DNA of 40,970 bases, taken from Prevotella sp. (GTDB taxonomy: Bacteria > Bacteroidota > Bacteroidia > Bacteroidales > Bacteroidaceae). How positions within the stretch are numbered: the first letter of the stretch is position 1; each line of letters starts with the position of its first letter. The notes below the pieces were generated by a model. That model did no database searches. It saw nothing but the letters and a program-made list of their open reading frames with translations, and had not been told where the DNA came from. Shown one piece after another: positions 1-40,970 of the stretch. The position numbers were made by a program, and so were the translations under genes. Location of the stretch: positions 1 through 40,970 of the forward strand of contig JAFZSI010000064.1 of NCBI GenBank assembly GCA_017619445.1. Reading direction: 5' to 3'.

Positions 1-77
1 ATCTGAGGAATCTGAGAAATCAGTGGTCGAAAAGACCCACCCATCCGTGTTATCCGTGCAATCTGTGTGAGAAAACA
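1..77. repeat. Family A dispersed repeat, upstream of the first HU gene
   Basis: Degenerate repeats of the type AATCTGAGGAATCTGAGAAA, then ATCCGTGTTATCCGTGCAAT, fill the space before the HU gene at 108. The same words recur at 21556-21676, 22100-22180 and inside the HU gene at 33509-33615. The copy may continue beyond the left edge of the window. Confidence 0.7.
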
Positions 78-107
78 GAACAGACAATTAAAAGAAAGGA
101 AAAAGAT

Positions 108-818
108 ATGAAGTACAGAATGGTCAGGGAGAACCGCCCGACGCTGAAGAACTACGGTCGCTGGAAGGCGGTGGCGGTGCACGAGAACGAGGTGGGGACA
201 GCGAGAATTGTGAAGGAGGTGTGCCGCAGGGCTGGTGCCTCGCGCGGCACGGTGATTGCCGTGCTCACGGAGTTGGCTGGGGTGGTGGCCGACCACCTCC
301 GCGAGGGCGACAGTGTGCGGTTGGACGACGTAGGGCTGCTGAAGTTAGAGATAGAGTGCCGGAAGGTGGACACCGAAGAGGAGTTTCGGGCCGAGGAACA
401 CATCCGCGGCGTGCGCTTGCATGTGCTTCCCGAAAGCCGCCACGGACGGCAGGCACTTTACAGCGGGTTGTGCTTTGAGCAAGTTAAACAGTGCAAATCG
501 CAAAAAATGGAGGAAAATAAAGGTGAGAATGCGGAAATAATTGTACCTTTAGATAAGGTACTCTCGCTCGAAAAAGCTGAAATAAATTTGGCTTTTTGCT
601 CACTTAATCGTACCTTTGCAACGAATAACAAGAATAATTATGCAAGAGACAAGACAAAACCGGATAGCAAGGCTCCTGCAAAAGGAGCTGGCGGAGATTT
701 TCCAGAGCCAGACGCGCATGATGCACGGCGTGATGGTGAGCGTGACGCGCGTGCGCATATCGCCCGACTTGAGCATCTGCACGGCCTACCTGAGCATCTT
801 TCCGTCAGAGCGGGCTGA
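108..818 (+). CDS. HU-like (HU-HIG type) DNA-binding protein with a long tail
   Basis: Residues 1-125 resemble the Bacteroidetes HU-HIG branch of the HU/IHF fold: MKYRMVREN start, the helical part with GASRGTVIAVLTELAGVV, then LDDVGLLKLEIE and the arm/saddle segment RGVRLHVLPESRHGRQAL. Such proteins bind DNA and are thought to act as nucleoid or regulatory proteins. The start has AAAGGA seven bases upstream. The odd part is the C-terminus. No stop follows the HU domain, and the frame runs about 110 residues further, overlapping rbfA by 179 nt in another frame and ending at 818. A paralogue at 33214 behaves the same way. The HU fold is well supported; whether the last 60 residues are functional is unknown. 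Confidence 0.75.
   Translation: MKYRMVRENRPTLKNYGRWKAVAVHENEVGTARIVKEVCRRAGASRGTVIAVLTELAGVVADHLREGDSVRLDDVGLLKLEIECRKVDTEEEFRAEEHIRGVRLHVLPESRHGRQALYSGLCFEQVKQCKSQKMEENKGENAEIIVPLDKVLSLEKAEINLAFCSLNRTFATNNKNNYARDKTKPDSKAPAKGAGGDFPEPDAHDARRDGERDARAHIARLEHLHGLPEHLSVRAG
587..618 (+). promoter_or_regulatory. Bacteroidetes-type promoter for rbfA
   Basis: TTTG at 587-590, then 20 nt, then TACCTTTG at 611-618, matching the Bacteroidetes sigma-factor consensus TTTG/TAnnTTTG. Transcription should start near 625, 15 nt before rbfA. The promoter lies inside the HU reading frame. Confidence 0.65.
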
Positions 819-975
819 GGAAATCATCGGAAACATCAACAAGAACAACAAGACCATCCGCTATGAGCTGGGAACGCGCGTGAGAAACCAGCTGCGCATT
901 GTTCCCGAACTCCGCTTCTTCATCGACGACTCGCTCGACTACATCGAGCATATTGATGAACTGTTGAAGAGTTAG
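640..975 (+). CDS. rbfA: 30S ribosome-binding factor RbfA
   Basis: RbfA (111 residues) binds the 30S subunit near the 16S rRNA 5' helix and helps its final maturation, especially in the cold. The sequence begins MQETRQNRIARLLQKELAEI and carries the KH-like fold with VSVTRVRISPDLSICTAYLS and the C-terminal RIVPELRFFIDDSLDY segment typical of the family. An upstream in-frame ATG at 616 would overlap the promoter box, so 640 is chosen. The 5' end overlaps the HU-like gene. In related genomes rbfA is usually followed by the LolC/E-like permease found here at 2383; a nuclease gene now separates the two. Confidence 0.92.
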   Translation: MQETRQNRIARLLQKELAEIFQSQTRMMHGVMVSVTRVRISPDLSICTAYLSIFPSERAEEIIGNINKNNKTIRYELGTRVRNQLRIVPELRFFIDDSLDYIEHIDELLKS

Positions 976-1100
976 GAGTTTGATAATTCAAATTAGAAAA
1001 ATGGGATTATGGATTATTTTCGTGATTTCATATACCAAAAGTGTGTTGTTTTTTCAATACGCAAGCATTGCTGAACCCTAATCCTGCATAAGCAGGAAAT

Positions 1101-2276
1101 ATGATCTATGTAAAGCGTATGGAAGAACAAAATAATAACAAAGTGTTGACACAAGAGCTTCAAAGTGCTGTTAAGACCATCAAGACTGCCATTCTGCAAA
1201 GTCAGGCGCGGGCAGCACGGATGATTAGCGGTTCGCAGTTGTCGCTCTATTTTGGTGTGGGGCTTTATGTTTCTGCCAATTCGCGTGAAGGGACTTGGGG
1301 CACAGGAGCCATCGACACTATCAGCGAACAGTTACATAGAGAGTTACCAGGCTTGCGCGGGTTCTCTGCCAAGAACATCCGAAACATGCGTCAGTTTGCA
1401 GAATTCTGGCAGCCTTACCTGTTTCACTCGCCAGCGGCGAGCAAAATGGCAATTGAGGAATTGGGCAAGGAAATAGAGTACGACAGGTTTGCTTTGGCAA
1501 AATGGTCGCCTATGGCGAGCGAAATAAACCGCGACGAGTTTCTGGGCATCAGTTTCTCGCACCATATGGAGATTCTGCACAAGACGAAGAACATTCAAGA
1601 GGTGTTGAATTGTATTCATGAGGCGGTTGTCCATCAATGGGATAAATACACCTTAAGAGATGTGCTGAAAGCCGGCATTCCACAGCCGGAACATACGTCA
1701 CCTAACAATTTTGCACAGACCATGCCCACGGCACGAGCCGCCGTGAAAGCCATCCGAATGTTCATGGACGAATATCTGCTGGACTATATCAACGTGGAAG
1801 ACATTGATGCAGAGGACGATGACGATGTGGACGAGGCCGTCGTGGAGGAACGTATCGTTCGAAACATCAAGAGGTTTATCATGACACTTGGCCGCGACTT
1901 CGCCTTTGTAGGCAACCAGTACCATTTGGAAGTCTTTGGCGAGGAAATGAAGAGCGACCTGCTGTTTTTCAACCGCGAGTTGAATGCATTGGTGGCCATT
2001 GAGCTGAAGAAGGGAAAGTTCAAGCCTGCCTATCTGGGACAGTTGTTCGCCTATATGCAAGTGCTCGACGACAAAGTGAAAAAGCCCCATGAGAACCCCT
2101 GCATTGGCATCGTGCTTTGCAGGAGTGCCAACAAGGCTTATGCCGAGTATGCCGTACGTGACTATAACAAGCCCATGGGAGTATCGACATACAAGACGCT
2201 TTCTGATATGCCGTCAGTAATGCGCGAAACCCTGCCCGATGTAGAAGAAATGATGAAGTTGATGGATGATGATTAA
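1101..2276 (+). CDS. yhcG: PDDEXK nuclease domain protein, YhcG/DUF1016 family
   Basis: A 391-residue two-domain protein. Residues about 20-190 match the DUF1016 N-terminal domain (SGSQLSLYFGVGLYVSAN, GFSAKNIRNMRQFAEFW). The C-terminal domain is a PDDEXK nuclease fold: KSDLLFFNRELNALVAIELK supplies the Asp and the ExK pair, followed by LGQLFAYMQ. The family is found beside restriction-modification and other defence genes and on mobile DNA, but its precise activity is poorly known. No methylase or specificity subunit lies nearby, so this is a solitary copy. A small stem, CCTGCATAAGCAGG at 1083-1096, overlaps the likely ribosome site AGGAAAT. A start at 1119 is also possible. The acidic stretch DIDAEDDDDVDEAVVEE links the domains. 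Confidence 0.85.
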   Translation: MIYVKRMEEQNNNKVLTQELQSAVKTIKTAILQSQARAARMISGSQLSLYFGVGLYVSANSREGTWGTGAIDTISEQLHRELPGLRGFSAKNIRNMRQFAEFWQPYLFHSPAASKMAIEELGKEIEYDRFALAKWSPMASEINRDEFLGISFSHHMEILHKTKNIQEVLNCIHEAVVHQWDKYTLRDVLKAGIPQPEHTSPNNFAQTMPTARAAVKAIRMFMDEYLLDYINVEDIDAEDDDDVDEAVVEERIVRNIKRFIMTLGRDFAFVGNQYHLEVFGEEMKSDLLFFNRELNALVAIELKKGKFKPAYLGQLFAYMQVLDDKVKKPHENPCIGIVLCRSANKAYAEYAVRDYNKPMGVSTYKTLSDMPSVMRETLPDVEEMMKLMDDD

Positions 2277-2382
2277 GTATGGACTGGCAGAGCTTGGGCA
2301 TTTTGATTTAGACGGTGCCTACCAGAAATGAAAATTGGTTTTTTGTTGATGATAATACTGAGTCACTCTTAATTCCTAACTC

Positions 2383-3615
2383 ATGAAAAGTTTTCCTTTT
2401 TACATTGCGCGTCGTTATCTATTTGCCAAAAAGAGCACCAACGCCATTAACGTCATTTCGGTGATTTCGGTCATCGGGGTGGCCGTGGCAACCATGGCGC
2501 TTGTGGTGACGCTGAGCGTGTTCAACGGTTTCCACGACATGGTGGCCACTTTCTTCACCGCACTCGACCCGCAGCTCAAGGTGGTTCCCGTGACGGGCAA
2601 GACGGCCAATGCCGACGACCCTGTGCTGACGCAAATCAGAGAGCTGCCCCAGATTGACGTGGCCACGGAGAGCGTGGAGGACAATGCGCTGGCCATCTAC
2701 AACGAGCGGCAGGCCATGGTGACGGTGAAGGGCGTGAGCGACAATTTTGCAGAGCTGTCGCACATCACCGACGTGCTTTACGGTGAGGGGAAATTCTGCT
2801 TGGAGGCTGCCAACCTGCAGTACGGCACCATTGGCATCCGTTTGGCCGAGGAGCTGGGCACGGGGGTGCGCTGGGACGGTTTCATGAAGGTGTATGCCGC
2901 CAAGCGCGAGGGGCAGTTAGACATGAGCAACCCCACCGAGGGCTTTGTCGAGGACTCGCTCATCTCGCCCGGCGTGGTGTTCTCGGTCCATCAGTCGAAG
3001 TACGACCGCAACTACATCTTCGCGCCCATTAGTTTTGCCCGCCGGCTGTTTGGCCAGGAGGGCAACGTGTCGTCGTTGGAACTGCGGCTGAAGCCGGGCA
3101 GCGACCTTGACGCGGTGAAGCGGCAGATAAAGAAAATCTGCGGCGACAAGTTCCGTGTGCTTGACCGTTTTGAGCAGCAGGAGGACACGTTCAAGATTAT
3201 GCAGATTGAGAAGCTCATTGCCTACATCTTCCTTACGTTCATTCTTGTTGTGGCCTGCTTCAACATCATCGGCAGCCTGTCGATGCTGATTATTGACAAG
3301 AAAGACGACGTGCAGACGCTGCGCAACCTGGGTGCCGACGACCGTCAGGTGACGCGCGTGTTCCTGTTCGAGGGCCGCATGATAGCCGCTTTCGGTGCCG
3401 TGCTGGGCATAGCCGTGGGATTGTTGCTCTGCTGGTTACAGCAGCGCTACGGGCTGGTGAAGCTGGGCGAGTCGAGTGGTTCGTTTGTGGTGAACGCCTA
3501 TCCTGTGAGCGTTCATCCGTGGGATATTGTGCTGGTGTTTTTCACGGTATTGGCCGTCGGTTGGCTGGCCGTCTGGTATCCGGTACGTTATTTTGCCAAA
3601 CGGCTGTTAGCATAA
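2383..3615 (+). CDS. LolC/LolE-like ABC transporter permease (FtsX/MacB family)
   Basis: A 410-residue inner-membrane protein with the four-helix FtsX/MacB layout: an N-terminal helix (INVISVISVIGVAVATMALV), a large periplasmic domain of about 200 residues, then three helices near residues 275-400. The start FYIARRYLFAKKSTNAINVI is typical of LolC/E, the permeases that release lipoproteins from the inner membrane with the LolD ATPase. No ATPase gene is adjacent, so the partner must be encoded elsewhere. The stop is three bases from the stop of murI on the other strand. Assignment to lipoprotein release rests on family resemblance. Confidence 0.85.
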   Translation: MKSFPFYIARRYLFAKKSTNAINVISVISVIGVAVATMALVVTLSVFNGFHDMVATFFTALDPQLKVVPVTGKTANADDPVLTQIRELPQIDVATESVEDNALAIYNERQAMVTVKGVSDNFAELSHITDVLYGEGKFCLEAANLQYGTIGIRLAEELGTGVRWDGFMKVYAAKREGQLDMSNPTEGFVEDSLISPGVVFSVHQSKYDRNYIFAPISFARRLFGQEGNVSSLELRLKPGSDLDAVKRQIKKICGDKFRVLDRFEQQEDTFKIMQIEKLIAYIFLTFILVVACFNIIGSLSMLIIDKKDDVQTLRNLGADDRQVTRVFLFEGRMIAAFGAVLGIAVGLLLCWLQQRYGLVKLGESSGSFVVNAYPVSVHPWDIVLVFFTVLAVGWLAVWYPVRYFAKRLLA

Positions 3616-3618
3616 ACT

Positions 3619-4452
3619 CTATCCAAGCTCTATTTTCTCCACGTTCACTTGTTCGTGGAGGAAAAGAAGGGCAGACTCTTTGAATTTATCGGGATTTTCG
3701 GTGGTGAGATAGTGCACGCCGGCTCCTTTCGAACAACGCTGCTCTATCTGTGGGTGGCGGGCAAGGTAGCATTGCAGGCTGTTGGCCACATACTGGCCTT
3801 GCGGTACGATGCGCACGCCCGGCGGCACATGGCGCACGATGGCGGGCATGAGCAGCGGGTAATGGGTGCAGCCCAGGATGATGGCGTCAATCTGCGGGTC
3901 GCGGCGCATGAGCTGGTCGATGCGCTTGCCCACGAAATAGTCGGCACCCGGACTGTCGGCCTCGTTAGCCTCGACAATGGCAGCCCACAGCGGGCAGGCC
4001 TGACCGCTGACGGTGATGTCGGGATAGAGTTTCTTGATTTCCAGGTTGTAGCTCTCGCTGCGGATGGTGCCTTCGGTGGCCAGAATGCCCACGTGGCGGC
4101 TTGTGGTAAGGTCGCCGATGGCCTCAACGGTGGGGAGAATGATGCCCAGGACGCGGCGGTTGGGGTCGATTTCGGGAATGACGCGCTGCTGAATGGTGCG
4201 AAGGGCCTTGGCCGATGCCGTGTTGCACCCAAGAATCACCAGATGGCAGCCACGCTCAAACAATCGGAGCACGGCCTGACGGGTGAACTGATAGACCACC
4301 TCGAACGAACGGCTGCCGTAGGGCGCGCGGGCGTTGTCGCCTAAGTACAGATAGTCGTACTGGGGCAACAGCTGGCGGATGCCGTGGAGAATGGTAAGGC
4401 CTCCGTAACCGCTGTCGAAAATGCCGATGGGGCCAGGGTTTTGGGTAAACAC
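3619..4452 (-). CDS. murI: Glutamate racemase
   Basis: MurI (277 residues) interconverts L- and D-glutamate and supplies D-Glu for peptidoglycan precursors in the cytoplasm. Visible are PIGIFDSGYGGLTIL at the N-terminus and the two catalytic cysteines in GCNTASA and ILGCTHYPLL. The reading frame opens with GTG at 4452 and no in-frame ATG precedes the conserved block, so GTG is the likely start. It is the last gene of the porG-uppS-bamA-ompH block, an arrangement seen in other Bacteroidales. The upstream gap (4453-4513) holds TTGAGAGTTGAGATT-type simple repeats. Confidence 0.95.
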   Translation of the reverse strand: MFTQNPGPIGIFDSGYGGLTILHGIRQLLPQYDYLYLGDNARAPYGSRSFEVVYQFTRQAVLRLFERGCHLVILGCNTASAKALRTIQQRVIPEIDPNRRVLGIILPTVEAIGDLTTSRHVGILATEGTIRSESYNLEIKKLYPDITVSGQACPLWAAIVEANEADSPGADYFVGKRIDQLMRRDPQIDAIILGCTHYPLLMPAIVRHVPPGVRIVPQGQYVANSLQCYLARHPQIEQRCSKGAGVHYLTTENPDKFKESALLFLHEQVNVEKIELG

Positions 4453-4513
4453 GGTGGGAATTGAGAGTTGCGGGTTGAGAGTTGAGATTTGGGGTAAAGG
4501 ACGACGGAAACAA
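4453..4513. repeat. TTGAGAGTTG simple repeat in the ompH-murI gap
   Basis: The 61-nt gap is built largely from TTGAGAGTTGCGGGTTGAGA-like words. The same wording occurs at 14888-14918, 15000-15026, 15112-15127 and 17627-17655. Confidence 0.6.
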
Positions 4514-5041
4514 TCAGCGGTTGCCGGCTTGTTTCAGTAGCGGCTCGATGTTGATGCCTTGCTCGGGGTCAACGTATGGGCAGGCGTAGTTGTCGGTATT
4601 GAGAATGAACGCCAGTCCTTGCTCGCGGCCAATGGCGGTGAGCATGGTGCTGAGCTTTTCGTGCAGCGGAGCCATGGCCTCGCTCTCTGCCTGGGCCAAC
4701 AGACGGTTGGCCTCTTGTTTGAAAGCAAGGTTCTTGTTCAGAATCTCCTGCAATTCCGCCTGTCGTTTTTGTAAAATAGAGGGCGCGAACTCGCGTTGCC
4801 CGTCGAGAAACTCCTCGTATTTTCTGTTGAACTCGTCTTCGGCGCGCTGCATTTCCGTGTCGTACTGCTGGCGCAGGTCTGCGAGTCTTTTCTGCGTGAG
4901 GGCATAGTCGGGCAGGGCCTTGAGTGCCGACTCGTAGCTGAAATATCCGAAACGCACTTGCGCGGAGGCTGTGAGGAGCGAGAAGTGACAGACAATGAGC
5001 ACTACTACTGCTCTTTGGATGGCATGACGAAATTGCTTCAT
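4514..5041 (-). CDS. OmpH/Skp family periplasmic chaperone, copy 1
   Basis: A 175-residue secreted protein with a signal peptide ending SLLTASA before Gln. The N-terminal strand VRFGYFSYE and the long charged helical stretch (residues 45-125, rich in Glu, Gln, Lys and Arg) are typical of Skp, the trimeric jellyfish-shaped holdase that escorts unfolded outer-membrane proteins to BamA. It is the third of three tandem paralogues downstream of bamA and the most divergent: its C-terminus (NTDNYACPYVDPEQGINIEP) has a cysteine and a longer ending. A family C repeat separates it from copy 2. Confidence 0.88.
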   Translation of the reverse strand: MKQFRHAIQRAVVVLIVCHFSLLTASAQVRFGYFSYESALKALPDYALTQKRLADLRQQYDTEMQRAEDEFNRKYEEFLDGQREFAPSILQKRQAELQEILNKNLAFKQEANRLLAQAESEAMAPLHEKLSTMLTAIGREQGLAFILNTDNYACPYVDPEQGINIEPLLKQAGNR

Positions 5042-5091
5042 GGTTGGTTTTGGGGATGGTGAAAGAAGTCAAAGGGGTGAAAACAGAATAA

Positions 5092-5175
5092 CCTCACACA
5101 GAGGAACAGCGTTGGCAGAGAAGAAACTCCTTTTACTCTGTTTGCTCTGTGTGAGATTCTAACCTCTGTGTGAGA
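5092..5175. repeat. Family C repeat (CACACAGAGG inverted ends)
   Basis: CCTCACACAGAGG at 5092-5104 is mirrored by CTCTGTGTGAGA at 5145-5156 and CCTCTGTGTGAGA at 5163-5175, with a purine/pyrimidine-skewed middle. Two tandem copies of the same family lie at 14924-14987 and 15036-15102. Confidence 0.75.
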
Positions 5176-5195
5176 TTAACAACTACACCGCCTGA

Positions 5196-5699
5196 TTATT
5201 TCATTTTGTTGAGCTGGGCTTTCACCTCAGAGGTGACATCTTTGCTCAGGGTGTCGCTGATGTAGGGAATACCAGCCGAGATGTCCATGATATAGACATA
5301 GCCGCCAGCCTTGCCCACGGCCTTGATGGCGTTCACCAGCTTGGTGGTGATGGGCTGCATCTTCTCCTGAGAGAGCTTGGCCAGTTCCTGCTGGCTGTCG
5401 TTGAAGGTCTGCTGCAGTTTCTGCTGCATCTCGCCGAGGCTTTCCTCGGTTTCCTTCTGCTTGGTGGCGTTCATGGTGCTCTGAGTCTTCTGATACTCTT
5501 CCACCTTGCGCTGGAATTCTTCCTGCATTATTTTCAGTTCGTCTTCCTTTTCTTTCTGCTTGGCATCTACCTCGCCTTTAGCCTTGATGAACTCAGGCAT
5601 TGCCTGCATGACAGACTGTGTGTCCAAGTGACCAAACTTTTGCTGTGCGAACAATGAGAGGGGCGCAAACAGCATGAGCATTAAAAACAGTTTTTTCAT
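5196..5699 (-). CDS. OmpH/Skp family periplasmic chaperone, copy 2
   Basis: A 167-residue secreted protein with signal peptide MKKLFLMLMLFAPLSLFA and mature start QQKFGHLDTQSVMQAMPEF. The central region (about residues 40-115) is a highly charged coiled coil with KQKEKEDELKIMQEEFQRKV, as in Skp. The C-terminal strand region GGYVYIMDISAGIPYISDTL completes the body domain. It presumably forms trimers that hold outer-membrane proteins in the periplasm, acting with the adjacent BamA. Whether the three paralogues form mixed trimers or serve different clients cannot be read from the sequence. Confidence 0.9.
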   Translation of the reverse strand: MKKLFLMLMLFAPLSLFAQQKFGHLDTQSVMQAMPEFIKAKGEVDAKQKEKEDELKIMQEEFQRKVEEYQKTQSTMNATKQKETEESLGEMQQKLQQTFNDSQQELAKLSQEKMQPITTKLVNAIKAVGKAGGYVYIMDISAGIPYISDTLSKDVTSEVKAQLNKMK

Positions 5700-5792
5700 T
5701 TTCTTTTTTTGTTTGTTGATTTATACTATTCTAATTATTGATTTCAGATTGTTCATCCTTCATCTTTCATTTTTAATTTTTCATCTTTCATC
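5700..5792. repeat. CATCTTTCAT simple repeat between ompH copies
   Basis: Positions about 5755-5792 hold near-tandem TTCATC/TTTCAT words (GATGAAA on the coding strand). A similar (RATGAGA)n run is at 20385-20412. No promoter is visible here, so copies 2 and 3 are probably co-transcribed. Confidence 0.5.
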
Positions 5793-6305
5793 TTAGTTGG
5801 CGTAACCCAGTTTTGAGAGCACCTCGTTGCTGATGTCAATCTTGGGCGAGCCGAAGATGATTCCAGTGTCGCTGGCACGGTCGAGCACAAGGCTGTAGCC
5901 GTGCTGGTCGCTGAGGTCTTTCACGGCGTTGTAAATCTCGTCCTGAATAGGGGTCATAAGACTCTCGCGCTTTTTGAACAGTTCGCCCTCAGGGCCGAAA
6001 TATTTCTTTTTCAGGTCGCTGGCTTCCTTTTCTTTTTGCATGATGGCCTCTTGCTTGGCTTTCTTTTGCTCTTGTGAGAGGAACACCACTTCGTTCTGAT
6101 AGTTTTTATAGAGAGTCTGTGCCTCTGTGTTCAGCGCCTCGACCTCTGCCTGCCATTTCTTCGACACTTGGTTCAGCTGTTCGTTGGCCCGCTCGTAGGC
6201 TGGTATGTTTTTGAGAATATACTCCATGTCAATGAGTGCGAACTTCTGTGCTTGAGCCGTTACTGCCACGATGGCGAGCAGGGCTGCAATCATAATTTTC
6301 TTCAT
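5793..6305 (-). CDS. OmpH/Skp family periplasmic chaperone, copy 3
   Basis: A 170-residue secreted protein with signal peptide MKKIMIAALLAIVAVTAQA and mature start QKFALIDMEYILKNIPAYER, the classic OmpH/Skp opening strand and helix. The charged coiled coil runs roughly from residue 45 to 115, and the C-terminal strand YSLVLDRASDTGIIFGSP closes the trimer body. It is the first ompH after bamA, 148 nt downstream, and probably the primary Skp. The order bamA-ompH-ompH matches known Bacteroidales clusters; a third copy is less usual. Confidence 0.9.
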   Translation of the reverse strand: MKKIMIAALLAIVAVTAQAQKFALIDMEYILKNIPAYERANEQLNQVSKKWQAEVEALNTEAQTLYKNYQNEVVFLSQEQKKAKQEAIMQKEKEASDLKKKYFGPEGELFKKRESLMTPIQDEIYNAVKDLSDQHGYSLVLDRASDTGIIFGSPKIDISNEVLSKLGYAN

Positions 6306-6453
6306 AGGCTATTTGTAAATACTTGGTTCAACGTTTATATGACGGGACTCATTGCCCAAAAGTTAATCTGCTATGGCGATTTTTAATAAATATTCAGTAT
6401 TTCTGGGTTTATAATTGTCTGTTTGTCAAGTTGCTGACTCGTTAAGCACCCGT

Positions 6454-9105
6454 TTAGAACTCTTGTCCGAGAATGAAGTGGAAATGGCTTCCGCCCTTGC
6501 TTCCAAACACCTTGTCGAAACCGTAGGCCCAGTCAATACCCATCAGACCCACCATAGGCAGGAAGATACGCACACCTACACCTGCTGAGCGTTTCATGTT
6601 GAACGGATTGAAATCCTTCGTATCAGCCCAGGCGTTACCAGCCTCAGCAAAACCAAGGCCGTAGATAGTGGTGTTGCCGAGCATGAGCGGATAGCGCAGT
6701 TCGAGGGTGAAGCGGTCGTAGGCATAGCCAGAGGAGCCCCAGGGAGTGAGCGAACCGTTTTCGTAACCGCGCAGGCCGATGGTTTCCTCGGCGTAGCCTG
6801 TGGAGTAGCCGCTCATGCCGTCACCACCCACGTAGAATGTTTCGAACGGCGATTTCTTGTGCTTGTTGAACGAACCGAGCAGTCCCAGTTCTATGCGTGT
6901 CATCAGCACGAAACATTTCTGTCCGCCAGAGAGTGCGGTGTAGGTTTTTGCCTTGAATTTCCATTTGTGGTATTCAATCCAGCGGTATTTCTCTCTCAGC
7001 TCGTCGTTGTATGTGGGCGACTGGCTGTTGGTGGCCAGTTTGGAATAGTCTTTGCCGTCCCATTTCGACCAAGGCGGGGTAACTGTTACTGATGCCATGA
7101 ATTCGGAACCGTTGCGCGGGAACAGCGGGTTGTCGGTTGACTGGCGCGAGAGGCTGAGGCTCAGGTTGAGGTTGTTGCTCGTTCCGTTGGAGAAAAGGAA
7201 ATAGTAGCTCCAGTTCTTGATGATGTAACGTTGGTAGCCGAGCTGCATGGAGAGTTGGAAATAGTCGTCGGGCCAGCGCAGGCGCTTTCCCCATCCCAAG
7301 CTGACACCCACAAGTTTGATGTACTTGTCGGGGTCGTAATAGCTTTCGTAGTTGTTGTAACCGTAACCATAGGAGCTCATGCCGTACATATAGTTCAGGT
7401 AGTTGTTCTGCCATGCACTATTGTAGTACGTGCTCGATACGTCGCTCTGTTTACTGTAGTAAGCACCGATACTGAACTGAATGGGGCGTTTGCCTCCAAA
7501 CCATCCTGTTGAGTATGAGATACTTGTGTTGTTGTAGTAGCGTCCGTTGGTCTGGTAGCCAAGGTTGAGAACTTCGCCATCGCCGATGGGCATGATGCCT
7601 CGGTGCAGTTTGTTCTTGCCGAGCAGGTTGGCCATTGAGAAGTTGTTCAGCTTGAGGCCAATGCGTCCGATGACACCAGTCTGTCCCCATCCAAGTGAGA
7701 ACTCAATCTGGTCGTTTGATTTCTGCTCCAGGTTCCAGTCAATGTTCACTGTGCCGTCCTCATAATTGGGCTTGATGTCGGGTGTGATTTTCTCCGGGTC
7801 GAAATGTCCCATTGATGCCAGATCGCGCATGGTTCGTGTGATGGCCTCTTTGGAGAACAGGTCGCCTGGTTTGGTGCGCATTTCGCGTCGCACCACGTTC
7901 TCATACAGGCGGTCGTTACCGTTGATGCGTACACGGCTGAGATAGGCTTGCTGGTTCTCAACGATTCTTATCTCCATGTCAATAGAGTCGCCAACGATGT
8001 TGACTTCAGTTGGCTCCACGCTCGAGAACACGTATCCGTGGTTGTAGTACAGATTGCCCACCGACTCTTCATCACCGTCTGAGCGGAGACGTTTGTTGAT
8101 GGTTTTCTGGTTATACACATCACCTTTCTTCATGCCAAGAACATCGTTCAGTCCTTTCATGTTTCCTATGCTGTAGGTGGGATAAACGGTATTTCCCACC
8201 CAGGTGATGTTGCGCAGATAGTAGCGTTTTCCTTCGTCCACCTTGATGGAGATGTTGACGTGTTTGTCGTCGAAGTTCCACACGCTGTCCTCCACGATGG
8301 TGGCATCGCGATAACCGTATTCGTTGTATTTCTCAATAAGGTTTTGCTTGTCTTTCTTCCAGCGTTCCGGGGTAAACTTCTTAGCCTTGAGGAAGCTGCC
8401 AAGTTTGCCTGCCTCATGTGTCTTGGCGAAAGCGCCTTTTCTGAACAGTCCACCTTTGATTTTCGATTCCGAGAGCGCCTCGTTTCCGTAAATCCAGATG
8501 TACTTCACCTTCATCTTCTCTTTCTTATCGACAATGACATCGAGAATCACCTGGTTTTTGCCTGTCACGTCGTCGCGCTGCACAATGTCAATCTCGGCGT
8601 TGTTGAAACCTTTGTCGTCGAAATACTTTTTAGCCAGAATTTTGGCGCGGTCGATGACGTTAGGATGCAGGCTCATGCCTTTCACCATGCCCAGTTTTTC
8701 TTCCATGTCCTCGCGTTCCGACTTTTTGAGTCCAATGTAGTTAATGGATGAAACCTTTGGGCGGGTGGCCAGGAAGATGTGCAGATAGACCTTGTCGCCG
8801 ATGAGCGAATCGACGGCAATAGACACTTTCGAGAACAGTCCGTGTTTCCAGTAGCGTTTCACGGCTTCGGTGACAGCAGTACCAGGAATTTCGATGGGGT
8901 CGCCCACGGAGAGTTTCGAGATGCTGGTGAGCATATAGTCCTCATAGCCTTCAACGCCCGACACGGCAATGCCTGCCAGTGTTCCCGTTATAGGAGTACC
9001 GGCATAGGATATTTCTGGATTTACAATTTTCTCTTGTGCGCAGAGGGGTGTCATGAACAACAGGCACTGCGCCGTCAGCACGCATAGCAGCATGTTGACG
9101 CGCAT
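6454..9105 (-). CDS. bamA: Outer-membrane protein assembly factor BamA
   Basis: BamA (883 residues) inserts beta-barrel proteins into the outer membrane. After a signal peptide ending FMTPLCA before Gln come POTRA domains (about residues 35-430, with repeated KVSSINYIGL and YLSRVRINGN-type strands), then the 16-strand barrel. The loop-6 motif appears as GLRGYENG, and the chain ends HFHFILGQEF with the C-terminal aromatic expected of barrels. A Tyr/Asn-rich loop (GMSSYGYGYNNYESYYDPD, about 7320-7400) is a notable surface insertion. The start at 9105 is chosen because AAGGTG lies nine bases upstream and it gives a clean signal peptide; 9138 is an alternative. Confidence 0.93.
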   Translation of the reverse strand: MRVNMLLCVLTAQCLLFMTPLCAQEKIVNPEISYAGTPITGTLAGIAVSGVEGYEDYMLTSISKLSVGDPIEIPGTAVTEAVKRYWKHGLFSKVSIAVDSLIGDKVYLHIFLATRPKVSSINYIGLKKSEREDMEEKLGMVKGMSLHPNVIDRAKILAKKYFDDKGFNNAEIDIVQRDDVTGKNQVILDVIVDKKEKMKVKYIWIYGNEALSESKIKGGLFRKGAFAKTHEAGKLGSFLKAKKFTPERWKKDKQNLIEKYNEYGYRDATIVEDSVWNFDDKHVNISIKVDEGKRYYLRNITWVGNTVYPTYSIGNMKGLNDVLGMKKGDVYNQKTINKRLRSDGDEESVGNLYYNHGYVFSSVEPTEVNIVGDSIDMEIRIVENQQAYLSRVRINGNDRLYENVVRREMRTKPGDLFSKEAITRTMRDLASMGHFDPEKITPDIKPNYEDGTVNIDWNLEQKSNDQIEFSLGWGQTGVIGRIGLKLNNFSMANLLGKNKLHRGIMPIGDGEVLNLGYQTNGRYYNNTSISYSTGWFGGKRPIQFSIGAYYSKQSDVSSTYYNSAWQNNYLNYMYGMSSYGYGYNNYESYYDPDKYIKLVGVSLGWGKRLRWPDDYFQLSMQLGYQRYIIKNWSYYFLFSNGTSNNLNLSLSLSRQSTDNPLFPRNGSEFMASVTVTPPWSKWDGKDYSKLATNSQSPTYNDELREKYRWIEYHKWKFKAKTYTALSGGQKCFVLMTRIELGLLGSFNKHKKSPFETFYVGGDGMSGYSTGYAEETIGLRGYENGSLTPWGSSGYAYDRFTLELRYPLMLGNTTIYGLGFAEAGNAWADTKDFNPFNMKRSAGVGVRIFLPMVGLMGIDWAYGFDKVFGSKGGSHFHFILGQEF

Positions 9106-9178
9106 CCCTCTTTTCACCTTATTATATATTATATTCATTTTCAGATTTAGCATTGTTCTCAAAAGATTATTTGCCACC

Positions 9179-9955
9179 CTATTGCTCTGTTTCCACTTGT
9201 GCCTCGGTTTTCCCGAACCGGCGCTGTCTGTTCTGGAAGTCGGCGATGGCCTTGTGCAGGTCGTCTTCGGAGAAGTCGGGCCAGAAAGTGTCGCAGAAAT
9301 ACAATTCGGTATAGGCAATCTGCCAGAGCAGATAGTTGCTGATGCGCAGTTCTCCTCCTGTCCGTATGAGCAGGTCGGGGTCAGGCATGTCGCGTGTTGC
9401 CAGGTGCTGGCTGATGGTCTCTTCCGTGATGTCTTCTGCCCGTATGCCTCCTGTTTTCCAGTTCTTGAGGATGTTCTCAGGGAGTTCCTGCATATCGTGC
9501 ACCTCATTTACAATCTGGCGCACGGCCTCGGTGATTTCCCAGCGGCTGGAGTAGCTCAAGGCCACCACCACAGTCATCCGCTCGAAGTGTGCCGTATGGT
9601 CAATCAGTTGCTGCACACCCTCTCGCACATCGTCTGGCAGCCGGTTCAAGTCGCCGATGGCACGGAAACGTACCTGGTTTTTCACAAAAATCTCCTCTTC
9701 GAGCGACGAGAGCACCAGTCCCATGAGAGCCGACACCTCATCGGCGGGCCTGTTCCAGTTTTCGGTTGAGAAAGTGTAGAGTGTCAGGTATTTCACACCC
9801 AGTTTCACGCATTCGGTAGTAATCCGGCGCACGGTTTCCACGCCAGCCTTGTGGCCTTCTGTCCGTTCCAGGTTGCGTTCCATGGCCCATCTGCCGTTGC
9901 CGTCCATGATGATGGCAATGTGCCGGGGTATCCGTTGCATGTCTATTGTTGTCAT
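9179..9955 (-). CDS. uppS: Undecaprenyl diphosphate synthase (isoprenyl transferase)
   Basis: UppS (258 residues) condenses isopentenyl diphosphate onto farnesyl diphosphate in cis configuration to make the C55 lipid carrier for peptidoglycan and surface polysaccharides. The catalytic block [14 protein letters not shown] contains the essential Asp, followed by [24 protein letters not shown] and the C-terminal [20 protein letters not shown] with WPDFSEDDL. The start at 9955 ([10 protein letters not shown]) gives the usual short leader; 9940 is possible. It lies 50 nt after porG and 73 nt before bamA and is almost certainly co-transcribed with them. Confidence 0.96.
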
Positions 9956-10005
9956 ATCTGTGATTGTTGCTTTGTTGTTCTGATGCCCGTGGGTTCTTTC
10001 GGTCT

Positions 10006-10725
10006 TCACTCGTCCGCGTTGTGGCATGTCACGCATTTGGGCGAGAAACTGTAGGTGAGCGACAGTTGCAGGGCCATATATCCGTCTTTGTTCTTGAATG
10101 CTCCCGACGACGCGATGCCGTAAGGATCCACCACCCCGTCGAGCTTGTCGCTGAGCGTGAAGTGTGCGGCCCATTCCAGTCCAAGATTCAGCCGGTCGCC
10201 GATTTTCATTTTCACGCCTACACCAATAGGGAAGTTGGCCGTGAACACATTCTTTGAACCGCCAGTTACAAAAGTTCCACCTACGCCCAGAAACACGAAG
10301 GGCGCCACGCGCTTAGCGCCGCGGTAGTCGTGCCCCGTGCCATAGGGCAGGAAGTTGTACTCATAGGTGACACCAGCCTCAATCAGGTTGTTGCTGAACG
10401 AGTGGTAGCCGCCTTCCAGGGCGGGGTAGTAGGTCTTTGCGTCGTTCGAACTGCCCTTGAGCATTCCGTAGGTGATGTTGCCACGCAGGGCCATCCACGG
10501 GCTGATGACTCGTCTGAGCAGCAGCGAGCCCATGGGTTGCAGGTTCTTTGTGATATTGCCGTTGAAGTCACCCTGATAGCTTATCAGTCCTGCCGCGCCG
10601 CCAAACTCCATGCGGTATTCCACATCGTCCTGGGCTTTCGCGCTGAGCACCGACAGGTGGAATGCGACAAGTGCCAGCAGGGCTCTTGTCATCCAACGTT
10701 TCGCTATCGGCATTTCACACATCAT
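10006..10725 (-). CDS. porG: PorG-like outer-membrane beta-barrel protein (DUF6089)
   Basis: A 239-residue protein with signal peptide ending VLSAKA before Gln, then about eight amphipathic strands ([62 protein letters not shown]). It sits directly before uppS, bamA and ompH, the same order as porG in Porphyromonas gingivalis, where PorG takes part in type IX secretion. Both the DUF6089 look and the synteny support this. The C-terminal CVTCHNADE is unusual: a cysteine pair (CxxCH) that superficially resembles a haem site but stands alone. Starts at 10722 or 10713 are also possible. Confidence 0.78.
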
Positions 10726-10757
10726 TCCCAACTCTTTTCTGCTTTGCGGGCACCCCG

Positions 10758-12185
10758 TTAGTTCTGCGTCTGAGTGAATCCGCCCTGTTTGCCGCACCAA
10801 ATCTGTCCGCTCTCGCCGCAAACCATCCATAGCTGGCCTGCGTTGTCGGCGGTCATGGCAAAGACATTGTTGCTGACAAATCCGGCGGGCAGCACGAAGT
10901 TGCTGTTGCTCTTCCAGTTGATGCCGCCGTCTTCGCTCACGAAAATCTTCGAGAACGCATCCACATTGCAGCCGCCAATGCCCTTGCCGCCCACGGCCAC
11001 AATCAAGTCGCCGCAAAGGGCTGCCGAGAGGCTTTGCAAGCGGGGCAAGGGGCAGGTGCTCTCAGTCTGGTTGATGGCATACCACGGCGACAGCACGTCG
11101 GCTGCATCCACTTTCTTGCACCACACCTGTGCGGTCTCGTCGGTGGGATATGCCGTTACGTTGCGGTTGCCCACCAGCAGCAGTTGCAGCACGTCGGTGT
11201 TGGTTCTTGAGGTGATGGTCAGGCTGCTGATGTCTTCCGTTGGCAGCAGCCGAGTGTCGTTGTCGGTCATTTCTGCCGTCCACGTCAGTCCGTAGTCATC
11301 CGATGCAATCAGGTTGCCGTCGGTGCTGATGGCCAGGATGTTGTTGTTGCAGGCACCCACTAAACAGACAACGCCCTCGTTGTTGCGTTCCGTGAGGGTG
11401 TTGTGTGTCAGGGCTCCACTTTCAGCCGATTCAAAAATGTGCAGCTTATTGCCTTCCACCACAAACAGCTTCTTGCCGTCAGAGGCAATCTTGCCAGTCA
11501 CATCGCCCTCGAAACGGGCCGTCACATAGCTGTCGTTAGCGGTGGAGGTGCCCGCGCTGGCGCGCAGCACATCCATCATAAACGTTTGTCCGTCGGCCTC
11601 AAGACCAAAGGCGAACACGCGGCTGCCCAATGAGGCCATGCGCAGGCGGCTGGCCTGTGCCAGGCGCTCGTTGTTCCTCACCATCTGTTGCCACACCACC
11701 GGTTCACCCTCCTGCTGCTTCACGTTGACGCGCACCGTGTAGTCGCGATATTTGTTGCCGCTGTTCGACACCACGCGCAGCGTGCGCGGCACCGAGAAGT
11801 CGAGCGAGTCGGTTTCGCTGACATACTTCAGCGAGTCGTTGTCAATGTTCATTATCAGCACCGTGCCGCTGTTCTTGCTGGCAATGGTGCAGAGCAGATG
11901 CTTGGCGTCGCAGCCCACGGGCAGCGAGTCGGCATTGTAAATCTCATGCTTCAGCTGGTCAATGTAGAACTTGTAGTTGCTGCCCACCAGCACTTTCTTA
12001 TAGACGCTGTCGGCACCCGACTTCGAAAGGGTGTGAACATACTGGTTCACGTTGCCCAATACGAACGAGGTCACGGCCGTGTCGTCGGAGTAAGTCACCC
12101 CCTTGTCATCGTCAGATTTCAGGCACGACGTGCAGAGGCTCAGCGCCGAAAGCAATATAGCGAAAGATAATACTATCCTTTTCAT
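10758..12185 (-). CDS. DUF6242-type surface lipoprotein
   Basis: A 475-residue lipoprotein. Its signal peptide ends in the lipobox LCTSC (Cys21), followed by LKSDDDK, an acidic stretch resembling the Bacteroidetes lipoprotein export signal, so surface display is likely. Residues 40-150 look like a beta-sandwich domain. Residues about 170-475 contain repeated blade-like strands with sialidase/BNR-style motifs (SDDYGLTWTAEM, SEDGGINWKSN), suggesting a beta-propeller. It matches the general design of DUF6242 proteins, whose function is unknown. It lies 32 nt before the porG-like gene and is probably the first gene of that transcript. Confidence 0.75.
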   Translation of the reverse strand: MKRIVLSFAILLSALSLCTSCLKSDDDKGVTYSDDTAVTSFVLGNVNQYVHTLSKSGADSVYKKVLVGSNYKFYIDQLKHEIYNADSLPVGCDAKHLLCTIASKNSGTVLIMNIDNDSLKYVSETDSLDFSVPRTLRVVSNSGNKYRDYTVRVNVKQQEGEPVVWQQMVRNNERLAQASRLRMASLGSRVFAFGLEADGQTFMMDVLRASAGTSTANDSYVTARFEGDVTGKIASDGKKLFVVEGNKLHIFESAESGALTHNTLTERNNEGVVCLVGACNNNILAISTDGNLIASDDYGLTWTAEMTDNDTRLLPTEDISSLTITSRTNTDVLQLLLVGNRNVTAYPTDETAQVWCKKVDAADVLSPWYAINQTESTCPLPRLQSLSAALCGDLIVAVGGKGIGGCNVDAFSKIFVSEDGGINWKSNSNFVLPAGFVSNNVFAMTADNAGQLWMVCGESGQIWCGKQGGFTQTQN

Positions 12186-12207
12186 TTCTTTTTTTGGATT
12201 TTGACTG

Positions 12208-12215
12208 CAAAAGTA
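12208..12215 (-). promoter_or_regulatory. Promoter -7 box for the DUF6242 lipoprotein operon
   Basis: On the minus strand the sequence reads TACTTTTG, an exact TAnnTTTG box, 23 nt upstream of the ATG. No good TTTG lies at the expected distance, so support is partial. Confidence 0.45.
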
Positions 12216-12308
12216 ATGAGAATTCCGCAAATACACGCGCTTTTCGCCGTTTTATTATGAAATTATGGTGTAAAACGCCCCTTTTTTAAGTTCTATTAAA
12301 AAAACGAG

Positions 12309-12338
12309 GCCGACATGAATCGCTCATGTCGGCCTCGC
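12309..12338 (-). terminator. Strong intrinsic terminator after the 32-residue peptide gene
   Basis: A perfect stem of about 13 bp (GAGGCCGACATGA with TCATGTCGGCCTC) and a five-base loop are followed on the minus strand by TTTTTTTAATAG. The stop of the small gene is 10 nt upstream. Confidence 0.88.
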
Positions 12339-12348
12339 AGTAAGAATG

Positions 12349-12447
12349 TTAGCGGATGTTGGACTTTGTCAGTGCGACAATGCTGAGGATGGTCATCACG
12401 ACGGCCACAGCCAACACCGCGGTGGTTTCAATGTCTAATAATGTCAT
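12349..12447 (-). CDS. 32-residue single-helix membrane peptide, unknown function
   Basis: A short gene encoding 32 residues. MTLLDIETT is followed by a strongly hydrophobic stretch of about 18 residues (AVLAVAVVMTILSIVAL) and the polar, positively charged end TKSNIR, which looks like one membrane helix. The gene has the sequence GAAGGTAAAAAG before its ATG, a well-formed promoter at 12528-12558 giving a leader of about 70 nt, and a strong terminator 10 nt after the stop, so it appears to be a complete transcription unit. I do not recognise the family. It could be a small membrane regulator or a hydrophobic type I toxin; no antisense promoter is visible. Confidence 0.6.
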   Translation of the reverse strand: MTLLDIETTAVLAVAVVMTILSIVALTKSNIR

Positions 12448-12527
12448 CTTTTTACCTTCAATCTTTAAACTAAACCTAATGTACTGTGTTACCCTATTGA
12501 ATGATGTTATCCTCTTGAAATCTGCTG

Positions 12528-12558
12528 CAAAGGTACAGGTTTTTCCGCTTCCGCGAAA
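12528..12558 (-). promoter_or_regulatory. Promoter of the 32-residue peptide gene
   Basis: On the minus strand TTTC (12555-12558), 19 nt, then TACCTTTG (12528-12535). Only one base departs from the Bacteroidetes consensus. The predicted start near 12521 gives a 5' leader of roughly 70 nt. Confidence 0.6.
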
Positions 12559-12660
12559 CAATTCAACGCTTATTCGGCCCGCAACGCCCCATTTTTTGAT
12601 GTAGGTCAAAACACCGCCGCGCTGGCAATCCACTTCGTCGCCGCATTGCCGGGCGCGAGA

Positions 12661-12818
12661 AAAACAACTCTACACTTTACGCTCAGATTTTCTAGAAAAT
12701 TTATCCGTAAAGTTGTGCTTTGTGATGGTGGAGTTTCAAGTGGTGAAAACAACTCTACACTTTACGCTCAGATTTTCTAGAGAATTCATCCGTAAAGTTG
12801 TGCTTTGTGATTATGGTG
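12661..12818. repeat. Two tandem family B elements, 85-bp period
   Basis: Copies start at 12661 and 12746 and differ at only a few positions over about 70 bp. Each has AAAACAACTCTACACTTTAC, the core CAGATTTTCTAGA, then CCGTAAAGTTGTGCTTTGTG. ACTTTACG and CGTAAAGT form an 8-bp stem (12674-12681 with 12706-12713) around the quasi-palindromic TCTAGA core. Related copies are at 24290-24346 and, inverted, at 33026-33086. Confidence 0.85.
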
Positions 12819-12941
12819 TGTAGTATGGTGAAAACAGCGTTCGGTGTTGCGATGCTTATTTGTCTAATTGTCTAATTGTCAAAACACTCTTTGTCTCTTT
12901 GTCGGAACTCCCTCTCTGTCATCCCTCTGTCGGAAAACAAT

Positions 12942-12971
12942 AATGGCCGCACCCCGAGGGGCACGGCCATT
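12942..12971 (-). terminator. Terminator downstream of pckA
   Basis: AATGGCCG at 12942-12949 pairs with CGGCCATT at 12964-12971, with an inner CCCC/GGGG stem. On the minus strand it is followed by ATTGTTTTC. It lies 30 nt after the pckA stop. Confidence 0.75.
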
Positions 12972-13000
12972 TATTATGCCTGATTGTCAAATGACAACTC

Positions 13001-14614
<1,614 letters not shown>

Positions 14615-14708
14615 AAGTTTACTAAATATTTTTGTTTGTGAATTAATCGTTTCTACCTTAAACAACGAATTTAGCTAATCCATCTATAGTGGCTTCTTAA
14701 ATCGACTG

Positions 14709-14716
14709 CAAAATTA
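14709..14716 (-). promoter_or_regulatory. Promoter -7 box for pckA
   Basis: The minus strand reads TAATTTTG, matching TAnnTTTG, giving a leader of about 85-90 nt before the pckA ATG. The upstream TTTG element is not obvious. Confidence 0.45.
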
Positions 14717-14830
14717 CTCATTTTCAAAGAAACGGCCTAACTTTGCGCACACATTTTTGCGTGTGCATAATTCTTTTTAGGTTAAAGTTTATAAAAACAG
14801 CTATCCGCACAACTCTTTTGTAACGCTGAC

Positions 14831-14864
14831 TTTGCAAATTATTGCAGGGAGTTTTGTATTTTTG
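14831..14864 (+). promoter_or_regulatory. Promoter for upp
   Basis: TTTG at 14831-14834 and TATTTTTG at 14857-14864, spaced by 22 nt, slightly longer than the usual 19-21. The predicted leader before upp is about 290 nt. Confidence 0.5.
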
Positions 14865-14884
14865 CAACGGAAAACCAAAATTGA

Positions 14885-15127
14885 TAATTGAGGTTTGAGG
14901 TTTGAGAGTTGAGATTTTCTTTTTCTCACACAGAGGAACAGAGGAAAAGGAGTAAAAAATCTCTGCAACCTCTGCACCTCTGTGTGAAACCTTAAAGAAT
15001 TGAGGCTTGAGAATTGAGAGTTGAGATTTTCTTTTTCTCACACAGAGGAAAAGAGGGAAAGGAGTAAAAAAATCTCTGCAACCTCTGTACCTCTGTGTGA
15101 GACCTTAAAGAATTGAGGCTTGAGATT
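14885..15127. repeat. 112-bp tandem repeat with family C inverted ends, upp leader
   Basis: Two near-identical units, with TCTCACACAGAGG at 14924 and again at 15036. Each unit closes with CCTCTGTGTGA (14977-14987, 15090-15100) and is linked by TTGAGAATTGAGAGTTGAGA-like sequence. A third partial copy of the linker ends at 15127. The inverted ends could fold into a hairpin about 65 bp across. Confidence 0.85.
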
Positions 15128-15161
15128 TAAATTGTAAATTGTCAAATTGTAAATAAATATC
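15128..15161 (+). promoter_or_regulatory. AT-rich repeat leader directly upstream of upp
   Basis: AAATTGTAAATTGTCAAATT continues through GTAAATAAATATC to the ATG. Almost the same sequence sits just before the Na/phosphate symporter gene (26363-26401). Such unstructured A-rich leaders can favour translation in Bacteroidetes, which rely little on Shine-Dalgarno pairing. Confidence 0.5.
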
Positions 15162-15821
15162 ATGAACATTATTAACTTTGCTGAACAAAACAGCATCCTC
15201 AACCAGTTTATGGCTGAGCTTAGAGACAAGAAATATCAGCAGAATCGCCTGCTGTTCCGTAACAACATCCTGCGCATTGGCGAGCTGATGGCCTACGAAA
15301 TATCGAAGACATTCAACTACAAGCCCAAGACCATCACCACACCGCTCGGAACCATCGACATTCCGCTCTCGAAGGACGACGTGCTGCTGGCCACCGTGCT
15401 GCGCGCCGGACTGCCGTTCCACGAGGGATTCCTCCGTGTGTTCGACCGTGCTCAGTGTGCCTTCGTCTCTGCTTACCGCATGTACACCAACCGCGAGCAC
15501 ACCGAGGTGGGCGTTCATGCCGAATACATGGCCACGCCCAGCATCAAGGGCAAGACGCTCATCATTGCCGACCCCATGCTCGCCACAGGAGGAAGCATGG
15601 CTGCCGCCTATGAGGCCCTGGCCAAGACAGGATCACCGGCTCATGTCCACATTGCCAGTGTCATCGGCACGCCCGAAGGCATCGACGTGGTAAAGAATGC
15701 GTTGCCCGAGGATAAAGCCACCATCTGGTGCGCCGCCATCGACCCGGGCATGAACGAGCACAAGTACATCGTGCCAGGCTTCGGCGACTGCGGTGACCTT
15801 TGTTACGGCGAGAAGCTGTAA
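15162..15821 (+). CDS. upp: Uracil phosphoribosyltransferase
   Basis: Upp (219 residues) converts uracil and PRPP to UMP in pyrimidine salvage. The PRPP-binding loop appears as LIIADPMLATGGSM (about residues 130-143), and the C-terminal uracil-binding region includes the PGFGDCGDLCYG ending expected for the family. VLRAGLPFHEGF and AYRMYTN are also characteristic. It is monocistronic: a bidirectional terminator follows, and the promoter lies about 300 nt upstream across a repeat-rich leader, which is unusually long for such a gene. Confidence 0.95.
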   Translation: MNIINFAEQNSILNQFMAELRDKKYQQNRLLFRNNILRIGELMAYEISKTFNYKPKTITTPLGTIDIPLSKDDVLLATVLRAGLPFHEGFLRVFDRAQCAFVSAYRMYTNREHTEVGVHAEYMATPSIKGKTLIIADPMLATGGSMAAAYEALAKTGSPAHVHIASVIGTPEGIDVVKNALPEDKATIWCAAIDPGMNEHKYIVPGFGDCGDLCYGEKL

Positions 15822-15893
15822 AAGAGCATTGCAAAAAGTAAGGAATTAGGACTTTTGTGCCAACATTTCCTTGTATCGGAAATGTGTTTGGAA

Positions 15894-15940
15894 AAAAAGG
15901 AGTTAAGTGCCCAACAAGGTGGAACGCTTAACTCCTTTTT
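15894..15940. terminator. Bidirectional terminator between upp and the SLC13 transporter
   Basis: AAAAAGGAGTTAAG at 15894-15907 pairs perfectly with CTTAACTCCTTTTT at 15927-15940. The flanking A and T runs let it serve both convergent genes. Confidence 0.88.
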
Positions 15941-15969
15941 ATGCTCTAACTACTTTGTTTGAAACTCGT

Positions 15970-17475
15970 TTACAGCAGGTGCATGATGCCGATGGTGTAG
16001 ATGAGTGCGTAGCCGAGAATCATGCTGATGATGCCGACGATGATGCCCACGCGGGCCATGTCTTTCTGCTTCACCAGGTTGGTGGCGAAGGCCAGTGCGT
16101 TGGGAGGTGTCGAGATGGGCAGAATCATGGCGCTGGATGCGGCGATGGCCACTCCGATGAGCACGGTGGAGGTGCCTCCGATGGCGTTGAGCTTATCGCC
16201 CATGGCTCCGCACACGAAGGCGAGGATGGGCATGAGCAGGGCTGCGGTGGCCGAATTGCTGATGAAGTTGCTCAGCAGGTAGCAGATGAGTCCGCCGATA
16301 AGGAGAATAAGTATGGGTGAGAACGTGCCGAAGGGAATGCTTGCGACGGCGTTCTCTGCCAGTCCCGATGCGTTGAGGCCATAACCGAGTGCGAATCCGC
16401 CGGCCACCATCCAGATGACGCTCCAGTTGATTTGCTCCAGGTCGCGGCGGTTGATGACGCCGGTGAGCGCGAACACGCAGAAGGGAATCAGTGCCACGGT
16501 GTAGGAGTTGATGCCGGTGATGCTGTCGAGCAGCCACAGTGCCACGGTGACGATGAACGTGCCGATGACAATATAAGTGTGCGCGTCGTGTTTCATCTCG
16601 CTGTCAATGTGCAGCTCGATGGTCTTCTGTGTGAAGGGGAAGAGCAGCAGCAGCAAACGCCAGCTGATGAACAGAAGCACGAGCACCAGCGGTACCATGA
16701 ACAGCATCCATTCGCCGAATCCCAGTGCGAGGTTCAGCCCCTCGGGGTCGTTCAGGTATTTGATGGCAATGGTGTTCGGGGGTGTGCCGATAGGTGTTCC
16801 CATGCCGCCGAGGTTGGCTGCAATGGGTATGGCCAGAGCCATTGAGATGCGGCCCTTGCCTTCGGGGGGCAGTTGGCGGAATACGGGTGTAAGGAAGGTG
16901 AGCATCATGGCGGCGGTGGCGGTGTTGCTGACGAACATCGAGAACAGGCCAGTGATGAGCAGGAATCCTAAGAGTACCATCTCGCTGCGCTTGCCGAAAG
17001 GTTTGAGCAGCACCTTGGCCAATTGTGCGTCGAGGCCCGTCTTTGTGGCCGCGATGGCCAGTACAAAGCCTCCGATGAAGAGCATGATGACGGGGTCGGC
17101 GAAAGTGGCCATGACGGCTTTGTAGCTAAGCAGCTTGCCCACCGCTGCCTCATCTACCATGGGCGCGATGCCGCTGTCGGTGCAGAATAGGAGCATGAGC
17201 ACAATGATGCCCACCGAAGTGGCCCAAGAGGCAACCACCTCGAAAATCCACATCAGCGTGGCGAAGGCGAAGATGGCAATGATGCGCTGCTGCACCACGG
17301 TGAGATTGCTGATGCCGAACCATTCTGCCGGCATGTTCCAGAGAATGAGTGTGACGATGGCAACGATGGCCAGTTTGGTATAGTTGGCCATCTGCCTACT
17401 TGGGTGGAAGAACTTAGCATGTGCCGCCGAGTGAATAGCCTCGACGAGATCGAAACCTCTGTAACTGTTAAACAT
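15970..17475 (-). CDS. SLC13/DASS family sodium:dicarboxylate symporter
   Basis: A 501-residue inner-membrane protein with about a dozen hydrophobic helices. Both signature motifs of divalent anion:Na+ symporters are present as an inverted pair, SNTATAAMM in the first half and SNSATAALL in the second, each followed by a Pro/Thr-rich hairpin (TPIGTPPNTIA, PISTPPNALA). These proteins move succinate, malate, fumarate or related anions with sodium. Its position close to pckA fits C4-dicarboxylate traffic in a succinate producer, but the substrate and direction are not determinable here. It converges with upp and has a TAATTTTG box upstream at 17608-17615. Confidence 0.9.
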   Translation of the reverse strand: MFNSYRGFDLVEAIHSAAHAKFFHPSRQMANYTKLAIVAIVTLILWNMPAEWFGISNLTVVQQRIIAIFAFATLMWIFEVVASWATSVGIIVLMLLFCTDSGIAPMVDEAAVGKLLSYKAVMATFADPVIMLFIGGFVLAIAATKTGLDAQLAKVLLKPFGKRSEMVLLGFLLITGLFSMFVSNTATAAMMLTFLTPVFRQLPPEGKGRISMALAIPIAANLGGMGTPIGTPPNTIAIKYLNDPEGLNLALGFGEWMLFMVPLVLVLLFISWRLLLLLFPFTQKTIELHIDSEMKHDAHTYIVIGTFIVTVALWLLDSITGINSYTVALIPFCVFALTGVINRRDLEQINWSVIWMVAGGFALGYGLNASGLAENAVASIPFGTFSPILILLIGGLICYLLSNFISNSATAALLMPILAFVCGAMGDKLNAIGGTSTVLIGVAIAASSAMILPISTPPNALAFATNLVKQKDMARVGIIVGIISMILGYALIYTIGIMHLL

Positions 17476-17607
17476 TTCTCAAGATTTTAGTTGTTTGTTG
17501 CCGCAGGAGAGACACCTGCGTATCAGTTAATATGCTGCTTTTTGTTGTGGCGGTTTATTAGTAAACCGTCGTGGTGGTTGAGGGTGGTATGTATCTTAAA
17601 ACGAGTG

Positions 17608-17615
17608 CAAAATTA
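17608..17615 (-). promoter_or_regulatory. Promoter -7 box for the SLC13 transporter
   Basis: The minus strand reads TAATTTTG, an exact TAnnTTTG box about 133 nt before the ATG. No clear upstream element. Confidence 0.4.
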
Positions 17616-17683
17616 CAAATAAATCCGGGGTTTGAGTTTTGAGGCTTGAGTTTTTTTCGCAGAATAAGTGTATAAATACACGA

Positions 17684-17718
17684 AATCACCCCCGAGGCGT
17701 GAATCCTTGGGGGTGATT
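17684..17718 (-). terminator. Terminator after the small outer-membrane barrel gene
   Basis: AATCACCCCC (17684-17693) pairs with GGGGGTGATT (17709-17718). On the minus strand a short T-rich stretch follows, so termination efficiency is uncertain. Confidence 0.6.
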
Positions 17719-17777
17719 GTCAAGTGGAGTTTGCAAAAACTCGCACTATCCGCACAGTTTTCTTGTGCCAGTCTATG

Positions 17778-18281
17778 TTATAACTTAAAAGCGACACCCG
17801 TGCTTACCCAGAACTGACCACTGTCCTTGGACATGTATTTCAGTTCTGCGCTGATGGTAATCTTGTCGGTGAGGCTGTATTGCGCACCGCCACCAGTGTT
17901 GAAGAACACGTCGCCGCCAGATGAACTGCCTACCTTAATGGTAACGTTGCCCTCATGGAAATCTCTTGCGCTCGAGCTGTAGCCCAGATAGCCAACGCCG
18001 GCCAACGGATAAACCTTCACCTTGTCGGTAATGCCGATGAGATAGTGAAGATTGGCAATGGCATCATACCAGGTAAAGCCTTCCTTCTTAAGCCAATAGT
18101 CGGCATTCGCCTCGGCGCGAATCTGGTCGGTGATGTAATACTGGGCTTTTGCGCCAATGGCAAATGTCTCTGAGTTGAAACCGTAAGAGAGGTTACCGCC
18201 AACGGCAATGTCACCTTTTCCCTGGGCAAATGCGCCCATACTAAACAATGCAATGCATAGGATTAAAAAGACTCTTTTCAT
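17778..18281 (-). CDS. Small outer-membrane beta-barrel protein (OmpX/OmpW-like)
   Basis: A 167-residue secreted protein with signal peptide MKRVFLILCIALFSMGAFA and mature start QGKGDIAVGGNLSYGF. The mature part alternates amphipathic strands with short turns (AIGAKAQYYITDQIRAEANA, VYPLAGVGYLGYSS, NTGGGAQYSLTDKITISAEL) and ends in VSTGVAFKL, as expected of an eight-stranded barrel. No specific function is recognisable; such proteins may be pores, adhesins or structural. A well-spaced promoter lies upstream and faces away from the promoter of the Omp28-like gene. Confidence 0.8.
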   Translation of the reverse strand: MKRVFLILCIALFSMGAFAQGKGDIAVGGNLSYGFNSETFAIGAKAQYYITDQIRAEANADYWLKKEGFTWYDAIANLHYLIGITDKVKVYPLAGVGYLGYSSSARDFHEGNVTIKVGSSSGGDVFFNTGGGAQYSLTDKITISAELKYMSKDSGQFWVSTGVAFKL

Positions 18282-18317
18282 AGTAGTGAACTTTTAATAT
18301 GTTAAACAAACTTTTCG

Positions 18318-18349
18318 CAAAAGTAACTTTTTTATCTGATTCTACCAAA
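18318..18349 (-). promoter_or_regulatory. Promoter of the small barrel gene
   Basis: Minus strand: TTTG (18346-18349), 20 nt, TACTTTTG (18318-18325), a full match to the Bacteroidetes consensus 37 nt upstream of the ATG. Confidence 0.7.
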
Positions 18350-18366
18350 CATTTTGCTCACAAATG

Positions 18367-18397
18367 TTTGTCAGAAGTCAGAAAACCACTACCTTTG
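18367..18397 (+). promoter_or_regulatory. Promoter of the Omp28-like gene
   Basis: TTTG (18367-18370), 19 nt, TACCTTTG (18390-18397), a perfect consensus match. The leader is about 83 nt. It faces the opposite way to the barrel-gene promoter 18 nt away, so one regulator could govern both. Confidence 0.75.
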
Positions 18398-18486
18398 CCG
18401 CTGTTATAGAACACATAGTGCTAAACTATTATCAAAAACAAAGCTGAAGTTTACATTTTTCAATAACAAATAAAACCGAAAATACA

Positions 18487-20289
18487 ATGAAAAAGCAACT
18501 TTTACTCATTGTTGCCATGATGATGGCAATGTGCAGCTATGCAACAATCACGCCTACAGGCAGTCAGTTCTGGTGGGGCTATTTCTCTGAAAGCGAAGCC
18601 AGTGGTGATGACTTTACTAGTTTGGGCACAGGCTATACAGAAGATTTTGACGCGGCAATCCGCATCCCGGCCAATCAAGAAGTTGTGGGCAGTGGCACCA
18701 TCAAGGCTGTCCGTATTTGGATTGGTTCTGCATTATCTTCGTTTAAAAGCCTGAAGGTATGGATTTCGTCGTCGCTCCCCTCTAATGTGTCGAATGCTGA
18801 CTATGTGCAGACTGTTGATGTGAAAGGGCTGGAAAACGGTGCCAACGACATTGAGCTGAATACCCCGTTTGTAATTAATAACAAGGAAGTGTATATAGGT
18901 TACACTGTGTCTATTAAAAGACCTGTTTATCCCATCATGGTGGGCGGTACATGGGTGGAGAATTCCTTATACCTTCGCAGTTCTAAAAACGTCACCCAAT
19001 GGGGTGCTATCAGTGATTTTGGTAAGTTGGCTATGCAGGTGTTGGTTGATGGTGTGGAACTGGTTGGCAACGCTGCAGAACCGACAGCGTTCGGAACAGA
19101 GTATGTGCTAAAAGGACAATCGGTCGATATGCCCGTAAGCATTGTCAATACGGGCAAGAATGACATTAAGTCAATTAGCTATACCATTACCACCAACGGC
19201 AACACTTCGGGCGAGAAAACGATTTCAGTCAATAACATTGGTTCTTATGACTCACAAACCGTTATGATTCCTTTCGCGGCTGATGCCGATGCCAGGAAAT
19301 ATGTGAAAACGCTGACCATCACCAAGGTGAATGGAGTTGCCAACGAGGCTTCGCAGAAAAGTGCCGAGGGTGTGGTGGTAACGATTCTCGAAAAGCCGAC
19401 AGTGATGCCTGTTGTTGAGGAGTTCACCGGCACATGGTGCGGATGGTGTCCCGTTGGTTTTGACGGCCTGGAGAAAATGTACGAGAAATATGGCGACAAG
19501 GTGGCGTTGATAGCCGTTCACTATGGCGATCCGATGGAAACATCCGATTATTCTCCCATCTTGGCACAAGTAGTAGATGGTTTCCCCAGTTCTTTCGTGA
19601 ACAGAGCGTATAGTGTTTATCCAGCCGCAGCAAATCTGGAGTATTATATTGATTACTGTTTGCAGCAAACAGTTCCCGCCGGAATCAAGACCGCAGCCGA
19701 ATGGACTAATGCCGACAAGACCACCATCAAGATTCAAACCTCCACCACCTTTGCATATAGCGACGAGGGTGTTAAGTATGGCATTGCCTATGTGCTTGTT
19801 GAGGATGGCATGAAGGGCACGGGCTCTGACTGGGCACAAAACAACAACCTGAGCGGAAACAGCACTTACAAGGATTTAGAGTTCTGGTATAATGCCGGCT
19901 CAAAGGTGTCAGGCCTGGAGTTCAATCATGTGGCAGTAGCAGCTTGGAATCTTGTGAGTGGTGTGAGCGGCTCTGTCAGTTCCAACGTGAAGGCTGGCGA
20001 GGTGCAGAAACACAATTTCAATGCCGACATTTCCGGTAACAAGCTGATTCAGGACAAGTCGAAGCTGAAGATTATTGCCCTGCTCATCGACCAATCGACA
20101 AACGTGATTGTCAATGCGGCGCAGACCACCATTGGCGCTCCTGGCACCGGCATCGAGGCTGTCAAGAGCACGGCCCAGGAGGTTGTTGGCTACTATACTG
20201 TTGACGGCAAGCGTCTTGCTGCTCCCGTCAAGGGCGTGAACATTGTCCGCATGAGCGACGGTTCGAGCAGAAAGATGGTTGTCAAATAG
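18487..20289 (+). CDS. Omp28-like thioredoxin-fold surface protein with C-terminal sorting-like tail
   Basis: A 600-residue secreted protein. After the signal peptide (cut near MCSYA) come beta-sandwich domains (about residues 25-300), then a thioredoxin-like domain opening EEFTGTWCGWCPVGF, with the redox pair Cys318/Cys321. The last 35 residues (VVGYYTVDGKRL, then KGVNIVRMSDGSSRKMVV) resemble the C-terminal domains used by Bacteroidales proteins for type IX secretion or surface anchoring. The layout fits the Omp28 family; a role in thiol-disulfide exchange at the surface is inferred from CGWC. It is monocistronic with its own promoter and terminator. It is the only SPI-type secreted protein here without Gln after the predicted cut. 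Confidence 0.75.
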   Translation: MKKQLLLIVAMMMAMCSYATITPTGSQFWWGYFSESEASGDDFTSLGTGYTEDFDAAIRIPANQEVVGSGTIKAVRIWIGSALSSFKSLKVWISSSLPSNVSNADYVQTVDVKGLENGANDIELNTPFVINNKEVYIGYTVSIKRPVYPIMVGGTWVENSLYLRSSKNVTQWGAISDFGKLAMQVLVDGVELVGNAAEPTAFGTEYVLKGQSVDMPVSIVNTGKNDIKSISYTITTNGNTSGEKTISVNNIGSYDSQTVMIPFAADADARKYVKTLTITKVNGVANEASQKSAEGVVVTILEKPTVMPVVEEFTGTWCGWCPVGFDGLEKMYEKYGDKVALIAVHYGDPMETSDYSPILAQVVDGFPSSFVNRAYSVYPAAANLEYYIDYCLQQTVPAGIKTAAEWTNADKTTIKIQTSTTFAYSDEGVKYGIAYVLVEDGMKGTGSDWAQNNNLSGNSTYKDLEFWYNAGSKVSGLEFNHVAVAAWNLVSGVSGSVSSNVKAGEVQKHNFNADISGNKLIQDKSKLKIIALLIDQSTNVIVNAAQTTIGAPGTGIEAVKSTAQEVVGYYTVDGKRLAAPVKGVNIVRMSDGSSRKMVVK

Positions 20290-20324
20290 CAGTTGTCTTG
20301 CAGACGACAGAACTTATTTCCCAT

Positions 20325-20366
20325 AAAAAAGGGGCGAAGGAAAGTTTATTCTCCTTCGCCCCTTTT
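20325..20366 (+). terminator. Terminator of the Omp28-like gene
   Basis: AAAAGGGGCGAAGGA pairs with TCCTTCGCCCCTTTT across a short loop, starting 36 nt after the stop. The A and T flanks make it potentially bidirectional. Confidence 0.88.
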
Positions 20367-20384
20367 GCTATGAGGGAGCCTGTA

Positions 20385-20466
20385 AATGAGAAATGAGAAA
20401 TGAGGAATGAGGAATTATCAATTCTCAATTGTCAATTCTCGATTGTCAATTGTCAATTATCAATTC
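20385..20466. repeat. AT-rich simple repeats, TGAGAAATGA and TCAATTCTCAATTG
   Basis: A (RATGAGA)n run is followed by about six near-tandem copies of TCAATTNTC. Similar TCAATTGTCAATTCTC runs occur at 40019-40047, and the reverse complement at 14903-15026. Confidence 0.65.
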
Positions 20467-20475
20467 TCTCCTCTT

Positions 20476-20508
20476 TTACCCCCCCCACCGGGGGCAGGGG
20501 GCTTTTTT
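20476..20508 (+). terminator. GC-rich hairpin next to korB, possible second terminator
   Basis: A run of C, ACC, then GGGGG and GGGGG is followed on the plus strand by CTTTTTTC. It lies two bases past the korB stop on the other strand. It could terminate read-through from the Omp28-like gene or be a dispersed palindrome. Confidence 0.45.
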
Positions 20509-20510
20509 CT

Positions 20511-21515
20511 TTATTGCACCTCCCAGATGTCGTTTGTTTCGAGCAGTTCCATGAAGTTGTGATACTTCTTCTGCTGCGACACCTCGGCTATCTGCTGGTT
20601 CACGGCATCGTTGTAGGTGGGAGCCTCCACGTCGCGGATTACGCCCAGGGCAATGGGGAATCCGTCCTCGTTGCTCATCATGGCCAGCTTCAGCTGCAGG
20701 GTGTTGTCCTCGCAATGGGCGTCGTGCACCAGTACGTCGTCCAGCGTGTAGCCGTCCTTGCCAATCTCCACCACCTTCAGGCCGAAGCCCTCCTGCACCA
20801 GTCCGAACTCGTTGTTCTCGCCGAAGACCAGTTTCTCGCCGTGGCGCACATAGATGGCGTTCTTCTTGCGGCCCTCCTTGTTGTACACGGCATCGTGACA
20901 ATGGTCGTTGAAGATGACGCAATTCTGCAGAATCTCGCATACGGCAGCACCCTTGTGCAGATAAGCAGCCTTCAGCACATTGACGGTCTCTGCTGCATCG
21001 GTGGCCACGGTGCGTGCAAAGAACTTGCCGCGCGCACCGAAACAGAGTTCGGCCGGGCGGAACGGGTCCTCTACGGTGCCGTAAGGGCTCGATTTCGATA
21101 CAAATCCGCGGGGGCTGGTTGGCGAGTATTGTCCTTTGGTCAGACCATAGATGCGGTTGTTCAACAGAATCATGTTCAGGTCGATGTTGCGTCGCATGGC
21201 ATGAATGAAATGGTTGCCACCGATGGCCAGTCCGTCACCGTCGCCGCTCACCTGCCATATCGTCAGGTTGGGGTTAGTCACCTTCGCGCCCGTTGCAATG
21301 GCAGCCGCACGACCGTGGATGGTCTGCATGGCATAGGTGTTTACGTAATAAGGCAGACGGCTCGAACAGCCGATACCACTGATGACTGCCATCTCGTGCG
21401 GGGCAACACCCACCTCAGCCATTGCTTTGTGCAGTGAGGCCAGGAAGAAATGGTCACCACAACCGGGACACCACCTGGGTTGTCCTTTCTTATAATCTTG
21501 TGCTGTATATTCCAT
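20511..21515 (-). CDS. korB: 2-oxoglutarate (2-oxoacid):ferredoxin oxidoreductase, beta subunit
   Basis: KorB (334 residues) is the thiamine-diphosphate-binding subunit of the enzyme that converts 2-oxoglutarate and CoA to succinyl-CoA, or the reverse, with reduced ferredoxin. The N-terminal RWCPGCGDHFFL and the TPP/Mg motif GDGDGLAIGGNHF are intact, with LNNRIYGLTKGQYSPTS completing the cofactor site. In related genomes korB follows korA directly. Here a 627-bp repeat-bounded segment with a GxxExxY gene lies between them, yet both genes are intact and in the same direction. Pyruvate or another 2-oxoacid as substrate is less likely but not excluded. Confidence 0.9.
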   Translation of the reverse strand: MEYTAQDYKKGQPRWCPGCGDHFFLASLHKAMAEVGVAPHEMAVISGIGCSSRLPYYVNTYAMQTIHGRAAAIATGAKVTNPNLTIWQVSGDGDGLAIGGNHFIHAMRRNIDLNMILLNNRIYGLTKGQYSPTSPRGFVSKSSPYGTVEDPFRPAELCFGARGKFFARTVATDAAETVNVLKAAYLHKGAAVCEILQNCVIFNDHCHDAVYNKEGRKKNAIYVRHGEKLVFGENNEFGLVQEGFGLKVVEIGKDGYTLDDVLVHDAHCEDNTLQLKLAMMSNEDGFPIALGVIRDVEAPTYNDAVNQQIAEVSQQKKYHNFMELLETNDIWEVQ

Positions 21516-21555
21516 GTTGTACTTGAATGTTATTTGTTGTTGAATATGTTTTACC

Positions 21556-21676
21556 GAACCACAGATTTCTCAGATTTCTCGGATTTTTTTAAATTTGCTG
21601 TTATTATCTCAGATTTCTCAGATTTCTCGGATTTTTTTTTATTTGCTGTTATTATCTCAGATTTCTCAGATTCTAA
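21556..21676. repeat. Family A repeat block, left end of the GxxExxY segment (48-bp direct repeats)
   Basis: It opens with GAACCACAGATTTCTCAGAT. CAGATTTCTCAGATTTCTCG then recurs at 21562 and 21610, with a partial copy at 21658, a 48-bp period with GGATTTTTTT and ATTTGCTGTTATTATCT between. The first 21 bases are the inverted counterpart of 22160-22180. Confidence 0.85.
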
Positions 21677-21704
21677 GTAATGGAACGGAACAAATCAATT
21701 TGTG

Positions 21705-22091
21705 TTATTTATATTCTCCTGTCGCAAAACGCTCAAATCTCAGTGATGTGTCACCAAAATTAAGCAGCAGAGCAACACTATAACCAGCCACTTTTGCATA
21801 GTTGATTGTCTGTGAGCGATGTATGTCATCAATTTCCTTCACAGCCTTCAATTCAACAATCACTTTATCTTCGCATATAAAATCTGGTATGAATTCCGTT
21901 TTCAGCAGTACATCCCTATACATTACCTGTAAAGGCTGTTCGCGTTTATATGAGATGCCTTGAAATATAAATTCTTGTTCTAATGCATCTTGATACACTT
22001 TTTCGGAGAATCCACAACCCAAATAGCGATGAACAGCCATGGCTGCTCCTATGATATCGTGGGTAAGCTGTTTATATTTGAATTCGTCCAT
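21705..22091 (-). CDS. GxxExxY protein (PDDEXK-like)
   Basis: A 128-residue protein with the name-giving motif as GFSEKVY (about residues 28-34) and a PDDEXK-like core: EFIPDFICEDKVIVELKAV supplies an Asp and an ExK pair, followed by INYAKVAGYSVALLLNFG. The family is abundant in Bacteroidetes, Planctomycetes and other groups, usually in scattered, repeat-rich places. Its function is not established; a nuclease fold is likely from the motif. It lies between korA and korB in the same direction and is bounded by inverted family A repeats. No promoter of its own is visible, so it may be expressed by korA read-through. Confidence 0.88.
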   Translation of the reverse strand: MDEFKYKQLTHDIIGAAMAVHRYLGCGFSEKVYQDALEQEFIFQGISYKREQPLQVMYRDVLLKTEFIPDFICEDKVIVELKAVKEIDDIHRSQTINYAKVAGYSVALLLNFGDTSLRFERFATGEYK

Positions 22092-22099
22092 TCTATGCC

Positions 22100-22180
22100 G
22101 AAATCTGTGAAATCCCGAGAATCTTAGATTCTCATCAATCTCAATAGATAAATCTGTTCAATCTGTGAAATCTGTGGTTC
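22100..22180. repeat. Family A repeat block, right end of the GxxExxY segment
   Basis: AAATCTGTGAAATCCCGAGA, a short palindrome AGAATCTTAGATTCT, and AATCTGTGAAATCTGTGGTT ending in C at 22180. The korA stop codon begins six bases further on. Confidence 0.8.
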
Positions 22181-22185
22181 CTTAA

Positions 22186-24036
22186 CTACGCTTTAAGTAT
22201 CTTCTCAAACGCATCCACAAGTTCGCTGACCACGAAAGGCTGGCCCTTCACCTGGTTGAACTGATAGGGCACGAAGCCATCCACGTTGGCGCGCAGATAG
22301 GCGGCAAGCTGTCCGAGGTTTTGTTCGGCCACCACCACCTTATTATATTTCTTCAGCACCTCGGCGGTGTTCTTCGGCAGCGGGTTGATGAACTTCAGCT
22401 GAGCCTGAGCCACCTTATGGCCCTTCTTCCGCAGTTCCTCCATGGCCGAAACCAAGTGTCCGTAAGTAGAGCCGAAGCCCACGATGAGCAGGTCGGCATC
22501 GTCAGCGTCACCCGTCACCTCGAGGTCGGGCACCTGTATCTTTGCCACTTTCTCGGCGCGCAGATGGCACATCAAGTTGTGGTTCTCGGGTTCCGTACTG
22601 ATGGCACCCGTCTTGCCGTCCTTCTCTAAGCCGCCCAGGATATGCGTATAGCCCTCCTGTCCGGGGATGGCCCAGTAGCGCACCTTTGTCTCCTCGTCGC
22701 GGTAGTACGGCGTGTAGTTGCCTTTCATCTCGGGAGTGACGTAATGAGGTTTGATGGCGGGCAGCTCGTTGATGTCAGGCAGTTTCCAGGCACCCGAGCC
22801 GTTGGCCACGAAAGCGTCGGTGAGCAGGATGACCGGCGTCAGGTGTTCCAGGGCAATCTTCGCAGCCTGATACACCGCATCGAAGCAGTCCGTGGGGCTC
22901 AGTGCTGCGATGACAGGCATGGGGCTTTCGCCGTTGCGCCCGTAGAGTGCCTGCAGCAAGTCGGTCTGTTCGCTCTTCGTGGGCAGACCCGTTGAGGGGC
23001 CGCCGCGCTGCACGTCGATAATCACCAATGGCAGCTCGTCGATGACCGCCAGGTTCATGGCCTCGCTCTTCAGGCAGATGCCAGGGCCAGAAGTGCTGGT
23101 AGCAGCCAGTGCACCGGCGAACGAAGCTCCCACGGCACTCGCGCAACCGCTGATTTCGTCCTCGCACTGCACCGTAATCACGCCGCACGACTTATGTTTC
23201 GACAACTCGTGCAGGATGTCTGTGGCCGGTGTAATGGGGTAGGAGCCGAGGAACAGCTTCAGGCCAGCCTTCTCGGCGGCAGCAATCAGTCCGTAGGCCG
23301 TAGCCTTGTTGCCCGTGATGTCCATATAGCGTCCGGGCACCTTCTCTTTCGATTCAATGCGATAGGTAGCAGGCACGCTCGAGTGCGTGTTGTGTCCGTA
23401 GTCGTAGCCGGCCTGCACCACCTTGATGTTGTTCTCGGCGATGGCCGGTTTCTTGGCAAACTTCTCCCGCAGGAAATTGTTCACCAGGTTCAGGTCGCGG
23501 TTGAACAACCAGCACACCAGTCCCAGTGCAAACATGTTGCGGCACTTCAGCACCGCCTTGTTGTCCATGCCCGAGTCCTTCAGGCACTCCTTCACCATCT
23601 GTGTGAGCGGGCACTGAATCACGCGGTCCGCGTCGATGCCCATCTCGCCCAGGTAGTCCTCGGTCTGGAAAGCCGCCTTCTTCAGGTCGTTCGGGCCAAA
23701 CGAGTCCGTGTCAATGATAATCGTCGCCTGCGGCTTCGCATACTTCAGCTGTGTCTTCAGTGCGGCCGCGTTCATGGCCACCAACACGTCGCACAGGTCG
23801 CCCGGCGTATAGACTTTGCCAGCGCCGATGTGCACCTGGAAACCGCTGACGCCCGTCAGCGAGCCCTGCGGGGCGCGGATGTCGGCCGGATAGTCGGGGA
23901 ATGTGGAAATTCCGTTGCCCACGGTGGCGCTCACCGTGGAGAAGATGTTTCCGGCCAGCTGCATGCCATCGCCGGAATCACCAGAGAAGCGGACCACAAC
24001 CTGGTCCAGCTCTTTCACTTCTAATTGTTCTGCCAT
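22186..24036 (-). CDS. korA: 2-oxoglutarate (2-oxoacid):ferredoxin oxidoreductase, fused gamma-alpha subunit
   Basis: A 616-residue chain with the gamma domain at the N-terminus (about residues 1-190; VVRFSGDSGDGM and FPDYPADIRAPQGS) fused to the alpha domain (about 200-616; SYPITPATDILHELSKH, VQRGGPSTGLPTKSEQTDLL), the usual form of KorA in Bacteroidetes. With KorB it links 2-oxoglutarate and succinyl-CoA using ferredoxin. The start at 24036 (MAEQLEVKEL) is preferred because the ATG at 24093 falls in the promoter. A promoter with consensus spacing lies at 24091-24121. The stop is six bases from the right end of the GxxExxY segment, suggesting insertion very close to the gene's end. Confidence 0.9.
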   Translation of the reverse strand: MAEQLEVKELDQVVVRFSGDSGDGMQLAGNIFSTVSATVGNGISTFPDYPADIRAPQGSLTGVSGFQVHIGAGKVYTPGDLCDVLVAMNAAALKTQLKYAKPQATIIIDTDSFGPNDLKKAAFQTEDYLGEMGIDADRVIQCPLTQMVKECLKDSGMDNKAVLKCRNMFALGLVCWLFNRDLNLVNNFLREKFAKKPAIAENNIKVVQAGYDYGHNTHSSVPATYRIESKEKVPGRYMDITGNKATAYGLIAAAEKAGLKLFLGSYPITPATDILHELSKHKSCGVITVQCEDEISGCASAVGASFAGALAATSTSGPGICLKSEAMNLAVIDELPLVIIDVQRGGPSTGLPTKSEQTDLLQALYGRNGESPMPVIAALSPTDCFDAVYQAAKIALEHLTPVILLTDAFVANGSGAWKLPDINELPAIKPHYVTPEMKGNYTPYYRDEETKVRYWAIPGQEGYTHILGGLEKDGKTGAISTEPENHNLMCHLRAEKVAKIQVPDLEVTGDADDADLLIVGFGSTYGHLVSAMEELRKKGHKVAQAQLKFINPLPKNTAEVLKKYNKVVVAEQNLGQLAAYLRANVDGFVPYQFNQVKGQPFVVSELVDAFEKILKA

Positions 24037-24090
24037 AATAAATATGATTACAAAATTTACTGATTTTCTTCTTACATTAAAAAAACGCTG

Positions 24091-24121
24091 CAAAGTTCGT
24101 CATTTTTTGCGACATGACAAA
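24091..24121 (-). promoter_or_regulatory. Promoter of korA
   Basis: Minus strand: TTTG (24118-24121), 19 nt, GAACTTTG (24091-24098), one mismatch to TAnnTTTG. The predicted leader is about 48 nt before the ATG at 24036, which supports that start. Confidence 0.6.
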
Positions 24122-24289
24122 ACAATCGTGAATAAAAATGCGAAATTTGCCGTAGAAATATGCATAATCTGAATAATCATGCGCTTCAACAGCGTTTAAC
24201 TGCGTAAAACCGGGGATTTGCCGCCGCCGCAAGCCCCTTTGTGCTCACCGCGCCGCACACTTCAAAAACGAACCAATTTTTTATATTCA

Positions 24290-24367
24290 AATTTTCTAGA
24301 GAATTTCATAATAAACCTGCACTTTGTTGTCGTAAAGTGCAGGTTTACGGAAACGAAGTGCAGGTTT
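24290..24367. repeat. Diverged family B element with a 13-bp hairpin
   Basis: CAAATTTTCTAGAGAATTTC matches the family B core. Next, AAACCTGCACTTT (24313-24325) pairs perfectly with AAAGTGCAGGTTT (24334-24346), and GAAGTGCAGGTTT follows again at 24355-24367. Lying 27-80 nt after the kinase stop on the minus strand, the hairpin could also act in transcription termination. Confidence 0.65.
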
Positions 24368-24393
24368 GTGATAATAACAAAGGGGTTTGTCTG

Positions 24394-26088
24394 TTAATAG
24401 TGGAACGACGAGCCGCCGAGGAACTCGCGGAGGAGTGAGGTGGGCGGTATGTCGCCCTCGGCGATGGGGCGGATGTAGTGGAGGAACTTTTTGAGCCGGT
24501 AGGCCTCGGCATATTCCTCGCAGTTTTCGGGCACCTGCTCAAGGAGAGGCTCTGCCTGTGTCTTGATGACGGCAAGCTCGAAGAGCATGGCAGTGTTGAA
24601 CATGGCGTCGGCGTTTTCCTGGAAGGGGAATATCCACCGGCTCTCTCCTGCCCTGACGCTGGGCCACCGGCGTATGGTCTCGCGTGCTGTGACGGCGCGG
24701 TATTTGTGGTCGCGTATGATGCGGCGCAGCAGCCGGTTGTCGGTTGTGGGTATGTAGTTGTGGTTGTCCAGCTGTATGGTGGTGAGTGCTGATGCGTAGA
24801 TGCGGAATATCTGCTGCTGGGGTATCTGTGCGGTGAGCTCGGGGTTGAGTGCGTGGATGCCTTCGACTACGAGAATCTCGTCGTCGTGGAGCCGCAGCTT
24901 GCGTCCGCTCATGCGGCTGGTGCCGGTGGGGAAGTCGTAGCGTGGCAGTTCCACTTCCTCGCCAGCGAAGAGTGCGGTGAGCTGTTGGTTGAACAGTGGC
25001 AGGTTGAGCGAGTGGAGGTGCTCGAAGTCGTAGTCGCCTTTCTCGTCGCGGGGTGTGAGGTCGCGGTCCACGAAATAGTCGTCGAGCGAGATGTTGACGG
25101 GTTTGATGCCGTTGACGGCGAGCTGCACGGAAAGGCGTTTGCAGGTGGTAGTCTTGCCGCTCGACGAGGGCCCGGCAATGAGCACCATGCGAAGGGCGGA
25201 GCGCGTTCCTGCCAGCTGCGGGCCGGTCATGCGGCGTGCAATCTCGTCGGCAATGAGTGCGATGCGTTTCTCCTGCAGGGCCTCGCCTATTTGTATGAGC
25301 TGTGCGCTGTGGCCTGCGTCGATGGCCTCGTTGAGGTCGCCCACGGTGCGGATGCCGAGGATGTCCTGCCAGCGGTGGTGCTCCTTGAAAATGCCGAACA
25401 TCTTGTCCTGGTGGGTCATTTCGCCGAGCTCTGTGGGGTGTGTTGTTGAGGGGATGCGGAGCAGCAGTCCGTCGTAGTATTTCTCAAGTCCGAAGAGGTA
25501 GAGCTGGCTGGTGTTGGTGAGCAGCGAACCGTAGTAGTAGTCGCAGTATCCGTCGATGTCGTAGTAGGTGGTGTAGAGTCGGCCTGTGCTTTTGAGCAAC
25601 TTTACTTTTGACACGGCTCCCATGCTCTCGAACAGTTTGATGGCTTCCTCGGTGGTGGTTTCGTGGCGGTGTATGGGCATGGCGGCGTCGATGATTTCCT
25701 GCATGCGGCGGCGTATGTTGCCCACGTCTTCGAGTGTTACGGGCCTGCCGATGCGCACGTCAACGTAGTAGCCGTTGCTCACGGGAATGTCGATGGCGAG
25801 CGTGCACTCGGGGAATATTTCGTGCGCGGCCTTGCAGAGCACGAAGAAGAGGCTGCGCGTGTAGGCGCGTGCTCCGCTGGCGGATGTGATGTCGAGGAAT
25901 TCCACTTCCTTGGGGTTATAGACGCGGTAGTGCATGCCCTCTACCTTGTTGTTGACGCGGGCACTGATGGGGCCGTATTTCATATTGATGCCAGCGAGCT
26001 CATAGATGTCGCTCAGTTTGCAGCCGTAGTCGGCCAGAAGTTTCTTTCCGTTGTTTTTGCAGATGATTTCTAACTTTCGTTTTTCCAT
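24394..26088 (-). CDS. Nucleoside (uridine) kinase with N-terminal TGS/ThrRS-like domains
   Basis: A 564-residue three-part protein. Residues 1-60 look like a TGS-type domain, and residues about 60-220 resemble the second additional domain of threonyl/alanyl-tRNA synthetases. From about residue 280 there is a phosphoribulokinase/uridine kinase domain with P-loop GPSSSGKTTTCK (306-317), LDDYFVDRDLTPRDEKGDYD and LRRIIRDHKYR. This combination is known in Bacteroidetes and Clostridia and annotated as nucleoside or uridine kinase. The kinase would phosphorylate a nucleoside using ATP or GTP; the role of the synthetase-like part is unknown. Both the Walker A motif and the downstream Asp residues are intact. 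It is followed by repeats and appears monocistronic. Confidence 0.85.
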   Translation of the reverse strand: MEKRKLEIICKNNGKKLLADYGCKLSDIYELAGINMKYGPISARVNNKVEGMHYRVYNPKEVEFLDITSASGARAYTRSLFFVLCKAAHEIFPECTLAIDIPVSNGYYVDVRIGRPVTLEDVGNIRRRMQEIIDAAMPIHRHETTTEEAIKLFESMGAVSKVKLLKSTGRLYTTYYDIDGYCDYYYGSLLTNTSQLYLFGLEKYYDGLLLRIPSTTHPTELGEMTHQDKMFGIFKEHHRWQDILGIRTVGDLNEAIDAGHSAQLIQIGEALQEKRIALIADEIARRMTGPQLAGTRSALRMVLIAGPSSSGKTTTCKRLSVQLAVNGIKPVNISLDDYFVDRDLTPRDEKGDYDFEHLHSLNLPLFNQQLTALFAGEEVELPRYDFPTGTSRMSGRKLRLHDDEILVVEGIHALNPELTAQIPQQQIFRIYASALTTIQLDNHNYIPTTDNRLLRRIIRDHKYRAVTARETIRRWPSVRAGESRWIFPFQENADAMFNTAMLFELAVIKTQAEPLLEQVPENCEEYAEAYRLKKFLHYIRPIAEGDIPPTSLLREFLGGSSFHY

Positions 26089-26117
26089 GGTTATTGGGTG
26101 ATGGAACTCACCCCAAC

Positions 26118-26134
26118 CCTCCCAAAGGGAGGGA
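26118..26134. repeat. Palindrome CCCTCCCAAAGGGAGGG, first copy
   Basis: A perfect GC-rich palindrome in an ACCCCAACC context, repeated identically at 26308-26324. Confidence 0.7.
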
Positions 26135-26152
26135 GTAAGGGTGTTAGGTGAT

Positions 26153-26180
26153 GGTTATTGGTTATTGGTTATTGGTTATT
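26153..26180. repeat. Four tandem GGTTATT units
   Basis: A perfect 7-bp microsatellite that may vary in copy number between strains. It lies between the divergent kinase and Na/phosphate symporter genes. Confidence 0.75.
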
Positions 26181-26268
26181 GGGCGGTAAAAATACACATT
26201 TTTTTGTTTATGTGGTTTTTCTTGTGTTGGTTTTTGTTGAAAATGTTTCAGATTTTAGTTTTTTTTAT

Positions 26269-26276
26269 TATTTTTG
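26269..26276 (+). promoter_or_regulatory. Promoter -7 box for the Na/phosphate symporter
   Basis: TATTTTTG matches TAnnTTTG and lies 129 nt before the ATG. No upstream TTTG at the right distance. Confidence 0.4.
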
Positions 26277-26307
26277 CGGAGGAATATGAAATGAACCCAC
26301 CCCTAAC

Positions 26308-26324
26308 CCTCCCAAAGGGAGGGA
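26308..26324. repeat. Palindrome CCCTCCCAAAGGGAGGG, second copy
   Basis: Identical to 26118-26134 and in a similar context (ACCCCTAACCCT before, GAG after). If transcribed from the box at 26269 it would fold as a 7-bp stem in the leader. Confidence 0.7.
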
Positions 26325-26362
26325 GATAAATAGTAAATGATTAAATCTCAAAATGCTACAAT

Positions 26363-26401
26363 AAATTGTAAATTGTAAATTGTCAAATTGTAAAATATCA
26401 T
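26363..26401 (+). promoter_or_regulatory. AT-rich leader shared with upp
   Basis: AAATTGTAAATTGTCAAATT then GTAAAATATCATTTGT leads to the ATG at 26406. It matches the upp leader (15128-15161) over about 30 bases at the same distance from the start codon. Confidence 0.5.
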
Positions 26402-26405
26402 TTGT

Positions 26406-28121
26406 ATGTCTGTTTTGGTTTTATTCAAGCTGTTAGGCTCGCTTGCCCTTCTCATGTTTGGTATGAAGGCCATGAGCGAGGCTTTGCAGAAGATGGCGGG
26501 CCCGCAGTTGCGCCACGCCTTGGGTGCGATGACCACCAACCGCTTCACTGGTTTGCTTACGGGTACTGTCGTAACGGCTTCGGTGCAGTCGTCAACGGCT
26601 ACCACGGTGATGACCGTCTCGTTTGTGAACGCAGGACTGCTGACATTGGCGCAGGCCATTTCGGTCATCATGGGTGCAAACATAGGCACCACGCTGACGG
26701 CATGGATTATGGCCCTGGGTACTTCGTTCGACATCAGCGTGGCGGTCTATCCTGGGTTTTTCCTCGGTATTATTCTGATTTATCTGAAAAAGCACCGCTA
26801 CGTGGGTGACTTCTTGTTTGGTCTGGCGTTTCTGCTCTTGGGACTCACCACGCTCAAGGCCACGGGAACTGCCATGGACCTTGGCCACAACGAGGCGGTG
26901 ACGGCTTTCTTCAGCTCGTTTGACCCCAACTCGTTTCTCACCACCATCATCTTCCTGCTGCTGGGTGGCGTGATGACTTTCTGCGTGCAGTCGAGTGCCG
27001 CAGTGATGGCCATCACCATGTTGCTCTGCTCAACGGGAGCCATGCCCATCTATCAGGGTATTGCATTGGTGCTCGGCGAGAACATCGGTACCACCATTAC
27101 GTCGAACCTTGCCGCCCTCTCGGCCAACACGCAGGCGCGTCGGGCGGCATTGGCCCACATGTTTTTCAACGTGTTCGGCGTCATCTGGATTCTGTTTGTG
27201 TTCCATTGGTTCATCGACGGGGTAGTGTGGCTTGTGGATTATGCTGGCAACGCATTGGGAAAGGACATGGCCAACATGGCCAGCAACGAGAAGCTGAACT
27301 TCGTGCTGGCGGCGTTCCACTCGTGCTTCAACGTCATCAATGCCGGCATTCTCATCTGGTTTATCCCGCAGATAGAGCGATTCGTGTGCTGGGTAATCAA
27401 GCCCAAGAAAGTTGATGAGGAGGAAGATTTCCGTCTGCACTTCATTACTGCTGGCTTCATGAAGACCCCGGAACTCTCTGTCTTGGAGGCGCAGAAAGAG
27501 ATTGTCAGTTTCAGTGAGCGTATGCAGCGAATGTTTGGCATGGTGCGCGAGTTGCTCACAGAGAAAGACGAGCAGAAGTTTGTGAAACTCTACACCCGAA
27601 TAGAGAAATATGAGAGCATCAGCGACAACATGGAGATTGAGATTGCCAAATACTTGGAGTCGGTCAGCGATGCACATCTCTCAGACGACACCAAGGGCAA
27701 GATACGTGCCATGCTGCGCGAAATCAGTGAGCTGGAGTCTATTGGCGATGCCTGCTACAACATGGCGCGCACCATCAACCGCAAAGTGCTTGGCAAGCAA
27801 GACCATTTCACCGACCGTCAGTATGAGCACATGCACCAGATGATGGAACTCACCGACCAGTCGCTCACGCAGATGAACAATCTCATGGGCGGGCGCAAGG
27901 AGTCGTTCAACGTCAACCGCACATTCAACATCGAGAACGAAATCAACAACTACCGCAACCAGCTGAAGTCGCAGAACATCAACGATGTGAACAACCACGA
28001 ATACACCTACGCCGTGGGCACCATCTATATGGACATCATCAGCGAGTGCGAAAAGCTGGGCGACTATGTGGTGAATGTGGTTGAGGCCCGCATGGGAACA
28101 CGTCAGAAAGATAATTATTGA
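26406..28121 (+). CDS. Na+/phosphate cotransporter family protein with PhoU-like domain
   Basis: A 571-residue protein. Residues 1-330 form the NptA/PNaS-2 membrane domain as two inverted halves, each with the signature QSS motif: SVQSSTATTVM near residue 60 and VQSSAAVMAITM near 200, the sites that coordinate sodium and phosphate in the SLC34 fold. After a charged linker, residues about 360-560 form a helical PhoU-like domain (SFSERMQRMFGMVRELL, REISELESIGDACYNMAR). The family imports or exports inorganic phosphate with sodium; the PhoU part may sense the phosphate state. It converges with the EamA gene at a shared hairpin. Confidence 0.9.
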   Translation: MSVLVLFKLLGSLALLMFGMKAMSEALQKMAGPQLRHALGAMTTNRFTGLLTGTVVTASVQSSTATTVMTVSFVNAGLLTLAQAISVIMGANIGTTLTAWIMALGTSFDISVAVYPGFFLGIILIYLKKHRYVGDFLFGLAFLLLGLTTLKATGTAMDLGHNEAVTAFFSSFDPNSFLTTIIFLLLGGVMTFCVQSSAAVMAITMLLCSTGAMPIYQGIALVLGENIGTTITSNLAALSANTQARRAALAHMFFNVFGVIWILFVFHWFIDGVVWLVDYAGNALGKDMANMASNEKLNFVLAAFHSCFNVINAGILIWFIPQIERFVCWVIKPKKVDEEEDFRLHFITAGFMKTPELSVLEAQKEIVSFSERMQRMFGMVRELLTEKDEQKFVKLYTRIEKYESISDNMEIEIAKYLESVSDAHLSDDTKGKIRAMLREISELESIGDACYNMARTINRKVLGKQDHFTDRQYEHMHQMMELTDQSLTQMNNLMGGRKESFNVNRTFNIENEINNYRNQLKSQNINDVNNHEYTYAVGTIYMDIISECEKLGDYVVNVVEARMGTRQKDNY

Positions 28122-28126
28122 GAAAG

Positions 28127-28159
28127 GGAATAGTAAATCAGAAAATAGAATACTATTCC
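28127..28159. terminator. Hairpin between the convergent symporter and EamA genes
   Basis: GGAATAGTA (28127-28135) pairs with TACTATTCC (28151-28159). It overlaps the EamA stop codon and lacks a strong T-run, so terminator function is moderate. Confidence 0.4.
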
Positions 28160-29058
28160 AGTTGTCTTTCCGTATTTGCCAGCCAAACGCCTGCCAGAAT
28201 CATGGCTGAGCCAGCCCAGGCCATCGTTGTCATGGGCTCGCTGAGGATGAGGGCACTGGCTACAACGGTTGTCACCGGATTGAGATAAACATAGTTGGAG
28301 GTCGAAAGGGCTCCAACTTTTTTTATGGCCAGATTCCAAAGAATGAAGCAGGCAAACGATGCCACAACCCCGAGAAAAAGCAAGTTGCCCCAGACAACTG
28401 GCTGAAGAAACTGCTGCCACGAGAACTCCCAGGGCTGAAAGATGAACACGGGTATCATGGTTAGCAGTCCGTAGGCAAAAACCTTACGTGTGATGAACAC
28501 CGCTCCGTAGCGGCGTGTGGCCTTGCGCATGAGCAGGCTGTAGGCTGCCCAGCAGAAGGCTGCCGTCAGGGCCAACATGTCGCCGAGCGGATTCAGGCGA
28601 AGTACGAAATGACCGTTGAAGATGACCACCGCCACGCCAGCCAGTGCCAACAACGACCCGCCGATGAGTCGTGCCGTGGCTTTGACATTCCTGATAAGAA
28701 GAATGGCGAGTATGGTGGTGATGAGCGGAGCCGTGCAGACAATGAACGACACGTTGTTGACGTATGAAATGCCGATGGCCATGTTTTCAGCCACAAAATA
28801 CATGGAACCGCCCGTGATGCCGAGCAGCACCATGAGCAGTTCGTCTTTCCAATTGTCGGCCCACAGCCTGTGGGGAGCAATTGTCCAGATGCCAAGATAG
28901 GCCAGAATGAACCTGACCATGAAAATCTCTGTCGGCCTCATGCCGTGCAGGATAAGCACCTTGGTGTTGATAAACGTGATGCCCCAGACAAGAATCACGG
29001 CGATGGCCAGCAGATGATATGGCCATAGACGCTGGTTGTTCTGTTTAGTTTTTGTCAT
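28153..29058 (-). CDS. EamA/DMT family membrane transporter
   Basis: A 301-residue inner-membrane protein with about ten short hydrophobic helices in two EamA repeats. The first has the signature-type start VILVWGITFINTKVLI and MRPTEIFMVRFILAYLGIW; the second includes KVFAYGLLTMIPVFIF and STSNYVYLNPVTTVVAS near the C-terminus. These transporters export amino acids, metabolites or drugs; the substrate cannot be told from sequence. The start at 29058 (MTKTKQNNQ) is chosen because the ATG at 29115 would lie inside the terminator hairpin of the preceding OPT gene. Confidence 0.85.
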   Translation of the reverse strand: MTKTKQNNQRLWPYHLLAIAVILVWGITFINTKVLILHGMRPTEIFMVRFILAYLGIWTIAPHRLWADNWKDELLMVLLGITGGSMYFVAENMAIGISYVNNVSFIVCTAPLITTILAILLIRNVKATARLIGGSLLALAGVAVVIFNGHFVLRLNPLGDMLALTAAFCWAAYSLLMRKATRRYGAVFITRKVFAYGLLTMIPVFIFQPWEFSWQQFLQPVVWGNLLFLGVVASFACFILWNLAIKKVGALSTSNYVYLNPVTTVVASALILSEPMTTMAWAGSAMILAGVWLANTERQLE

Positions 29059-29078
29059 CAGTTGCAGAGAAAGCTTAG

Positions 29079-29116
29079 GGTGGGATTCGCATGATTTCAA
29101 CCATACAAATCCCACC
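29079..29116 (-). terminator. Terminator between the OPT and EamA genes
   Basis: GGTGGGATT (29079-29087) pairs with AATCCCACC (29108-29116). On the minus strand it follows the OPT stop by 14 nt and precedes a short T-rich stretch. Confidence 0.6.
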
Positions 29117-29130
29117 CCCGTGCTTTAAAT

Positions 29131-31122
29131 TCACTTCTTGGTTGCCCGGATGAAGTAGGCAATAAGCAGGATGTAGGCCAGCAGCGAGCATACTTCGCTC
29201 AGCGGGTTGGCCAGCCACGACTCGCTGATGGGGTTGAAGCCTCCGAAACGGAGCAACGCAGATACGACTCCCATCAGTGCACCTCCGGCAATGAATCCCG
29301 ATGCGATAAGCGTTCCCTTGTCGCCCCGCTCCTTGTTCACATTGGCATCTTTCGAGCGGGTGGTGACATACCAGTTGACGGCTCCTCCCACCAACAGCGG
29401 GATATTAAGCTCCAACGGGATGAACATGCCCAGCGCGAAGGCCAGGGCAGGCACCTTGCACCAGGTGAGCACGATGGCAATCAGCGCACCGATGCCGTAG
29501 AGCAGCCAAGGCGCGCCCACGCCGTTCATCAGCGGCTCGATGACAGCCGCCATGGCGTTGGCCTGCGGTGCGGCTAACTGTCCGCTGGTGAATCCGTAGG
29601 TCTTGTTCAGGATAATCATCACGCCGCCCACGGTGGCTGCGCTGACCAGTGTGCCGAGGAATTTCCACGTCTGCTGCTTGGCAGGTGTGGTGCCCAGCCA
29701 GTAACCTATCTTCAGGTCGGTGATGAATCCGCCAGCCATCGAGAGTGCCGTGCATACCACGCCACCCATGATGAGGGCGGCCAACATGCCGGCAGGGCCT
29801 TTAAGACCCACGGCCACCATCACCACCGAGGCCAGGATGAGCGTCATTAGCGTCATGCCGCTCACGGGGTTCGAGCCCACAATGGCAATGGCGTTAGCCG
29901 CTACGGTGGTAAAGAGGAAGGCGATGACAGCCACCAGCAGGATGGCCACGATGGCATGCACGATGTTGCCGTGCATCACGTCGAAATAGAAGAAGGCCAG
30001 GGTGAGCAGAATGGTGACTACCGAGCCGATGGCAATAATCTTGAAGGGCAGGTCTTTGGCCGTTCGCGGTTGGTTGGCCAGAGCGGCAGCATTGTCGCCC
30101 TTGTTGCCTTTCATCTCCTTTGCCGCCAGTCCAATGGCGTTTTTGATGATGCCCCAGCTCTTGATGATGCCAATGATGCCGGCCATGGCAATGCCGCCGA
30201 TGCCGATGGACTTGCCGTAGGCCTTGAATATCATTTCAGGTGACATGTCGCCCACGGCCGTCGCAATGGAGGGGTCCCACTGGTTGAGCACCGAGTCGGG
30301 GAACAGCAGTGCCATACCCGGCACGATGAGCCACCACACCGAGAGCGAGCCCAGACAGATGATGAGCGCATACTTGAAGCCCACAATGTAGCCCAGTCCC
30401 AACACCGCCGCGCCGGTGTTGACCTTGAACACCAGTTTGGCATGGTCGGCCACATATTGTCCAGCACCCACCACGCGCGAGGTGAAATTCTCGTTCCACC
30501 ATCCGAATGTGGCCACGATAAAGTCGTACAGTCCGCCCACGATTCCCGCAATGAGCAGCGGCTTAGCCTGCCCGCCGCCCTTGGCACCACTGACCAGCAC
30601 CTGCGTGGTGGCCGTTGCCTCGGGGAAGGGGTACTTTCCGTGCATGTCGCTGACGAAATACTTGCGGAATGGAATGAGGAACAGAATGCCGAGGATGCCG
30701 CCGAGCAGCGAGCTGATGAACACCTTGGTGAACGACACGGCCATCTCGGGATATTTTGCCTGCAGGATGTAGATGGCGGGCAGGGTGAAGATGGCACCGG
30801 CCACGATGACACCCGAGCAGGCACCTATCGACTGTATGATGACGTTCTCGCCCAGCGAGTTCTTGCGCTTGGTGGCGGTGCTCACGCCCACGGCGATGAT
30901 GGCGATGGGGATGGCCGCCTCGAACACCTGGCCCACCTTGAGGCCCAGGTAGGCTGCTGCCGCAGAGAACACCACAGCCATGATGATGCCCCACGTCACC
31001 GACCATGCGTTGACTTCGGGGTACGCTTTTTGAGGTTTCATGAGCGGCTCATACTGCTCGCCCTCTTTCAGTTCCCGAAACGCGTTTTCGGGCAACTGCA
31101 ACATGTCTTTTTCTTCGTCCAT
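29131..31122 (-). CDS. OPT family oligopeptide transporter
   Basis: A 663-residue inner-membrane protein with about 14-16 hydrophobic segments, matching the prokaryotic OPT family, which takes up peptides or metal-chelate compounds using the proton gradient. Typical features are the N-terminal AWSVTWGIIMAVVFSAAAAY and GLKVGQVFEAAIPIAIIAVG, SDMHGKYPFPEATATTQVLV before the second helix set, and NPVSGMTLMTLILASV. The start at 31122 (MDEEKDMLQLPENAF) follows an AT-rich leader; 31146 is the only earlier option and adds just eight residues. It lies downstream of the YitT gene with an 82-nt gap; co-transcription is possible but not shown. The peptide-breakdown genes at 34685-37595 give a plausible metabolic partner. 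Confidence 0.88.
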   Translation of the reverse strand: MDEEKDMLQLPENAFRELKEGEQYEPLMKPQKAYPEVNAWSVTWGIIMAVVFSAAAAYLGLKVGQVFEAAIPIAIIAVGVSTATKRKNSLGENVIIQSIGACSGVIVAGAIFTLPAIYILQAKYPEMAVSFTKVFISSLLGGILGILFLIPFRKYFVSDMHGKYPFPEATATTQVLVSGAKGGGQAKPLLIAGIVGGLYDFIVATFGWWNENFTSRVVGAGQYVADHAKLVFKVNTGAAVLGLGYIVGFKYALIICLGSLSVWWLIVPGMALLFPDSVLNQWDPSIATAVGDMSPEMIFKAYGKSIGIGGIAMAGIIGIIKSWGIIKNAIGLAAKEMKGNKGDNAAALANQPRTAKDLPFKIIAIGSVVTILLTLAFFYFDVMHGNIVHAIVAILLVAVIAFLFTTVAANAIAIVGSNPVSGMTLMTLILASVVMVAVGLKGPAGMLAALIMGGVVCTALSMAGGFITDLKIGYWLGTTPAKQQTWKFLGTLVSAATVGGVMIILNKTYGFTSGQLAAPQANAMAAVIEPLMNGVGAPWLLYGIGALIAIVLTWCKVPALAFALGMFIPLELNIPLLVGGAVNWYVTTRSKDANVNKERGDKGTLIASGFIAGGALMGVVSALLRFGGFNPISESWLANPLSEVCSLLAYILLIAYFIRATKK

Positions 31123-31204
31123 ATCTCTCAAATTGTCTATTATCAATTTACTATTATTGAATGTCTCTTTGTCTCTCTGTCAAAAGGCATCACTTTGTCA
31201 GAAC

Positions 31205-32119
31205 TCACATTTCCTCGGCTTTGGGCAGCGGCTTGTGGTGCTTCACCTTGAAGCGGTCGAAGCCCTCGCCATAAACACCGATAACTGCGCTCTGGCTGAC
31301 AAAGGCGTGCGGGTCAACCTCCTCGATGAGCTGGAAAATCTGCGCGCTCTGACTTTGCTTCGAGAGCACAAAGAGCATTTTCACGTCGTGCCCGCTGTAG
31401 AATCCACGCCCGTTGATGACGGTGCAGCCGCGGTGGGCACTCTGGTTGATGCTGCGCGCAATATCCTCGTATTTCTCCGAGATGATGAAGAACTGCACCG
31501 AGCGGCGCATGGAGTTCACCACCTGGTCGAGGCAGAACGCGGTGACGTAGAGCACCACGTAGCCATAGATGACGCGCTCCCAGTCGCGCAGCACAAAGTA
31601 GCTGCTGGTGATGATGATAACGTCGGCTATCAAAATGACGCGCCCCAACGAAATGTCGCGGTATTTGTTGATGATGGCCGCAATGATGTCGGTGCCGCCC
31701 GTGGAGCCGTTGCTGCCCAGGCCCAGACCCACGCCCGTGCCGCAGAACGCCGCGCCCAGGATGCTGGCCATGAACGGCTGGTCGGCCAGCAGGTGCAGGT
31801 CGGCAGTGTGCTTGCGAATGATGGACAGCGCGATGGTGAGCACCACGACGGCATAGACCGTCTTCACGCAGAATTTCCATCCCAGGATGCGCAGGGCCAC
31901 GATGAGCAGACAGGCGTTGATGGCGAAATACGAAACTTGTGCGGGTATGTGCAGCGAGCTCCATTCCAGGATTGACGAGATGCCGGCCACGCCGCCCGTG
32001 GTGATGTTGTTGGGCAACAAGAAGACGCACCAGCCGATGCAGTACGACAACATGGCTATGGCCAGCAGCACATAGTCGCGCAGCTCTTTCCAAAGAGCTT
32101 TCTTACTGATTTCTGGCAT
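31205..32119 (-). CDS. YitT family (DUF2179) membrane protein
   Basis: A 304-residue protein: five or six hydrophobic helices in residues 10-210 (YVLLAIAMLSYCIGWCVFLL, GLGLGSNGSTGGTDIIAAII), then a soluble DUF2179 domain of about 80 residues (KMLFVLSKQSQSAQIFQLIE, VSQSAVIGVYGEGF). The family is widespread and its function is unknown; the DUF2179 part has a PII-like, ligand-binding look. The start at 32119 (MPEISKKAL) lies only five bases after the cobB-like stop, so the two genes form one transcript. Confidence 0.88.
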   Translation of the reverse strand: MPEISKKALWKELRDYVLLAIAMLSYCIGWCVFLLPNNITTGGVAGISSILEWSSLHIPAQVSYFAINACLLIVALRILGWKFCVKTVYAVVVLTIALSIIRKHTADLHLLADQPFMASILGAAFCGTGVGLGLGSNGSTGGTDIIAAIINKYRDISLGRVILIADVIIITSSYFVLRDWERVIYGYVVLYVTAFCLDQVVNSMRRSVQFFIISEKYEDIARSINQSAHRGCTVINGRGFYSGHDVKMLFVLSKQSQSAQIFQLIEEVDPHAFVSQSAVIGVYGEGFDRFKVKHHKPLPKAEEM

Positions 32120-32124
32120 TGCTC

Positions 32125-32829
32125 TTATCTCTCCTTGGTCAGTATCTCTGTCAGCTCCTTCATGCCCGCCGACGCTCCCTTCTGTATCTGGCGTATGTTG
32201 CGGCTGCCGCCGTAGCGCACAGGATTGGGGTCGATGAGCCACACCGGCACACCGGGCTTTGCATACTGCACCAGTCCCGCTGCCGGATAGACCACGAGCG
32301 ATGTGCCGATGATGATGAGGATGTCGGCACTGCTCACTTCCTCGGCAGCCAGCGTGATGTTGGGCACGCCCTCGCCGAAGAACACGATGAACGGCCGCAA
32401 GAGCGACCCGTCGCCCGCACGTTCGCCCGGCTTCACGTCAAGGTTGGGAGCCGACAGCGTGCGCTGGTAGGCCGGGTTATCGACATCGCGGCTCGAGCAC
32501 ACCTTCATCAGCTCGCCGTGCAGGTGGACCACATTCGTGGAGCCAGCCATCTCGTGCAGGTTGTCAACGTTCTGCGTCACCACCGTCACTTTGAACCATT
32601 TCTCCAGTTCCGCCACCAGACGGTGTCCCTCGTTGGGCTTCGCGGCCACCAGTTTCTTGCGCAGCATGTTGTAGAAGTTGTTCACATACTCGGGGTCGTC
32701 CTCCCAAGCCTCGTGAGTGGCCACGCGGGCCACGGGATAGTTCTCCCACAGGCCGTCGGCATCGCGGAACGTGCTCAGACCGCTCTCCACCGACATGCCC
32801 GCACCAGTCAATACGACAATCTTTTTCAT
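32125..32829 (-). CDS. cobB: NAD-dependent sirtuin deacylase (CobB-like)
   Basis: A 234-residue sirtuin removing acyl groups from lysines using NAD+. Visible are the NAD-binding GAGMSVESGLSTFRDADG, TQNVDNLHEMAG, the catalytic His in VVHLHGEL and GTSLVVYPAAGL. Two features are odd. The zinc-binding CxxC pairs are missing: only one Cys (KVCSSRD) remains where four are usual. The class III acyl-selectivity pair YxxR is altered to FYNMLRKK, with Leu where Arg is expected and Arg one position later. Loss of the zinc site may be normal in Bacteroidetes relatives, so activity is likely but acyl preference is uncertain. It forms an operon with the YitT gene. Confidence 0.88.
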   Translation of the reverse strand: MKKIVVLTGAGMSVESGLSTFRDADGLWENYPVARVATHEAWEDDPEYVNNFYNMLRKKLVAAKPNEGHRLVAELEKWFKVTVVTQNVDNLHEMAGSTNVVHLHGELMKVCSSRDVDNPAYQRTLSAPNLDVKPGERAGDGSLLRPFIVFFGEGVPNITLAAEEVSSADILIIIGTSLVVYPAAGLVQYAKPGVPVWLIDPNPVRYGGSRNIRQIQKGASAGMKELTEILTKER

Positions 32830-32873
32830 AGCTATCTTGGTGATTGGTTATTACATGTTTTTCTTTTCAATTG

Positions 32874-32904
32874 CAAAGGTACGATTAAGCGAGCGAAAAA
32901 CAAA
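32874..32904 (-). promoter_or_regulatory. Promoter of the cobB-yitT operon
   Basis: Minus strand: TTTG (32901-32904), 19 nt, TACCTTTG (32874-32881), a perfect consensus match. The leader is about 40 nt. Confidence 0.75.
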
Positions 32905-33015
32905 AGAAAAAAAGGTTTTTCTTTTGTTTTGCCGAACGCTGATATCTGGCAGTCGTTTCTTAGGGAGCCAGACACGGCTTTAACAGCCGTTAACCTGCAC
33001 GTGGAGGCGACAGAT

Positions 33016-33046
33016 TTTGACATGCCAATCATAAAGCATAACTTTG
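33016..33046 (+). promoter_or_regulatory. Promoter of the second HU-like gene, within a family B element
   Basis: TTTG (33016-33019), 19 nt, TAACTTTG (33039-33046), matching the consensus. The -7 box lies inside the family B repeat. In the tandem copies the same position reads CAACTTTA on this strand, which would be a poor box. Confidence 0.65.
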
Positions 33047-33086
33047 CAGTAGAATTCTCTACAGAATCTGAGCGTAAAGCAATGCT
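33026..33086. repeat. Family B element, inverted copy
   Basis: Read on the minus strand: TTTACGCTCAGATTCTGTAG, AGAATTC, then AAAGTTATGCTTTATGATT. This aligns with the tandem copies at 12661-12818 at roughly 80% identity over about 55 bases (estimated by eye). AAAGCAATGCTTT (33076-33088) forms a small palindrome at one end. Confidence 0.75.
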
Positions 33087-33165
33087 TTAGACAGGGCAAC
33101 TGTGGCTTGGACAAAGTAACGGGGGATTTTAGACACAGTAATGGAGGTTTTAGACATAGTAACAT
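33084..33165. repeat. Four degenerate about 22-bp tandem units, TTTAGACA-AGTAA
   Basis: CTTTAGACAGGGCAACTGTG, CTTGGACAAAGTAACGGGGG, TTTTAGACACAGTAATGGAG and TTTTAGACATAGTAACATAC follow one another in the leader of the HU-like gene. Spacing is about two helical turns, so a dimeric protein could bind them in phase. Confidence 0.6.
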
Positions 33166-33213
33166 ACTAACATAATTTTCAGTAACATATTAATAAAGTA
33201 AGGAGAACGGATG

Positions 33214-34164
33214 ATGAAGTATAGGATGGTGAAAGAAAACAGACCGACGCTGAAGAACTTCGGGCGGTGGAAGGCTGTGGCGGTGCACGAGCGGACGGTG
33301 GAGACGCGGCAAGTGGTTAGGGAGGTTTGCCGACGCACAGGAGCTTCGCGCGGCTCGGTCATGGCGGTGCTGATTGAGCTGGCGGGGGTTGTTAGTGAGC
33401 ATCTGCGCGAGGGCGACCGCGTGCGGATAGACGATTTCGGACTGCTGAAGCTGGAAATTGAGGGTGATAAGTTGGATGATGAGGAGTTGGAAGAGCTGGA
33501 GCGGCAGCGAAAATCTGCGAAATCCGTAAACAACGAGAAAAAAGGGAAAACAGAAGAATCTGAGAAATCTGAGAAATCTGTGGTCCTGAAAGAATCCGGG
33601 AAATCTGTGGTTCGGGGAGTGCGGTTGCACGTGTTGGCCGAGAGCCGTCACGGGCGGCAGGCGCTGTACGAGGGAATAAAATTTGAGAAGACGGGTGACA
33701 GACCGAAGAAACATACTGCAGATAGGATAGGGAGCAGTGTGGAGGGCAGTGTGAACAGTTTTACGAAGGGCGAAGAAACTGCAAAAAACCTAAAAACTGA
33801 TGAAAAGAAAGGCGAGAATGACAAAATAGTTGTATCTTTGCGCCAAAATACAAAAATCCGACATGTCAGTTACTTCACAACACCGTTTTATGATAGTGAA
33901 GCGCAGGGTGCTCGCAATGGCCTTGTGCTGGATGTTTGTGGCAGTGGCAGCGGTGGCGCAGACCGCCCGCCCGGGGCATGTGAACCCCGAGGACCGCAAG
34001 GTGGACATGGACTCGCCCACATTTGTGCCGATGCTGAAGATGGGCAAGGTGCTGCTGGACGGCGACTCGGTGCAGTATATGGAACTGAACAAGGTGTATG
34101 TGTATCCCGAACCCACGTTCAAAAACGAGAAACAGCGGGCTGCCTACAACCGGCTGGTGTATAA
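33214..34164 (+). CDS. HU-like (HU-HIG type) DNA-binding protein, second copy, with repeat-derived insert
   Basis: A paralogue of the protein at 108. The first 85 residues match closely (MKYRMVKENRPTLKNFGRWK, GASRGSVMAVLIELAGVV, IDDFGLLKLEIE), as does the downstream RGVRLHVLAESRHGRQALYE. Between them is an extra stretch of about 40 residues, rich in Glu, Lys and Ser (EESEKSEKSVV, KESGKSVV). At DNA level it is the family A repeat, so the protein has taken up a copy in frame. As in the first copy, no stop follows the HU domain, and the frame overlaps the DUF4294 gene by 275 nt, ending at 34164. AAGGAG stands eight bases before this ATG; 33211 is the alternative. Confidence 0.72.
   Translation: MKYRMVKENRPTLKNFGRWKAVAVHERTVETRQVVREVCRRTGASRGSVMAVLIELAGVVSEHLREGDRVRIDDFGLLKLEIEGDKLDDEELEELERQRKSAKSVNNEKKGKTEESEKSEKSVVLKESGKSVVRGVRLHVLAESRHGRQALYEGIKFEKTGDRPKKHTADRIGSSVEGSVNSFTKGEETAKNLKTDEKKGENDKIVVSLRQNTKIRHVSYFTTPFYDSEAQGARNGLVLDVCGSGSGGADRPPGACEPRGPQGGHGLAHICADAEDGQGAAGRRLGAVYGTEQGVCVSRTHVQKRETAGCLQPAGV
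33509..33615. repeat. Family A repeat inside the HU-like coding sequence
   Basis: AATCTGCGAAATCCGTAAAC, GAATCTGAGAAATCTGAGAA, ATCTGTGGTCC and AATCCGGGAAATCTGTGGTT are the same words as the right end of the GxxExxY segment. The first HU copy lacks this stretch. Confidence 0.8.
33833..33840 (+). promoter_or_regulatory. Promoter -7 box for DUF4294
   Basis: TATCTTTG matches TAnnTTTG within the HU tail and would start transcription near 33847. Surrounding bases (33802-33840) resemble 513-551 in the first HU gene, where the box reads TACCTTTA. No clear upstream element. Confidence 0.5.
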
Positions 34165-34543
34165 CGTGAAGAAGGTGCTGCCCATAGCCAAGGAAATCAA
34201 CCTGATTATTCAGGAGACTTACGAGTATCTGCAGACGCTGCCCAACAAGGAGGCGAAGGACGAGCACATGAGGCTGGTGGAGAAGGGCATCAAGAAGGAA
34301 TATACGCCGCGCATGAAGAAACTGACCTACGCTCAGGGCAAGCTGCTCATCAAACTGGTGTATCGCGAGTGCAACTCATCGTCCTACCAGTTGATTCAGG
34401 CGTTCCTCGGTCCGGTGAAGGCGGGCATCTATCAGGCGTTTGCCTGGACGTTTGGTGCGAGCCTTATGAAGAAATATGATGCCGAAGGAACCGACCGTCT
34501 CACCGAGCGCGTGGTGCGGATGGTGGAGGCAGGACAATTATAG
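33890..34543 (+). CDS. DUF4294 family secreted protein
   Basis: A 217-residue protein with a signal peptide (MIVKRRVLAMALCWMFVAVAAVA before Gln). The mature part contains the conserved block LNKVYVYPEPTFKNEKQRAA, then YNRLVYNVKKVLPIAKEINL and GIKKEYTPRMKKLTYAQGKL, typical of DUF4294, a family confined to Bacteroidetes with no known function. Chains of this family are mostly helical and probably periplasmic. The start at 33890 gives a clean signal peptide; 33863 is possible. The gene overlaps the tail of the HU-like gene in another frame and has its own promoter box inside that gene. Confidence 0.85.
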   Translation: MIVKRRVLAMALCWMFVAVAAVAQTARPGHVNPEDRKVDMDSPTFVPMLKMGKVLLDGDSVQYMELNKVYVYPEPTFKNEKQRAAYNRLVYNVKKVLPIAKEINLIIQETYEYLQTLPNKEAKDEHMRLVEKGIKKEYTPRMKKLTYAQGKLLIKLVYRECNSSSYQLIQAFLGPVKAGIYQAFAWTFGASLMKKYDAEGTDRLTERVVRMVEAGQL

Positions 34544-34578
34544 GATTTTCGGGGGTGGGTAGGAGTTTAGAGTTTATA

Positions 34579-34665
34579 GTTCAGAACTACGAGTTCAGAG
34601 TTATGATTACTTCTCAAATGGAAAAGGTAATCATAACTCTGAACTCGTAACTTGTAGTTCTGAAC
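34579..34665. repeat. Large imperfect hairpin between DUF4294 and glutaminyl cyclase
   Basis: GTTCAGAACTACGAGTTCAG with AGTTATGATTAC (34579-34610) is mirrored by GTAATCATAACTCTGAACTC and GTAGTTCTGAAC (34627-34665). All 32 bases of the left arm can pair; the right arm has a 7-nt bulge. The loop is 16 nt. It lies between convergent stops and could end transcription from both sides, though it lacks a T-run. Confidence 0.8.
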
Positions 34666-34684
34666 TTACCCTTACTCAGAACTC

Positions 34685-35707
34685 TTAATTCTCAGAATAA
34701 ATTACTTGCACCAGTGTCTGGCCTACTGCCTGAAGGGTGGAGCGGTCGAGGTGCTCCATATCGTCGTTGACGGTGTGCCACGTGGGGCCGAAACCGCTCT
34801 GCGGACAGTCGGGATAGTAGGCAATGATGTCGATGGTGGGAATGCCTGCACGCTGGTTGACGGGCAGGTGGTCGTCGGTGATGTGCTCGCCGTCGCGGTC
34901 GGGGAACAGGCTGCCGAAGCCCACGGTCTCGGCGGCTCGCCACACTTTCTTCACGATTTTCTTGGCGTACTGCTGCGAGTATTTCTCTTTGAAGAACCGC
35001 GCGCCCTGACCGCCCACCATGTCGAGCAGAATGCCGAAGCGAGCCGTGTAGCCCTCGCGGTGGGGATTGGCTGCCCAGTATTGTGCGCCCAGTGCCCAGG
35101 TGTCGCTGCCGCCCTGGTCGCTCCACTGTGGTGTACCCCAGTCTTCGGCATCAAAGCAAATGAAGTCGATGCCCAAGGCCACGCTGTCGGTGGTCAGCAG
35201 CCTTGCCAGCTCAAGCATGACGGCCACGCCGCTGGCACCGTCGTTGGCAGCCATCACGGGCTTGCGCCAGTTGGCCTCATCGGGGTCGTTGTCGGCCCAC
35301 GGACGGCTGTCCCAGTGGGCGCATATCATCAGCCTGTCGGTGGCTTCGGGCCGGTAGCTGGCAATGATGTTGGTGCTGTGCAGGGTGGTGCCGTCGTAGC
35401 CGGTGAGGTTGGCTCTTTGCAAGGTTATTTCCAATCCGTACTGGCGGAATTTCCGTGTAATCCATGCGCCGCAATGCTCGTGTGCGCTGCTGTTCATGGT
35501 GCGCGGGCCGAAGTCGCACTGAGCCTGACAGAACGTCATAGCGCTGTCGGCGTTGAACGCCGGACCCACGGGCTGCCGCTTGGCAGCCACCTCCTCAATC
35601 TCTGGGTCGGCCTCGGGCGCATTGCTTCTGAACGAGGGCAGGAAATATGCCAGGGCTGCCAGAGCCAGAACAACGATAAGCATGATAGCCGTTTTTTTGT
35701 TTCGCAT
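34685..35707 (-). CDS. Type II glutaminyl-peptide cyclotransferase, M28 family
   Basis: A 340-residue protein with an N-terminal hydrophobic segment (AIMLIVVLALAALAYFLPSF) that anchors or exports it, then an M28 zinc fold. The ligand motifs are ICAHWDSRPWADND, MAANDGASGVAVMLE, CFDAEDWG, LLDMVGGQGARF and TWHTVNDD. HWDSRPWA with FDAEDWG is characteristic of the Bacteroidetes glutaminyl cyclases related to animal enzymes rather than aminopeptidases. The enzyme turns N-terminal Gln of exported proteins into pyroglutamate. That fits this genome, where most exported proteins in the window begin with Gln after signal cleavage. An aminopeptidase role is the alternative. Confidence 0.82.
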   Translation of the reverse strand: MRNKKTAIMLIVVLALAALAYFLPSFRSNAPEADPEIEEVAAKRQPVGPAFNADSAMTFCQAQCDFGPRTMNSSAHEHCGAWITRKFRQYGLEITLQRANLTGYDGTTLHSTNIIASYRPEATDRLMICAHWDSRPWADNDPDEANWRKPVMAANDGASGVAVMLELARLLTTDSVALGIDFICFDAEDWGTPQWSDQGGSDTWALGAQYWAANPHREGYTARFGILLDMVGGQGARFFKEKYSQQYAKKIVKKVWRAAETVGFGSLFPDRDGEHITDDHLPVNQRAGIPTIDIIAYYPDCPQSGFGPTWHTVNDDMEHLDRSTLQAVGQTLVQVIYSEN

Positions 35708-35792
35708 AACTGTTTTATTCCGTGTTTTCAGTTTCAGTTCCGATGCATGAGGAAAGGAAACACCCTTGTTTTCTTTGTGTCCGTTCCGATGC

Positions 35793-37595
35793 TCAGTTCT
35801 TTTCGGGGAACTGCTGCACCTCGCTCATGACGCGCAGCCAGTTGCCTCCCCAAATCTTCTCAATGTCGCGCTCGCTGTACTTGCGCCGCAGCAGTTGCTG
35901 AGTGAAGTTTATCATCTCGCTGCTGTCGGCCAGGCCAATGATACCGCCGTCGCCGTCGAAGTCGGTGCCCAGACCCACATGGTCGATGCCCATCACCTCG
36001 ATGGCATGTTCCAGATGGGCAATGGCGTCGCGGATGGTGGCTTCGCCCTGACGGCAGAGGAATCCTGAATAGAGCGTGATGTGGGCAACGCCTCCGCGGC
36101 GAGCCAATGCGCGCAGCTGTTCGTCGGTGAGGTTGCGCGGATGGTCGCACAGGGCGCGGCAGCTGCTGTGGCTGCACACGATGGGCGTGGCACTGATTTG
36201 AAGTGCGTCGTAGAAACTCTTCTCGCCGGCGTGGCTCAAATCCACCATGATGCCGTTGAGGTTCATTTCCTCGATGACGCGCTCGCCGAAAGCACTCACA
36301 CCGTTGTGGGTGTTGCATCCCTTGGCGCTGTCGCAGATGTCGTTGTCGCCATTGTGGCAAAGGGTGATATACACCACGCCGCGCTGTGCAAAGTGGCGCA
36401 CGTTGGCGGCATCGTGGTTCAGGGCCAGTCCGTTCTCAATGGCCAGCATGATGGACTTGCGGCCTTTGCGCTTGTCTTGGTAAAGGTCAGCTGAGGTTCG
36501 TGCCAGGCTCAGGTAGTTGCTGTTGCGGCGTACAATATCCTCAATGCGGTCGAAAATCAGGTTGGCATAAAGGAAAGGTGTGATGGCGCCGCTCTCGCCA
36601 AGGTGTGAGGTGTCAACGGTCGAGGAGAACTGCTCGCCAAGCTTGGGCTGTGGCAGGTAGGCTGCCATGATGACGGCATCCTGATGGCCTTCGCTCATCT
36701 TGTGCATATCGACGAGTATGCGCGGGTCGCGCTGCTCGAAATGAATGTCCTGGGGGAAGAACATCGGCGTGTCGCAGTGTGTGTCAAGCGTCAGCACACG
36801 GTCGTGTAGCCGTTTGGCAATCTGGAAGTTGGAGGCTTGCTGCACCAGCCATCGGAACAGCGGCAGCCCGTCGTCCAACCACTCAGCATGCCACTGTACG
36901 CCCAGGATGGGTTTGAACTCGTTGCTCTCCATTGCTTCCACCACGCCGTCGGGTGCTTTGGCTGTAACAATGAAACGTTTGCCGCCGTCGGCTACAGCCT
37001 GATGGTGGAACGAGTTGACGCAGATTTTCTCCTGCTGATAAAGTTTATGGAGCACAGAGCCTTTCTGAATGGTTACTGTGTGGGTGGGTTCTGTGCGGTC
37101 GGCGTCTTGCGAGTGCTTGATGGCCTTTGCCTGCTGAACGCTGTCGGTGGTTGTCTGGCTGCTGATGTGCTGGCGCACCTTACCTCCGAGAGCCATAGCC
37201 AGCGTCTGTATGCCGCGGCAGATGCCTAAGATGGGAATCTGCCGGTTGTAGGCCAGCCGTGTGATGAGCAGTTCGGGCAGGTCGCGCTTGGCGTTGATGT
37301 TTTTCAGGCCAGTCTGCGGCTCCTCTCCTGCCCAGAGCGGGTTGTAGTCACCGCCGCCGCTGAGCAGCAGTCCGTCGATGCCATTGAGTGTGTTGATGAT
37401 GACTGCCGGGTCGCTGACGGGCGGGATGATTACAGGTGTGCCGCCGGCAGCAACAATTTTTTCATAGTATTTGCTGCGCAGCGACGCGTCTTCGCCCGAG
37501 AAATTGGCCGTTATGCCGATTATCGGTTGACGACCGGCTTCGGGGAAAGCCGCATAAATGGCATCTAAATGCGACTGTAGGTTGAAGTGGTTCAT
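35793..37595 (-). CDS. Fusion of gamma-glutamyl hydrolase (C26) and M19 dipeptidase
   Basis: A 600-residue protein with two complete enzyme domains. Residues about 20-255 are a class I glutamine amidotransferase-like, PuuD-type gamma-glutamyl hydrolase: LSGGGDYNP, nucleophile Cys126 in LGICRGIQTLA, and His236/Glu238 in LGVQWHAEW. Residues about 265-600 are a renal-dipeptidase-type M19 enzyme with zinc ligands His273/Asp275 (DTHCDTP), Glu387 (AIENGLAL), His455 (VDLSHAG) and His476 (VCSHSSC), then LGTDFDG. No signal peptide is seen, so it is probably cytoplasmic. One chain could cut a gamma-glutamyl bond and then the released dipeptide, as in glutathione or peptidoglycan peptide breakdown. The Lrp-type regulator lies 11 nt upstream. 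Confidence 0.88.
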   Translation of the reverse strand: MNHFNLQSHLDAIYAAFPEAGRQPIIGITANFSGEDASLRSKYYEKIVAAGGTPVIIPPVSDPAVIINTLNGIDGLLLSGGGDYNPLWAGEEPQTGLKNINAKRDLPELLITRLAYNRQIPILGICRGIQTLAMALGGKVRQHISSQTTTDSVQQAKAIKHSQDADRTEPTHTVTIQKGSVLHKLYQQEKICVNSFHHQAVADGGKRFIVTAKAPDGVVEAMESNEFKPILGVQWHAEWLDDGLPLFRWLVQQASNFQIAKRLHDRVLTLDTHCDTPMFFPQDIHFEQRDPRILVDMHKMSEGHQDAVIMAAYLPQPKLGEQFSSTVDTSHLGESGAITPFLYANLIFDRIEDIVRRNSNYLSLARTSADLYQDKRKGRKSIMLAIENGLALNHDAANVRHFAQRGVVYITLCHNGDNDICDSAKGCNTHNGVSAFGERVIEEMNLNGIMVDLSHAGEKSFYDALQISATPIVCSHSSCRALCDHPRNLTDEQLRALARRGGVAHITLYSGFLCRQGEATIRDAIAHLEHAIEVMGIDHVGLGTDFDGDGGIIGLADSSEMINFTQQLLRRKYSERDIEKIWGGNWLRVMSEVQQFPEKN

Positions 37596-37606
37596 GGAGA
37601 TACGGA

Positions 37607-38068
37607 TTAATCAGCGTCAACGGGAACTTCTCGCTTGATGCTTTGCTCTAAGGAGATGAGGGTTTCGGTGGCCACCACTCCGGGAATGCTTTGCAACTGA
37701 TTGTTGAGCAGGTCCATAAGCTGCTCGTTGTCACGGGCATAGAGTTTCACCAGCATGGTATAGGGGCCAGTGGTGAAGTGGCACTCCACGATTTCGGGGA
37801 TGTGCATGAGTCTTTCCACCACAGATTTGTACATGTTTCCCCTTTCCAAGGTTATGCCAACGTAGGTGCAGGTGGAATAACCCAGGCTTTTGGGATTGAC
37901 ATCGAAACCGCTGCCAGTAATGACTCCGTTCTCGGCCAGATGCTGAACCCGCTGGTGGATGGCAGCGCGCGACACGTTGCATTCGGCAGCTACGTCCTTA
38001 AAAGGAATGCGGGCATTCTTAGACAAGATTCCTAATATCTTTTTGTCCAGATTGTCGATTTTATCCAT
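37607..38068 (-). CDS. Lrp/AsnC family transcriptional regulator
   Basis: A 153-residue regulator with the N-terminal helix-turn-helix (LDKKILGILSKNARIPFKDV, SRAAIHQRVQHLAENGVI) and a C-terminal RAM/ligand domain (STCTYVGITLERGNMYKSVV, ECHFTTGPYTMLVKLYARD). Members form dimers and octamers that respond to amino acids. It is the first gene of an apparent operon with the C26-M19 fusion (11-nt gap), suggesting control of peptide or gamma-glutamyl catabolism. The nature of its ligand is unknown. A TACTTTTG box precedes it at 38097-38104. Confidence 0.93.
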   Translation of the reverse strand: MDKIDNLDKKILGILSKNARIPFKDVAAECNVSRAAIHQRVQHLAENGVITGSGFDVNPKSLGYSTCTYVGITLERGNMYKSVVERLMHIPEIVECHFTTGPYTMLVKLYARDNEQLMDLLNNQLQSIPGVVATETLISLEQSIKREVPVDAD

Positions 38069-38096
38069 TGGTTAATAAGTTTTGTAGTTCTGAAAG

Positions 38097-38104
38097 CAAA
38101 AGTA
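38097..38104 (-). promoter_or_regulatory. Promoter -7 box for the Lrp operon
   Basis: The minus strand reads TACTTTTG, 28 nt before the ATG. TTGC stands at the right distance upstream (38124-38127), a weak match to TTTG. Confidence 0.5.
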
Positions 38105-38145
38105 GGAAAAATAAATGAACTGCGCAACAAAATGACAGAAAAAAT

Positions 38146-38178
38146 AAGGAATTCGGCGCATTTTGCGTCAAATTCCTT
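38146..38178 (-). terminator. Terminator after the FKBP cluster
   Basis: AAGGAATT (38146-38153) pairs with AATTCCTT (38171-38178), with further pairing between the inner bases. The minus strand continues ATTTTTTC. It ends the FKBP transcript just before the Lrp promoter. Confidence 0.75.
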
Positions 38179-38217
38179 GCCTAAGAGTCTGTTTTATCAA
38201 CTTTTTCCTTGCTTTTG

Positions 38218-39099
38218 TTATTTTGCTGCCTTGTTGACGTTCACCAGTTCCACCGTGAAAATGAGTGCGCTATAGGGCTTAATCTTGCCTGCCTCGCGCG
38301 AGCCGTAAGCCAGCTGGTAGGGTATGTACAGCTGCCATTTGCTGCCTGCGGGCATCATGGTGAGAGCCTCGGTCCATCCTTTGATTACCTGGCTCGGGAG
38401 GAACTTGTTGGTCTGCTCCTTGCGCTCGTAGCTGCTGTCGAACACGGTGCCGTCGATCAGTTTTCCCTCATATTTCACGGTCACCTCGTCGTTGACTGTG
38501 GCCACAGCACCCTTGCCTTTCACCAGTTCCTTGTATTGCAGGCCGCTGGGCAGCACTTTCACGCCAGGTTTCTTGGCGTTTTCAGCCAGGAACTGCTCAC
38601 CGGCGCGGCGGTTGGCTCCGTAGAGTTTCTCATCCTTGGCAGCCTTGGCCTCATCAGTCTTTCGTTTGTAGAGTTCTTGGGCATCGGCATCGGTCAGCAG
38701 GCTGTTGTCTTTCTTCAGCGAAGCCAGGAATCCCTGTTTGAACAGCTCGTCGCTGATGGTTTGCTGCGCACCCTCGAAGTCGCCTTTGATGCCAGGCAAC
38801 ATGCGTTTGTTCACCATGTTGGCAATCTGCACACCTGCCGCGTAGGCCTTCATAGCCTCCAAGTCCTTTTTGTTCACCGACTCTTCGAAGCCTTTGATGA
38901 AGTCGGCCATGTGGGTCGTGTCAACATCCATGTTCTGCTGAATGAACGGGATGAGGCCGTTGGTCATTGCTTTGCCTGCGGCATAGCTCACCGAGTCGGC
39001 TGCTGTGCGCAGCTGCGGGGTGTTCTGTGCGCAGGTGTCTGTTGTATGCAAAGAAGCACCCGCCATGAAGGCGAGTGCTATAAGAATTTGCTTTTTCAT
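38218..39099 (-). CDS. FKBP-type peptidyl-prolyl isomerase, secreted (third in operon)
   Basis: A 293-residue Mip/FkpA-type isomerase. The signal peptide MKKQILIALAFMAGASLHTT ends near DTCA before Gln, indicating export to the periplasm. Residues about 35-170 form the helical dimerisation region; the FKBP domain occupies the C-terminal 110 residues, with VTVKYEGKLIDGTVFDSSYE, QVIKGWTEALTMMPAGSKW and IPYQLAYGS. The aromatic pocket (Tyr, Phe-Asp, Val-Ile, Trp, Tyr) is conserved. It presumably assists folding of outer-membrane and periplasmic proteins. It follows the second FKBP gene by 11 nt. Confidence 0.92.
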   Translation of the reverse strand: MKKQILIALAFMAGASLHTTDTCAQNTPQLRTAADSVSYAAGKAMTNGLIPFIQQNMDVDTTHMADFIKGFEESVNKKDLEAMKAYAAGVQIANMVNKRMLPGIKGDFEGAQQTISDELFKQGFLASLKKDNSLLTDADAQELYKRKTDEAKAAKDEKLYGANRRAGEQFLAENAKKPGVKVLPSGLQYKELVKGKGAVATVNDEVTVKYEGKLIDGTVFDSSYERKEQTNKFLPSQVIKGWTEALTMMPAGSKWQLYIPYQLAYGSREAGKIKPYSALIFTVELVNVNKAAK

Positions 39100-39110
39100 T
39101 TCTTATCCGT

Positions 39111-39983
39111 TTATTTCTCGATGCCGAGGAGCTCGATTTTGAAGATAAGCATAGAGAACGGGTCGATGTCCTTCTGCTGGCGCATGCCGTAAGCCTGATC
39201 CTGGGGGATATACACTTCCCAAACCGAACCAACGGGCATGTGAGTCAGAGCCTCGGTCCATCCCGGAATAACCTGGTTGGCGCGAAGTGTAACGGGCTCG
39301 CCGCGCTTGTAAGAGCTGTCGAATACTTTGCCGTCGATGAGTTTGCCCTCGTAGTGCACTTTCACAGCCGAAGTGTCCTTGGGAATGTCGCCAGAACCTT
39401 CCTTGATGACTTTGTACTGCACGCCGTTCTTCAGGGTCTTCACGCCTTCTTTCTTGGCATTGTCCTTGAGGAATTTCTCACCGGCTTCCTTGTTCTTTCC
39501 ATAGGTGGCCATAAGGCTTTCAGACCTGATGGCTTCCATCTTCTTCTGTGCCACAGTACCAGCCTGCTCAACGGTCATCAGGCCGTTCTTGCCGGCGGTG
39601 CCGCTGATGAAGCCAGCCAGCAGGTTCTTCAGCGAGATGCTCTTGGTAGAGTCTTCGCCAAACAGCTCGTGGTTGATGCCCTTCACCATCTGGTTGCTAA
39701 TCTGCTGACCAATCTGGATGCCTGCGAAGCGGGCTGCCTGACGCTTGTCGTCACCGGCGTTTGCGCCTTCGTTCACACCCTTGATGAACTCGTCCATGTA
39801 GGCTGTGTCAACGCCCAGACGCTCTGACAGATATTCTTTCAGGCCCTGGCTCTGAGCCATACCCACGGCGTAGCTCAGCGTGTCGATGTCGTTGTTGAGA
39901 CTTGCTTTTGGTGTAGAGTTGCCACAGCTCGTCACGGCGGCTGCGGCGATAGCCATAGCGGCTACGAATGTTAATTTTTTCAT
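39111..39983 (-). CDS. FKBP-type peptidyl-prolyl isomerase, lipoprotein (second in operon)
   Basis: A 290-residue isomerase with a lipoprotein signal (MKKLTFVAAMAIAAAAVTSC), lipobox Cys at residue 20 followed by GNSTPKA. A helical N-terminal region leads to the FKBP domain, with VKVHYEGKLIDGKVFDSSYK, NQVIPGWTEALTHMPVGSVW and IPQDQAYGM. One pocket aromatic (Phe46 in FKBP12 numbering) is Leu here (EPVTLRANQV), so catalytic rate or ligand binding may differ from the neighbours. Membrane tethering suggests it acts on proteins leaving the Sec pore or at the outer membrane. Confidence 0.92.
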   Translation of the reverse strand: MKKLTFVAAMAIAAAAVTSCGNSTPKASLNNDIDTLSYAVGMAQSQGLKEYLSERLGVDTAYMDEFIKGVNEGANAGDDKRQAARFAGIQIGQQISNQMVKGINHELFGEDSTKSISLKNLLAGFISGTAGKNGLMTVEQAGTVAQKKMEAIRSESLMATYGKNKEAGEKFLKDNAKKEGVKTLKNGVQYKVIKEGSGDIPKDTSAVKVHYEGKLIDGKVFDSSYKRGEPVTLRANQVIPGWTEALTHMPVGSVWEVYIPQDQAYGMRQQKDIDPFSMLIFKIELLGIEK

Positions 39984-40018
39984 TGCTTGTTTGTTATGTT
40001 TTTTATTTGATTGTTTAA

Positions 40019-40047
40019 TCTCTCAATTGTCAATTCTCAATTCTCTA
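40019..40047. repeat. TCAATTGTCAATTCTC simple repeat between FKBP genes
   Basis: Three to four near-tandem TCAATTNTC units, of the same type as 20418-20466. Confidence 0.55.
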
Positions 40048-40653
40048 TTTCACCTCAATCAGTTCCACGTCGAAAATCAGCGTGGCAAATGGGGGAATCA
40101 TCTGGCCTGCGCCACCCTCGCCGTAGCCCAGCATATAGGGAATGAAGAAGCGGTATTTTGCGCCTTCCTGCATCAGTTGCAGGCCTTCGGTCCAACCGGC
40201 AATCACCTGTTGCAGTCCAAACGTGGCAGGCTCGCCGCGCTGCACGCTGCTGTCGAACACGGTGCCGTCAATCAGGAAACCCTCGTAGTGGCATTTCACG
40301 CTGTCGGTGGCTTTGGGCTTGCGGCCGTTGCCCTCGCGCAGCACCTGGTACTGCAGTCCGCTGGGCAGCGTCACCACACCCTCTTTCTTGGCATTCTCAG
40401 CCAGGTATTTCTCGCCGTCGGCCTTGGCCGTGCGACCCTTCTCGGCGCGCTCGGCCTGCATTTTCTTTTCCTGACGCTGAAAGAAGTCCTGTACGATGGT
40501 TTGTGCTTCACGGTGGCTCACTTTCAGTTCGTTGCCGGCAATCACATCCTTGATGGCTGCACCGAAATCCTCCACGCTGATGATTTCGCCCACACCCATC
40601 TGTGCAAGTTGCTGGCCGATGCCCAATCCTAAGGCATAACTCAGTCTGTCCAT
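40045..40653 (-). CDS. FKBP-type peptidyl-prolyl isomerase, cytoplasmic (first in operon)
   Basis: A 202-residue FklB-like isomerase without a signal peptide, so probably cytoplasmic. It begins MDRLSYALGLGIGQQLAQMG, the helical dimerisation part, and has the FKBP domain from about residue 95 with VKCHYEGFLIDGTVFDSSVQ, QVIAGWTEGLQLMQEGAKYR and IPYMLGYGE. The usual aromatic pocket is complete. It is the promoter-proximal gene of three FKBP genes; a TACCTTTG box lies at 40709-40716. Confidence 0.92.
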   Translation of the reverse strand: MDRLSYALGLGIGQQLAQMGVGEIISVEDFGAAIKDVIAGNELKVSHREAQTIVQDFFQRQEKKMQAERAEKGRTAKADGEKYLAENAKKEGVVTLPSGLQYQVLREGNGRKPKATDSVKCHYEGFLIDGTVFDSSVQRGEPATFGLQQVIAGWTEGLQLMQEGAKYRFFIPYMLGYGEGGAGQMIPPFATLIFDVELIEVK

Positions 40654-40708
40654 TGTCTTTTTTCTCTCTTTTTTATATATTTATAAGGTGTAAACCCCAA
40701 AATCGCGG

Positions 40709-40716
40709 CAAAGGTA
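40709..40716 (-). promoter_or_regulatory. Promoter -7 box for the FKBP operon
   Basis: The minus strand reads TACCTTTG, 56 nt before the first FKBP start. A TTTG lies 16 nt further upstream (40733-40736), closer than usual. Confidence 0.5.
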
Positions 40717-40860
40717 ATCATATTTTCTGACACAAAGCCCATTATGACACGAAAAAATGCGCTCACGGACAGAAAAATCACTTTTTTTAATACAACCGTC
40801 GTCAAATATACCGGCTTGCCGCCTATTGCCGAGTCAGCGGATTTTTCTGGTTGGTGAATC

Positions 40861-40891
40861 TTGGCTGATCAAGAGTAAAGAGTTACCTTTG
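40861..40891 (+). promoter_or_regulatory. Promoter overlapping the transposase start
   Basis: TTGG (40861-40864), 19 nt, TACCTTTG (40884-40891). The predicted transcription start falls on or within a few bases of the ATG at 40896, implying a leaderless or nearly leaderless message. Confidence 0.5.
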
Positions 40892-40895
40892 CACC

Positions 40896-40970
40896 ATGGA
40901 ACATATCCGACTGCTTCGTGCCATCCTTCCCGATGTGCTCATAGACAATTTCGACGTTGTGAACTTTGAG
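40896..40970 (+). CDS. Probable transposase N-terminal protein (ISAon1-like), truncated by window edge
   Basis: The first 25 residues (MEHIRLLRAILPDVLIDNFD, then VVNFE) resemble the start of ISAon1-type transposase N-terminal-region proteins in Bacteroidetes, which typically open with a helix of the kind LLKAILPEVLVDNFD. Only the first codons are inside the window, so neither full length nor a partner catalytic frame can be checked. The region 40720-40895 would then contain the left end of an insertion sequence, but its terminal repeat cannot be recognised without the other end. Partial at the 3' side. Confidence 0.45.
   Translation, partial: MEHIRLLRAILPDVLIDNFDVVNFE

Follow-up and report, generated by a model that had tools for sequence, protein, structure and literature searches.

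A GxxExxY gene between inverted word-array arms is a recurrent, patchy occupant of the korA-korB junction in Prevotella and related genera

The gap between korA and korB in a Prevotella sp. contig is occupied by a cassette in which one GxxExxY ORF lies between two inverted arms of short words, in the sense direction of the intercistronic gap. The window, by which we mean the whole analysed stretch of 40,970 nucleotides (JAFZSI010000064.1), contains the features collected in Table 1. The cassette sits a few nucleotides past the upstream stop codon and a few nucleotides ahead of the downstream start codon, and it is patchily distributed. Its phylogeny at korA-korB is uncoupled from both flanking genes, its arm words there follow the ORF, and close GxxExxY relatives are found at this junction far more often than elsewhere. 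The first-pass annotation had envisaged a single insertion event; the cassette is instead a recurrent occupant of korA-korB in many species. It is quite probably mobile, and the reading that we favour, at an even chance, is a single-gene mobile operon guest that behaves like a homing intervening sequence.

Table 1. Positions of the cassette, its parts and its host genes in the window
Feature	Position	Strand	Remark
Whole cassette: arm, GxxExxY gene, arm	21556..22180	-	Inverted ends; GxxExxY at the same junction in 14/90 genus junctions
Gene-5' arm, outer end: ACCACAGATT-TC-ACAGATT words; array extends inward to about 22150	22160..22180	-	
Gene-3' arm, outer end: ACCACAGATT-TC-TCAGATT-TC-TCGGATT words	21556..21585	+	
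48-nt tandem duplication in the 3' arm: 21562-21609 / 21610-21657, 96%; partial word copy on to 21672	21562..21657	+	
GxxExxY gene, 128 aa	21705..22091	-	TIGR04256, PF13366
korA, 2-oxoacid:ferredoxin oxidoreductase alpha subunit, upstream host gene	22186..24093	-	TIGR03710, 662 bits
korB, 2-oxoacid:ferredoxin oxidoreductase beta subunit, downstream host gene	20511..21515	-	TIGR02177, PF02775

The ends GAACCACAGATTTCTCAGATT (21556-21576) and AATCTGTGAAATCTGTGGTTC (22160-22180) are inverted copies that match at 20 of 21 positions and enclose the single GxxExxY gene, and a repeat search extends the pair to 41-nt arms at 78%. This pair and the 48-bp direct repeat of the same words to the left of the gene had both been described in the first-pass annotation and are confirmed by the sequence. 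The ends do start just past the korA stop codon, at a measured distance of 5 nt (22181-22185) and not the 6 nt given earlier. Both korA and korB are intact, in agreement with the earlier proposal of a repeat-bounded unit that entered the operon without breaking either gene; korB scores 244 bits for TIGR02177, under the cut-off of 261.9, and 100 bits for PF02775, over the cut-off. Allowing up to two mismatches, the pattern ACCACAGATTNNNCAGATT has 35 matches in the cassette's own genome, and a reversed control pattern has none. The dispersed end pattern occurs there as paired copies about 174 bp long and as single copies, and four GxxExxY genes were found in the same genome.

Related words are also found elsewhere. 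In the own genome, elements of about 174 bp that have comparable inverted ends but no room for the GxxExxY ORF lie at C37:68-241, C49:14624-14797 and C74:28468-28641 (L015, L017 and L021), and one end of this type is present at 9-27, at the left edge of the window. An HU-like ORF on the forward strand (33211-34164; PF18291 HU-HIG) contains four copies of the AATCTGNGAAATCTGTGGT word within 33512-33611. Their spacings of 45, 9 and 27 nt are multiples of 9, and the words may therefore enter coding sequence in frame; similar AATCTGNGAAATCTGTGGT-like copies in a similar sequence context occur at C15, C45 and C47 (L005, L008 and L010). An array of TCAATTG, TCAATTA and TCAATTC words with a 14-nt period occupies 20400-20482 of the window, past an ORF ending at 20289, and similar ATTGACA/ATTGATA words flank a four-helix-bundle gene at another locus (L280).

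Arms at other GxxExxY loci were scored in 150-nt flanks with a threshold of 14 for the inverted score, one of the 26 kor loci being dropped because of a short flank. The threshold was reached by 22/25 GxxExxY loci at kor, 53/90 elsewhere in the genus and 35/75 across phyla (37/90 and 40/75, respectively, fall below it), compared with 6/104 control genes and 1/179 random windows. Since the flank scores lie far above the controls and the end pattern in the own genome has 35 matches against none for its reversed control, the inverted ends are not a product of chance. The 75 cross-phylum loci, drawn from among the matches listed, represent 13 named phyla, of which eight contain armed loci by this controlled measure; if the flanks are widened to 300 nt, 11 named phyla have loci scoring at least 14, but that measure has no gene control and the 150-nt count is preferred. 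Own-arm complementarity averages 22.2 at 32 non-kor loci against 9.4 for cross-locus comparisons, and 18.0 against 10.4 at the 75 cross-phylum loci, where the own partner is best both ways in 14. Inverted ends had been predicted at other GxxExxY loci, and many have them, but the words are locus-specific even inside one genome, and not the fixed GAACCACAGATTT that had been expected.

The cassettes also share orientation and spacing. The gene lies in sense between co-directional genes at 53/69 cross-phylum loci (antisense 3), at 20/29 genus loci (antisense 1) and at 65/82 loci of a larger non-kor genus set (antisense 3), while 38 control triples comprise 17 sense and 7 antisense cases. These orientations come from simple ORF calling, which places an antisense ORF downstream in 6/24 kor loci; in the window itself, the downstream antisense call is a forward-strand ORF over korB. 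Among the loci whose arms are clear (14 at kor, 45 elsewhere in the genus and 19 across phyla), the left-arm end follows the upstream stop codon by medians of 7.5, 15 and 3 nt, and the right-arm end precedes the downstream start codon by medians of 16, 24 and -3 nt, respectively.

The ends are arrays of words of about 7 nt at a spacing of about 9 nt, whose letters vary by species and locus, and the words match best between both ends of one locus or of related loci. The arms at kor follow the mirror-image pattern [ACC]ACNNATT-nn-ACNNATT-nn-ACNNATT, with AG, GA, TA or GG at NN depending on the species, and AAAGATT words are the alternative in some species. Own-arm complementarity at kor is 20.9 against 12.1 between loci, a value reached in none of 20,000 permutations. 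In a fixed register picked for best match, with 24 word columns and four spacer columns, the own-arm match is at least 85% in 17 of the word columns; in the spacer columns it is 27, 73, 46 and 50%, against cross-locus values of 34-41%. This contrast between words and spacers is as compatible with words bound by a protein as with a stem. The word types, as judged by eye, show 6 changes on the tree of GxxExxY (gx) proteins (minimum 5; 5,000 shuffles never gave fewer than 10) as opposed to 12 on the kor tree, where they are also slightly clustered (P 0.024). Since the arms of a locus match each other and the word types track the gx tree, the arms mostly belong to the ORF-carrying unit. Strict co-travel of arms and ORF is contradicted by one pair at different loci (L039 and L315), in which the proteins are 93.5% identical and the DNA similarity ends at the ORF ends.

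In minimum-free-energy RNA folds, the two arms pair at all 26 kor loci, with 24-92 pairs. The arm duplexes are about equally stable in either strand, the sense strand being stronger in 10/26 and weaker in 16/26, and the own partner outranks every other arm in only 6/26 rows and 7/26 columns. Strand asymmetry thus gives no sign of selection at the RNA level, the sense strand not being the more stable, and arm stability leaves the RNA and DNA levels indistinguishable. Two variants of the layout were observed. In one locus (L035 1459-2358; G086 C68), two equal-scoring GxxExxY genes form a tandem at a distance of 495 bp, both having ACTACGGATT-type arms, and two loci of one GxxExxY lineage (L030 and L039) have a complete palindrome or tandem array on each side in place of the halves of an inverted pair.

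A survey of 90 korA-korB junctions from the genus found GxxExxY in 14, including one decayed copy (L095), a PF05635 23S_rRNA_IVP four-helix-bundle gene in 6, a DUF559 gene in 2, and none of the three families in 68. GxxExxY is thus patchy and not conserved at this spot in all relatives, as had been anticipated. The junction PF05635 genes score 68.9-93.9 bits (cut-off 33.8) and have TTAAGAA-type words at their ends, one copy being broken (L121); the two DUF559 genes (L068 and L079) lie between CCCCCTCGGGGGC-type ends. Four of the 68 junctions without these families retain an arm pair or a single arm. As read by eye, one keeps both arms around a shortened ORF (L062, arm score 18), one is a bare palindrome of 9-nt words (L065, arm score 16.5), and two have one arm each remaining (L087 and L090). 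The korA-korB gap is shorter than 25 nt in 41/90 junctions. Target duplication was not visible in the 14 best filled/empty pairs, which come from different species with a combined flank identity of at most 0.90, and the sampled genus junctions yielded no exact empty site and no same-species filled/empty pair. The empty site with target duplication for which the first-pass annotation had proposed to search was therefore not found in the junctions compared. At one locus (L097/L165; G025 C79), the korA next to the cassette has a premature stop codon and the remaining korA reading lies in the gap, which reflects a frameshift or an assembly error.

The architecture of the GxxExxY cassettes also holds for the four-helix-bundle and DUF559 genes that occupy the same junction in other species. 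With the threshold of 14 applied to 200-nt flanks, 23/30 four-helix-bundle loci and 12/14 stand-alone DUF559 loci of the genus pass, and none is antisense between co-directional genes. DUF559 domains within longer ORFs, which serve as an internal negative control, pass in 1/12 cases. The arms are weaker in a phylum-wide sample of four-helix-bundle (S23) genes, in which 9/29 pass and 4/29 are antisense between co-directional genes; this sample retains at least three apparently mis-called ORFs of 725-1106 aa (L406, L407 and L419). A paralogous 2-oxoacid oxidoreductase operon also carries DUF559 cassettes, placed between its alpha and beta genes (L284 in G059 and L286 in G034); in the former, the upstream gene seems, on inspection by eye, to take its C-terminus and stop codon from the arm.

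A search of 249 genus genomes with the window protein gave 26 matches of at least 135 bits (53-100% identity by tblastn); every one of these sits at the korA-korB junction, and none shows a strand conflict. The next four loci fetched below 135 bits are not at kor (L170-L173), and a weaker match of 88 bits in G097 is at kor again (L063). In a family sample of 399 genomes, from which 29 loci were fetched and two further listed matches left out, 20/29 loci, all from other genera, are at korA-korB and 9/29 are elsewhere; two of these nine are without arms (L396 and L400). A strict rule that the gene is always at kor therefore fails, since it holds for 26/26 matches in the genus at this threshold but for only 20/29 loci in other genera.

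The relationship between the cassette and its neighbours was analysed with trees of 24 loci, comparing the GxxExxY proteins with the flanking KorA and KorB, for which most nodes are weakly supported. The two trees conflict, with AU p values of 1.3e-8 (gx data against the kor tree) and 8.8e-56. The gx data reject the three kor clades with bootstrap of at least 95 (dlnL 109, AU p=1.8e-4), and the kor data reject the gx clades with bootstrap of at least 95 (dlnL 601, p=0.002). On the tree of the 90 junctions, with 14 filled tips, GxxExxY presence takes 13 changes. On the kor tree it takes 19, a distribution about as scattered as shuffled labels (mean 21, minimum 17), and gain and loss events are therefore uncountable. 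The conflicting trees and the scattered presence indicate that the cassette has been exchanged or regained at kor independently of both neighbours. A site preference is thereby combined with a phylogeny independent of the flanking genes, as in homing endonuclease genes.

The window protein scores 135.3 bits for TIGR04256 GxxExxY (cut-off 35) and 130 bits for PF13366 PDDEXK_3 (cut-off 22), which upholds its earlier designation as PDDEXK-like. The PD-(D/E)XK residues E30, D70, E80, K82, Q94 and Y98 are invariant in 18/18 aligned sequences, and the AF2 model (pLDDT 94) gives structural matches to Cas4- and Hjc-type chains. The invariant residues and the model place the protein in the PD-(D/E)XK superfamily, which is marked by a catalytic D...E-x-K on a conserved fold, and nuclease activity is predicted. 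Assignment as a junction resolvase by sequence is a lead, since the matches to chains named endonuclease I are weak (E 0.05-0.86, 4/5 matches). A role as a defence system was set aside after two GxxExxY proteins gave no match in PADLOC or PHROG. Carriage by phages or conjugative plasmids was rejected on GxxExxY counts of 0/50,697 phage records and 8/72,556 plasmid records, all eight of which are called non-mobilizable.

By analogy, the combination of a nuclease-like ORF, a preferred site, patchiness and a flank-independent phylogeny would be the pattern of homing elements, and the mirror-image arms hugging the stop and start codons, together with the strong sense bias, would suit a guest looped out of the mRNA by folding, as is the case for rRNA intervening sequences. 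The PD-(D/E)XK protein may be active in cutting DNA and so help a copy of the cassette to enter an unoccupied junction; it would cleave either the target itself or branched or cruciform structures to which the arms can give rise. The GxxExxY nuclease could thus itself move the cassette, which the first-pass annotation had taken to travel without a transposase of its own. In the polycistronic mRNA, the arms would pair and loop the guest out, restoring a near-native korA-korB spacing, and the operon would tolerate the guest because of this looping. The looped-out arms may expose an RNase III site, as in the 23S rRNA intervening sequence (IVS). Cassettes would be lost again through deletion, of which L062, L087 and L090 may be relics.

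Other readings account for parts of these data. The first-pass annotation regarded the unit as a passive MITE-like cassette, with the ORF as cargo and the arms recognised in trans by an unrelated transposase. Arm pairs too short for an ORF do exist, both as the elements of about 174 bp and at the junction (L062 and L065), and non-kor cassettes with 70-90% protein identity differ in locus, only 15/51 pairs sharing a neighbour gene, a count from which contig ends hide some. This reading is nevertheless unlikely, given the strong sense bias, the lack of target duplication in the compared pairs and the preference for one junction, and one transposase could hardly follow the word changes between loci. 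A Y1/RAYT mover in particular is disfavoured, as the cassette's own genome (85% complete) has a single match, which stays under the cut-off, and 4/12 chosen relatives have none; one of these four, G094, is 99% complete and contains six GxxExxY genes. The words could also be ordinary dispersed REP-like intergenic repeats that flank GxxExxY by coincidence. Their scatter over the genome and their presence inside the HU-like gene suit such an origin, but the excess of armed GxxExxY loci over control genes and random windows, and the better average match of same-locus ends than of ends from different loci, make it highly improbable.

Protein-binding iterons are the main alternative, in view of the mismatches in most spacer columns and the lack of a favoured strand. 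The arms would here be operator or iteron sites bound by GxxExxY itself, for self-regulation or self-cutting immunity, and the covariation would reflect co-evolving specificity in place of pairing. Between-arm word matching exceeds three of the four spacer columns, and the word types follow the protein tree and are locus-specific within one genome, all of which this explanation would accommodate. It has more difficulty with the four-helix-bundle and DUF559 genes, which share the arm layout, and symmetrical flanking on both sides of an ORF is unusual for an operator; we consider it doubtful. Alternatively, GxxExxY may be an old and useful member of the kor operon, with arms serving as RNA insulators or processing stems and patchiness arising from repeated loss. 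The exclusive sense placement of the 26 strong genus matches at kor, the pairing of the arms in every kor RNA fold and the relics L062, L087 and L090, which indicate loss, are in line with such a resident gene. The tree conflict, however, persists when only well-supported clades are imposed, two unrelated families occupy the same junction in other species, and most surveyed junctions contain none of the three families. A resident accessory gene therefore appears improbable.

The mobile operon guest may be one example of a general class, in which at least three small-protein families travel as sense single-gene cassettes with inverted short-word arms in operon gaps, korA-korB being a shared landing site, armed GxxExxY cassettes extending to at least eight bacterial phyla and the rRNA IVS forming the special case that lodges in rRNA operons. 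We advance this generalization tentatively, at slightly under an even chance, and hold with the same reserve the accompanying idea that the letters of the arms change fast from locus to locus while both arms of a locus remain matched. The names of GxxExxY, S23/IVP and DUF559 genes go no further than a motif, a location or 'unknown function', and a shared architecture would give the three families a common, testable biology, that of mobile guests tolerated by operons. rRNA intervening sequences would thereby gain a counterpart in mRNA operons, some of the short dispersed word repeats in these genomes would have an explanation for their origin, and korA-korB would become a natural system for measuring guest gain and loss. 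The literature searched, which mostly did not include subscription journals and bioRxiv, contained no account of such operon cassettes and none of six arm-repeat strings; the term GxxExxY occurs in PMC8934634 and PMC12085832.

Among known systems, the 23S rRNA IVS with its S23/IVP ORF (PF05635, TIGR02436) likewise places a small ORF between stem-forming inverted ends with tandem words alongside, and the self-complementary ends around one ORF by which such sequences are recognised are present in the cassette. An IVP-family gene also shares the korA-korB junction in 6/90 cases. In Coxiella, according to PMC4990558, a terminal stem of 28 bp closes the 23S IVS, which RNase III excises, and tandem heptamers stand next to its S23 ORF. 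The cassette differs in its cargo, a PD-(D/E)XK-type protein, and in lying between korA and korB, whereas the IVS lies in an rRNA gene. With homing endonuclease genes it shares a nuclease-like ORF, strong site preference, sporadic presence and a flank-uncoupled phylogeny; those genes, however, target introns, inteins or coding sequence, while the cassette occupies an intercistronic gap, has inverted word-array arms and a predicted nuclease, and has 9/29 of its family relatives at other loci. MITEs and REP/BIME palindromes also have short inverted ends, gene-less short derivatives and genomic dispersal, but the cassette contains an intact, conserved, sense-biased gene and shows no target duplication in the compared pairs. 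The Y1 transposase that defines the REP/RAYT system is missing from some cassette carriers. On the protein side, the Cas4/RecB-like, Hjc and endonuclease I PD-(D/E)XK nucleases are among the closest known systems. Taken together, the cassette is akin to an intervening sequence or a homing gene, with a real chance of forming a class of its own.
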